Positions 1 through 64,000 of a stretch of DNA of 64,000 nt are shown piece by piece. Each line of letters opens with the position of its first letter. Position 1 is the first letter of the stretch. The notes beneath the pieces are model-generated. The model saw nothing but the letters and a program-made list of their open reading frames with translations, was not told the origin of the DNA and did no database searches. The DNA is from Periplaneta americana (Eukaryota; Arthropoda; Insecta; Blattodea; Blattidae): contig NC_091119.1 of assembly GCF_040183065.1 (NCBI RefSeq), positions 208,882,298 through 208,946,297 on the forward strand. The letters are read 5' to 3'. The translations under genes were made by a program, and so were the position numbers.

Positions 1-32
1 TCACGATTTTTTTTTCAGATTTGGCAACACTG
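1..32. mobile_element. possible end of a hAT-like element
   Basis: The window opens with a T-rich run ending ttggcaacactg, which resembles the reverse complement of hAT termini of the CAGTGTTGCCA type. The same terminus type is seen with a clean target duplication at 21630-22523. The rest of the element lies outside the window. Confidence 0.3.
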
Positions 33-544
33 TCTAGCAGTTGCCTTGCTAGCAAGAGGGCTTTGCTAACGATAGATCATGGCTTGCCTCGGCCCAGCGT
101 GGTACATTCTTCACGTGAAAGAACCCTGTGCCTGATAGAGGGCTCCGGGTAAAATTTGTCTGCCACTTCTCGACCTCGTTGAATTTCAACGCGGGCCAGG
201 AGCGTTATGAGAGCTGGAAGTAGAAATAGTATGCGACTCGCAAGCATGTGTCGTGAAGAAGCATCACCTCCATGATTCACTACCATAACAGAGGGTGGGT
301 CTTGCCAAAACTTTATAAGCTTTCAATTTTAATGAACACATAATCCCTATAGTTGAATGCCTCCGTGATCATAGACAAAACTGTTTAGAGCAATTGAATA
401 ATAATGCAACGTTCCAGGATACCAAAGGAGATGCAACGGTACATCCCCAGAGGGAGATCAATGGGTCCACCATTCCAAAGATACCGGGAGAACATAAGAG
501 GCCACAAGGCAGATTACTTCACAAGCAGATGATGATGACGACCG

Positions 545-592
545 AGCGTAGCAAACGCCTCTGCCGATTGAGCTACGCCAATGGCGCAATGC
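545..592 (-). repeat. possible tRNA-like SINE head fragment
   Basis: The reverse complement reads ggcgtagctcaatcggcag, a good A-box/D-arm shape. No T-arm follows, so it is at best a SINE fragment. It abuts the (TTA)n run at 593-632. Nothing else is recognised in 33-1185. Confidence 0.3.

Positions 593-632
<40 letters not shown>
593..632. repeat. (TTA)n microsatellite
   Basis: A pure TTA run next to a SINE-like head. An apparent poly-leucine reading frame across it is an artefact. Confidence 0.9.
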
Positions 633-1207
633 GCATGTCTCGATTGGCTAGAAAACTGCCTGGAAGCTCCTCGGGCTGCTGATCGCGCGCAGGGAAAGGT
701 CAGTACGAAGGAAGTTCACCAAACAGGGCAGAGGAATCGGCCGCGTTGTCTTCTTACAATGTTTCGTAAAGCTGCCTCCGTTCTTACGAGTATTCTGTGT
801 CCCACATACTGCGAGCGCTGACGACAGCGTGCATACAGATCACTACGCGTTCACACATCCATATTGTTAGATGCGTTGAAACTTCCCAACTGCCAAGCCA
901 CGAGATGTGTACTCGGACACACACGACAGAGATGAGATGACTTTCACCGACCTTGCAGCGTCCTTCCTTTCACTCCCACGAGTTCCGAACTTTCCACACA
1001 TGGACTGAGCTTCAAACGACAGAACGAATGAAGAAAAAGTAACAGAGGAAGACTGCAACGAAACGAAATCAAGAAAAACGACACATAAAGTAGAAGGGCT
1101 CAGATAAAATTAAGGAAACAGTTTCCCACTGCAATCTAAACCATACGGAGTGTGCACAATTAAGTGTCGAGTTTCTTTAAATAGTGATTGTACTGGTACT
1201 GTAAAGA

Positions 1208-1440
1208 TTTATTGGAACAGATACAGTAATTGTTGAGCTATTTTTCAACATATTCTCCACCGGAATTGAGACATTTGGCATACCGTGGAACCAACAGACG
1301 GTTATCACACGCTGGTTCCGATTCCAGGCGGCAGACTTCTACGACACAGTTGATCCCACAGTATGACAATAAATTAATGTCTCAATTCCGGTAGAGAATA
1401 TGTTGAAAAATAGCACAATTGCTGTATTTGTTCCAATAAA
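1208..1440. mobile_element. inverted pair of mariner transposase 3' ends
   Basis: Arms 1208-1275 and 1376-1440 are inverted copies of one another with a few differences. Each encodes the C-terminus of a mariner-type transposase. On the minus strand the left arm reads LVPRYAKCLNSGGEYVEK then stop. On the plus strand the right arm reads CLNSGREYVEK then stop, preceded in the loop by RWFRFQAADFYD, an upstream motif of the same protein. It is therefore a fold-back made from two mariner 3' ends, not a simple hairpin MITE. No complete transposase is present. Confidence 0.7.
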
Positions 1441-1888
1441 TATTTCCATGAAATTGTGTTTTCTTTCTGTAAACGGCAGCAGGGAAACATGCTTTCTGGA
1501 CGGCCCTCGTCTTCATAATATCTTCTGTATTTTGTTTGCTTACTTTTTACCCAATAGGTTGATCATTTAAAAAATAGTACAGCTTACATCTTGATTATTG
1601 CATGAGCCCCCAATGATGCTAGCCCAAGAAAACTTCTACTCTTACAGCAAGAATAATGTCGGTCACATAGGCCCATAAGACAACATTAAGAATATGCTCG
1701 ACATGACGTAATGATATTGATCTCGGACTGCAATGAATAATAAAATTTCAAGTTCCATTACAAGCAGTGAATTAAAAGCAATAAAACGAAGTCGTTGTTC
1801 CATCATGCCATATACTGCAGAAAAATAATCATGTCTTTAGATCTCATAAGGCACATATAGGCCTATACTGCCATTAACTACTAATAAC

Positions 1889-1890
1889 AA

Positions 1891-1948
<58 letters not shown>
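1889..1948. repeat. (ATT)n microsatellite
   Basis: About twenty ATT units in AT-rich sequence. The rest of 1441-2920 shows only AT-rich unique-looking DNA, including GAATGAAT-type short repeats near 2167-2210. Confidence 0.9.
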
Positions 1949-2920
1949 GAACTTTTCCTTTATTTTTTTTTTATAAATCTTAGTTGTAATACTACTAAAT
2001 TAAATACAGGCCTAGTCCTAATGTAAACAAAATTTGTTTTAGTTAGTTCTAATTCTCCAATATTAATGTTACTCCTTTAAATTTTAAGGACGATGACAAA
2101 ACCAATGCATACATTATTGTATAAAAAATGGTAAAATAAGTAAACTTACGCCGAATAAGAGAAAGAATGAATGAAATAAGGGGAAGGTAGAAAATGAATG
2201 AATGAATGAACTAATCCCATTTTCTGTATGTTCGCTTGCAACACGCCATGTGTCAAGGCTGGTTACAACACTTCGCAAAGGTCGACCTGAATAAGCAGGC
2301 AGACGTTGGCCCGCGAGATATAACTAACAAATGGCGGTACGTCTTATCGTGCAACGGTTCAAGAGCAACTAAAGAATTAAAATAAGCTCAACCAACCTAA
2401 GACAAAATTAGTCCCAAGTTTACCTAATCCACATGTTGTCACAATGTATCACCATGTTCCCTCCATTACTTTTGTTTCGTTAAAAGTAACAGAAGCTAAA
2501 AGGCCGAAAGATGCTTTCAAAATGTATAAAAAAGGTAACCATTTTTCATTGGCGGAAATATTATCATCAAATAACTCATTGCGGATGAGTAACAGAACTG
2601 GCAGCGAAATCACTAATGCGCAGCCACTGCACGAGGCTATATTGCACAGCAGACATAAAAAATAATCTTACCAAATCTCGCACATTCAAAACTGTCCAAA
2701 GTATTCTTCTTCTTAATGGCTCTAAATTCCTTCGTGGAACTTCGCCTCTTCTACCGACCTTTTCCAGTCCTCTCTATCTTTAGACCTTTCTACTATAATA
2801 TAGTTAACAATTCTGCATTTCCTTATACAAATCTCGTATTATATCTCTGCCGGTGAATTACCGGTAAATTTCAAACGGCTTATCTTACTCGTGGACGTCA
2901 GACCATTAAAAAACATTACT

Positions 2921-3525
2921 TACTTACAAATGGCTTTTAGAGAACTCGGAGGTTCATTGCCGCTCTCACATAAGCCCGCCATCGGTCCCTATCCTGTGCA
3001 AGATCAATCCAGTCTCTATCATCATATCCCACCTCCCTCAAATCTATTTTAATATTATCCTCCCATTTACGTCTCGGCCTCCCCAAAGGTCTTTTTCCCT
3101 CTGGTCTCCCAATTAACACTCTATATGCATTTCTGGGTTTGCCCATTCGTGCTACATGCCCTGCCCATCTCAAACGTCTGGATTTAATGTTCCTAATTAT
3201 GTCAGATGAAGAATACAATGCGTGCAGTTCTGTGTTGTGTAACTTTCTCCATTCTCCTGTAACTTCATCCCTCTTAGCCCAAAATATTTTCATAAGCACC
3301 TTATTCTCAAACACCTTTAGCCTCTGTCTCTCTCTCAAAGTGAGAGTCCAAGTTTCACAACCATACAGAACAACCGGTAATATAACTGTTTTATAAATTC
3401 CGAATTTCAGATTTTTTGACAGCAGATGACAAAAGCTTCTCAACCGAATAATAACAGGCATTTCCCATATTTATTCTGCGTTTAATTTCCTCCCGAGTGT
3501 CATTTATATTTTTTACTGATTATAC
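2921..3525 (-). mobile_element. RTE-like LINE, 3' part (family A)
   Basis: On the minus strand the frame 3461-2937 encodes [34 protein letters not shown] and [13 protein letters not shown], ending MNLRVL. This is the C-terminal region after the reverse transcriptase of an RTE/BovB-like LINE. The 3' end is followed outward by taagtaa-like sequence. It is a 5'-truncated copy of the family also at 48575-49600 and 59777-60776. The clade call is from motif memory. Confidence 0.8.
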
Positions 3526-3555
3526 CGGAATCACTTTTCTTTTTTCTGCTTTGTT

Positions 3556-3625
3556 CTCACTTACTTACAAATGGCTTTTAAGGAACCCGCAGGTTCATTG
3601 CCGCATTCACATAACCCCGCTTCTG
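3556..3625 (-). mobile_element. very short 3' end of LINE family A
   Basis: About 70 bases repeat the terminal sequence of the LINE at 2921 (tcacttacttacaaatggct then the coding end). It is an extreme 5' truncation lying 30 bases beyond the break of the longer copy, in the same orientation. Confidence 0.7.
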
Positions 3626-5394
3626 CTTTGCTGTGCAGTGTTATTCGTATTTCTCCAAGCGACGGCCTGAACACCTGCAGACTTCTAACACACACGAGTA
3701 CAGGCTGTTACAAAAGAAACATTACAGTGCTTCCATTCCTCAAATGAGGTATAGAAATTATCATTCATTCAGAAATTTAAAATAAATATTATAGTCCAGA
3801 CACATGATCTGAAGACATTAATTCGTCAATTTAAGCACAGAAACTTAATCATAAAAAAGCAAGAAAAATCTTTTGAATTCAATATTTTCTAACGTCAATA
3901 GAAAAAAATGAGTTCAGACAAGTTTGGGAGGAGGCAGTGTCCCCCCCCCCCACCCCATAACTCCGCTTATGATGCACAAGAATGCAGCATCTCACATCAT
4001 AAAAAGCAATAATAAACGTACACACGCGCACGCACACGCACACAGATATATTTTTATTTTACCATGGTAATAAGAGCCTAAGGGAATTTTGTTAGATCTT
4101 TGTAGTAGTCTTTCAGCTATCAATATTCCTGTTGTTGTTGTTACCTAATGCCGGGCTTTGGCAACGAAGCCATTAGCTATCAATATTCCTTGGAGGAAGC
4201 TAAACAACGAAGTAAACGAGGGCATTCTTACAGAAATACACGAAAATAGATTCCCAATCACCTGACCTATGTAAAAATTACCTAGAACCGACATAACATT
4301 CTGTAAGTTTCTTTATTGTAATTGCTCTTTTTTGGAATTTATCTACATCTGTAAGATAATATTAAAGTGCATCTATAGTTTCAAATATTAATAAAAAATT
4401 TTTAGTTGAAATGTATTCTAGATTATTAAAAAATAAGAGAACATACAGGAACCTCTCCATTCCGGACATATGTGGACGAGACCACAGATAACTGTGGGAG
4501 ATTGCTGGCAAATGTGGTCTAAACCGTTTTACAGAGGCAACAAACCCTCCAACTGCTTGTGTGATGAGGGAAGTAAACAATTTAATCCACGCAGCATTTA
4601 ATCAACAATCCCTGTTTAACCCTTCAATATAGTTTGACGCATATGGTAAGCAGTTCTTGTCCCAAATGATGACCTTCCTCTATTTCGGCAACTTTCACTA
4701 CACAGTCAAGGGTTATGAGTTATGAGCAACAACTTTTTACATTTTAGGAGTCTTCTGGCCAGCAGAGAACAATGACAGACATGTTGAAGGCAGGACAGGC
4801 CTTGCTCATTCTCTGTATAGACTCGCAGATGAAATGAGGATCAAGTTTCCAGAGATGAATGCGTCATATCCCATGTAAAAAGGTGTCTTTAGAAGAAGTA
4901 TCAAGAACAGTAGCCACTATCTACAATGCCACTTTCATCACAATCAATATTGACACATTGGAACATAGGGATAAAACTGAGAACATGTCTCCAGTCAGAA
5001 TTCTGCCACTACCTCTCCATTGTTATGATCATTAGGAACCCACACTTCTATCTTATTTGTAATTTTGCAGAATCTTCCTCTTCACGAGTACCTATTTCCC
5101 GAGTATCCAGAACTAAATTGGTTTTGAAAAGAGTTATTATTTTATGAGGATGCCTGTCATCTCATTACTGTTTATTCATACATGTGATGGACTAACTGTA
5201 TTGCTATGTTTTAGTTTGGATAAATGATTCAGACTTTTCTTCATTTCTCGACAGCCTTGCTCTCTCCCTCAGCAAGGTAGTGGCTGAAATGCTCAAAACA
5301 ATTCACTACTGCTCCAACCTCTTCGCCTACTGTTGTAAGATCGATCTCTCTCTTTTTTCTCAAAGTGGGTTGACAAGATGTAAGAGACCCAACA
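3626..5394. other. non-coding, little recognised
   Basis: AT-rich sequence with a C-run near 3942-3952, an alternating purine-pyrimidine acacgcgcac stretch near 4020-4045 and a short GTTGTT run at 4132. I see no coding region or clear element. Confidence 0.5.
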
Positions 5395-5404
5395 TTGAGT
5401 CGGA

Positions 5405-5560
5405 GTCTGGTAGAGTTCCTGGGTAGTTCAGTCACTAGAGCATTGGCGCGCTCAGCCAAAGGTCCCGGGTTCAATGCCCGGCCTCAAAACAAATTTTACC
5501 TTGAAATTGTTCAAGTAGCTTTACAGACAGCTATACCTGAAAAACTAGGGAGTACGTTCA
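5405..5560 (+). repeat. tRNA-derived SINE, family S1
   Basis: The head contains an A-box (gggtagttcagtcactagag) and B-box (gggttcaatgcc), followed by the S1 body gaaattgttcaagtagcttt. The same head and body occur at 33848 and 34144. Family labels are mine. Confidence 0.75.
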
Positions 5561-5751
5561 TAGATATTGGATACCCTATATACAACTGTAAAGCTGTGAC
5601 TGGAGTGCTTTTAACTCCCCCAGTGATCTGCATTGTCTCTGATTCCTTGAAATTAGAGGAGCTATGTGACAAGTGACATTATAACAACAACAACCTAGTA
5701 AGGTAGTAAGGCCGTAAAACATTACGAGAGGAGTTCGGCCGGTGCCGTGGA

Positions 5752-5935
5752 TCGTGTCCCGGAATAGCTCAGTTGGAAAGAGCACTCAGCGCTTAGAGCT
5801 GAGAGGTCCCGGGTTCGATTCCCGGTGCCGGAACGAATTTTTCTCGAATTAAATGGTGATAATACACATTGGCTACTTCATAGTAGTCGTGTAATATTCA
5901 GTGAGGTAGGCGAGACCTCATATATAATGAATATG
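5752..5935 (+). repeat. tRNA-derived SINE, family S2
   Basis: A nearly complete tRNA-like fold: D-arm tagctcagttgg, an anticodon-like stem made of ctcagc and gctgag, and T-arm ccgggttcgattcccgg. The acceptor arm pairs poorly and a body starting aacgaatttttctcgaatt follows, so it is a SINE rather than a tRNA gene. Confidence 0.7.
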
Positions 5936-7740
5936 TGACGTAACAACAACGTACTTTGGAACTAAGCACACTATGACACCATGCATATTATGTTGATCCA
6001 AGGCATATTGTGATACTCTTTGCATTCCATGGATTTCATAATAAGATGTAAGATATCACTTGCCTGATAAAGACTGCACCTGTATAATGTTACTGACTCA
6101 ATTTTGCAATTTCGAATAATCATAACTTTAATTTACCTGCACGTGAGGCACATTTCTGAGCCACTTTAACGTCAGGCAATGACACAGCACCAATATCATC
6201 AGCAGTGCAGCATATAATATAATCGGAAAGGGAACTGGAATAAGACACAACAGCACAAAATAACATTCACACACAAAGACACGAGGCATCAATAAAATTG
6301 AACAGAAAGAATGTGATAGCTGGTCAACAGTGTATCTACGGTAATGCACAGACAACCAGTGCAACATGTGCATGGAAGAAAAAGAATACAAAATATCGAC
6401 CATGTCTTGTATTGCAAAGGACTGAGAAGCTATAAATCACAACTACATGCACCATCTCACTGACAATATTTGGCATTTGACACACAGTTAGGGACATGGA
6501 AAATTTGTGACTTAAAATGAGAGCATATGTACAATATTACCATATGTTACCATATGAACGAAGACTGTTTGCAGCACATTTCACCTGCAAATTATTGTCG
6601 AATTTCATACAACATACGAGTATAAGTTAATTTCAATACATTTCACAAATTTTAAGATAATTCTGAAGATTAAGTATGTGGAGATGTGTACTTTCTGAAG
6701 AATCACAGAAACTTTCGATTCCTATTCATCACAAGCATTTTTATAATTTATGTGTAACAGAACATGCAGGTACGAGCTTATACCAAACTTTGAAATATTT
6801 TGCTCTAATGTTTACTGATTGTATTACTATTTGCAACTAAAGTAAATAGTGCAGTTTTACTAACTAAAAATGTTTTCTTTTCATTCAAGAATTGTGTGTG
6901 TGTGTGTGTGTGTGTGTGTATCTAATGCTCTGGATTTAACAATGAAGTCATCAATCCTTCTTGCTTCCCAATATTTTGATGGAAGGTCCACAAATGTCCT
7001 AAGAGTTTCACAATTAGCCAGGTGCTCCATCTCCATGTCCTCTCCTCTTCAAGAATTGTTACATCTATTAACAGTAACCAAAAGTTAAGTGAGTCTACCT
7101 GAGAAATTTCCAGTTATAGTCGTGGAATGACTAAAGGTAGGCACTCGCTTATTGGAACAGATTCATTCGGATTTTTATTACAGTATCACTCACTTGTTTA
7201 CATTATATAGCAGAGCTAGAGCGAGAACATTACTTCCTTAGTGTTCTGATTAAATCTGGAAATAACATGCGTAGCTCTGAGGAGGATTATTTTTAATTGC
7301 ATTAGCTTTGCAAGAAGAAATAAAAAGAATAAGCTTCGTATCACCCATTTCATTTATGCCTTCAATATCATTGCGATTGGAGGCCCTACAATCAATATAT
7401 TGCAACGGCTTTATTTCGCTCTTGGCCCATACAGAAATCCATCTAGAGTTTTCTGACCAGAATTCTGGATGGAATCCTTACTACAATAATAACATCAGCA
7501 AACAGCGGTGCTGCAACCCACGAAGCAAGCTGTTCATATAACTAAAGGTTCCATTAAGTTAACATTAAATACAGTTCACAGGGGATTATGAAAACATTTA
7601 TTATGTTTTAAATTTAATTTAATTACATATTTTATATACATGTAGACCTACATAGATATTTGCACACCCAAATGAGTAGGGCTCGTGTGTTATACAATCT
7701 ACAATATTTAATAACAATTAGTTTGAGAGGAAAGAAGAAA
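5936..7740. other. non-coding, (TG)n only
   Basis: A short (TG)n run lies at 6893-6919. Otherwise the stretch is AT-rich without supported genes. Small open frames here lack any recognisable motif. Confidence 0.5.
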
Positions 7741-7744
7741 GAAA

Positions 7745-7865
7745 AATAAATTCTTTCATTCATAGTGTTCTGCTGAAGAGCAGGTCTTTCACTGCAAACC
7801 CAGTATTCTTCAATCTTTCCTATTTCCTGCCTTACTCTCAGTCTCCACATATGATTCATATACAT
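7745..7865 (-). mobile_element. 3' end of RTE-like LINE family B
   Basis: Contains the block gcaggtctttcactgcaaac, the reverse of the family B 3' end also seen at 8640-8700, 34619-34705 and 52555-52650. Only the terminal roughly 120 bases are present. Confidence 0.65.
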
Positions 7866-8053
7866 ATATAAATAGAAAGAAACATAGTTACAGAAATATA
7901 TAAATGCTAATACATAAGAATAAACATATTTATTATTGAATACATATTATTATACAAACATATACGAATATATACACTTGGAATACATAGGTGTTTATAT
8001 GTTTAATAAAGCTTTTTAATTTCTCTAAATTTAAGTTTGAAATACACAGATAC

Positions 8054-8054
<1 letters not shown>

Positions 8055-8112
<58 letters not shown>
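8055..8112. repeat. (TAA)n microsatellite
   Basis: About nineteen TAA units. Confidence 0.9.
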
Positions 8113-8113
<1 letters not shown>

Positions 8114-8267
8114 TGAATTGTGCAATTTTGAACCGCAGTTCACGTTGTGTAACTTTGTAATGTAAGATAAAACATATTGTGAACTCTTTCTTAATGGCAG
8201 AATTAATTTTTGTCTTACTAAAGCAAAGAAAAAATATATAACAATTACGGAAAATAATATGAAGTAA

Positions 8268-8745
8268 AAAGAATGAGTGAAGAAAGAATGATGCTGAAAC
8301 TGATCAGGAAGAGGAAAAGGAATTGGTTGGATCACTGGCTGAGAAGAAACTACCTACTGAAGGATGCACCTGAAGGAATGGTGAACGGGAGGAGAGTTCA
8401 GGGTAGAAGAAGATATCAGATGATAGACGACATTAAGATATATGGACCATATGAGGAGACAAAGAAGAAGAATGGAAAATTCAAGAATCCCAAAAATTAT
8501 GATGCAGTATAAACCTAGAGGACATCATCGACCAGGAAGACCTTTTAGAAGACTGCTAGATGGGGCCGAAACAAGTCTACAGAGGCCTAATTCGTGAAGG
8601 ATGATGATGATGATGATGAGGAGACAAAGAGGAAGACAGAAAATAAGAAAGATTGAAGAAAGTTGAGTTTGCAGTGAATGACCTGCCTTTGGGCAGAACA
8701 CTAAATGAAATGAAATACGAAGTGTAAGATATGCAATAATTCTTA
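8268..8745 (+). mobile_element. RTE-like LINE family B, C-terminal part, with a nested LINE
   Basis: The plus frame encodes [38 protein letters not shown], the C-terminal tail of the family B protein (also at 52550-53103, minus). At 8470 it is interrupted by a second LINE piece (8471-8617). It resumes with gaggagacaaagaggaag and runs to the family 3' end near 8700-8745. Confidence 0.75.
8471..8617 (+). mobile_element. nested 147-bp LINE 3' end with (GAT)n tail
   Basis: The insert encodes a PGRPFRRLLDGAETSLQRPN-like end of another RTE-type LINE and finishes in a GATGAT repeat. It is bounded by a near-perfect 18-bp duplication of the host LINE (8453-8470 and 8618-8635, one mismatch), which shows insertion by target-primed reverse transcription. 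Confidence 0.75.
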
Positions 8746-9386
8746 TACTATGCACCTTCGATGTAATACAATAATGTTATAGTAAATACTACCTATACAA
8801 AAATTCTTCAGTCTCTCGTATATTATTCGGCATTAGTATCTCACATTTCAAACCATGGTCCCATACCGGCTATGTTATTATTTGTATTTGTGGGTGTAAT
8901 GCCATGCCGCTTCACTGGATATCAGCTCCGCTAGATTTGCACTCACGTCAATGCTGTTAATGTACAGCTGACCAGTATTATTATAGTAAGGTATTTGACC
9001 CAGTTATGCAAACAGAGGCGACATGGCCAAGTGTGCATTGCTCAACTTAAAATAGTGCAAAGAATGAAAATCCGAGGATATCAGTAAGAGTTTTGATACA
9101 AACAACTGACACGATTTTTGTAAGAGGCCTTCACAAGTGCTGATGAATATGATAATTCCATAAGATGTCCAGGATTGTCAGGAAGCCTCGAACTCTGTTA
9201 GGCACTGGACTAACCCATTTCTACGCCATGTTCTTCCTTTTAAACTTGGAATAGTAGGAACGACTCCAAATTATCAACACTGAGTTGTGAAAGAGGAGTA
9301 AAATGTTCTTTATATTCAACTACATACATGCACTGTAATAAATTAATGTACACAGTATTCTGCCATTACAATTCATTATCACAACT
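8746..9386. other. 3' flank of RABIF, no gene seen
   Basis: This should contain the RABIF 3' UTR, directly below 9387. I could not pick a convincing polyadenylation signal. No repeat family recognised. Confidence 0.4.
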
Positions 9387-9635
9387 CTAGCCATTGCCGT
9401 GCAGGACTCTGGACAGCGCCACATAGCTGGTGCGGGCAGCGACATCGAACCAGCCGATGGGCCCCACTTCGCAGTCGGCACAGGCCAGATACTTCACGCC
9501 GGACACGGAGTGCGAAAAGCCCACATTCTCGAAGGAGTACATGTCCTCCACCACCCAGTAGTCCTTGATCACCTCCTCCTCCACAGTGGAGATGTCCCCT
9601 CGGTCCGTCTTCTGCTTCATGTGAGGCAGTGGGAA
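9387..9635 (-). CDS. RABIF: RABIF exon 2 (C-terminal part)
   Basis: The exon encodes 82 residues beginning FPLPHMKQK and ending LHGNG then TAG. It contains the second zinc knuckle CADC, the VEDMYSFENVGF block and GPIGW, all shared with vertebrate MSS4. The acceptor cag is preceded by a short pyrimidine tract. Base composition is GC-rich compared with the AT-rich surroundings, as expected for a conserved exon. Confidence 0.9.
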   Translation of the reverse strand, partial: FPLPHMKQKTDRGDISTVEEEVIKDYWVVEDMYSFENVGFSHSVSGVKYLACADCEVGPIGWFDVAARTSYVALSRVLHGNG

Positions 9636-12600
9636 CTGACAACACAAATACTTACAGATGGCATTACATCGTGACATGACCAACTGCATTAATGAGCCAC
9701 CTGCTCCACTTGGGCTGGTTACCTGGATGGGTTTTTTCCGAGGTTTCCCCCAACCGTAAGGTGAATGTCAGGTAATCTATGGCGAATTCTCGGCCTCATC
9801 TCGCCAAATACCATCGTGCATATTGTTATAAATGAATGCTTCAAAATTACTTTTTCCGCCAAAGTTATATATTTCTTTAATTTTATCTTACGCCCTTTCT
9901 CGAGGGAGGTCTTCAATTAGTTCTGTACAACTAAAAAGAGATGGCCGGGTAGCTCAGTTGGTAGAGCGGCTGCCTACGGACTCGAAAGTTTGGGGTTCGA
10001 TCCTGGGTGGTGACGGATTTTCTCGTTGCCAAACTTCCAGAACGTTCACTTAGCCTCCTATCAGGGTCTTTCCCAGGGGTAAAAGATGGTCGGAGCATTG
10101 TGCCCACCACACCACCTCATTCTAGTGCGGAGGTCATGGAAAGCATGGGGCTCTACATGAGAAACTTCGTTCCAAATCACATGATGAGACGGGAGCAAAC
10201 AAAAAATACTGCAGATCATGTTCAAAACTAGATGGTATTTCATGAGGCTAGCTATTTTAACGACTGTGGCACAGCCAGGATTTTTCTACAACATGGTTTT
10301 CATTTTCTGTAATTTTGTTCTGATTTTGCCTCCTTCCTTTTTTTGTCAGGTCTCTCCTCTATAGCATAGAAGTTTCAAGAGAGTCTGCCATGTCCTACTT
10401 TTTGTAATTTTGTTATATATAATTAGTAAGCCCTTCTTTGTGGATAAAAGGGTGATGAAATGCAGCGGATGGCGAGATGATTACTGCCCAGTGCACCGAG
10501 AATTCAAGGCTTTAAAATAAGAAAATCATGTTAAGAACATAATTAACCCTTATTTATTTTCACATCTTAATGTACCTTTCAGAAGAAATACAAATTAAAT
10601 CCATTTTAGTATAAACTAATTCAATTTGGTTTGCAACAAAGGCAGTTACTAACTACATACCGGTATAGAAAATATTAGAGAATTTTCCACAGCATAGCCA
10701 TTTCTTCTCCTTTCCTTGTAACGTCCGCTGCAGCATGACAGTCAACATACCTGTCACTGTAAAATGGGGGTTCTCAACCTGTGAGCACCCCTACATATAA
10801 TATTAAGTGAGCGAGCACCATGAAATGGAATAGGTTCAATGGACCAATATGAAAACGTAACTGAAATAAATAAATTTTTAAAACACTTACAAGGATAATG
10901 ATATCCTTGAACTTGAATGTTACTAAGCATTTCAGTGATATCGAAGGAGAAATCATTTGTAGCTACACATAACAGTTCCACCAATGTGAATTAGTCTATT
11001 GTGATCATGCTTTTTCTTGAGATATGTCATAAGTGAGAAAGTTTTGTGGCAAAGGTAGATTGTGCCGCACACACACGTAGCCAGAAACACTCCACAGTAT
11101 CTGGAGTCCTTTGTGTCTCCTGCTCACCAAAGGCTATGAATTTATTTTTTCAAAACAAACATTTCTGGGCTAAGGAGGATTGGGGATTTATCATTGAAGT
11201 TCCACACGAGGAGCCACATTATTCTCGTGAATAATCTTAATTTTTCTGATAAGTCCTCCCTGAATTGAAAGGCGTTATACACTATGAAATATGAAGCCTA
11301 TCAGCTCTCTTAAGATATTACAATGGAAGAACACTATTTGTTTCAGCTCATACAACAAAGTCTAGGTTGAGGGTTCGTGCTAGGGAGCACATTTTTACTC
11401 GCATGACAAGAGCACCAGGCTGAGAATGTCTGGAGGCCCAGTAATTGTAATAATGGTGTTAACTAGAAGAGACGATCTCAATGGAGAGACAAGTTGAGTT
11501 GGGAGAAGCCTCACAATATACAGGCAGCATGAAATTCTGCGATAAAAAATATAATAAGAAGATATCAGAACGACATTCTGGCACGGATTATAATAATTAT
11601 TTATAAACGTTTAACAGTTAATGAATAAATTCTGTTAACATTATTTGAAAATTTAAAAATTACATTTCTTACAGTATTTCCAGTAATGAATGTTGTATAT
11701 TAGGAGAAGGATTTTTTTTTTTTTTTGCAAAGCTCTAATATTAGTAGTAATGTCTCATTTTGAACTTCAAAAAATTCAGTCATACCGTATTACGAGGCCT
11801 GTCTAAAATGTATCCGACCTTAAATTTTCCCGCGCAAAGTAGTGATTCTAAGGCGGCGCCGCTGTGCACGGTGGAAGGAGGAACCGTAATGCGCATGCTT
11901 GAATTTTTTCACAGCATTCGCTTGTGCCAGTCACTGGTTGGTGGTCGCCAAGTAATGCTGTTCTAAGTGTTTGTCGGATTTAGTTTTCTCGCAAGATGAC
12001 TGAACGAATTGAGCAAAGATACTGCATCAAAATTTGTCAAAAGCTTGGTGATTCTCAAAGTCAAACAATTCGTAAGATTCAGCAGGTGTTTGGGGAAGAT
12101 GCGATGGGTGTAACACAAATTAAGGAGTGGTTCAACCGATTCAAAGATGGCCGCATATCAGCGGAGAGTGAGCAGCGTTGTGGCAGGCCCCAAACTGCTC
12201 GGAGTGCAGCTGTTGTTGAGAGGGTGCGAAATTTGGTGATGGCAGATCGTCGTTTGACCATGCGGGAGATTGCCGAAGAGGTTGGAGGTTGGAGTGAGAA
12301 AAGATTCTGCACATGCAATTTTGCGTGATGATTTGAACATGAACCGAGTGGCTGCGAAATTCGTGCCCAAGTTGTTGTCCCCGGAACAAAAAGACCTCCG
12401 TCGTGACATTGCACAGGACCTTCTGGACACCGCCAACACTGATCCTGGGTTTCTGAACACCGTGATAACTGGAGATGAGTCATGGGTGTATGGGTACGAC
12501 CCAGAAACAAAAAGACAGTCGTCGCAATGTCACGAATATGCACCGGAAGGACAAACGGTGACAAAGGAGTACTATCACGATGTTCTCTGGCGACTCCGTA

Positions 12601-15260
12601 ATGCAGTTCGGCACAAAAGACCAGACATGTGGACGGCGAACAACTGGCACTTGCATCACGACAACGCCTCCGCACATTCATCCCAATTGATCCACACTTT
12701 CTTGGACAAACATGGAATTACAACCATTCGCCAACCTCCCTACTCTCTAGACCTGGCTCCTTGCGACTTCTGGTTGTTTCCAAAATTGAAGACACCATTG
12801 AAAGGATCCCGTTTTGAGAGTAGAGAAGAGATAATGCGGAACGCAACGACGGAGCTGAACACCATTCCAAAAGAAGACTTCCAGAGGTGTTTCCGGCAGT
12901 GGAAGGATCGGTGGGCTAAGTGTGTGCAAGCACAAAGGGCCTACTTTGAAGGGGATTAGGGTCCCAACCCCGTCAGGTATTTGAAATATTTTTTTCTGGC
13001 TAAAGGTCGGATACTTTTTAGACAGGCCTCATATATTACACAATAACACAGAAAGTGTACATGCCCAAGTCAAAACAAATCAGGATTTCAAATTAATTTT
13101 ATCTGGGAATTAACTACAAGAAACAATCACATACCACTTTAAAACAATATAGAACTTCCTTTCACACTTACTGCGGGTATGAGCTATTGAGTTGTGAATG
13201 TATCATAGAAAATAAAGTGGGGAGCCCACAGACGTAACAAAGTCGGGAAGTCATGACCCACACACCAAACTGATGTTTCCCTCAACCAACAATAACTCGG
13301 CTCCATGTGGAGCGAACAATTTAGATCAGGCTGTAAGTATGCAAGCAATTAAAAGCAATAATTTGGTCAGGTGGATAATTTACCTACACAGTGTATACCG
13401 CCGGGGATGAAAGGAGGAAGGAAGGGCGATTGTCGTCATTGTCATCATCACAATAAGTATTAGGCCTATTACAGTCTCAACGAAGAATTTCCACATCATG
13501 GTTTCCTTGAACAACCTCATTTTGTTAGCTGTTATTCTGCTTTCATCTTTTTTTTCTAACTATCCATCTAGTAAATTAGTTGCATTGTATTTATTTAGTT
13601 TATCCAGACTATTTTGAAATACCACGTTTTTAGTATGGAAAACACATCAGACAAAGAAACGAAGACAACAGTAATTTATACCAATTATTTGTATAATTTC
13701 CTGTTTAACTATTACCTGCATTGCTCTCTCTACTGCATTGACGATTGTCCCTCCCCTTTCTTTATATTAGGGAAAATTCAGTGTCGTGGTTTACCTCCTA
13801 CCTTCAAGTACGCCAACAATGTGTGCGGATCTGTGATCGTTTTTCTTCCTGGCGTACCGTGGATGCAGGTGTACCACAGGGTTCAGTTCTTGGACCTCTA
13901 CATTTTACGATCTACATAAATGACATATCACAATCTATTAAACACTGTAGACATATCCTATTTGCTGACAACTTACAAATATATATCTCTGCACCTACAT
14001 CGGCACTAAATTACGCAATAAATGAAGTAAATAATGACCTAAAATCAATTATTTCATGGACGAAAAAATTTGGACTAAATTGAACTCAGAGAAATCACAG
14101 GCGATTATAATGGGACATCAACGACTTTTAAATAAATTAAACACACGTGACTTATCTCCTGTTAAAATGAATGAAACTATTATCCCTTACAGTGATAGAG
14201 TAAAAAATCTATGAATTTATATGGACAAAGACTTAAGTCAAATCACACACACATGTAGAATAATTTTTATGAAAATTCACACTAAAAAGAATTCGAAATT
14301 TCCTTCCGTTGGTTCTCAAGAACAATTTAGTGCAGTCGCTCTTGATGCCTCATTTTGATTACTGTGACACTCTCTACACTGACCTTAACATGAGACTGAC
14401 AGACAGACTACAGCGTGTTCATAATGCATGTGTTCGATTTATTTGCAACATCCGTAGATCTGACCGTATCACACCTTCACTAAATATGCTGTCCTGAGTC
14501 CGTCTCAAAGAGCAAAGAATTATTCACTCTCTCACGTTACTCTTCAATATTCTTCAAACCTCTAACCCCAGCTACTTAGCTTCTCATTTTCAACATTTGC
14601 CCTCATATCACGAAATAGATACTCGCTCACAACACCATATCACACTCTCCATTCCTAAACACAGAACATCCTTCTACTCTTCATCTTTCACCGTCTCTGC
14701 AGCCCATCTCTGGAACTCTCTACCACAACATGTCAGAGACTGTCGGACATTGTCTAGTTTCAAAAATAAACTAAAATTGCACTTTTTCAATTCAGATTCC
14801 TTTCAGTTATAAGCCCTTTTCTCTGCGATAGTTTCGTAAAATTATACATATTTCTTTTCCTTCCTTTCTCTTTTTTGTTCTCTTGAACACCAGATGAATT
14901 TATTATCACACCCTTTTTATTGTGAATTTCATTTAATTTTCGTATTTTTCTTTTTTATTAATTGTTTTATTACATTCCATTTGTTATATTATTCCTTATG
15001 TTTTCCATATTAACTATTTGTACTGAATGAGTTGCTTTTACTATATTCCAATGTATTTTACTTTCTTTTTTTCTATTACGGTATTATCTTCATGTTGTCT
15101 AGTGTCGATTTTATTATGCTATTATTATTATTATTATTTATTTTTTTTTGTAATGTTAGTATTCTGTTCTTTAACTTTTTGTTAAATTTTCACTGCTTGT
15201 ATACTTTGTGGCCTGGTAGAGTGTAAGAGAAGGCCCTATGGCCTTAACTCTGCCAGTATA

Positions 15261-15293
<33 letters not shown>

Positions 15294-15523
15294 TATTATT
15301 ATTATTATTATTATTACTATTATTATTATTATTAATGTATGATCAGACTTCTTACCTCGACTTGCTTGTACACACCCATCCCTGGGTTCAATATTTTTGA
15401 GGGACATCGCTGGCATTTAACAAGATGTCTGTTCTTTCCATCTTCAACTTCTTCTTGTAATGGGAATGTTGTCGCAACTTTGGGTGAGTGATGAACCTTT
15501 CCTGACGCCATTTTCTCTGACAT
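9387..15523 (-). CDS. RABIF: RABIF/MSS4 homolog, Rab chaperone/GEF (two exons)
   Basis: The spliced product is about 138 residues: exon 1 (15523-15356, 56 codons) joined in phase 0 to exon 2 (9635-9387, 82 codons plus TAG). It matches the Mss4/RABIF family (human 123 residues). Two CxxC knuckles, CQRC near residue 37 and CADC in the second exon, are the zinc ligands of the family. The central block with DYWVVEDMYSFENVGF and the CEVGPIGW block are family hallmarks. Known role: Mss4 binds nucleotide-free exocytic Rab GTPases, stabilising them or releasing GDP, in the cytosol. Splice sites are canonical: donor gtaagaa after codon 56 and acceptor ttgtgttgtcag before exon 2. The start is the first in-frame Met; a Met four residues later is an alternative. 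The 5.7 kb intron is filled with SINEs, a mariner and a LINE. The N-terminal 30 residues are not conserved with human. Confidence 0.9.
9712..9820 (+). repeat. SINE fragment, family S4 (head missing)
   Basis: Sequence such as ccgaggtttcccccaaccg and atggcgaattctcggcctca is the body of the S4 SINE in sense orientation. The full family is seen at 62757-63006 and 63570-63778 in the other orientation. The tRNA head is absent. Confidence 0.7.
9940..10175 (+). repeat. tRNA-derived SINE, family S3
   Basis: The head has an A-box (gggtagctcagttggtagag) and B-box (gggttcgatcctgggtgg). The body includes cagggtctttcccaggggta and ends near ggtcatggaaagcatggggc. A reversed body of the same family is at 27045-27195. 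It lies in the RABIF intron, opposite to the gene. Confidence 0.8.
10766..11432. mobile_element. decayed hAT-like element
   Basis: The left end gggggttctcaacctgtgag resembles Charlie-type hAT termini. The right end at about 11410-11430 (accaggctgagaatg) is an imperfect inverted copy. No transposase or clear target duplication is seen, so the call is weak. Confidence 0.35.
11793..13031 (+). mobile_element. mariner transposon with TIRs and TA duplication
   Basis: Both ends carry an approximately 30-bp inverted repeat (gaggcctgtctaaaa, then tatccgacctt) flanked by TA (11791-11792 and 13032-13033). It is 1239 bases long, sits in the RABIF intron on the opposite strand and contains a damaged transposase. 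The near-identical TIRs and clean TA suggest a fairly recent copy. Confidence 0.92.
11996..12959 (+). pseudogene. mariner transposase, inactivated
   Basis: It starts MTERIEQRYCIKICQKLGDS with the N-terminal helix-turn-helix and GRPQTARS region. The DDE core has TGDESWVYGYD, HHDNASAHSS and YSLDLAPCDFWLF, with 34 residues between the last two Asp, the mariner D,D34D signature. The end is QAQRAYFEGD then TAG. An extra G near 12285-12290 (ggaggttgg) shifts the frame after IAEEVG. About 45 residues usually found between TKRQSSQ and GQTV are missing. The copy is therefore non-autonomous. The longest antisense frame here (12681-12079) is a shadow. Confidence 0.92.
13034..13765. other. RABIF intron, nothing clear
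   Basis: AT-rich intronic sequence between the mariner and the LINE. No supported feature. Confidence 0.4.
13766..15257 (+). mobile_element. CR1/L2-like LINE, 5'-truncated and broken
   Basis: The plus strand encodes RT motifs VSWFTSYLQVRQ, DAGVPQGSVLGPL and FTIYINDISQ, then ILFADNLQIYI where FADD would be expected. Later frames carry SLLMPHFDYCDTLY and the C-terminal signature AAHLWNSLPQHVRD then FKNKLKLHFF. Several stops and frame changes split it into at least four pieces. The 3' end has the hairpin-like agaaggccctatggccttaa followed by ctctgccagtataaataa and a (TAA)n tail. It lies in the RABIF intron, antisense to the gene, and ends about 100 bases from exon 1. Confidence 0.85.
15258..15335. 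repeat. (TAA)n-(TTA)n inverted microsatellite
   Basis: The LINE 3' tail (ATA)n at 15258-15291 switches at once to (ATT)n at 15292-15335, forming a long perfect AT palindrome inside the RABIF intron just beyond the exon 1 donor. Confidence 0.85.
15356..15523 (-). CDS. RABIF: RABIF exon 1
   Basis: The exon encodes 56 residues from MSEKMASGKV to the VYKQVE end and carries the first zinc knuckle CQRC. The donor on the minus strand reads gag|gtaagaag. The frame runs on into the intron and stops soon after. A (TAA)n/(TTA)n microsatellite and the 3' end of an antisense LINE begin only about 20 bases inside the intron. Confidence 0.87.
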
Positions 15524-15529
15524 TCTGAA

Positions 15530-16128
15530 ATTACATCATACACCACCATCATTCCCAATATTCTTGTTGTTGTAAAATATCATGGTTGACCTAAAGTTTG
15601 TTAGACTGACATATTGTAGATCGAACACAAGTAAATTTTTCCCGTGGGGACTATTTGAAAATGGTTTTGGAATGCTACAGTACTGGTATTGCACTTTAAT
15701 CTTACCGGTAATTGCACATTTTGAAAATGTACATAATTTAGTAAATTACAAAAATAAATAAACTTACATGAAAGTTGAGCAGAGAGGCAAGGTTCTTGAA
15801 ATACACATACTAGAGACGGGGTTTGTGTTAAGTGCAATGACCTATACACAGAAATAAACCTAAGTGTTCTATGGCCCTTATACTCAAGAATGGTCAAACT
15901 TGCTTATACCAGCACTTAGAAACAAACATAACCCATTACCACACTAATCTGGAGGCTAGCCATATATATTTCGTATTATCAATATCTTATATAGATTACA
16001 ACAAGCTATTCGTGAAAAGACCAGTACCTATATTTATGTATATTATGTGGGAATGTTGTACTTTTGACAATTAAATTTTTTGATGTGACAAAGTTGACTA
16101 ACCTAATTCCATTATCATTGCTAGTTAT
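15530..16128. other. upstream flank of RABIF
   Basis: This should contain the promoter and 5' UTR of RABIF, which reads leftward. It is AT-rich, without a CpG-rich core or an obvious TATA element that I would stand behind. No other gene seen. Confidence 0.35.
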
Positions 16129-16129
16129 G

Positions 16130-16690
16130 TGTACCAGTAAGCTCTTTTCCAATAATCGGTTTAAAAATATCCTCCCATCCTATTTTAGCATTGAAATTCT
16201 CCAATAAAATATTTCAGATGATATTTAGATAACTGATCAAAAGTCTGTTCCAATTCCTCATAGAAGCTATCCTTTATATGGTTGTCTTTCTCTTCTGTAG
16301 GAGCGTGAGCATTTATAACTATGATATCAATCATCTACCCTTAAATACAATACTACATACAATAACCTGTCACTGATAAATTCGACCTTTTTTTACTACT
16401 GATTTTATTCTTTTATGAATAAAGAATCCTGTTCCTAGTTGATGATTATTGTTTCCTTCCCCATAATAACTTACAACAGGTAATCTCCTATTGGTAATAT
16501 GCCATTTCCATCTAGCTTAACTTCCTGTATTCCCACAAAGTCTATTCTATATCTATCTAGTCCTTTTTCTACTAATGTTACCCCTCCTGTTCACTTATGT
16601 TGGGATTCTGTAACAAGCTCTTTTTTCAGTGATGGATTGTTAGTCCTTCACCTAATCTCCAAACTAGAGGACCTCTCCTTATCAGCTGTC
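16130..16690 (-). mobile_element. RTE-like LINE, endonuclease-domain relic
   Basis: The minus strand encodes RYRIDFVGIQEVKLDGNG, YYGEGNNNHQLGTGFFIHKR, MIDIIVINAHAPTEEKD and LLENFNAKIGWEDIF. These are successive motifs of the apurinic-type endonuclease of RTE LINEs. The usual catalytic GDFN reads ENFN, and several frame changes occur. It lies just upstream of RABIF. Confidence 0.75.
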
Positions 16691-16721
16691 TGTGACTGTT
16701 TAGGCCCTATTCAATATTTTT

Positions 16722-16970
16722 TTAGTAGATTATTTTACGACGCTTTATTAACATCTTAGATTTTAGCATCTGAATGATATGAAGGCGATAATGCCGGTGA
16801 AATGAATCCGGGATCCAGCACCAATAGTTACCCAGCATTTGCTCATATTGGGTTGAGGGAAAACCCCGGAAAAAACCTCAACCAGGTAACTTACCCCGAC
16901 CGGAAATCGAACCCAGGCCACCTGGTTTCGCGGCCAGATGTGCTAACCATTACTCCACGGGTGTGGACAC
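16722..16970 (-). repeat. tRNA-derived SINE (S4-related)
   Basis: The tRNA-like head is at the right end (reverse of ccggaaatcgaacccaggcc, then gtgctaaccattactccacg). The body contains gggttgagggaaaacccc and ends toward 16722 with ttattttacgacgctttatt. Confidence 0.7.
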
Positions 16971-16997
16971 TTATCAATATATTCGCAGTTACCCTTC

Positions 16998-17019
16998 ATA
17001 ATATTATTATTATTATTAC

Positions 17020-17055
<36 letters not shown>

Positions 17056-17060
17056 CATTA
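16998..17060. repeat. (ATT)n microsatellite
   Basis: A run of ATT units with two interruptions, beside the SINE. Confidence 0.85.
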
Positions 17061-17314
17061 TTGATATAACTATGGTAATTCTACAGAAGACTAACCAAAG
17101 AAGGCATAATTTTTCTAACAGTTGTGTACGACTAGTAGGCCTACAGAATATTAAGCATGTACTCTAGTTTTACTTTCTGGCATCCAATACTTCCCACAGA
17201 ACAATCTAGAACTATTCACCTGCTGTATGTAGTAATGAATGGATGTATTTCCGACATAATGACACCTGCTGATGAGACATGTAATTTAAATACTAGAGTT
17301 TGCTCAAGAGGTCC

Positions 17315-17463
17315 AGGTACAAATTTCTGGATAATGGGTGTTTGGGAGCCTGAACAAGCACCAGAAAAAAAGCATTTTTTGTGCCTGTGGAAGTGCAAAT
17401 TTCTGAACAGTAGGTGTTTGCGGGCCTGGACCGCACCAGCAAGAAAGAATTTTTACACCCAGT
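17315..17463. repeat. two diverged tandem copies of an ~73-bp unit
   Basis: Two adjacent blocks share acaaatttctg, taatgggtgtttgggagcctg versus cagtaggtgtttgcgggcctg, and caccag followed by an A-rich stretch. They are about 70-75% alike. Function unknown. Confidence 0.55.
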
Positions 17464-17764
17464 GAAGATAGAGATTTCGAAGGTCATATTTCGACACAAT
17501 TAACAATATAATGTTTTACATTTAAATGGTGATCAATTCGCTAGGGACGTCTGATGTGAACAATATGGCGGCGATACATCCATTCATTACTACGTACAAT
17601 AAGTGAATAGAAAATAGGCCTAATACGTGCCGGAAAGTAAAACCAAGTGCTTCGTATCCTATACAATTCGTAGTACGAAACTGTATATAAAAAAATGGTG
17701 CCTCCTTTGGTCTAGTTCTTCTGCAGAATTACCATCATCATCATAATCATCATCATCACCATTA

Positions 17765-17932
17765 TTATATCTAGTTATTTATTCGGTTATATAACGACAC
17801 TGTATCAACTTCATTATTTTGCGTCAATTGGAATTGATAACGATGTAAGACTTTTGATTCAACATGTGATTAGCCTACCTGACATTTAACTTTGAAACCT
17901 GGGGGGGGGGGGGATCCCTAAAAAGAAATCCC
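17765..17932 (-). repeat. S4 SINE, body half, interrupted at 17932
   Basis: ggttatataacgacactgta then tcaactt and acctgacattt match the S4 body. The SINE stops at the target duplication gaaatccc (17925-17932) and resumes at 20608, so the 17933-20599 element landed in it. A G-run (17901-17913) replaces the usual ggttgggg. Confidence 0.75.
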
Positions 17933-18284
17933 GGGTCTATATGACTATAGGATATCGGTAGAATGTTTATGAGAATATATGTTTGCTAGATTGGGAAATG
18001 GGGTGATGTCATAAGATTGACGTCATCGGTTAGTAGGGTTACATTTTGTGTTTGCGGGTAAAAATATAGAGGTCGCTGTGCATTCTGGTGGTTAGGTTGG
18101 TATAAGTGTAAATTTTATTGGTGGTTGGTACTGATGAGGTTTGAATGGTGTACCGGTAAAGCATGTGTTTGGATGGTGTGTAAATCATTCTATTATTTGT
18201 TCAATTCGTGAGCAGTTGTGCTACTGGTGATTTGTTTGGCTATGGAGTGCGCTGCTGCCCAAGAGGAGTGAAACGGAGGGCTGA

Positions 18285-20223
18285 ACAAGGTCGACGTACC
18301 ATATGTGAGAAGGTTAGAGGGTTAGTTGAGGTGATATCTCAGTGACATGAGGTCGACGTATGTGAGAAGGTTAGTGGGTTAGTTGAGGTTATATCTCAGT
18401 GACATGAGGTCGACGTATGTGAGAAGGTTAGTGGGTTAGTTGAGGTGATATCTCAGTGACATGAGGTCGACGTATGTGAAAGGTTAGTGGGTTAGTTGAG
18501 GTGATATCTCAGTGACATGAGGTCGACATATGTGAGAAGGTTAGTGGGTTAGTTGAGGTGATATCTCAGTGACATGAGGTCGACGTATGTGAGAAGGTTA
18601 GTGGGTTAGTTGAGGTGATATCTCAGTGACATGAGGTCGACGTATGTGAGAAGGTTAGTGGGTTAGTTGAGGTGATATCTCAGTGACATGAGGTCGACGT
18701 ATGTGAGAAGGTTAGTGGGTTAGTTGAGGTGATATCTCAGTGACATGAGGTCGACGTATGTGAGAAGGTTAGTGGGTTAGTTGAGGTGATATCTCAGTGA
18801 CATGAGGTCGACGTATGTGAGAAGGTTAGTGGGTTAGTTGAGGTGATATCTCAATGACATGAGGTCGACGTATGCGAGAAGGTTAGTGAGTTAGTTGAGG
18901 TGATATCTCAGTGACATGAGGTCGACGTATGTGAGAAGGTTAGTGGGTTAGTTGAGGTGATATCTCAGTGACATGAGGTCGACGTATGTGAGAAGGTTAG
19001 TGGGTTAGTTGAGGTGATATCTCAGTGACATGAGGTCGACGTATGTGAGAAGGTTAGTGGGTTAGTTGAGGTGATATCTCAGTGACATGAGGTCGACGTA
19101 TGTGAGAAGGTTAGTGGGTTAGTTGAGGTGATATCTCAGTGACATGAGGTCGACGTATGTGAGAAGGTTAGTGGGTTAGTTGAGGTGATATCTCAGTGAC
19201 ATGAGGTCGACGTATGTGAGAAGGTTAGTGAGTTAGTTGAGGTGACATGTCAGTGACATGAGGTCGACGTATGTGAGAAGGTTAGTGAGTTAGTTGAGGT
19301 GATATCTCAGTGACATGAGGTCGACGTATGTGAGAAGGTTAGTGGGTTAGTTGAGGTGATATCTCAATGACATGAGGTCGACGTATGCGAGAAGGTTAGT
19401 GAGTTAGTTGAGGTGATATCTCAGTGACATGAGGTCGACGTATGTGAGAAGGTTAGTGGGTTAGTTGAGGTGATATCTCAGTGACATGAGGTCGACGTAT
19501 GTGAGAAAGTTAGAGGGTTAGTTGAGGTGATATCTCAGTGACATGAGGTCGACGTATGTGAGAAGGTTAGTGGGTTAGTTGAGGTGATATCTCAGTGACA
19601 TGAGGTCGACGTATGTGAGAAGGTTAGTGGGTTAGTTGAGGTGATATCTCAGTGACATTAGGTCGACGTATGTGAGAAGGTTAGTGGGTTAGTTGAGGTG
19701 ATATCTCAGTGACATGAGGTCGACGTATGTGAGAAGGTTAGTGGGTTAGTTGAGGTGATATCTCAGTGACATGAGGTCGACGTATGTGAGGTTAGTGGGT
19801 TAGTTGAGGTGATATCTCAGTGACATGAGGTCGACGTATGTGAGAAGGTTAGTGGGTTAGCTGAGGTGATATCTCAGTGACATGAGGTCGACGTATGTGA
19901 GGTTAGTGGGTTAGTTGAGGTGATATCTCAGTGACATGAGGTCGACGTATGTGAGAAGGTTAGTGGGTTAGCTGAGGTGATATCTCAGTGACATTAGGTC
20001 GACGTATGTGAGGTTAGTGGGTTAGTTGAGGTGATATCTCAGTGACATGAGGTCGACGTATGTGAGAAGGTTAGTGGGTTAGCTGAGGTGATATCTCAGT
20101 GACATGAGGTCGACGTATGTGAGGTTAGTGGGTTAGTTGAGGTGATATCTCAGTGACATGAGGTCGACGTATGTGAGAAGGTTAGTGGGTTAGTTGAGGT
20201 GATATCTCGGTGACATGAGGTCG
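18285..20223. repeat. 57-bp tandem repeat array (~34 copies)
   Basis: The unit runs from gtcgacgtatgtgagaaggt through tagtgggttagttgaggtga to tatctcagtgacatgag. Most copies are identical or differ at one or two bases. Variants are 56-bp (one), 54-bp lacking aag, and copies with gctgagg or tcaatgac. No spacers separate units. Each unit has a gtcgac palindrome and two GGTTAG hexamers. No long open frame crosses it. Confidence 0.97.
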
Positions 20224-20312
20224 AATACTGTGAATTCAATTATATAAGTGCGTTTTCTCTGCCGTGTATAGTGTCGAATTGCCGAAATTTCACGTATGGG
20301 GTCGTGTTGATG

Positions 20313-20430
20313 GTATCCTATTTTGAATAAGAACGGATGGGTTGTATTCCAGAATGGGATGTTGTGAAATTGTTTTGCTGATATCCTATTTTGGATAAGA
20401 GCGGATGGGCTCTGTTCCAGAATGGTATAT
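20313..20430. repeat. two direct ~50-bp repeats in the right arm
   Basis: tatcctattttgaataagaa at 20314 recurs as tatcctattttggataagag at 20382, each followed by cggatggg, tccagaatgg. The core tatcct matches the inner part of the right terminal repeat. Confidence 0.7.
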
Positions 20431-20607
20431 CGTCAATTTGTGCGATTATTGTTTAGATAGTTTTATTTACTCGTCGTGTTGGTTTACGTCGGCCATGTTG
20501 TGACGTCACTGCGTTGTGACGTAACTACAGCCATGTTGTGACGTCATCGTTTGTCAAACTTGACAAAAATTAAGCGATATCCTTTAATAAAAGAATCCCG
20601 AAATCCC

Positions 20608-20712
20608 AACCAAGTAACAAGCACAAACGGGAATCGAACCCACGCCCGAGTGCAGCTTCAGATCAGCATGCACACGCTACAGCCTGAGCCACGCTGATGT
20701 CGCTGGTGCTGG
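20608..20712 (-). repeat. S4 SINE, tRNA-head half
   Basis: aaccaagtaacaagcacaaa, cgggaatcgaacccacgccc and tgagccacgctgatg are the antisense of the S4 head with its B-box. It continues the SINE broken at 17932. Confidence 0.75.
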
Positions 20713-21068
20713 TGGTGGTGGCGGTAGGCCTTCTACATAACCTTACTTTTTTTTCACAATACATTGAATCATCATACACAGTTTAAACGTTATCCACATT
20801 TCTACTTACTTCGGAATTATTTATTTCGTAACGCTGACATAACAGTATTATTTCACATTTTATACATTCTGCACTTTTGAAATTACTCTGCTTTTGTATT
20901 TCTATTTAGAACATTTGTTATCAAAACCATACACAGCCCATTCACTCCCAGGCAATTCCATGAACAAAGAATTAATGAAATATAATGTAATTCACATAGA
21001 AAGTAACAAGATCCATAGCTCAACCCGCATCGATGCAGAAAAACTGGGCACAGAATGTTGTCTTCGAG

Positions 21069-21172
21069 CAGCGTTGCCAACGCTAGTTTGCAGAAATACA
21101 CTAAACGCTTTAAAAACACGCTAAATATAGCATAAAACCCACTAAATTTTTAGATGTATATTACTTAAGCCC
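21069..21172. mobile_element. possible hAT-like left end
   Basis: cagcgttgccaacgctag followed by actaaacgctttaaaaac resembles hAT termini such as that at 21630. It is cut by the Harbinger-like left end at 21175. Confidence 0.3.
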
Positions 21173-21629
21173 GGTTCAGACGGCGCGTGCAGCATATAGA
21201 TAATTATACAGTATGGACACTTCGCGTCGGTACCTTTGATGTAGCAGGACTGATTTCAATGACCTTCAAACCAGTTTGAGCGTGAAATTCTGCTTTCTCT
21301 CTGGAGTTGGCATTGACATCACACCAGCAATAGCAGTCGACACAGCGAAAATAATAACACATACAATTAATACATTTAGGTACATTATGTACTCAAATGA
21401 AATAAATTGGATCGATGAAATAATAAATCCCTCATTAACTGTAATGTCTAGACTCTAGAGTTCCTTTATAATGAGAGTTGAGACGTTGACCCCATCAACA
21501 ATTAAAATATGTAATGATTTGATAGCGTTGAATATGGAAAAACAAAATTCCTACGAGAAGTAAAACCATACACCAACGAGCTAGAAAGAGAACCATACAC
21601 CTATATTGTATAGAAATATCACCGCCGTC

Positions 21630-22523
21630 CAGTGTTGCCATATTTACCGATAAGTCGCTAAATCTAGGGAATTTGAATCAGTCTCGGCGACAAATGTTGT
21701 AAAATACGATTAGCGACTTTTCTGCTGATTTATATATTCTTCCACTTTTTCCTTTCTTTTAAGTTAAAACATCCAACTGAAGTCATGCACATCTTAGTTT
21801 TAGAGTAGGCATGGATGCATGACTGACGTCTTCTAATGATTCATGCGTGAAAGCCCTGATCTCATATATTCATGATCAGGGGTGAAAGATGCTGATTCAA
21901 TGATTCTCACGGGTTAGGTCTCTCTTTCAATGCTACTGCTCCAATACCCATAAACGATGGCACCTTTGATTGACACGTGACGAGTCGTGAGCTCCAGCTA
22001 ATTCTTGGTTCTTCCCCGCAACGTGGAGATTTTCCACTCCGAATCGACCCAAGATAATTGAGTTTTGGAATTTTGTGCCTACAGTTCGTGTGAAGCAAAT
22101 GAGACAGTAGTTTTTGCTGATTTTAATAAACTTTAATATATAAGATTTAAAAAGTGTTAAATTTCACAAAAAAAATTGTGGTCAAACGCTTGGGCGAAAA
22201 TTTCCAAACTTACAATTTGCCAGAAAGTGTAGTGTCAATGATTGGATCAAGTGTAGTGTATTCACAATCAGCTGTTCCCACACCTTCCACCTCAACATCG
22301 CAGCCATCAACAACACAACCAGACTCGGCATAAGAGGGTGATGACGAGGAAATGATGTTTTTCTCCGCATATGTATGTTTTTTTTTTCTTATTTTTATTT
22401 AGTGACATTTATTATTAATTTTTAGCTACATTTCTGGGGATTTTTTTAACAAACTTTAGAGAGATTTAGCTACTTTTTGTTGAAAAGTTAGCGAGATTGT
22501 AGGGCGATATGTTGGCAACAGTG
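21630..22523. mobile_element. hAT element, 894 bp, non-autonomous
   Basis: The terminus cagtgttgcca at the left and its inverse (ttggcaacagtg) at the right, with the exact 8-bp duplication ccgccgtc at 21622-21629 and 22524-22531. Subterminal gataagtcgctaaatc and gatttagctac are also roughly inverse. No transposase frame is recognised. Confidence 0.85.
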
Positions 22524-22627
22524 CCGCCGTCTGGATCCCTTCGCCTAGCATCTCTAGCGGTGAGAAATATTAAACGAATTTGATGGATTCCAAGGTGGCT
22601 GCGCGGATGGGTCGCCTGTGTGGTCAC

Positions 22628-25600
22628 CGTTGCTTACGAGATTACACAAGCTGGCGCATAGAGCTTGAAAAACGAGTCTGAAGTGGTTCCCTCGTAATGC
22701 CAATTCCGCCGCTCGGAGCGCTGTTCTGCCCTATATATTCATAGCAGAACACTTAAAAGACATTGACATTTGGGACATTTAAAGGACTCACCATTGCTTA
22801 TTAAATGCTTCGTACAATATTTTATGGACAATAGACGTAATTTGCAAACTTCTACTCCTCAATTATATTACAATAAAAGGCTGTCAATCTTGATATTAAA
22901 ACATATTACATATAAACTGAGGGACTGTCTGCTCTGTACTTCAGTTCATACACCAAACATTTCCGGAAATAAATTAACTTGACATCTTACATATACGCAC
23001 TATAGCCTACCCTTTTCACCTAATATTATTAATATTGTTATTAAATAAGATATTGCAACTAATTAAGGTACTGCATTATCTTTAATTTCCTTGAATTCAT
23101 AATTAAGCATTTGCAAGAAAGCGTAACTTTTCCCTCGCTTTAAAAAAAAAAAATACGAACGTCACAATAATTGAGAAGTATAATTATTACGCGATTTTTT
23201 CTTGCAGTGGTGAAAACATTTCTATAGGCCTACTGATTAATCTATTGAGCATAGTAATAGTAAACGCTGTAGTATTCTTTTCTGAAGCCAAGATTTTCGC
23301 AAGAACTGAAGTGCGACACATGTAAAGATGAGGAAATGTCCCTTTTTCTTTTGGGAAAACTTGTGAAGCACTACTGGACAATATTGCCAAAGATATTTCC
23401 AGTAAATACGAAGTGATTAGGAAACTTAATCAGAAGCCCCTAAATAGAAAAGTGCTGAAAGTGCAATAAACTGGGCCATTTCTTAATTACATATAGAACA
23501 CTGGAACTGACTATCTACAAGAACCCTCGTGTTATAAATATTATGATTATTTCAGATTGTGATACAGTTATAAGCGTACATTCCTAAAAATTTAAAAGTA
23601 ACAATGAGGATGCCCTATGTTATAGGAAAGTTTTAAACGTGTACATTTAACTTTTTTATGAATGATTTCCTGATCAAGATTTTCATTAACTATGTGCCAA
23701 ACTTTTGAAGTGAAGAGTGCAGTAAGAAACTGTTGGACATCTGACCAGTATTTTAATCATGTGCTGGTTACAGTACATTAGATGTCTTCTTGAATATACC
23801 TGATGAGGTATGTATATGAAGTTTGTATCGTCAGTATTCAAGTAGCCTACTTATGTATGTAATTTTTATTATCTGTACAGAAAAAATTTAGCTTATGTGA
23901 TAGTATGAAGTAATCTCTCACGAAATAACAAGGAAGAGAAAGGTGCTTAAATTTAAATATTGAAAACAGGATGATAAGAAGAAAATAATTTTTACTTCCT
24001 TTCAATTATTAATGAAACCTGGCCACTCACCATTCGCAGTTGATTTCTATGGTTACAGGTCTATTCTTCATATTCTGTAGCTTTCAAATAATTTCTAAAA
24101 TAAATATTACGCCTACTTAGCTCTTGTAAAACGAAATTTTCACTTTCACTTTCAACGGAACACTCACTTATATTCAGTTCTTGTATCTTGCAGTAAATTA
24201 TCCATTTGTGATCATCTTTCCAATATAACCTCCCATTGAAACGACCACTTAAAATCATGAGCTAGAATTTATTATTTTAAAAACATTTCCACGTACATAC
24301 TGTTATAATTGTTATGAACCACAATACAAAAGACAACACTGTGAAATTGGATTAATTTACCAAGATCAACATCAATACCGGTAGTATAAAATCACATATA
24401 GGCCTAGGCTATATTATTTCATTACTTTATGGTCTTAATTAGAAGAATTAATTTTGAAGAATTTACAAATATGCTGAAATAATTTATGACATCTCTTATA
24501 GAAATGTAAAAATATGTATGTACATTTTGAAACAATGGGTATAGCACCACTTGAAAATGTTGAGCACTTTAACAGTAACTTGTAAATTGTTCCATCACGT
24601 TGTCTATAGTGTTCATTTAATGTAGCACTTTTAGAATGAACGTGGTTCACATACATAAGAAGAAATGACGATTGAATGAGTCGAAGACATACAGTTTTCT
24701 TTAATTTTTAGCAAATGATGAAGTTGAATATATACTGTTACTTCATATCCTAACATAAGTAGAGTTGCCACCATAGATGTAACACCTCCGTAACACCTGA
24801 AATGAATATAAAATAAATTAATGTATTGGTAATGATACAAGAATAAAAAGAAATTAGGCTAGACATAACCTCACAAAATTACAAACACATGCTAAAAAAA
24901 AAAAAAACTTTACGTATCCGTATATAATAAAACTAGATATTCTAGATATAATTTGATTCACACGATAACCACCTCAGCCTATTTCGTAGCAGCCATTAGT
25001 TACCAGTTTGAGGTGCATTACCTAATCTCATACTAACCTTGTTAAGTTCTCTTACCCAATTCACTGATAATTACGTAACAATACACAGGTCTAAAATACA
25101 GACAAATACACATTAATTACCTAATAAGTACAGCATGAAGGTAATTCATTACTTTTGTCGGTATTTTCTAAAAGAGAAAGGGAAAACAGTAACAACATTA
25201 TCTTCAATGTTTACATCACGTCGTTCACATTTTCATTAGGCCTATATCAGTAATGCTTGGTAAGTGAAACAATGCATGAAATTATTTTACATTTCGGGTC
25301 ACATCATTCGAGAGTCGGAAAATGCAATTCGCCACTTTTAACATAGCATTGCTTGTTATATGAGAGAACTTTGACATTTACCTTAACCTATAAATATACG
25401 ACCTGTTGGTACAGAGTTCTTCACATAGCAAAACACAGACAATTTTCAAATATAACTTAGCTGAACAAACTTCAAATAACACTGTAATATGCTTGGCATA
25501 TTTGTAATATTCGTACTCAATGAGTATTGCACAATTAATCGAACTATTTTCACGATGCACAATGCTTTGTAATGGTAATATTCATCATTTCATAGGGCAG

Positions 25601-25692
25601 AGAGGCGAACCTAGCGGCAGAAATTGTCATGACTCACAGAGACCTACTCTCGATCGTGCTATGCGCCAGCTTGTATAATCACGTAAGCAACG
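22628..25692. mobile_element. 3065-bp TIR element, 8-bp duplication, unclassified
   Basis: The left terminus cgttgcttacgagattacac then aagctggcgcatag pairs with the inverse of ctatgcgccagctt-gtataatcacgtaagcaacg at the right, about 34 bp with two or three mismatches. gtggtcac is repeated at 22620-22627 and 25693-25700, and the outer Harbinger-like sequence continues across the join. The interior is AT-rich with no frame above about 75 residues. A plus-strand LKCDTC stretch near 23305 faintly recalls the cysteine region of some transposases but is too weak to name. Confidence 0.8.
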
Positions 25693-26382
25693 GTGGTCAC
25701 TCACCGGAAGTAATGCGCTCTGGTGGCTCCGTGGATGGCTAGCTTGCTGGATTTCGAGGGTAGGTTCCTTGCTATTTTTCGTGATGGTTTGCAGGCTGGA
25801 AACCAAAGATGATCATATAATATCACCACTGAAATTATGTCGCCATGTTCGTTGTTTTCCAACTAAACCTGTTTTTTCTATTTTCTTTAGATTCTAAGAA
25901 AAAACGATTGAATATCGGACTTCAGCTGTTTTGCACTTATGGCTTAATTACTTTATTACGACATTTACTACTGTTAATGTAGGACTTTAGTTGTTTTCCA
26001 CTCACGGCTTAGTTTCTTTCTGACCATGAGTGTTGGCAACATGTGAAGCAGCAGGTGATTTTCCAATTTGAACTGTGAAAAGAGCCAGCTCCGTGTGAAC
26101 ATCTACCATCACCGTAGGCAACACGGGAGCCAGCCAGTGAGCACGCAGGCGACCCATCCGCGCAGCCACCTTGGAATCCACCACAGAACCACGCACCGTC
26201 TGAACCGGGTTTAATTTTATAATGTATTATATTATTTTATAATTTGATATTATTGCAACTAGTTTGTCACTGAGAAATAAGGAAAAGCTGTTAACTTGAA
26301 TTTATTTGAAGAAAAGCAGTACTGGATTATGCAATAAGGTAGACGGTGTTTGGATCCTGTGTCTCAACTCTATTCTCAATTA

Positions 26383-26945
26383 AGCCCGGTTCAGACGGTG
26401 CGTGTTTCTGTGGTGGATTCCAAGGTGGCTCCGCGGATGGGTCGCCTGCGTGGTCACTCGCCGGAAGTAATCCGCTCTGGTGGCTCCGTGGATGGCTAGC
26501 TTGCTATTTTTCGTGATGGTTTGCAGGCTGGAAACCAAAGATGATCATATAATATCACCTCTGAAACCATGTCGCCATGTTCGTTGTTTTCCAACTAAAC
26601 CTGTTTTTATTTTTTATATTCTTTAGTTTCTAAGAAACAACAACTATATCGGACTTTAGCTGTTTTGCACTTATGGCTTAATCACTTTATTACGACATTT
26701 ACTACTGTTAATGTAAGACTTTAGTTGTTTTTCACTCACGGTTTAGTTTCTTTTTGACCATGAGTGTTGGCAACAGATAAAGCAGCAGATGATTTTCCAA
26801 TTTGAACTGTGAAAAGAGCCAGCTCCGTGTGAACAACTACAGTCACCGTAGCCAACACGGGAGCCAGCAAGTGACCACGCAGGGCAGCCATCAGCGTAGC
26901 CACCTTGGAATCCATCACAGAAACTTGCACCGTCTGAACCAGGCT
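26383..26945. mobile_element. Harbinger-like MITE (copy 2), complete, 563 bp
   Basis: TTA (26380-26382) then agcccggttcagacggtgcg; right end gcaccgtctgaaccaggct then TTA (26946-26948). Inverted similarity extends about 50 bp inward (ggattccaaggtggct on both sides). A minus-strand frame of 64 codons (26930-26736) is shared with copies 1 and 3. Confidence 0.85.
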
Positions 26946-27044
26946 TTAGCGTGTGCTCGATTACACTAACCTCTAGCGCTTGAAAGTGGAACTAAACGCC
27001 GGCGCACAGAGAAACAAAACACAGGAAAATTCGCTCAATGTAAC

Positions 27045-27195
27045 ATGCCATGAAGGCACTTGGGGGGCATGGAGGTAGAGCTCCATGCTTTCCATGACCT
27101 CGGCACTAGAATGAGGTGGTGTGGTCGGCACCACGCTCTGACCGCCTTTTACCCCCGGGAAAGACCCGGTACTCAATTTTATAGGAGGCTGAGTA
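27045..27195 (-). repeat. S3 SINE body, reversed
   Basis: catgctttccatgacctcgg, ggtggtgtggtcggcaccac and cccccgggaaagacccgg are the antisense of the body at 10060-10160. The head is absent at the right, where ataggaggctgagt ends the match. Confidence 0.75.
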
Positions 27196-27221
27196 TGTAC
27201 ATTCTATATAATCCCTATTCG

Positions 27222-28132
27222 CTGGCCTGCGTGCTCACTTGCCGGAAGTAATGCGCTCTGGTGGCTCCGTGGATGGCTAGCTTGCTGGATTTCGAGGGTA
27301 GGTTCCTTGCTATTTTTCGTGATGGTTTGCAGGCTGGATCCAAAGATGATCATATAATATCACCACTGAAACCATGTCGCCATATTCGTTGTTTTCCAAC
27401 TAAACCTGTTTTTTTTTTCTAAATTTTTTAGTTTATAAGAAACAAGAATTAAATATCGGACTTTAGCTGATTTGCACTTATGGATTAATTACTTTATTAC
27501 GACATTTACTACTGTTAATGTAGGACTTTAGTTGTTTTCCACTCACGGCTTAGTTTCTTTTTGACCATGAGTGTTGGCAACAGATGAAACAGCAGATGAT
27601 TTTTCCAATTTGAACTGTGAAAAGAGCCAACTCCGTGTGAACTATACCTTATTTTATTTCATGGAGTGCAGTCTCATAGAAAGGACTTTGCCGACAGATC
27701 TTCTACTGCCCCCTACTAATTGGTTGTCATAAATAAATGTCTTCCTTACTGTGACGGAAATCTTGTCTTGTCCTCTTATTAACCAATCACAACCCTCGTT
27801 CAGAAGAATTGACAGGCTCCCCTCAAATCCACGTGGAGGCAGAGTTGTCGCATCTTTTCCGAATTCCAAGAAGCCCGTCAGTCTGACTTCGATGGTCACC
27901 AGGATTGTGGCAACTGTGCAATGTTGGGACGAGGGGACGGGATGGAATTGTCAGAGGTGTTTGTGTAGGAAGTCATAAATCTGTAAGTGGGTGTTCAAAG
28001 GAGCCATCGAACTGCACTCCTTGAAATAAAATAAGGTATACTATCACCGTAGCCAACACGGGAGCGAGCAAGTGAGCACGCAAGGCAGCCATCATGGAAT
28101 CCATCACAGAAAGTAGCACCCTGAACCAGGCT
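27222..28132. mobile_element. Harbinger-like MITE (copy 3), left-truncated, invaded
   Basis: It matches copies 1 and 2 from gcctgcgtgctcacttgccgg through the interior to a right end of caccctgaaccaggct followed by TTA (28133-28135). The left terminal repeat is missing. A 398-bp element interrupts it at 27643. Confidence 0.8.
27643..28040. mobile_element. 398-bp TIR element nested in copy 3
   Basis: The ends tataccttattttatttca and the inverse of tgaaataaaataaggtata extend to 29 bp with one mismatch (gga versus gga/ctcc core). The host sequence gtgtgaac/ctatcacc is continuous in copies 1 and 2. The duplication is TA or a palindromic TATA, consistent with a Tc1/mariner-type MITE. No transposase. 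Confidence 0.8.
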
Positions 28133-28135
28133 TTA

Positions 28136-28849
28136 AGCCCGACTGTTTGGCCAAACACCTGCCACAGAATTGGAATATATCAGTCCCCTTAATGCCCATT
28201 GTGCAACTCAAACCAAGAAATGGATTCGGAACACCTCAGTGGCTGACCATGATATCTCTGAAAAATATATTGGAGTGCATGAGGTCAAATGACTTTATTG
28301 TCAAACACCTGGCATTAGAAAACAACAACATAATCATCAAAATAGTTCGGGCCTTTGAAGAAAAATAATTACATTTCATTGACATAAACGAAACTCAATC
28401 TGTAAGAAGTGATAGAGAATCAATCTCAGTTATGCATGCTGAAGGTTGGAGACAGCACCGTGCTGATGATGATGATGACTACGACTTGTTTTCATGAGTG
28501 CAAAGGCACTTGCTTCACAAGAACTCCGTACACTTACCTCTGTCGAAGTTGAAAATTATTATTTCAAAACAGACATATTTGTACTTCAAAATGTTGGGTT
28601 TTGGTCCTGCACCATATTTCCACTTGCGAGAAGTTGGTTGCTGTCTTAAAATCCCATTTATGTAGATATATGTCAAGTGTAGACGGGGTGAGTATACACC
28701 ACATTAAGCTTATACTAGTCTACTTACATTCCTACATGACAGGAACTGACTATATATTTTATGTGGTAGTAATAATACCACCTGAAATTTCTATAAACCC
28801 TCAAAGTGAACCAGACTCCGAACATTCATATTCTTCTGCTCTCACCTTG
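28136..28849. other. non-coding
   Basis: Includes a short GATGAT run near 28463-28475. A 73-codon frame at 28147 has no recognisable motif. Nothing else supported. Confidence 0.4.
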
Positions 28850-29055
28850 ACTTACATCATTCAACCAGTGTCCCCCTCTAGAAGGAACATGCTGCAACTG
28901 TAGACTCTTTGCAGCTGGATGTTGTTTTTGGTGCACATTGGGAGGTGTACATAATTTTTGTTCACCACAAACCCCACTAGGATTCGAACCCGGATTATTT
29001 GGGTGGAAAGCCAATGTACCAGGCATTTGACCAATGGTGCAGGCTAGCCTGCCCT
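28850..29055 (-). repeat. possible tRNA-headed SINE
   Basis: On the minus strand a B-box-like gggttcgaatcctagtgggg follows a degenerate D-arm region. The head is at the right end. No second copy is seen in this window. Confidence 0.35.
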
Positions 29056-29326
29056 GGCTATTTTAATACTAACAATAAATTGTATTTGTGAGGCTGCCTG
29101 TGAAACCCTGCCTTATGTCAGCAAATATAATTTTCTGGGTTTTTTTTTTTTTTTTTTTTTTACTGTATTGGAAAGAGGATAAAATGCTGAACATTAAAAA
29201 AAAAATCATGTTTCTAGGACAAAAATTACATTTCTTTTTATTGAATTCTGAAAACTTTACTTTTAAGATAGGAATTTTGGGTAAACTGCATTTAAAGTTG
29301 AACTTACAAAATTGGACACCAATATA

Positions 29327-29675
29327 CAGTAGAATTCCTCGTATCCGGCAACTGTGGGACAAAGCCAGTGCTGGATAATTGGAAAAATACATTCATAGGT
29401 TATGTAAAGACACTGTACTGCACAAACTTTTTTACATGTTGAAATTTAGCAATTTTCATATAGATAATTAAAAAAAAATAAAGTTTTGAAATACGGACAA
29501 TGTTTATTTTTAGTACTGAATATGGTGATGTACATTTATCAGTTCATAATTATTATAATACAGTAATACATAATAGCATAAAAAATACTAAAAGTTTTCG
29601 TAACCTTACGACAATTTTGTTTTGGCCTAGCCAAAAGTGCGGTTATTTGGGTGCCGGATACGAGGGCTTTTACTG
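29327..29675. mobile_element. pogo/Tigger-like MITE, 349 bp
   Basis: cagtagaattcctcgtatcc ggcaac at the left and the inverse of gtgccggatacgagggct then tttactg at the right, flanked by TA (29325-29326, 29676-29677). The cagtA..cctcg..atccgg pattern is that of pogo-group termini. No coding capacity. Confidence 0.75.
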
Positions 29676-29679
29676 TAAC

Positions 29680-30985
29680 ATGTTTTGACATCATTGACAA
29701 CCTTGGTGCTGTATTTTACAGTATATGTAGTTTATGAAGTAACCTAACAGATGGCATCAAGATCTCGAAATCTATTTTTTTGTCCTGATTTGCTTTATTT
29801 TGCTCTACTGAAAAATTATGTCTGCCAACTTACGGTGGGTTTCCAGACAGCTCACATTTAAAGGTATTACTGGTTTTACTTAAATTACCTTTTCTTTCAA
29901 ATCTAGTCCAACTTCATGCTGTCTCATTACGCAGCCAGCCAGTTCTCTGTGCGCGGTATCCTGGCCCCACAAAGAGCTTTCTCTTGTCTCGTTGGCGTGC
30001 TAGCTCTCTTTGGTTTGTTATGTCGATCTAGTAGGCGCTAAGCAGGTGCATTTTTGGCGGTGATTCCAAGAGTATTGATACACAAAAAGAGAAGTGAATA
30101 GTGTTTCATGGTTGATGCGAAAGTGTAAATTGAAGTGTGTCATATAATGACTTAAAATAAGTGCATAATAGAGGAAATCCTGGAGAAAAAAAAAAAAAAA
30201 CCGATTGCGATCTTTCAGTGAAAAAGTGAAATTGTAACTGTGGAAAAGCCTATGGCAGAGCTCACGGACGTGAAATTCAAACATAAAAAAGAGGGTGAGA
30301 ATATTTTAATATAAATCAATACAGTATGAAAAAATTATTCGTGGTAAATAACCTCATAGACCAGCTATGCATCTAAAATTTAAGAGGCTGCACACAGCAT
30401 TTGTTTTGTTCATACCCAGCACATTAGCATTGGTGGGAAGGTTGAACAACCAGCCTTGATGTCAATAAAGAAGAAGCTACAAGAACTTAAAATTCTCCAA
30501 CATTTTGCAATTACGTTCTCAAGTAAGAGGAAAGAATAGAGTTTTCCTGTAAACAAGATATGATTTCTTTAAAATGTTATTTCTTTATTGTTTCGTGCTC
30601 GTCGAAATCTGCTAGAATGATTTAACGACCATAATAAATAATATGCTTCTAAAGCCAACCCTAAGGCAGCACGCCACCGTCCACATTCATGTTGGCAGTT
30701 ATTCATTCGCATAATGTAACAGCTGCTGCTGTTCGGACATTTCAACGATTGAGCATTTTGGACTTAAAACATGTCACTTCGGTATTTAAGGCGATATTTC
30801 TCCGGACACTGGACAATTTTTGCCATAAACCTGATTTGCCTATATCACATCAAGTAACCATTGTCCGAAATCTACCACCATTACTATTATATAATCTGAT
30901 GACGACATTATTGTAGTAAACTCCTCCTCCATCTCTACATGTCATGCTCCTGTCTTGCCACTGTTGCTTTCTATTTCTACACTAC
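29680..30985. other. intergenic, nothing recognised
   Basis: AT-rich DNA with an A-run at 30187-30200. No supported gene. A 75-codon frame at 30689 lacks any known motif. Confidence 0.4.
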
Positions 30986-30987
30986 TG

Positions 30988-31233
30988 ATAATTGAGGGAT
31001 TTGCCGGAAAAAGGGCGTATACGTCAATTTGGCGAATTCAGATACATGCAATCTAAGATTTTAAAACGCACCTGAATAAAATGTTATACACACACGCAGC
31101 CCTGTCCTGCAGATACGTACAGTACAATCAAAACAAAATTTCGCTACTATAATTATTCACTACACTTTAAACCGTTTTCGCGAAGAAGGGCATATAGGTC
31201 TATCCGCCTTTCTTCCGGCAAAGCCCTCAATTA
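30988..31233. mobile_element. short MITE, 246 bp
   Basis: ataattgagggatttgccgg at the left and the inverse of ccggcaaagccctcaattat at the right, extending through gaaaaagggcg. The ends include a palindromic TA, so Tc1/mariner-type insertion is plausible. Confidence 0.65.
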
Positions 31234-31234
31234 T

Positions 31235-33171
31235 GGACAAATAGTACGGTAATTGCATTTGGATTGTTGGCTGATAAAGAGAGCTAAGACATATTTCGCG
31301 CAGCAATGAAGGATGAAAGGTTGAGGATTGCTTTGAACAGACAACACAGAGCTACAGGCAGACGCCACCATTTTATATCCTTTAAGTGATTACAATATGC
31401 TTCAAAATGAATCAACTTTCTGCACAATCTCTAGCTGAGAAGATCAATTGCTACTGCGGCAGCTGTTACATACATAAATATAAAAATACATCATTCTGTT
31501 ATGGACCCGTCCTGCTTCATCCCTTAATGTTCAAATACATCAAACAGAAATAATTCATTTTCATATTAATTCCAATATAATGCAAACACTGAAATACAAA
31601 CTAAATGCACTTACAATACTTAAAAGCAGGTAGGTATAAGCTCTCTAACAGTTCTGTAAGTGCAGGTCCCAACTCACGAGCACTTCAACATTCACAATGC
31701 AAATGCAGACATGATGAGCTTTCATTTGACGTCACAAAGAGTTGCAGTTTCTCACTGCATGTACAGACTTCTCTCTCTGATTCCGTCAAATGAAACTCCT
31801 TTGTGTCTTGTCACTGGCCACTTCATGAATTTAAAAACAAAAGGATCCTAAAATACTTGAAATTCACAAGCCCTTTATTTTCTGTTTACTTTTCGAATGA
31901 GGTTTATATTTCAATGAAGCCTGACATCTTTGGTGAAAGCTGGTAGAGTGTGCAGCTCACCGTCACCAAGTTCATCTTTACATTGTGAATGGATGAGACA
32001 TTACTGTAACAATTGACAACCCATAAAAATTCAGACTGCTTTAACTCGCACACAGGAGGCCTTGCCGAAATAAAACGAGAACTGCACGCAACTATAGAGA
32101 TTGAACTGCTTCCACTGGCTCCTGACATTGTGATATGTACTGCTCGGTCAAATACTGTCAACTTAAGGAAAAATTCGGCCACTACGTCATGTTTTCGATA
32201 CTACTTGAATAATACAAACATAGGCCTCACACAATTTGGAAATGAAGTCATGATATCATTTAAAATTCTGGTTTTCAAACTTGATATCAAATATCGGTTT
32301 CTCAAAGTCTTCATGTATCCATTATAAAAGACTGCCAGCACCTCAACTTGTACAAGATGGACGTAAGGCAAGACTTCAATGAGAGCAGCCGGGTAACATA
32401 CTGTATAAATATCAAACTTGTAAATTCAGTATAAAAAGTTGGCATGCACATCCCAGCACTACTTGCCGACTTTGTCTAGAGATTAAAATGCACAATAGAA
32501 AATTTTGTTAATATATAAATAAATGGAATTACAACTTTTCCGAATGGAAAAAATTCATTTATGCTTTCTCCACGCATTATTCGAAATAGAAGGAAAAAAA
32601 TTTGCTGTACAAAATTAGTTGTTGGAGACTGTTTGGTACCCTGTCAAAGCCAGAAATATGATTACTTGCAAATATCAGTTGATTGTTTACGAAGGTCTGG
32701 GGCAGTTGTGATAAAGAAAGATTTTATAAATGTAATCAAAACCATGGCAAAAAACCTGAGAAAATCCAAATACCTGGACATAAGGAGGAGACCAAGGCAT
32801 TTTATGTCAATGACTTCAATTTCAAAGCCATCTCTTCAATTAACGGCATCCGGGCTTGCTAATATCCACGTCAGTTCACACTTGGTCCTTAAAATACAGC
32901 CAATACGGCCCAGACTGAATGAAAGAATGTTTGAAAACATCAACTGGACAACCACTCACTCACTCACTCACTCACTCACTCACACACCAGGTTCCTTCCA
33001 AAGAGGTATTTTTGTTTCATGAAGATGATTTATGTAGGAATGTAAATGCAATGATCACACTACAGCACACCAAACTAACAGATCTTACAATTCGACATTG
33101 CAGACAATAACTACTACTGACCTAACAAAATACATATTTTGGACAGAAACCTGTTGCCTCATTGTTCCATG
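31235..33171. other. 3' flank of the Kelch gene
   Basis: This should hold the 3' UTR of the IVNS1ABP-like gene, which reads leftward from 33172. A (CACT)n run lies at 32953-32991. I could not place the cleavage site; AATAAA on the minus strand occurs far off near 31870 (plus ctttattttc). Confidence 0.4.
32953..32991. repeat. (CACT)n microsatellite
   Basis: About nine CACT units within the presumed 3' UTR or flank of the Kelch gene. Confidence 0.9.
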
Positions 33172-33413
33172 TTAACTGGCCTGGGGCACTTCACTACTAT
33201 GCTGACTTCTCTTTCTTCGTGGAGGGGCAGAGCCTTCACCTGAACTCGTGGACCTACGAGAGCTGCTGCCCTCGCGCCCTTCACCTCCGTTCTGCAGATC
33301 TACTGATTCCAGCACAATGCCGCTGCTGCCATCTGCTATCACCTTGGGAACGAATGTAGTCCATTCATCTGTCTTTTCATCCAAATACTCGATGCTGTTC
33401 AGGAAGGTCTTTC
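33172..33413 (-). CDS. IVNS1ABP: IVNS1ABP-like coding exon 12 (Kelch 6, C-terminal tail)
   Basis: Residues 639-718. [17 protein letters not shown] closes Kelch 6. Human NS1-BP stops shortly after this point, but here about 50 more residues follow, rich in Ser, Gly, Arg and Glu with a basic RRKRS cluster, ending VPQAS then TAA. The intron before it is only 121 bases. Confidence 0.87.
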
Positions 33414-36400
33414 CTGAAAACCAATCATCCAACCAACTTTTAAGTTTGCCTTAACGACTCACTTTCTGTTTTATAATGACTAATAATCCACGTTATGGAG
33501 TGAAAATGTGTATGCAGTATGGAATACCCTGTACCTGAGAATCCTCCAACGGCATACAGTCTGCTTCCGATAACTGCAACCCCCACATTGGCCCGTGCTG
33601 TCGTCATGTTAGGCCCCGGCGTCCACGTCTTCTCCTGTGGGTCGTATATCTCAGTAGAGCACAGAGAATGTGTGCCATCTGACCCACCAACGGCATACAG
33701 CTTTCCTACAGTTAGAAATATGATATGACAACACAAAGAAAACCTACGAGGATTAACTAGCACTAACCCCCCAGCACGCTTACGAGCAGCAAGGTGGCTG
33801 ACATACCAAAGTCCTTTATTGGCTATTGTTTTTGTTTTTGAGACGGTGTTGGGTGGAGTTCCCAGGTAGCTCAGTTGGTAAGAGCGCTGGTACGTTCAAC
33901 CAGAGGTCCCGAGATCGATACCTGGCCCCGGAACAATTTTTCCCTTGAAATTATTCAAATCTGCTTTACAGGGAGGTTTACCTGAAAGACTAGATTTGCA
34001 TAATATATACGTCACTGTGTACATTGACAGAAAACCACAATTCCAAGTCACACAGAGATTGTGTGCACTCGATGTGGGTCTCTGGCGTTTCGTCAGCCCA
34101 CGCGAGTTGTGTGGATATAAAGGGAAAAGTTGAGACGGTGTTGGGTGGAGTTCCCAGGTAGCTCAGTTGGTAAGAGCGCTGGTACGTTCAACCAGAGGTC
34201 CCGGGATCGATACCCGGCCCCGGAACAATTTTTCCCTTGAAATTATTCAAATCTGCTTTACAGAGAGCTTTACCTGAAAGACTAGATTTGCAAAATTTAA
34301 CAACTTTGAATAGTTCAATTCCCACCTCCTCCCACCAGCAACAGTAGAAACCTAAAATTTGGTATTTTATTCACATCACTGCATTACCAATCCAGATTTC
34401 ATGAAATACAAGTGAACCTTTTTCATTAAATTATAACGAAGTGAGGCTTAACAGTTTTCCATTTTCTTTATTTCATTTTTTTATTACTTTAGTATTGTAG
34501 CTGAGATAAGAAATTATAATACATAATTATTAATACTCAGTATAGTTATCCAGATTCAATGGAAAAAAAAAATAATAATCCCAGATAACAAAAATTCCTC
34601 TTAAACCACTATGTACACTAATTCATTCATACCTTTCTGCCCAAGTGCAGGTCTTTCACTGCAAATCCAGCATTCTCCAATCTTCCGCCTTCCTCTTAGT
34701 CTCTTCAAATTACCAATATAGCTTATCAGAAATAGCTGGAACTTATCTAATTGCTGCTTGAAATATGACAGCAAAGAATTGTGCTGGAGGTTTTCATTGC
34801 TTTGCCACTTGCTCTGTCGGATGTCCCAGCAAATTCACGAGCTTTTGTTTGTTCTTAATTATGTTGCATATATCAGGGCATTCGAAAAGTAATGGCAACA
34901 TAGTTACTGTTTCACACTGAATTTATTTTGGTTACTTTTGGCATTACATACAGTATTTCAAATATGGTCCCCTACCATGTCAACAATGTTTCCAAATTCT
35001 TGGGAGATGGCGGACTCCATCTGCAGCATCATTTCTGGATGTCTGCCTCACTGACTGATCTGAAGCCCTTGATTGAAAGTGAATGCCTCACTTCCACCCA
35101 TCTTGCAATAGTTCATTGTCGAAGGACTTCTCTTGCGTAACATTCTTTTAATACTCTAAAGCACTGAGTTGCATTTCTTTCCTTTTGCAATTTGGATTTT
35201 TATGGAGCACCTACTGAACATTTGTTAGGGCTGCAAATCATAAGCAGTCACCGTATTTACAAAATATGGTTACTTCGATTCTCAATAATGCATATTTATG
35301 AAATAATCGCTGCTGTATTACATGCTGCAAGATTTCAATGCTCAAGGCGTTGCTAGTACTTATCGAATGCCCTAGCAGTCTGGTCTCCTGCATTATATTA
35401 ATAATTAATCAACGATTTCATAATTTGGCCATTTTCAGATTTTTTAATTATTTCAATTTTTTTATTTATCGAAAAAACAACTTCCATTCCGACATGACTC
35501 GACTGTAACACATTAACCACTGCAATACGTGAATAAATTTAACTGAAATGCAAACAGAATACCAGACAAGCTGAGATGTACTGTTGCAGATACCACAAAG
35601 AGAGGAAGTTGCGCACAAACAAAACTTCGTCAGTTAGGGACAGGGCGAAAAGCATTCCTATTCTAGTATTAACAAACTGACTCTGTTCTAGTAAAATAGC
35701 TTTGTGTCCAATATATGACCGTGTGAGTTAAAACATTTATGGGATTATGAACACAAAGACATCAAAGGATTACTTCTGAAGATTACACAAAGAGCTTGGG
35801 AGAAAGTCATCGAAGATTAGAACGGAGCCTAAGTGGTTGGCACTAAATAGAAGGAAGTGGAAAACCTTCACCAGGACCTCCAATGCTGCAAAAGGCATAT
35901 GAGGAACATAATGTGCTTCCTCGTGAGTGTTACCACTTGCACCTTTGTTATACTGTACTCGAAGATAATTATTTGGTTCAGTTTTTCCTTTCTTTCCTTT
36001 CCCAGGCAGAGGAGTCAAAGGCATCCATAATTTTCTAACAAGGCAAAGCATCCCCACAGTGGTCTTAATTCTGGATTGACAAGCCATGGCAGACTGACTG
36101 CCAGGCCCCATGCTCTCCTATGTACAGTTAAGTGTTAACTACTGGTCTTGCTGTCCTAAACAAGCAGGAGACAGGACCCAATTCATCCTGCAGGTCGCAC
36201 CAACCTTTGAAAACGGCCAGTCCACAGCCTCTCCTTGCAGTGATCATCCCTTTGGCATATGTCCACACATCTGTCTGCGGATCATAGACTTCGACAGAGC
36301 TGAGGCAGTTCCAGGCATCACAGCCACCCGCTGCGAACACCAGCCCGTCCATGGAGCACACGCCCGCCTGGTAGCGTCCTGTGGAACACAATTAAGGAAC

Positions 36401-39400
36401 AACTGTGGTCCAGTCAGACAGCCTCATGCGAAGCTTAAATATCAAACAACTGAAAAATGTTGCATATCAATCAGTTTTCCACAGTTGCAGAAGGTTAAGA
36501 AATTGAAAACAGCGGCATTCAGATCGCTCCATTACACTGGAACCGTGTGCAGTGGCCAACAGTAGCAGGTATTGTTAACAAGGGTAAAGACAAGGTACGT
36601 TAAACTTTACGTGATCCTTTAAACTTGAAGACTGGTGTAAAAATGATTCCTAAAATCCTCAGGCACAAACGAAAAAAAAAACAGTGAAACCATTTGCTCC
36701 AACATCATAAAACGAAGTCAACACTACTCACGTTTCCTCGAACATGTGAAGAAATTTATATTTCTATCTAACATGATCCAGAAATTACAAGGACAAACAA
36801 TGTAGGCCTACTGAAAGATTCACAGTTGATTAATGATGAAAAAAATCGTGCATGAGCAAGTTAGACATTAGAGGTGATGATAAGGACGAACTGTGAATTA
36901 TAAATACTAGAAATACAAAACTTCGTGAAGTGAGAAAGGTTAGGCTAAATCTGTAGAAGAATGGCAAATGGTTTATCCACTAAGATAATGCATGCAGTAC
37001 TTGACAAATACCAGAGCTTAGCTTCAACCAGTGTGAGTCGAGGAGAAGGTGAAAATGAAAACAGCAGACTTGCAGATGAAGTGTATGGAGTTGTGTACAG
37101 ATAGGCGAAGGGCTTCTAGTGAACAAGATACAACCTTATTTATCTCGTCAGTCCGGTCTTAAAAAATAAATAAAAATAAAAAAAAAAACACGCACGCACG
37201 CACACACACACAGAGGTATTTTCAGACTCGAAAAGGAGGTTTCTTGCATGATATCTGTTTGTCTACATACATCAAAGTTATTCAACTGAGTTTAGTTTCT
37301 ATTCAGTATTTACGTGAAATGTGGGCATTTTTAGTCAGAAGGTAAGCAACCAACTATTTCCTTTTGACTCGTTTCTACTCACCAGTCTGCAGAGATGCAA
37401 TGGAGGTCCACTTCCCCGTTTCGGGGTCCAACACATCACACTGCTTGATGCCAACTTGGCCGTTCCACCCGCCAATACAGTAGATCAAGTTATTCAGGTC
37501 ACACACTCCTGTCAAGAGACACAGCAAATATCTTTATATGTGTTGCTACATTCAGGACAGCATTTCATAGTAATTTCTGGAATGGGAATGAAATGCCACT
37601 TGCTTACTTCTTACAGTTAACTAAAATGTAATCATTCATTCTATCTACTTACAACTCATCTTCAATTGCTGTTGCAATGCAACTGACAAAACAAAGCACC
37701 TGATTCAGGAGCATTTCCCTGCAAGCTACACTTACAACTAAGAGGAATCATACAACCTGAATACTCACCAATGATCGCCAGGACTCTAATTACACGTTGG
37801 AGGGGCACAACATATCAGTTCACAATGTCTTGGTCCAAGACCCGAAACAAGCAAGTTCTCCAAGCTCAGGACCATGGCTCTCCCAACAGAATACACTTTT
37901 CCAACACTAACAGACTACTGCAATCACAAACTCAGCAGGTGACAGGAAGAGAAGGAATGCTACACCCTGTGACTCTACACTCATCCCACCCTAGCCAACT
38001 TTTTATCCGGCTTTAATGTTAGTGCTGTTAAGCCTGTGGAAGAAGAGCCTGTAATAAACATCGTTCTGGAAAAATGTATTTCACATAATCGTGGGAAAGA
38101 TGACCATGGTCTGACTGAAAAAATAAAACTTTAACTCAAGAACGTTGCTACAGCTTACATGACGAGTGAACTTGGTGGTTTGGGCTGTTTGGGGGCTGCA
38201 CCAACACATTATAACTGCTACATTAGTTTCAAGACTCTGTTCTTCACTGGTCACCTCTCAACCGACACCCCGACACACAACAGATGCTGAAAAGCAAATG
38301 GGAAACAAACAAATGTTTTATTCAAACTCTATTTCATGTGGATTGCTGAAAGTCAAATTTTCTCTACATTAAAACACCAGAATCAAAAGCTAAACCATAA
38401 TCATACAACTTAGTGCTGAAGGCTTTGCCGGCCTTACCTGACAGTCTATCTACTACGATTGATTCTCTCTCTGAGCCGACACAATCTGGGAACAGAACTG
38501 ACACAAGCACGCTCCTGTATTAAACTACACTACTGGTGGAAAATGCTCCTGAAATATGGGACCTCCTCTTCTGATGTGCCCCACTGGAGAACTTGGAAGG
38601 CAGAAATAACTGTGACCACGAAATGCATCTTCAATTCATAATTTCCTGTTTTTAAATCATAATGCACATTTCTGAGCAACTTCATCTTGGTGTCCGAGAA
38701 AAGAAAGGAACACATACAGAGCAAGACACTGGAGTCAACTGCAGAAATGAAGGAGAAAGCCTATGTTCAGTGTGGAGGCAACAGCTGTTTGAAACTAGCT
38801 CATTCGAGTACAAGTTGGAAAGCTTTGGACATCTGCTCCTCAAATCTGACAATATTGTCTTTGGATCTGCACTTTTAGTAGAGTACAACATGATGTATGC
38901 ACTTGTTAAAGCAGTATGATGGCTTTATATTCACTTCTTAAATTACGGTATGCCGTGTGTGTGTACAACTATTTAATATGAGATCTGGAAAGACGCAATA
39001 AACGTATTTTCAATTATTAGCAGCAGCAAAAGACAGGTCGGGAAGGCCAACTGCTTTGTTGAGATTATTAGCAAAATGGCGCACTATTACTTTGACACTA
39101 ATGAGATTTGAATTCTTAAATTTACGCTCACTGTAATTCGACACCAATGTACCAATGTTATATTGAAAAATGTGTCGAAAGAGAATTTCAAAATGCAATT
39201 CTGTAACCACACAACAACAAACAACATCAGGCCATGTATAATGAAAAACTTACGTTCATTATTGAACCACCTTGATAGTCTGTACAGGAAATTACGAGAG
39301 AGGTCCATTTCATAAAGTTCCTCAAGGTTATTTCTGAATTCCAAGCACAAGGGGCAGGCGACGAAAGAATCTGCAGAGTCTTCATACAAGGAACACAACT

Positions 39401-42400
39401 CAAAGAACTCTGTTCAACTGTTACACAAGCCAAGGAAACCCAAGAAACCGGAGTCATGTACAAGAAGAGCTACAGTGAGCTCAAAATGTGGCAATATTTT
39501 ATATGATGTATATAACCTCAGTAATAAGAACAGTCTGGTTTCCTGAGCTACCCTTGGCACTACAGAAGCAGACGGCACAGTGCAGTTTACTTGCCTATGT
39601 TGCACCTCGCCAGAGGCAAGGGCGTTATCTGCCGCCACTTCTTTTCCACTGGATTATACATCTCCACAGTGGCCAGCTCCGTGGAGCCGTTGCTGCCACC
39701 TATGGCGTACACTTTTCCTTTAACTACAGCGATGTCGAAACGACCGCGGGCCTCCCTCATGGAAGCCAGTGTGTCCCACAGGTTGGTTTCTGGGTTGTAC
39801 AACTCCACACACTTCAGACACTCTGCACGGTCGTAGCCACCTGCAGCAACAGTAAGGCACAGAGCACATGTCAGCACCAAGAAGTTCAAATCTGGAATAC
39901 CACCCTCTTCCTCAAAACCGGGACGCAGTCAAAGTGAGTAGTCTTATCGGTCACTGCTCTTACTAGTCGTATTATTTAAATAACTCCATCTTTGTGGCTG
40001 ATTGAAGATTCATTGCAGAGGTAAAATGCCTTAGGCAAGACGCTCAAGCGTGTAATATTGCACTAATATTTTCACTGTCAATATAGACAACATTACATAC
40101 AAATTGTGTAAAATAAACGTAAACGTGACAAAAATAGTGCACTGAAAGACACTGCAATAACAAAAGGCACAAAAAGTGTGTTGAACGTAGTCAAAAGAAC
40201 CAGCACCATCAAAATCTGAAAATTATGAAGATATTAACTCGATGTTTAGCATGGATTTGTGTAGCCTACCATGATGTTCAGTCCAACATCCCAATTAATG
40301 AATTAAATAATTAATCTACATTTTAGGGAATTTCTACAGAAGTACATAGAAAATTAGTAGGTTTCGAGTGATGAGCGACATGCAGTATCCTAATGAAACA
40401 TGAAAAAATATCAGACAATAGGAATATCTTGTACTATATCATGCACAATAACGTCATGTGCCATTAAAAGAATTTCTTACGATATAAAATCATATCAATT
40501 TACGAATGCACATTATTATTCACTGCAAAAATGAACATCAGTGCTCAAGCATGTGTTTACTAGTGTAGCTTGTACTCCACGAACACGCAGTGACGACCTG
40601 TTTGTTTATATCCTTATCCGTTGCATCACCTGTGTTCGGCGCACTATATACCCAATGTGTCTTTAACTTCAGTCTTTAGGTAGCTGGAATACGAAGCCTA
40701 CTTACAAGCAATGTCGTAAATTATAATATAACCCCAGGCCATACATGTAACTGACACAGTGTTAAGATTGTCTCTATCCTCTAGGATGATATACATATTT
40801 TTTACTTAGGGATTTTCAGTGATAAATACCAGTTATGCAACAATTGCTACCAAAATCAATGTCACAATTTATAACCAAGCACCAGCTGCAATGGAAAAAC
40901 CATGTCCAATGAATGAATTGTAAGAACTTCCAAAAACCATGCTTCAATATCGTCCTCATGGGAAGAAATCTTTGAGCTGTCCAAAAAAAAAAAAGTGGAC
41001 ACAGAATGACTCACTGTGACCGAACAGGCTTTGGGCATTATGATGATGAATATAACATAATTTATCAATGGATTCTGGAAAATCAAATAATTCTAACATA
41101 TCCATATGCGAGCACTGGAACAACGAGCAGTCTTGCTCAAACTGTACGCTCTCTCATGGTAAGCAATGCAAATATCCAGTGGAAATACGGGGAAGACCTC
41201 TGGAGTGAACACTTCCCAAAATCCCACCAATAATCAGCCACCAAAAACATGTGGAAAATACACTGCAAAATTGGTCAATTTTTTAAAGAAACTATGAACC
41301 ATTAACAACACAAAATAAACCATAACAATCACACGAAATATCAGAGAGACAAGTACAGTATCTATTCGTACAATTACGTACACATCTAAAAGTCAGTGGA
41401 ATGAGGACTTAAAGTGATCAAGCTCGGAAGCATCAGCAGAAAAAGTTAGCAAACATTTATTAACGCAATAAACCACAATACCCTAGCATCCATTATTTGG
41501 AAAAGGAAAATGCCACAGCTAAGAATAATTCACCATTCACAAAATAATAATGGAATAATCACCGCCAATGATCCAACAAAAGCAGACACTTTTAAACTTC
41601 ATTTTGTAAATAAAGCCAAAAGTAATTCAATAATGACCAAGTCGTTTCAACAAACCTACCAGACTGGTTGTTACACAACTCAAACCTTTCAAAATGTAAT
41701 AATCTTCTCTGACTCTAAAGCAGCATCGCATCTATAGTTTCATTATGAACTCCCATTCTAGAAGAAGAAATTAGTACATTACTGCAATGCATACCAGAAC
41801 AGCCGAATTCGTGGGAATGGAAATGCCGATAAATTGGCAAAAAAGAAACTATACAGCTGATGACAGAGAAGGAAAAGTGTCTTATAATAGCATTAAAATT
41901 CATCTGAAAAGAGCTCTGACAGAAGTCCGGCACAATGAAGTAGTCACGAGGACATTTCAAAAACCTGATGGACTATGGCTGTTGCACTACAAGTAGCACA
42001 TGTACAACAATGTCTCAAGCATACTGACCGCACACGAGCAGCGAGTTGTTGAGGTTGGCGCAGCCGGCCGCGCACTTGACGGAGCTCATGTTGGCCATGA
42101 CGCAGTACAGGTCCGGCTTCTCTTCGCTGGCTGGACGGCTGGCCACGGGCGTGGCAATGGGAGATGGGCTTGATGGCTGGTTCAGACGAAGCATCACAGA
42201 CATTGTTGCCAAGCGTCCGTTGATTGTCACAAGAGCCATGAATGTGTGTTCTGGAAAACGGCAAAATCTGATTTTACAACCTACACCAATCCCTCATGCC
42301 ATATTACTAGTTTCAAGATCCGTCACCACACAGGAACAGGAAAGACACTTGCTGCACCACATTTATGGGTCTATTCCGCGAAAGTATGCACTTCACTTCA

Positions 42401-45400
42401 TCTTAATATCCATGTTCCTGCCACATACAATGCCACACTCCACACAAAGCACTTCACTAGTCTTTTCCTTCGTCATTTTTCCAGAGGTCCCCAGAAGATG
42501 CTCCTTTTTCTATTAACAGCTTCCTTTGCCATAGCTATCCTCCTTTTTACTTCCTAGCATCTCATGTTACTGCTTACAGTACACTCTAAGTACAGTATTT
42601 GAAGTTGTCCACTTGTTCTACTGCCTCGTTTCGAATTCGCACATTTACCTTCTTTATTTTTCTTGCAATAATCTTGATCTTCGTCTTGTTTACACTTATC
42701 TTCATCCCATACTGCTCACAGCTGTCATTTAGCTCCAGTAGCATATCTCTTAGTATCATCTCCTCTTCTGCTAACAACGCCATATCAGCAGCAAATCTTA
42801 TGCACTTTATTCTTCTTCCTCCTACTATCACCCATCTCATGTTCTGAAAACAGTTCTTCACTAAATCCTCCAAGTAGATGTTCAACAGGGTAGGTGATAG
42901 AGAACATTCTTGACGTACTTCTCTCCCTATTTCACTTCCTTCTGACATTTCTTCTCCTATCCTGACTTTGACTAGTTGTTTCATATAAAGATTACTGGAC
43001 AGCCTCCTCTTTTTCCAATCCACATCAATGTTCTTTAGGATCCCCATCAGTTTATCCACTCTCTCAAAAGCCTTTTTATACATCTTGATTACACAACTTT
43101 TAACACTGTATCACTTCGGAATATGTATTATATGACTTTCTCGTGTTAAATTCTATCATACCTGGTTTACATCTTTCGGCCTGTTATTGGTTTTCTTCAG
43201 AAGAGATAGAATTTAACACGAGAAAGTCATATAATACATATTCCGAAGCCTTTTTTAGCTCCACAAATACTATATAAATTTCTTTATTTTTCTCTGGGTA
43301 TCTTTCGCAGATTGTTTGCAGCAGTCCAATTGCATCTCTCATACCTTTTCCCTTCCTAAAGCCAAACTGCTCTTCTTTCAACAGTTTTTCCTCCTTAGAA
43401 TATAAACGTGGATTCAGTATTCGCAGGAGAATCTTCATCGAGTGCGATATCAGGCTGATATTCCTGAACTTGTTACATTTCTTGGCATTACTTTTCTTCA
43501 GTATTGAAAGCATTACTGTCCCCATAAAATCTTCAAGCCATTTGCCTTTCTCATACATTCTGTTGCATAATGATAGAATTTCCTTCTTGTCTCCACTCAA
43601 GCATTTTGCTAATCAACGAGGATTCCATTTTTCATTTTGATAAGCGCTAGTTAAACTTCTTCTCTTAAAACAGAAAATCCTTTTTCGTTGTCTGATATGG
43701 TTGCGTCGTCTTCTACAGCCAAGTCATCTGGACGATTCCTTCTTTCATATAACTCTTCTACATATTTCGTCCATCTGTTCAGAATTCCTGGTTTGTCTGT
43801 TATTTCATTTCCGATTTTGTCTTCCAGCAACCAGATGGATTTCCTGTTCTTATTTGTGAAGTCCAAACATTTTACTTCCTGGTTATTAAATCATAGGCCT
43901 ATCTTCCTTTTCTCTCTAGATTCTCTATTTCTTTCCATTTCTCTTTCTTCCAGTCTAAATTTGCCTTGTCAGTCCATTATTTAATTTCGTGTAGTTTCTT
44001 GCACCTTCTCCTGTGTTGATATTTTTTCATTTTCTCCTTTCTTCCAACATTTTTCCTGTGACCGAAAGTTTCGTATACTCACACCTTATCTGTACCCTTG
44101 CTCTTGTCTGTATACAGCTTCTACATAGTCCAGTAATCATTACTATTATCAGGTGTAGCGGCTTTCTCTTGAAAATGTGCTTCTTTCTTCTTTATGTTTC
44201 AGTTTTTCCATGTTCAATTTCTTCGTCATCTGTCTTCCTCTTATCTTCTATTACTTCAAGATCCTTATTCTATTCAAAAGCAGATAACAATGCAAATGTT
44301 AATACTATGGTGAAATTTAATACTACCGACGATATTTGCATCTTGAGGACAATATTAACTGCTAATAGCTATGAAGACAGTTCAAAACGGACACTAATTC
44401 AAGAAAATGTTCTAGAAGGCACATTCAGTGAGAACTGTGAAATAGCATGTGCAACATCTGGAAAAGTGAAGACAGTAGAACCCATATGAATATTTTTAAG
44501 CTTATTGCTTTGTATAATCAATCATAAATTTCATAAAGTATTGCTAAAGTTACTCGTAGTTCTGCTTACTGATTGTAATACTGTATGAGCAGATACAAAG
44601 TGTACTTTTTCTATACAGGGTGATTCAGACTACCCGTAACAGTCATTTATTTCGGAAACTAGTGAATTAAAATTTTTCGAGACAAAAATATTTATAACTA
44701 AAGCACATGTGAACTTTTACTTGAGCTTGATTTCATCAATCAGCTGTAACAGGAAAATCAGGTAATTTCACAATATCCCCGTAATGGACACCCAAAACTC
44801 TTTTTTAGCTCACCTCCAACTTTAGCAGCTGCAACGAGATTCCAATCTGCTTCCTTCTCCTGCTCAGTTCTCTCACCAATATCCCGGGAGTAGAACAGGA
44901 CACGTGGCTTGGCTGGCTGCAACTGGCCTTTGCGTCGTCCCTGCATCAACGGCTCAATTAACTTTCCTGGATTCCTACCTCTGGTAGTTTGTTGAAGACA
45001 GTCATGCTACTTATAAACGTTCAGTACTGTTACCAACATTACAACTGCAGTTTTATTTGCAAAATAAAACTAAGTTTCAAGTCAATTTTCTAGTAGTTCC
45101 TGTCTTCACATTTAGTGGATGCATAATAAAGAATTAATCATTGCTCAGAGAAACCATGTCTCACTAATATGTCTCCTGAATGTAGCGGCATTGTATCACG
45201 ACCAATCTCGAGTCAAGTTCATGTGAGAAGAGTTCAAGCCTGTAGTCTGATATGCAGTCCACTGTTAGCTTTGGCCCAGATATGGTCGGCGGAGTTGTCT
45301 GCCATGTCATACAGACTTGCTAACCATTGGCAGTTTGGGGGGTTGCATGTGTGATATAATCATCATACTATAAAAACATATGGTGCCTACGTTAAAACAG

Positions 45401-48400
45401 TTATATTTGTTACTACACCACTCTCTCTGATATCTGTGAGAAATATTGGACAGCAAGGAAGTTCATGGCTTTATTGCCAAAAACTCATCATTAGTGAACA
45501 ACATATTACAAAAATACTTGATCTAATATTAAAGAATTCAGGGTTTTCAGAGCTCAAGAAAATATGGCGCTGTTTTAAATTGAGGTGAACGAATTCAAAA
45601 TGACATACAACTCAAAAAAGTATGTACCAATAATATCAATTTCAGTGGAACGAAGTTTTTCAGCATTCTAAATGATTTTGTCTGTATATTGTGTTGTCAA
45701 TTACTAGTGTTCTTTACATGAAGTATATTGGTCGACTTCGAGGCGACAGAGTTTTCACTGTGTGCTGCTGGCAGAGGCGATGATGCAGCACGCTGTGTCA
45801 AGTTAGAGCAGGGCATTTAGAATAGGAAGTGTGGTAACTCGGCTTGGGTCTAAAGGGACTTTTAAACCCCTACAACTAGAGGACATAGAAGTATTGTGTG
45901 TTAACTTAAGCATCAAGAAAAGTGGCACCATGCACAAAAATGTGAGGTCCACTGTTACACGAAACAAATTGCTGACATTAAAACGAGCATATCAACTGCA
46001 AAATGTTAAATTCATATAAGATTTCTTTCTTGTTAAGAGCCTAAATGGTGTTTCAGAGTCTATATTAATGGGTTTACAGCTCACTTCAAGTGCCTAAATG
46101 TTTGTCCAAGGTTTAGTAATAATTAGGACCTGGATTTATAGTATATGCACTGTGTAGTAGTGCTGCTCTTCCTATTATATTAAACCACACCCTGATACGC
46201 ATCTGATACCAGACATTTCTGGACACTTACAAGGGAAGTAGGTGCTCGAAATATTGAATATTTCTTTCTACATCATTAACAAGAGCTAATGACGTAATTA
46301 TAGAATCTAAAGAGGAACATCTAATTTTTTACTGTCTCTATGCTGAAATCATACTTACACTTCGACATGTTTTGTATACAATTATGATCTGTAGTAATGA
46401 GACGTTGGGTCAATCCAAGTATCATCGTCCAGAAAATGTTTCAGACAACCGGGAACATTGGATTCATGCTAGTGACTCACAATAAAGACATTCTTGCAAA
46501 CTGAATAGACAGCCGATTTGAATGAAATACAGTCCTCTGACCTCATGTCTGGCTTAAGAATAAAATACTGCCTACTGGAAAGCTATTCAACAAAGAGAAC
46601 GAGAAAGCAACAGAAACAAGTCCGTCTTCACAATCAACCAAGTCTGTTGAAGACGAAGATGAATCGTCCCAATCAGAATATGTGCCCTCGCCAGAAAAGA
46701 AAGCCATCAACTGTCACCATTACTAATGAGATAAAAGGAAGAGTTGCTGCTTTTTTTCAGGAAAAAAGAAGGAAGGCCTAAAAAGGTGACAACAATTCAG
46801 GCTCGATTCAAATATATAAGTTAACTTACAACAAATCCATTGCAACTTGTTCGAGGTGACAATAGAGGGGATTTGTTGAACAGGTTGTGCTATTTGGTTT
46901 TCTTGGACTCCAAAAAATGCAGCAAACCTGGGTCGTCTAATTCACAAATTTCGGCCAAAGAGAGGATGTAGTATAGACCAGTCTCCTATGACACACTTAG
47001 GGCAACTTCTCTGTCGGTAAATTGGAGTATTCAACTGGCTTCATATTGGTGAATGCCATTAGTAAAAAAGAAAGAAAAAAAAAAAGGTTTTTTTTTATGT
47101 AAGTGTACTTTATGACAACTGTTACAAATGATGACCTTAGCAATGTTTGGAGCACTATGTCCAACGCACGAACGTAAACAACTGGGCATTTGTTAATTTG
47201 TATGTAATGTGACAAGTGAGAAGGTCGCCTCTGCTTAAAATCAGATGTTTCTTTTTAGATTCGGTAAGTACTTCATTAGTTCTTGGTAATGAAATAGAAA
47301 TATCCAATATTTCTTTCTGACAACTCCAGTACGTCCCTTGTTAGCTGTGGTGTGGGAAGCAAAGCATATTATGTTCAACCACAGAAGCCTTTAAAGAAGA
47401 CAAAACAATTTAAATGCAGCATCTCTTGACAACTGCTGTAACATATATGTTCAGTGAGCGGTTCAACAAGTATTATTAGATAAACTTCGTAACGTTATAA
47501 ACCATCGTACTGTGAATGTCAAGTTTAGCTCGTTGCATAGTCTCCACCAGAAAGCTCATGCATCTCACCTTAGAGTTCGCTAGATTCTTTTTGGACAGCT
47601 TCTTGTAGTCTTGGACGATTTCTGTATCACTTATGTCTCCACTGGGTAAATCCGTGCAATCCTGCAGAGAGTTGTCCATCGCCAGGTACAGGAGGTGAGT
47701 CTGCATCAAACATTCATTACAAGAAATCTTACTCTCTATAACAACAGAATCAGTGGCTGGCGTGGTCCAAGATCATGCTGTTACAGCCAGAGCACTGACC
47801 TTTCCTGTCAGCTGGTCCATGTTGACATTGTCGTCGTCATCGCTCTGACGCTTGATCCACTCCAGGACGAGTTGGCACACCGACTCGCCCACCACCAGAG
47901 ACATCTCCTGGCGGGTCTGGTTCAGCACCTCAATGCGCACGCAGGGCAGGGACAGCAGGATCTTGGACTTGGACACCTGCTCGAACTGCAACGTCACACA
48001 TTGGTCCAGTCAGTCTGTGAAGCACTCTAGTTTGCATTATATTCAGCTTTGCCTTGCTGACAACAGTACATTCGAAAAATATCATCCAGGTTTCCCTTTT
48101 AGTGCACCTGAAAGCCTACAAGCTTATTTCAGACAGATATTTCCCCAAAACACACAGCTGACAGTTGCAGAGATATTTCTGGCACAGAAGTGTTCAAACT
48201 GCTTCACGAGGATAAGGACATTTTTACAGAAGCTTGGGCTTATAAATTCTTTTTGTTTATTCTGACCATCCACTGTACAACTGCATCTGTGGAAAGGAGA
48301 TTTTCCTGTCTCAAACGATTAAAACATATATAATGAACACGACTTCCTTCCTTAGCTAATATTTCGATACAGAAAGAACGGTTACTTCAGTCTTTTTTCG

Positions 48401-51400
48401 AGGACATCACCGACAAGTTTGTGGCTTAAAGGACACAGAGGCAGATGTAATATGCAAAAAATAGGCGAGTTTCAATCTCTGTTTAAAAAAATAGTATGCC
48501 CAATTTTTTTCTAGTAGTTCTTTACCAATTACAAATATAACATTCTTATTGAATTTGGTATTCCCAAGAAACTAGTTTGATTAATTAAAATGTGTCTCAG
48601 TGAAACGTACAGCAGAGTCCGTATAGGTCAGTTTCTGTCAGATGCGTTTCCAATTCACTGCGGGCTAAAGCAAGGAGATGCACTATCACCTTTACTTTTT
48701 AACTTCGCTCTAGAATATGCCATTAGGAAAGTTCAGGATAACAGAGAGGGTTTGGAACTGAACGGTTTATATCAGCTGCTTCTCTATGTGGATGACGTGA
48801 ATATGTTAGGAGAAAATCCACAAACAATTAGGGAAAACACGGAAATCTTACTCGAAGCAAGTAAAGCAATAGGTGTGGAAGTAAATCCCGGAAAGAGAAA
48901 GTATATTATTATGTCTCATGAGCAGAATATTGTACGAAATAAAAATACTATAAAAATTGGAGATTTATCCTTCGAAGAGGTGGAAAAATTAAAATATTTT
49001 GGAGCAACAGTAACAAATATAAATGACACTCTAGAGGAAATTAAACGCAGAATAAATATGGGAAATGCCTGTTATTATTCAGTTGAGAAGCTTTTGTCAT
49101 GTAGTCTGCTGCCAAAAAATCTTAAAAGCTAGAACTTATAAAATTTATATTACCGGTTGTTCTGTATGGTTCTGAAACTTGGACTCTCACTTTGAAAGAG
49201 GAACAGAGGTTAAGGGTGTTTGAGAGTAAGGTTCTTAGGAAAATATTTGGAGCTAAGAGGGATGAAGTTACAGGAGAATGTAGAAAGTTATACAACGCAG
49301 AACTGCATGCATTGTATTCTTCACCTGACATAATTAGGAACATTAAATCCAGACGTTTGAGATGGGCAGGGCATGTAGCACGTATGGGCGAATCCAGAAA
49401 TGCATATAGAGTGTTAGTTGGGAAGCCGGCAGGAAAAAGACCTTTAGGGAGGGAGGACAATATTAAAATGAATTTGAGGGAGGTGGGATATGATGGTAGA
49501 GACTGGATTAATCTTGCACAAGATAGGGACCAATGGCGGGCTTATGTGAGAGCAGCAATGAACTTGCGGGTTCCTTAAAAGCCATTTGTAAGTAAGTACG
49601 TAAATAAGTAAGTTCTTTACCAGTTTTCAGATCCACGAGTCACCCCTAATATAGAACCACTAATTTTTTTTTTCTAAAAATTTTTCTATTATGTGCATCA
49701 TTAGCTAGTAAATTAATATTTAGACACTGAACTACAACAAAACCCGTCCAATAGTTCACGAAAATATCATTGTACACAAACAGTATGCCCAAAGCATCCC
49801 CTTTCCTTTTGCAGCATCTCTTCGTAGTCAGTTTCAACCTTGTGACTGGGAAGTGTACAGTATGCCAATATAATGCTTAGTTTTGAGGTGGACGTATTTT
49901 ACCTCTTTGGAAATGAAAGCGTCCACTTGGTCAACAAATGTTTTGTTCCTTGCAATGCCTGGCAGGGAGCGAGTCTCGATGCAATTGTCCACGTTGAGGT
50001 TCTTGATGAGGTGTCGTGAACACTCCTTCACCACACGCTCCATCTTCAGGTGGCAAGCTGCCAGGTACACGGCCTTCACCTGCGAGTCGCCCACTTCCAG
50101 CCTGGAACATCACATTAGAACGCCATTCCAGGATCTGATTGGCCGGTTGTTTCCAGTACTTCCAAATCTTTCTGATTCTACTACCCTACATTTCTGAATT
50201 ACGAAGGCAGCTGTAAGATCCCAATGATAAGACGACCTGCCAAGCTGAAGTTCCACAACCTAATTTACACAACAAAGACAACGATATGAGGAAAATGCAA
50301 GGAAGGAGGGGACGAGGGCGCATCCTAAGTCATTCTGCAGCAATAACAGTAACATATTTCAATAAGTACTTTTTTAAATTGGTGACTGTTACCAATTTTT
50401 CTTTCTTTTCAGTGTGTAAAAATAAAAGCCGCTACATTTACTGCATGTTCTACAATTTTTCGGAACTCTTCTTCAGATTGTACACGTCACATTCTTTAAA
50501 GGTGCAAGTATCTTCATTGCAATTACCAATTCGTTTTTACAGTAAACAGAATAACAATACAGTGGAAGTGATGCTCAGTATAACACTTCATAATACATGC
50601 GTGAACATACATGTTCAAGTGCGTTGTGCACATCTAATTGGCTGAATTAAAGACACGTTGATTTATACGTCATAACCGCATGATCGTAACTCGTAAGACA
50701 GTTATCCTTTCAAGGCATCTGGAAGCGCCCATTTGCACATTATTATTGGAAAGGTTCCCGAGACCTTTGATCTGAGCAAAACTGGCTTAAACGCCATTTT
50801 GCCTGTGCACTAGCACTGTCAAGACATTGATTTGTGTGTGTCCTTTGGCACCACAAAAAGGGTCGAACCTCAGACTTTGCATCAGATAGCTTCATGGCAT
50901 CAACCGAGACTCCACTACAAAATGGAAACAGAAGATGCAAGTAATTCTATTGCAATTCATGCATTCTGATATATTTTTCATGATTAATAAATCTTTCTTA
51001 GATGAAAGTTAGACTTGAAATAGTAATAGTAATAGTGTTTGAATAACCTAAGTGATGTTTCCAAGTAGGAATCCTGTTCGTAATTCCCTTAGTTCTATGA
51101 CAGCGGTGTCAGATCCTAATAGCATAACGAAGTGAAATAATTGGGAGGCAGTGAACGTAGTTGATCCTGAGCTCCCCGTTGAATGGTAGACAAGGTTGGC
51201 ATGACAGATGTACAGCCGTTTTAATATTAGGCACACCAAGCCTTATAAATGGTATGAAGGAAAGGCAAATGGTTTAATGACTACATTTACTGCTTACTTA
51301 ATGATATCAATACATTTCAACAGATCAGTGCATTTTTGACAACAGTAAGTGTTCCTCTTCTGAGGTCATGAGACCAGCACTATTTATATTGCAAGTGACC

Positions 51401-54337
51401 AATTTGTCTCTTGTGTTTACTTCGCCTTTCCTCCACTCCCACAGATGAAAATCAACAGCAGTTAGGTCTGGGGACCTTGGTGGCCAATGCACGTGACGGC
51501 CATGGACATCCATCATTCAGGGAATGTGTGTCACCTGATGGCTAAAATGTTCATGGGCTTTGTCAACTGCACATGCGCATCTTTGTGGCTAAGGGAAATA
51601 GAAACATTATCTATTATGAAGAGTGCTGCCATCAGGCAATCTAAAACTATTCCTTTGCATGTAAACAACAGTACGTAATTGTCGTTCCTTCATACCATTT
51701 GTAAGGCTTGTTATGCATAACATTCAAACAGCTATATCTTCAACACCCATTGAATATTGGACACATGTTTACATATTACCACCTAGCAGAATATTTACTA
51801 TTCCTCCTGAAGCACCCTATGTTTAATTTAATTTGCTACCATGCCTTCATACCTGGCTGTGTAGGCGTAATGGATGAGTTTCTCCAGTGCCAGCCTGTCG
51901 AACCCGCCGTTCAACTTGTACGTGATGATGTTCTCTCGCTGGCTTCCCTTGTTCTCATCATCAGCTGTGAAGAGTTCGAACAGGTGAGGACTGGCGCATG
52001 CCAGGACGGCACGATGGGCGTGGAACTCCACATTGCCAACCTAACAATACCAAGACTCATTGAGTGTCTGCTCTTGTAATGTTGGAATATCATCACGTCA
52101 AAACAAAATGAATTTAAAATAATTTATACAAGAAGTCACAGTTACGGTAAAAGTGAGCAGTACAGCATTTTACATGAGGAATGTGCAATACATATCAATA
52201 GTAATCAAAGAACAGTAACGATACAACGAAGCGAGATGCAGTTCCAATGTAGGCCCCGTATTTATACATGGGCGGCAACATTTTGAGAAAAGAAAAGATA
52301 TATCTGAAAATAAATGTTCGATATTTTCTTAATTTGAAGTGCCTGCATAATTGTTGTTACATGCCACTTATTTTACACTTTGACTGCTAGATATCTAATA
52401 TTTGCAAAAGTGGGGGGGGGGGGAGCACAACTTTTTCGGATCTGGGATATTATACAAGTTATAATTGTGTGTAGTATGAAAATGATATCATATATATCAT
52501 TTATTAACAGGTCGGATGTTATATTACAAGCTATAATGATGTGTAGTTCATTCATTCATTCTTTCATAGTGTTCTGCTTGAGGGCAGGTCTTTCACTGCA
52601 AACCAATCTTCTCCAATCTTTCCTATTTTCTGCCTTCCTCTTTGCCCCCCTCATATGATCCATATTTTAATGTCGTCTATCATCTGATATCTTCTTCTAC
52701 CTCGAACTCTTCTCCCATTCACCATTCCTTCCACAGGCAGTTTCTTCTCAACCAGTGACTTAGCCAATTCCTTTTCCTCTTCCTGATCAGTTTCAGCATC
52801 ATTCTTTCTTCACCAACTCTTTCCAACACAGTTTCGTTTCTTATTCTGTCTGTCCATTTCACACGCTCCATCCTTCTCCATATCCACATTTCAAATGCTT
52901 CTATTCACTTCTTTTCACTTCGTCGCAATGTCCATGTTTCTACGCCATACAATGCCACACTCCATACAAAGCACTTCACTAGTCTCTTCCTTAGTTACTT
53001 TTCCAGAAATCTGCAGAAGATGCTCCTTTTTCTATTAAAAGCCTCCTTGGCCATTGCTATCCTCCTTTTGACTTCCTGGCAGTAGCTCATGTTACTGCTT
53101 CTAGTTGTATAGTATGAAAATGAAATTATTTATTTTTAATGGACCTATACAATTTATGTTATATTACAATATGTTCATGTTATAATACTTTAATCACCTC
53201 TACAGTCTCACATCTATTGTTATGGAGCAACTGTGATTTATCTGAATATTATGCGAAGAATGTAATTCACTGCCTGCTGAATCACATCTTATGGCTGCTT
53301 ACACTGTCTGTCCAATCAACGCTTATGCTAGGTGGCAGGTAGTCACTTTGTATATACTGATAATGTTAATAGTGGTGGGCACTGTAACTTCCATTAAGCA
53401 GGCAGTGATGTAATTATAGCTGCTTTCTGTCGGTAATTGTTAGCCTCCCAGATCACATACATAACAGACTGCTCAGCCTATGGACTTTGGCGGTAACAAC
53501 TTTTGTCAGGTTTACTATGCTGCCATCTAGTTGTTACATAAGGAGTCACGTCATTACTCCCATTTGAATTGCATTAGCGACTATACTGCCATTTCGTGTT
53601 CGTTTACGGCCGATGGGTGGCGATCCTGGCAGTTGTTCTCTTCAAAGTACTACCTCTTTTAACATAGGGATGAGCAATCTGTTACATATGTGATGAGGGG
53701 TAGCCTAGAACAAAAACTGTCACTACAGTATTTTTAAAACATAATGTGATTTACGTATATTTCTATGGATCATAGTTTTGTAACAAAAATTATCTGTCGT
53801 TACATCTAAATAAAACTTCATAAGATTTGTTCTAAAATCCTCACTCAGCTAAAAGCATGAAGGGATGGAAGGGGAGGGTAGGAGAGGCTAGCAAACTTGA
53901 AGGGGCAAGTTCGAGAGAGCTGCACACAACTCAGACTTCGGTTCTTGTCACGCTCGACAAACTTGAACCAAACGTAGTGCTTAAAATGCACCACACTCAC
54001 TAGTAGGTGGTGGTGGTAGTAGTAATAATAATAGTAGTGATAGTAATGTTAACCTGAAAAACCCGTATTTGGATTATTGCAATCAATTTCGTACAGTTTT
54101 TGGAACTGTAGCACTTGCACTGCGTTATTTTAATGTAATAATATAATAAATATTCAAAAATATGCTGATTTGTGGCTCTCAGTTGTCACTCACGTGCAGG
54201 ATGACGTCACAGAAGTGCTTGTTCTTGCGCATCATGTTGAGGGCCTGCAGGGTGCGCGAGTTGTGCTGCTCGTCTTCGAACACCAGACCCCCGGCCCCCA
54301 CGCTCGCCACCTGGGCCTGGTCATTCTGCTCCACCAT
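33172..54337 (-). CDS. IVNS1ABP: IVNS1ABP-like BTB-BACK-Kelch protein (12 coding exons)
   Basis: Twelve minus-strand exons join in consistent phase to 2157 bases including the stop, giving 718 residues (human NS1-BP has 642). Order: BTB (about 43-150, with [16 protein letters not shown] and LIHYAYTAR), BACK (about 155-250, with [16 protein letters not shown] and VLEWIKRQ), a linker with [10 protein letters not shown] and [11 protein letters not shown] that aligns to the human EWKIVASEK and NTYLCLAVLDG blocks, then six Kelch repeats (about 385-660), each with a GG doublet and a W about 20 residues later. Known family roles: Cul3-type BTB adaptor, actin and RNA-processing partner, human binder of influenza NS1. 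The linker match separates it from ordinary KLHL proteins. ATG at 54337 is chosen because the exon opens at a 3' splice site 38 bases upstream, implying an unseen 5' UTR exon. Oddities: one GC-AG intron and a long Ser/Arg tail. The symbol follows the human gene. Confidence 0.9.
33535..33705 (-). CDS. IVNS1ABP: IVNS1ABP-like coding exon 11 (Kelch 5)
   Basis: Residues 582-639. [20 protein letters not shown] and [20 protein letters not shown] match human Kelch 5-6. Acceptor aactgtag, donor cag|gtacag. Confidence 0.9.
33848..33997 (+). repeat. S1 SINE, first of a duplicated pair
   Basis: Head with aggtagctcagttggtaaga and a B-box gagatcgatacctgg, body gaaattattcaaatctgctt. It lies in the exon 10-11 intron of the Kelch gene, opposite strand. 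Confidence 0.8.
34144..34290 (+). repeat. S1 SINE, second of the pair
   Basis: Nearly identical to the copy at 33848. Both are preceded by the same gagacggtgttgggtgga. The B-box here is gggatcgatacccgg, closer to consensus. Confidence 0.8.
34619..34705 (-). mobile_element. 3' end of RTE-like LINE family B
   Basis: taattcattcat followed by gtgcaggtctttcactgcaa matches the family B 3' end. Under 100 bases survive. Confidence 0.6.
34876..35372. mobile_element. mariner-type non-autonomous element
   Basis: gggcattcgaaaagtaatgg at the left and the inverse of tagtacttatcgaatgccc at the right, about 20 bp with three mismatches. The attcgaaaagtaatggcaac end is common among mariner-group elements. 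No transposase remains. It lies in the intron between exons 10 and 11. Confidence 0.6.
35373..36204. other. intron sequence, nothing recognised
   Basis: Remainder of the exon 10-11 intron; AT-rich, no element identified. Confidence 0.4.
36205..36378 (-). CDS. IVNS1ABP: IVNS1ABP-like coding exon 10 (Kelch 4)
   Basis: Residues 524-582. [18 protein letters not shown] and [19 protein letters not shown] parallel human [31 protein letters not shown] opens repeat 5. Acceptor gttccacag, donor gttggt. Confidence 0.9.
36379..37382. other. intron between exons 9 and 10
   Basis: GT-AG intron of 1004 bases. An A-run followed by acgcacgcacgcacacacac at 37180-37212 is the only simple repeat. No transposon recognised. 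Confidence 0.5.
37383..37508 (-). CDS. IVNS1ABP: IVNS1ABP-like coding exon 9 (Kelch 3)
   Basis: Residues 482-524. [20 protein letters not shown] then [20 protein letters not shown] forms Kelch 3. Acceptor tcttgacag, donor gtgagt. Confidence 0.88.
37509..39594. other. GC-AG intron between exons 8 and 9
   Basis: An intron of 2086 bases whose 5' splice site on the minus strand reads ATAG|GCAAGT and whose 3' site is cttgacag. No transposon recognised inside. Confidence 0.7.
39595..39840 (-). CDS. IVNS1ABP: IVNS1ABP-like coding exon 8 (Kelch 1-2)
   Basis: Residues 400-482. [20 protein letters not shown] matches GGYNREECLRTVECYNPHTD of human Kelch 1, and Kelch 2 follows with YAIGGSNGS. The acceptor is gctgcag. 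The donor is ATAG|GCAAGT, a GC donor with otherwise perfect consensus. No GT in the right phase is available nearby. Confidence 0.9.
39841..41600. other. intron sequence between exons 7 and 8, unassigned part
   Basis: AT-rich; a 75-codon frame at 41006 is not recognised. The LINE relic at 41640 may begin earlier than marked. Confidence 0.35.
41640..41990 (+). mobile_element. LINE RNase H-domain relic
   Basis: The plus strand encodes [13 protein letters not shown], then after a frame change [16 protein letters not shown]. These are the two best-conserved RNase H motifs of Jockey/I-type LINEs (SDSKAA and GxxGNxxADxLAK). It is heavily decayed and in the intron between exons 7 and 8. Confidence 0.5.
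42029..42250 (-). CDS. IVNS1ABP: IVNS1ABP-like coding exon 7 (linker, Kelch start)
   Basis: Residues 326-400. [20 protein letters not shown] followed by a Ser/Pro stretch aligns with the same-position block of human NS1-BP (NTYLCLAVLDG then SSPTSTP). The end, [12 protein letters not shown], opens Kelch repeat 1. Acceptor ttttccag, donor gtcagt. Confidence 0.85.
42411..44285 (-). mobile_element. RTE-like LINE family B, RT region, broken
   Basis: The minus strand carries, in order, [60 protein letters not shown], then [10 protein letters not shown], and after an interruption [21 protein letters not shown] and [18 protein letters not shown] stands where FADD would be expected. These are reverse-transcriptase blocks of an RTE LINE. 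The downstream part matches 52900-53103. A fold-back insert splits the ELKKAF motif. It lies in the intron between exons 6 and 7, same strand as the gene. Confidence 0.8.
43081..43248. mobile_element. insert with perfect 44-bp fold-back arms
   Basis: Arms 43114-43157 and 43205-43248 are exact inverted copies with a 47-base loop. The insert separates KKA from KKAFERVD of the LINE, and the host sequence aagcctttttt recurs on both sides (43071 and 43245), as a target duplication would. The 33 bases at 43081-43113 lie outside the arms, so the left limit is uncertain. Confidence 0.65.
44290..44813. other. intron sequence with an unassigned repeat end
   Basis: tacagggtgattcagactac at 44617 resembles the ACAGGGTG-type ends of several insect repeats, but no partner end is visible. 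Nothing else supported. Confidence 0.3.
44814..44940 (-). CDS. IVNS1ABP: IVNS1ABP-like coding exon 6 (linker)
   Basis: Residues 284-326. [20 protein letters not shown] leads into [13 protein letters not shown], which aligns with the EWKIVASEK block of human NS1-BP. The exon supplies the one-base phase shift without which exon 7 would meet a stop, which is strong evidence that it is real. Acceptor ttgatgcag, donor gtgagc. Confidence 0.83.
44941..47568. other. intron between exons 5 and 6
   Basis: 2.6 kb GT-AG intron. Mostly AT-rich; an 87-codon frame at 46518 is not recognised. No repeat family identified. Confidence 0.4.
47569..47700 (-). CDS. IVNS1ABP: IVNS1ABP-like coding exon 5 (linker)
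   Basis: Residues 240-283, 44 whole codons starting [15 protein letters not shown] and ending NLANSK. The exon is separated from exon 4 by an intron of only 99 bases. Acceptor ttgatgcag; donor aag|gtgaga. The sequence is poorly conserved, so the support is the open frame, the good splice sites and the phase. Confidence 0.75.
47800..47985 (-). CDS. IVNS1ABP: IVNS1ABP-like coding exon 4 (BACK)
   Basis: Residues 178-239, a whole number of codons. [20 protein letters not shown] and [11 protein letters not shown] match the BACK domain. An acidic DDDD run follows. Acceptor gacgttgcag, donor gtcagt. Confidence 0.87.
48050..48440 (+). mobile_element. hAT transposase C-terminal relic
   Basis: The plus strand encodes [20 protein letters not shown], then [16 protein letters not shown] and SCLKRLKTYIMN. 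This is the hAT dimerisation domain, with the SVERxFSxLKRIKTYLRN signature. Stops and frame changes are present. It lies in the exon 3-4 intron of the Kelch gene. Ends are not visible. Confidence 0.75.
48575..49605 (+). mobile_element. RTE-like LINE family A, truncated copy
   Basis: The plus strand encodes [50 protein letters not shown] (YVDD in place of YADD), [13 protein letters not shown] and, after a frame change near 49130, [31 protein letters not shown] and MNLRVP then TAA. The 3' end is followed by gtaagtaagta. A stretch of about seven residues is missing at RPLGREDN relative to other copies. Intron between exons 3 and 4. Confidence 0.88.
49903..50101 (-). CDS. IVNS1ABP: IVNS1ABP-like coding exon 3 (BTB end, BACK start)
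   Basis: Residues 111-177. [20 protein letters not shown] is the BTB-BACK junction helix typical of Kelch adaptors, followed by the [11 protein letters not shown] stretch of BACK. Acceptor ttccag; donor gag|gtaaaa, phase 0. Confidence 0.88.
50102..51236. other. intron between exons 2 and 3, right of the Tc1-like element
   Basis: AT-rich, no recognised element. Confidence 0.4.
51237..51710 (-). mobile_element. Tc1/mariner-like element, deleted internally
   Basis: Terminal repeats of about 26 bp with one mismatch (caagccttataaatggtatg at left, inverse of cataccatttgtaaggcttg at right). On the minus strand [20 protein letters not shown] is the region of the last catalytic Asp in Tc1/mariner-like transposases ([16 protein letters not shown]). 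Only 474 bases remain, so most of the transposase is lost. Intron between exons 2 and 3. Confidence 0.75.
51853..52040 (-). CDS. IVNS1ABP: IVNS1ABP-like coding exon 2 (BTB core)
   Basis: Residues 49-111. [15 protein letters not shown] and SPHLFELF match the BTB core, and the exon ends in LIHYAYTA plus two bases of an Arg codon. Acceptor ttgttag, donor gtatga. Confidence 0.88.
52041..52549. other. intron 1 sequence, left part
   Basis: Contains a G-run near 52412-52423 and otherwise AT-rich DNA. Confidence 0.4.
52550..53103 (-). mobile_element. RTE-like LINE family B, 3' 550 bases
   Basis: On the minus strand the C-terminal coding tail ([20 protein letters not shown]-like, then [11 protein letters not shown]) is followed by the family 3' end and an ATGAATGA tail. 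It overlaps at its 5' side the sequence also found at 42411-42590 and at its 3' side that at 8268-8745, which joins these fragments into one family. Intron 1 of the Kelch gene. Confidence 0.75.
53104..54193. other. intron 1 sequence, right part
   Basis: Includes GGTGGTGG/AATAATAG short repeats near 54005-54045. No gene or element recognised. Confidence 0.4.
54194..54337 (-). CDS. IVNS1ABP: IVNS1ABP-like coding exon 1 (start, BTB N-terminus)
   Basis: The exon encodes residues 1-48 from [10 protein letters not shown] to FCDVILH, with LVFEDEQ matching the LMFEDEN of human NS1-BP. The donor is cac|gtgagt. The exon itself probably extends to 54375, where a cag acceptor with a pyrimidine tract lies, so the first 38 bases are 5' UTR. 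The exon is GC-rich against an AT-rich background. Confidence 0.85.
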
Positions 54338-54636
54338 CGCCACTTGCTGACAATCCAGTCCTGTCAGTGGGAACTCTGCAACAAATCAAGAGTGTCCTTC
54401 AGTGACTGACATGATCAATGAAAAAAAGCAATATTGCTAAAGCCCGATATTTTACGTACAATTTACTATCACATCAGGAACTAGGAAGGAGCTTGTTACA
54501 TTGTACATCAGTCACAGGTTAGGAGTGCAATGGCAGAGAGTTGCTATGGAGACTGGTCGTAAGCCAATCAGAGGTGGAGCCATTAAGCAGTGAGTTTTAA
54601 TGGCAGGCACGGATATTTGCTTATGCCCCATTTTTT

Positions 54637-54815
54637 AAATTATGGTTTATTTAACGACGTTCGCAACTGCCGAGGTTATATCAGCGTCACCAGTGTGCCG
54701 GAATTTTGTCCCGCAGGAGGTTTCATTTGTACTGACATGAGCCTGTCCTGGACCAAGATCAAACCCGCAACCTCGGGCAAAGAAGACCAGCACTCCACCG
54801 ACTGCGACACCCATG
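54637..54815 (-). repeat. tRNA-derived SINE, family S5
   Basis: The head is at the right (antisense of aagatcaaacccgcaacctc, then actccaccgactgcgacac), and the body begins with tggtttatttaacgacgttc. The end resembles S4 but the middle differs. It lies 5' of the Kelch gene's first coding exon. Confidence 0.7.
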
Positions 54816-54819
54816 TTAA

Positions 54820-55416
54820 TTTGAAACATCAGTGCACTCATTTTTTTAGGTACCCAGCTTTGAAGCCGTTAGCCCTGATTAACAATAACAACAGTTTAAC
54901 ATAGCCCCTAAGCTTATTAAACTTCATTCTGTGACCCTGGGGGAGGGTTGGCCACTCAGCAGACAAGAAGAGTCCTTCGGAGAAAGTGGACCACGTGAAT
55001 TTAGAAAAAAATACTAAGAAACACAAAGGAAGGGAATAGGTCTTCTTTTAGATCTCATCCCAACATTTGTCTTACCGCCCGAGGGAGACCAGGTAAACGA
55101 GCTTCGTACTGACGACTAAGCTAAATAGCTTACGTGGTGGCACCTTATGAGGGACTTATCATTAGCAAGATAATATACATTTACAATTATCATTCTTATT
55201 TAATGCCTGGTCCTGTATGAAACATACATTTTGACCGCCCACTACGTGTCGTATTTATTTAAAAGGCAACACCACTGAAGCCTCGTCATGTACGACATGT
55301 TATCGTTCCAATCCAGCATGTTTGGTTTTTTATGTTTATTGGGATTACCTAAATTAGACATTAGACTTTTCGTTGCTATAATACGTGCGAAACGTACAAT
55401 CAGATACGGATTCTTA
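54820..55416. other. upstream region, no element recognised
   Basis: Non-coding as far as I can see. The promoter and any 5' UTR exon of the Kelch gene should lie here or farther right, but I cannot place them. Confidence 0.35.
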
Positions 55417-55785
55417 AGGTCCATTCACAATGAAAATTAAACATAACCGTAACATAAACACAGAAGTTTGCGCCCAGGCTAGCAAATGGGATCATTCACA
55501 ATGATTCACATAAACATTGACATAAACATTACAGTATCGTAAGATGTTAACATGAACTCCAAACTTTCATGCTTATGCTTACGTGATTTGCAAACAGAAC
55601 ACAATCGTGGAGCGCTGAATATGAGGAAATGGCGTCGTTGTTATGTTTCCATGGTTACCAAGTATGTTTGCGATTATGTTTATGTTCCCATCGTGAATGA
55701 TGGTATGACTTCTTGATTTTACCGTAACGTTTATATTCTTAAGTTAACGCTTACGTTATGTTTAATTTTCATTGTGAATGAGCCT
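55417..55785. mobile_element. Harbinger-like MITE, 369 bp
   Basis: TTA (55414-55416) then aggtccattcacaatgaaaa; right end inverse of the same, with one or two mismatches over 30 bases (attttcattgtgaatg), then TTA (55786-55788). A second, inner pair of attcacaatg/cgtgaatgat and many acataaac motifs lie inside. No coding capacity. Confidence 0.85.
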
Positions 55786-56724
55786 TTATACTGTCCAAAT
55801 TTTTAATTATGCATAAATCAAACGTACCGGAGTTATATAATTAAGGCAATCGCGATGTCTCAAAAGTTCGTTGTGAAATACTTGATTGTTTATGCTTATT
55901 CACGCTGGAGGGCATACATTATACTTTTGTATAATATAGGCCAGCTTTCAAATTTAGATATGTGCTTGTATTTAGTATGGGATACAATTGGACCATGCTA
56001 GCATGGGCTCGCCTCAGTTTTTCGTTAATATGGGTCAAAAAGTTAAGTCTGTTGTCGAATGTAATGCCCACGCAATCTGTGATCCATGTATTTCTAATTC
56101 TGCAGACAGTCATGGTGTGCAGTGGTGCGTATGTCACAGACTGCGTTAGGAATGCTCTCAAGCCAAACCACGGATGAGGTCATTTTCTTCCATTCGCTCA
56201 GTACGTACTACTGACGTCATGTAATGTTAATCTGTGGGCCTTTACTTACAGTATTATTTTTGTAGCTACCGACAATCACAGAATTGATACTTGCCACACT
56301 ATCATGTGAAGTCATCCTTGACTTACACATTACCGAAAGTTAGAACTTGGCATTGCTTCGAAATTTCATTCTCGAACCATTTTTCACGATCACGTCCACT
56401 GACAGAACGAAACTGCGTTACCCAACATTAATTTAGAAAAAAATGTCAACAGAACAAAAATTTGGTTATATGGCAAAACAGACACATAGGTGGTGTAGAG
56501 TTTTTATAGAAATAATACATGTGCTGTATATAAATTCGAAAATAAAAAAAAAGTTTTAAGATCATTATCGGAGTTAGGAAGGCTTCTTTAAAAAACACTG
56601 CGTTACAAATTAAAGTACTCCTCACCATTGTAAATGAAAATGAAATCAACGGGTAGAATATTAATGAATAAGCATCAGAAAATAGAAACAATATCCGCTT
56701 ACAAAGCTACACGGAAGTGACACA
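55786..56724. other. non-coding
   Basis: No supported gene or element. An 80-codon minus-strand frame (56161-55919) contains VGITFDNRLNFLTHIN, which recalls LINE reverse-transcriptase tails (LGVxFDxxLxFxxHI) and may be a small LINE relic. Confidence 0.4.
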
Positions 56725-56726
56725 TA

Positions 56727-56940
56727 GGGGAGAGTCGGGTAGTATCGGACATCGGGTAATATCGGACAGTGCGTTTCTTTCATCTACCACCATATGGTAG
56801 TACCTGAATGACATGGTTACGTTTCTCTATGCGACATCACAGAAACGTAACCATGTCAATCAGGTACTATCATCGTGTGGTAGATGAAAGAAACACACTG
56901 TCCGATATTACCCGATGTCCGATACTACCCGACTCTCCCC
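56727..56940. mobile_element. fold-back MITE, 214 bp, TA duplication
   Basis: ggggagagtcgggtagtatc at the left and its exact inverse at the right. The inverted similarity runs nearly 100 bases per arm with few mismatches, leaving a loop of about 15 bases around ctatgcgacatcac. TA flanks both ends (56725-56726, 56941-56942). Confidence 0.9.
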
Positions 56941-56942
56941 TA

Positions 56943-59168
56943 ATAAATAGTCCGGTCTTCCTCCGATGTAAGTCAAACTGCTGCTGCCACTCCTAGTATC
57001 GATAATACCGACTCTCCATTGCCCTTCATACGTGCATTACGTACAACAGGATGAAATACCGAGTCAACAAACGTAGCATTATGGGCCGATCATCATTAAG
57101 AATTTTCACACTAATTCGAATGCTAGTGATAACTCGCCCAGCGGTCAGTGTGAAGCCTCCTTAGCGTGCCGATGTACTTAGCACCAAACTTGCAAAACAA
57201 GGTGCCGAAGCGAAAGTGCTCGGTACAAGAGAGTGGTTGGAAGAAATTTTTACAGAGAAGTGTCAAGTGTGACTAACATTTTTGTACACACGAATACGAA
57301 TTGAAAAGTGATATCAAGCTTTATTGTTCTAACAAAGAAAGAGGAAGGAGATGTTAACCGCCACTAGGATGCCGGTAACACTGTGCTAATAGGAGGTCGG
57401 TGGTTCATAGCAGTGCATTATACAGTTTTTCTTAAATCTTAACTAACATCACCATAATATCACGCAATTAAGCATTAACAGTCTTTCACAAGTTTACATT
57501 ATATGGCCAAATTAGATCAACTATTTTCTGATTCTAAACAACTAATGAAGCTAGAACGTTCTAGCCACGCTTTTTATAGATTATTTAATTACAGAATTTA
57601 CGAATAAAATGGAAAATATTAATTTTTATATCAACAGATGCCAGTAACAAGCGAGCAATCAAATGCTTTCCAATATCAGTTCTGAACTTCTATCAAGGTA
57701 GATATGAAACTTGAGGAGCAATTACCAAACAAAATTTGAGGACAATGAACAGAAACAATATTGATCTGACAAGAATATCTACATATTGTGTATACAATGC
57801 ATCTGTGAATTATGATAAACAATGCAGCTTTTCTAAACGTTATAACCAGAGCGTTTAGAATACCCGCTCTGGTTATAACGTTAAAAGAACCGCCAAACAA
57901 GAAGGCAAACTGTACAGTTCAAGCCCATATCCTTCACAATTCCTCCCGTCAAAATAAAAACTTAAATATTACATTGAAAAACTTAATTCTAAGAGTCCTT
58001 TCCCATTTTTGCCATTCTGCAGTCAGGATTGCAGAACTGATGGATTTCTACGAATGTCATCGTCCTCTACTTTTAGACATGTTAAAACTAGTACCTGCAG
58101 ATGAGAGGCTAACAAAAACTGTAAACCCCAAAAAATTAATTTATGTCATAACAAGAAGCTGCACTAGTGAAATATTTGTTAAATTGTGATCATAGCCTAT
58201 ATATATATACACACACATATCCGAAGAATTTTATGTGATTAGAAAAATCTCGGTAGCTGTGGTGGAGAAACAGTTTGATTTTGTTTTTGAGAAAAAAAAA
58301 AATACTTGTACACATTTGAAACTCTTGACAATGATGAAGGAATAACGATACATTTTGCAAGTAGATATACAGGATAAATGTTTTCCCTCGTTTAGAGCAA
58401 AGAATTCCTTCTTTTGTATTATGCATACCAGTTTCAACGAAACGAACAGATTGATGTTACAAATAAATCCGAAGTTGATTCGCCAAAGTGTGAGCTGTGG
58501 GTTTTAAATAATTTTAAAAGTAAGAAGTGACGTGAAATTTTAATATTATTTTTAAAGAGAAAATCTTGCCAAAAAGAGTTTACATAGGAATAAATATATC
58601 AATCACAGTGAGAAAATCAACAATAATGATGGAACGGTTTCTTTTCAGACAGAATAGGCTACCTATTAAGGACTTCGTGAAACAATTTTCTATACATGTT
58701 GTTTCTACTAATTTAGTGTTTATTTTATATGAGTTATTCAGTGCAATGCATATTAAAATGTCTGAAAATGAGCAGGAGAAAACAATTTAACGTGTATTTT
58801 CCTTCACTACTGCATCGTACATACGTGAGATCTCCTTATACAATGAATTTATCAACGAAGCAATTACAGTTTCACCTGCACGCACCTCACACCGCCGTAC
58901 TGATTGTTCCACTATGCAACTGCAGGACATAAAAAAAAACCTGTTTACGGTAAGAGGTGATAACAGCAAAGGAAGAATTTCTGAACTGGAAAACAGGATG
59001 TAGTCAATTATGCTAAACTTGATAGAAACAACTGCATCCAGGCGTGAAAGGTTATCCTCTTCTGTAATCCAGTATTGGCGAATGCACTTCTGAAATGAAA
59101 CGAATACGTTGTAACTTCAGATTCTTGCATTTTAAGCAACACAAACATATCTAACTATATTTTTATGT
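56943..59168. other. non-coding with one palindrome
   Basis: Holds the palindrome at 57836-57882. Several frames of 60-125 codons have no recognisable motif. Short (TA)/(CA) run near 58198-58218. Confidence 0.4.
57836..57882. repeat. inverted repeat, 18-bp perfect arms
   Basis: aacgttataaccagagcg and its exact inverse, separated by 11 bases. Weaker pairing continues outward through ctttt/aaaag. Confidence 0.85.
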
Positions 59169-59400
59169 CAGTGATTACCAAACGTTTTGAACGCAAAACC
59201 GCTTTCGGGTGACTTTTTTGCGACCCCCTCCCCCTGCTACTGTACCAGTACTGTCTTTCATGTGGCGAAGTGTTGAGAAGTGTTTTCCAGCTAAGAGCAG
59301 AATTTCAAATGTACCTGCAATACGAAAAACCACTCGAAAAATGCAAATCCCTGTAAAATCGAAAATATCGACAATTCTAGTCAAAACCAATGGATACCAC
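59169..59400. mobile_element. hAT-like left end
   Basis: cagtgattaccaaacgtttt resembles hAT termini of the CAGTGGTTCCCAAACTTTTT type. An 85-base part (59250-59335) recurs at 61167-61252. The right end was not found. Confidence 0.45.
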
Positions 59401-59735
59401 CCAAGATAAAAGCTTATGGTGCAACAATGACACATAATCATCATCTGTAGTATTATCGCCGCGCTCTCATGGTTAAAATTCGGCAGATCTTTAAAATTTA
59501 ATTCTATTATTGTTTTCAAGTTCTTATGTCGCCGCTCCAATCACTCGCCTCAATTTCAATATTGCAACCAATAAGCTGCTTCCATTGTTAAATGACACCT
59601 ACTTGTCTAATCCACGTGGACTGAAACCGAGGTTGCAATGTCTTGTGCTGAGGACGAACATTAAGGTATGTGATTTAAAATTATTATTAAAGACTTAAGT
59701 TATTATTAAGAGTTAAGAATGTCAACATACTCGTG

Positions 59736-59736
<1 letters not shown>

Positions 59737-59778
<42 letters not shown>
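59737..59778. repeat. (AAT)n microsatellite
   Basis: Abuts the 3' end of the family A LINE. Confidence 0.9.
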
Positions 59779-59781
<3 letters not shown>

Positions 59782-60776
59782 CTTACAAATGGCTTTTAAG
59801 GAACCCGAAGGTTCATTGCCGCCCTCACATAAGCCGGCCATCGGTCCCTATCCTGTGCAAGATTAATCCAGTCTCTACCATCATATCCCACCTCCCTCAA
59901 ATCCATTTTAATATTATCCTCCCATCTACGTCTCGGCCTCCCTAAAGGTCTTTTTCCCTCCGGTCTCCCAACTAACACTCTATATGCATTTCTGGATTCG
60001 CCCATACGTGCTACATGTCCTGCCCATCTCAAACGTCTGGATTTAAAGTTCCTAATTATGTCAGGTGAAGAATTAAATGCGTGCAGTTCTGTGTTGTGTA
60101 ACTTTCTCCATTCTCCTGTAACTTCATCCCGCTTAGTCCCAAATATTTTCCTAAGCACCTTATTCTCAAGCACCCTTAACCTATGTTCCTCTCTCAGAGT
60201 GAGAGTCCAAGTTTCACAACCATACACAAGAACCGGTAATATAACTGTTTCATAAATTCTAACTTTCAGATTTTTTGACAGCAGACTGGATGATAAGAGC
60301 TTCTCAACCGAATAATAACACGCATTTCCCATATTTATTCTGCGTTTAATTTCCTCCCGAGTGTCATTTATATTTGTTACTGTTGCTCCAAGATATTTGA
60401 ATTTTTCCACCTCTTCGAAGGATAAATCTCCAATTTTTATATTTCCATTTCGTACAATATTCTGGTCACGAGACATAATCATATACTTTGTCTTTTCGGG
60501 ATTTACTTCCAAACCGATCGCTTTACTTGCTTCAAGTAAAATTTCCGTGTTTTCCCTAATTGTTTGTGGATTTTCTCCTAACATATTCACGTCATCTGCA
60601 TAGACAAGAAGCTGATGTAACCCGTTCAATTCCAAACCCTGCCTGTTATCCTGAACTTTCCTAATGGCATATTCTAGAGCGAAGTTAAAAAGTAAAGGTG
60701 ATAGTGCATCTCCCTGCTTTAGCCCGCAGTGAATTGGAAAAGCATCAGATAGAAACTGATCTATACGGACTCTGCT
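59779..60776 (-). mobile_element. RTE-like LINE family A, 1.0 kb, RT frame open
   Basis: One uninterrupted minus-strand frame (from about 60776 to the stop at 59796, some 326 codons) runs from [20 protein letters not shown] through [23 protein letters not shown] with the catalytic [26 protein letters not shown] and [11 protein letters not shown] to MNLRVP. The 5' part (endonuclease and RT N-terminus) is missing. It is flanked on both sides by (TAA)-type microsatellites, so it is probably the youngest LINE copy here. Confidence 0.9.
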
Positions 60777-60786
60777 GTAATAATAA

Positions 60787-60854
<68 letters not shown>

Positions 60855-60856
60855 GC
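60777..60856. repeat. (TAG)n/(TAA)n microsatellite
   Basis: About ten TAG units bounded by TAA units at the LINE truncation point. Confidence 0.9.
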
Positions 60857-62756
60857 CATTTAACAATATAACAAACTAGTGCTTATTCTTATCGAGGAAG
60901 TAGACGTGACAACGTGACGCTTAGAGTGAAACCTACAGAGCAACAATCGGTCGGCAAAATTATGTTTTAAAAGCACACCGCACGTTTTGCACGATGCCGA
61001 CATGTTAAGCATGAGGCCGCGGCGATAATACTTCGGACTGTGACGCTAGGTAATAATTCAATGCAAATTGGCAAATGCTATAATTAAAGGAAGAGCGTTG
61101 CAAACTCGCATTTCCATCAAAAGTTCTGAAGACGTGGGTTCATTAAATGAAAATCTTCCTTATCACACTGTCTTTCGTGTGGTGAAGTGTTGAAAAGTGT
61201 TTTCCAGCTAAGAGCAGAATTTCAAATGTACCTGCAATACGAGAAATCGGAATATTATACAAATCTCTCGTAGACTGGCATTTCTTGTTGATGTTTTCGT
61301 ACACTTGAACATTTTGAATAGTAGTTTGCAAAGTCTGGATATTAACATAATAACAGCCAGGAATATTTTATAAACACACTTGATTTTTGGTCGACATCAC
61401 TTGACAAAAGAAATTTCATGAATTCCAGTGTATCAAGGAACTCATGGAAAATTTAGCTACAATAAGTATGATACATCAAATACTGAGCTTGTTTTTGCGG
61501 GCATGCAAGCACGTCTTTACAATTTTAAACAATACCTTCTGAATATTTATCGAAAGAACTCAAAAAATTAAATTGACAGTGAGAAAACAGTGCAGAAATG
61601 TCACGGAGGGAAGAGGCAGTTGCCGACTATCATGTGATAAAATAAAAAGAAGTCATGGACGATATCTTGGTAGTCACAAGCTGAACAATTAATTATATGA
61701 GTGATGCCTTGTGACTAGACAACAAAAGGTCTCAACTCTCCACTATAGACAATATGACGTTCTCAGTAGCTGCACGCCCGGCCCGGCCCCATGCAGGGGA
61801 CTTCATCGGAGAACCTGCCAGACCGAAATTCGGCGTCTGTCAGACACTTTTCTAGGAAGATCGATAATTTTATTACTGTCGTGTAAGTACGACAAAATGC
61901 TCTTAATATAGGGACATGCATATCTGATTATACAACACTTCTAAACTCTACTAGAACGAAAGAAGTTGATTAATTTTGGCCAAAAAAAAAAAAAAAAAAA
62001 AAAAAGACAGCAAGTTTCGGAGCATTTGGACCCCAAGACTGTGAAGTGCGAACATTCACCTCTCCTGCGCGGTTTCTACTTTCTCCTGCAGTCCTACTTC
62101 TGTACGATCAAGTTATCTTCATCGCCATTAGTACTCAGCACGTTGTGACCGAGATTCAGTTTCTCAATTCCCATCCTAGAACTTAGGAGATAAGCAACAA
62201 CAATGCCTAGTCCTGTTCCTCAACCTGGCCACTCTTTTCCTTAACTTCTTTAATGTGGCCCAATGGCCCAAGATGCAGATACTTCAGTGAAATGTCATTT
62301 ATTTTTAGAATATCACTACGATTAGATCCTTGCCAATGGATGTACGTGTGGAATGATTTTTAATGCATTTCAAATTGTTAATCATACATAAACGAAAGCA
62401 CGTTGGGAGCTCGAGGGGATGGCATCAGTTATTTCACATCTTCATTACATTTGTATCACCGACGATTTGGTAAATTTGTTATATAAACAGCTTTAATTAT
62501 AGTTGAAATTACTACGCTATTCACTAGAAATCTGAAGATGGCGGGAATTAAGCCGGAACTAATCATTAACTAAGGTAAAATACCATGATAGTTCAAAAGC
62601 AACTGTTTATATTACAAATTATTAGTAAAAATATATTGTATATTTTTTCCAATGTCCGAGTACGGTAAAAAAATCTTTATTGACCCAGCGAAAATAAATT
62701 ATGCTTCTACTTAACATAAAACATGTTCATAAAGATAAAAAAATATTATTATTAGT
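60857..62756. other. non-coding
   Basis: Contains the second copy of the hAT-end-associated repeat at 61167-61252 and an A-run at 61982-62005. No gene supported. Confidence 0.4.
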
Positions 62757-63006
62757 TTAGTTGGTTATTTAATGACGCTGTATCAACTACTAGGTTTAGT
62801 GTCGATGAAATTGATGATAGAGAGACGGTATTTGGCGAGATGAGGACAAGGATTCGCCACAGATTACAGACATTTGCCTTCCGGTTGGTGAAAACCTCAG
62901 AAAAAACCAAACGGGGTAATTAGCACAAGCGGGAATCCAACCCACGTCCGAGTGAAACACTGGATTGGCACACAAGCACCTTAGCCGACTGAGCTACGCC
63001 GGTGTC
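62757..63006 (-). repeat. tRNA-derived SINE, family S4, full length
   Basis: ttggttatttaatgacgctg at the left (3' tail side) and the tRNA head at the right (antisense of gcgggaatccaacccacgtc, then gccgactgagctacgccggt). Directly followed by (ATT)n at 63008-63066. Confidence 0.85.
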
Positions 63007-63007
63007 T

Positions 63008-63009
63008 TC

Positions 63010-63066
<57 letters not shown>
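63008..63066. repeat. (ATT)n microsatellite
   Basis: About nineteen units between the SINE head and a C-run. Confidence 0.9.
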
Positions 63067-63067
<1 letters not shown>

Positions 63068-63076
63068 TTGTTCGAA

Positions 63077-63133
63077 AGCTCCCCCCCCCCCATTAACTGC
63101 TCTTCTGCTCTGGCTCCCGATTGAGAATCACTG
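63077..63133. mobile_element. possible hAT-like right end
   Basis: gattgagaatcactg is the inverse of a hAT-type CAGTGATTCTCAATC terminus and follows a C-run. The left end is not visible. Confidence 0.35.
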
Positions 63134-63569
63134 GCCTAACCTGTTTTCAGTGGCACATCGCACTTAGCCATGTAGTAATTATCATTGTTTTTAAATCCGG
63201 CAATAACTGGATAGTTAGTTTCTCCTCCTCTGGACAGTGGCGGCTCGTGATAAAATATTACGCGTGTTCACAATTTTGTGTCCCAAAACCGAAGAGACTT
63301 TGAAATCATACGTTCAATATGAAATGTCATGATTCCAATGTTTCACCATCGAAAAAATCGTGTATAAATTCAAATATATAATAATAATAATAATACCCAA
63401 TCTTTTTATTTCCAATTTTTCCTAGTAAGTCAGTTTACCCAGTTCAAAATTGCTTGAACAGGCTCATTATTTATGTTTGTTAAAAATTAATACACACCAC
63501 AATGCCGTTATTAAAAGCGTGTGTTCTGTAATATATTTTGGCTCACAACACACTGATACACTATACTTA

Positions 63570-63778
63570 GTTTTTAGTTGGTTATTTAACAACGCTGTAT
63601 CAACTACTAGGTTATTTAGCGTCGATGAGATTGGTGATAGCGAGATGAGGCCGAGGATTCGCCATAGATACCTGGCATTCACCTTGGAAGAAATCCAACC
63701 AGATAATCAGCTCAAGCGGGGATCGAACCCGCGCCCGAGCGCAACTTCAGACCGACTGAACCACGCTGGTGGCTGCTT
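63570..63778 (-). repeat. tRNA-derived SINE, family S4, full length
   Basis: tagttggttatttaacaacg, gatgaggccgaggattcgcc and the head antisense (gcggggatcgaacccgcgcc, gactgaaccacgctgg). Second complete S4 copy, only about 560 bases from the first and in the same orientation. 63781-64000 holds nothing further. Confidence 0.85.
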
Positions 63779-64000
63779 GTTACCACTACTGTAATCCCAT
63801 TCTCATAGACTGATTACTATAAATAAATACCAGTAAATATTACTCTTAAATATTATACACCATCATACAGATACTTAAATTCATACCACTACCACAGTCT
63901 GCCAGCACGTGTTTGAAAGCTACACTATGCTACTATGCTAACACTAAACTATAGTAATTCACAAATTAAACTCTCGTAGCAGCACTATACACATACCCAC

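Follow-up and report, generated by a model that had tools for sequence, protein, structure and literature searches.

The insertion at positions 17933–20599 of the window, the whole 64,000-nucleotide stretch of Periplaneta americana DNA analysed here, is a single 2667-bp unit consisting of a left arm, a satellite array and a right arm. We regard this insertion, referred to below as the window copy, as a young, non-autonomous member of the Merlin superfamily in which the 57-bp repeat is an inherited internal part of the family (probability about 0.92). Since the unit is already present in transposase-bearing relatives that share the left end, it was most likely inherited as part of the transposon, within which it then expanded; acquisition by a non-autonomous copy is the less likely route. 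The window copy and its immediate surroundings comprise the following features:

17766–17924, minus strand: left-side part of an interrupted tRNA-derived SINE (limits approximate)
17925–17932, no strand: left copy of the target duplication, GAAATCCC, an exact repeat
17933–17957, plus strand: left terminal inverted repeat, GGGTCTATATGACTATAGGATATCG, from genome matches and the inverted-repeat alignment
17933–18284, plus strand: left arm, in which no coding frame was found
18004–18025, plus strand: subterminal boxes TGATGTCA (18004) and TGACGTCA (18018), 72 bp and 86 bp inside the left end
18302–20224, plus strand: 57-bp satellite array, 34 units, unit GTATGTGAGAAGGTTAGTGGGTTAGTTGAGGTGATATCTCAGTGACATGAGGTCGAC, from the tandem-repeat period
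20224–20599, plus strand: right arm, in which no coding frame was found
20304–20441, plus strand: second small repeat within the right arm, ~68 bp, two copies in the window copy
20501–20546, plus strand: subterminal boxes TGACGTCA (20501), TGACGTAA (20517) and TGACGTCA (20539)
20575–20599, minus strand: right terminal inverted repeat, from the inverted-repeat alignment
20600–20607, no strand: right copy of the target duplication, GAAATCCC, an exact repeat of 8 bp
20608–20662, minus strand: right-side, tRNA-like part of the same SINE (limits approximate)

The inverted ends (17932–17957 and 20575–20600) span 26 nt, start with GGG and are imperfect, with 73% complementarity; the right-end sequence of the family is CGATATCCTATAATAAAAGAATCCC. 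The array has a period of 57, 34.0 copies and 96% matches, and accounts for ~72% of the window copy. In the right arm, the distances of the three boxes to the right terminus are 99, 83 and 61 bp, and block R 73–236 is further repeated in other copies. The arms showed no Merlin similarity at E ≤ 0.01, no long frame and no coding remnants. A sequence-only reading of this DNA had described the inverted ends, the exact 8-bp repeat and the 57-bp array, all of which were confirmed, as well as a SINE split by the insertion. The latter also holds: with the element removed and a single duplication retained, the sequence rejoined from the two flanks aligns over the junction to a SINE copy in the window (63688–63751, 83%) and to another in locus L050. 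The left-flank piece of the SINE in addition aligns to window positions 63562–63643 at 75%.

Immediately to the left of the SINE lies a fold-back repeat (17072–17735), in which 17212–17261 pairs with 17561–17610 (84%) and 17072–17182 with 17628–17735 (74%), with simple TAT/ATC repeats outside. Farther away, a mariner-like transposase remnant was recognised by eye at about 12001–12960.

Copies of the element are present throughout the genome (3.23 Gb searched, 91 contigs). Allowing two mismatches at most, the 25-nt left end has 241 matches (114 + 127), compared with none for the reversed pattern. Both arms, searched separately as the sequence-only reading had proposed, occur at other loci. Among the best 40 of 403 left-arm candidates that were scored, all 40, the window copy included, match at 93–100%; for the right arm, the best 40 of 443 candidates were scored. 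Apart from the window copy, 39 scored copies remain from the left-arm search; we read the loci around the best 20, and 19 of them hold an array and right-arm sequence. The remaining locus, L019, has an array of ~36 units and no right arm in the piece examined. An insert interrupts the array of L021, and the right terminus was not recognised in L011, L013, L019 and L026 among these 20. In 20 copies, the mean divergence of the left arm from the consensus is 1.9%, a low value that indicates a young family, and copies of the element are dispersed over many contigs. As in MITEs, they are non-autonomous, numerous and short, with an internal tandem array; at 2667 bp the window copy exceeds the usual MITE size.

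Duplications were scored in the 23 copies with both ends recognised. Ten of these have exact 8-bp duplications, all ten different in sequence, and in three the flanks match at 7 of 8 bases. Read as 9 bp, the duplication is exact in two of the 23 and matches at 8 of 9 in one, a reading made without a cross-pair control. For the 8-bp reading, left and right flanks taken from different copies served as the control, and none of 506 such pairs reached 7 of 8. No good duplication was found in seven of the 23 copies (L016, L023, both in L051, L053, L056 and L057). L014, L021 and L025 fall outside this scoring because one end is below threshold; a separate end check gave an exact 8-bp duplication for L025 and 7 of 8 for L014. 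The different duplications at other loci, mostly 8 and sometimes 9 bp, agree with what the sequence-only reading had predicted. Given the 241 left ends against none in the control, and duplications far above the cross-pair control, a chance origin is excluded.

We also sampled the genome starting from the repeat itself. A search with three units, of which the best 40 of 102 candidates were scored, yielded at least 33 clusters; all matches were listed on the minus strand, a bias that we ascribe to the listing. Nine of the 33 listed clusters were already known from the arm searches, and 10 of the remaining 24 were read. In all ten arrays the right terminal sequence of the element adjoins the array; the left terminal sequence is present in eight. 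As for individual arrays, L052 is cut on its 5′ side, as judged by eye, and the array of L058 extends beyond the piece examined. These loci represent a short-arm form with a left arm of ~80–91 bp, the array, and just the final 70–141 positions of the right arm; the shortest copy measures 295 bp and has 2 units. In at least seven of the 14 other unit clusters, no more than 1.2 kb separates an exact left end from the last match listed. Long arrays of 19 to ~87 units occur among the matches listed at C2:61.6, C10:28.4, C2:7.3 and C17:4.95 Mb, the longest (C10:28409391–28414368) possibly having ~87 units as judged from the span of listed matches.

An array is present in all 21 copies picked by their left arm, the window copy included, with lengths from 1.8 units in the interrupted L021 to 35.8. 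The variation in unit number foreseen by the sequence-only reading is thus seen between loci, from 2 to about 36. The array edges are in register: arrays start at the same unit position in 18 of the 21 copies and end at the same position in 14. Unit types were compared among 407 complete units from 29 arrays, leaving out L021 and L051. Of these units, 87 are of private types, found more than once in a single array and in none of the other arrays; 500 shuffles gave 2.4 such units on average and 14 at most. One such private type makes up 25 of the 33 units in L020, and L026 shows a repeating multi-unit pattern. Private types so far above the shuffled expectation show that growth of the arrays is local.

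The sequence-only reading could not name the family. As judged from sequence, it can now be named as Merlin, since a Merlin transposase is encoded at two loci that share its left end and left arm. PMC8101967 describes Merlin elements as having 5′-GG ends, terminal repeats of 24–462 bp that are sometimes very imperfect, duplications of 8 or 9 bp and a DDE_Tnp_IS1595 transposase. The window family has imperfect GGG ends of 25–26 nt, and its duplications include ten exact 8-bp and two exact 9-bp cases among 23 copies. The window copy has no transposase, and the DDE_Tnp_IS1595 domain (PF12762) is found in the two relatives that share its left end, L067 and the locus at C5:132069380–132071800.

A PF12762 profile search of the genome gave 425 candidates, the best 150 of which were scored, all above the cut-off. 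In the first 12 Merlin loci read, picked for differing frame lengths, neither the ends of the window family (best 16 of 25) nor those of an older dispersed family described below (best 16) were found. Among four additional loci, one, L067, has the left end of the window family, matching at 24 of 25 positions, and its left arm is 82% identical to that of copy L010 over 313 aligned bases. It holds frames of 98 and 170 amino acids split by one TGA, with PF12762 in the second (66 bits). Its order is left end, left arm, transposase frame, one shortened unit (2046–2092) and right-arm sequence. The autonomous relative with the same ends that the sequence-only reading had suggested looking for was found in part: L067 and the C5 locus share the left end, but right-arm similarity in L067 runs to position 2215 and ends there, short of the right terminal repeat.

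The C5 locus is known from its left end, left arm, transposase and units, and was read as far as the interior of its array. Its arm is 89% identical to that of L010 over 237 bases, and the PF12762 domain (63.2 bits) lies in a 263-residue frame without stops. The distance from left end to domain is 844 bp in L067 and 847 bp at C5. At least 11.3 units of 55 bp fill the 621 bases examined, and full-length unit pairs are 90–95% identical to the window unit. More arms of the C5 type were identified with its left arm as query (best 40 of 392 candidates scored). One, at C7:82579931, is followed 1.1 kb downstream by a PF12762 match in the same orientation; those at C13:46310041 and C11:34641705 have the exact 25-nt left end. 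Elsewhere, five consecutive PF12762 matches on one strand, each with a 469-residue open frame, lie at C3:53933514–53934812, and this row looks as if part of the Merlin transposase itself had been repeated.

Related units occur in other families as well. In a second Merlin family, a similar unit (75% by consensus) is arrayed beside the transposase in all four loci seen, with 5 units in L042, 10 in L041, 43 in L031 and its neighbouring piece, and ~41, estimated by length, in L061 and L063. Its 5′ end, placed by homology boundary, differs from that of the window family and its unit lies in transposase orientation; a 3′ inverted end was looked for in this family and not found. A third Merlin family (L029 and L033) has about two more distant units (57–69%) in the opposite orientation. 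In these two loci and their 3′ pieces (L064 and L065), long degenerate CCTAACC-type arrays adjoin the related units. The older dispersed family carries 2–3 units at 79–81% (best 40 of 1377 candidates scored). Among seven of its copies and L028, the 5′ end, GGTCTAGTATACATTCCGATACC, is clear in two, and a 3′ end is seen in two. Copy L048, with a partly changed 5′ end, has TAATAAAT on both sides, as judged by eye, and in four copies TGACGTCA-like boxes lie ~60–90 bp inside the readable end. In L050, ~40 units of the older 57-bp type (1044–3304) lie next to a SINE; no transposon ends were recognised around this array, which is possibly a freed satellite.

Other Merlin loci hold arrays of different kinds. 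A G+C-rich 60-bp array, unrelated in sequence to the 57-bp unit, lies 3′ of the transposase in L032 (1884–2333, 7.5 copies) and L035 (2143–2351, 3.5 copies), and L034 carries a 38-bp array. Related units were found in four of the 16 sampled Merlin loci (L029, L031, L033 and L067). This count is not strong by itself, as related units also occur at three places in the flanks of the 20 left-arm copies. The association of the unit with Merlin rests on its repeated placement within families (L031, L041, L042 and L061; L029 and L033) and on the left end shared by L067 and C5.

The sequence-only reading held that a non-autonomous transposon had spread the satellite as its cargo. The spread is borne out by the 241 left ends and by arms and arrays at many loci, and the satellite appears to move with the transposon. 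The term cargo fits poorly, however, as the unit is present even in relatives that have a transposase and share the left end. If a non-autonomous element had captured a pre-existing satellite after losing its transposase, this would agree with the distant unit relatives (75–84% by consensus) at many other places, with the 40-unit array of L050, and with unit relatives at Merlin loci lacking window-element ends in the parts examined. Such a capture is nevertheless very improbable given the 11 or more units of 90–95% identity at C5, the shortened unit beside right-arm sequence in L067, both behind the same left end, and an array edge phase that is constant in most of the 21 copies. How the unit came to be in several Merlin families is a separate matter, and here ancient capture or recombination between families, instead of common descent, has a substantial though lesser claim. 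The differing 5′ end and the transposase orientation of the unit in the L031 family, against the opposite orientation in L029 and L033, speak for transfer. Common descent, on the other hand, fits the older dispersed family, which shares end style, TGACGTCA-like boxes and unit. Transfer between families would be compatible with inheritance of the unit within the window copy's own family.

Two further explanations are scarcely credible. A satellite array might have gained flanking arms by chance or segmental duplication without transposing, and the seven two-ended copies lacking a good duplication could be cited for this, but ten different exact 8-bp duplications against 0 of 506 controls, the empty site restored by joining the split SINE, and the spread of copies over many contigs all contradict it. 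Equally remote is assignment to hAT or P, which also make 8-bp duplications and which duplication length by itself would suit; relatives with the same left end encode PF12762 and the ends begin with GGG. The target duplication of hAT elements follows the pattern nTnnnnAn. T at position 2 is seen in three and A at position 7 in one of the ten exact duplications, and hAT was rejected on this and the GGG ends.

An IS1595/Merlin-type transposase, encoded by relatives that share the left end, most likely acts in trans to excise and reinsert the window-family copies. Reinsertion would create the 8-bp, sometimes 9-bp, duplications. The array lengthens and shortens within individual copies, with slippage or unequal exchange as the probable mechanism, and each copy comes to hold its own unit number and variants. 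In the window copy, which has no transposase region, the inherited repeat has become the body of the element, and the outcome is a satellite sown over the chromosomes. The unit may even be a working part of Merlin, such as a block of binding sites for the transposase or a host factor, rather than a passenger. This is rather unlikely, though it would suit a unit kept in three transposase-bearing Merlin families and the older dispersed one. If true, the expansion-prone unit would make Merlin a standing nursery of satellites able to outlive the transposon ends.

Several known systems resemble the window family. The terMITEs of termites, reportedly described by Luchetti in 2015 as MITEs with tandem repeats, would likewise be repeat-bearing MITEs from the insect order of the host. 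Tetris is said to be a foldback element whose repeats are part of its terminal inverted repeats, whereas the array of the window family is internal. Helitrons and Helentrons lack terminal inverted repeats and target duplications; the window family has both, and this class was rejected. Tetris of Drosophila virilis is a DNA transposon supplying satellite building blocks (PMC4079207), and dispersed short satellite-like arrays in Crassostrea gigas, similar to ours in being carried by a non-autonomous mobile element, are explained by a Helentron (PMC7492417). The Xenopus MITE miDNA4, which contains a satellite, and Xstir (PMC12628747) are like the window family in being miniature transposons with a variable internal satellite array, with free-standing arrays as the next step. 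miDNA4 belongs to Tc1/mariner and capture of a pre-existing repeat was proposed for it; unlike miDNA4, the window family has transposase-bearing relatives that hold the unit.

The closest likeness is to the Merlin families of PMC8101967, which correspond in ends, duplications, the transposase of relatives and internal tandem repeats; several contain such repeats and were proposed to spread them as proto-satellites. Compared with these, the window copy has no transposase and is ~72% array, arrays reach ~36 units and possibly ~87 at C10:28.41 Mb, and related units are found in several Merlin families of one genome. Internal tandem repeats of Merlin as proto-satellites (PMC8101967) and satellites borne by MITEs (PMC12628747) are already in print. 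No paper on the window-family element was found among titles and beginnings of abstracts in the open PubMed Central literature. What is new is this family of elements, together with a series of copies in one genome that leads from transposase-bearing to satellite-bodied forms.

The spread of a satellite to many chromosomes is usually argued from its end products, whereas this single genome displays the successive steps. They run from transposase-bearing Merlins with one or many units, through older non-autonomous copies with 2–3, to young copies with 2 to ~36 units, the nearly all-array short-arm form and an array around which no transposon ends were recognised. The window family thus offers a concrete system for timing array growth, during transposition or afterwards.
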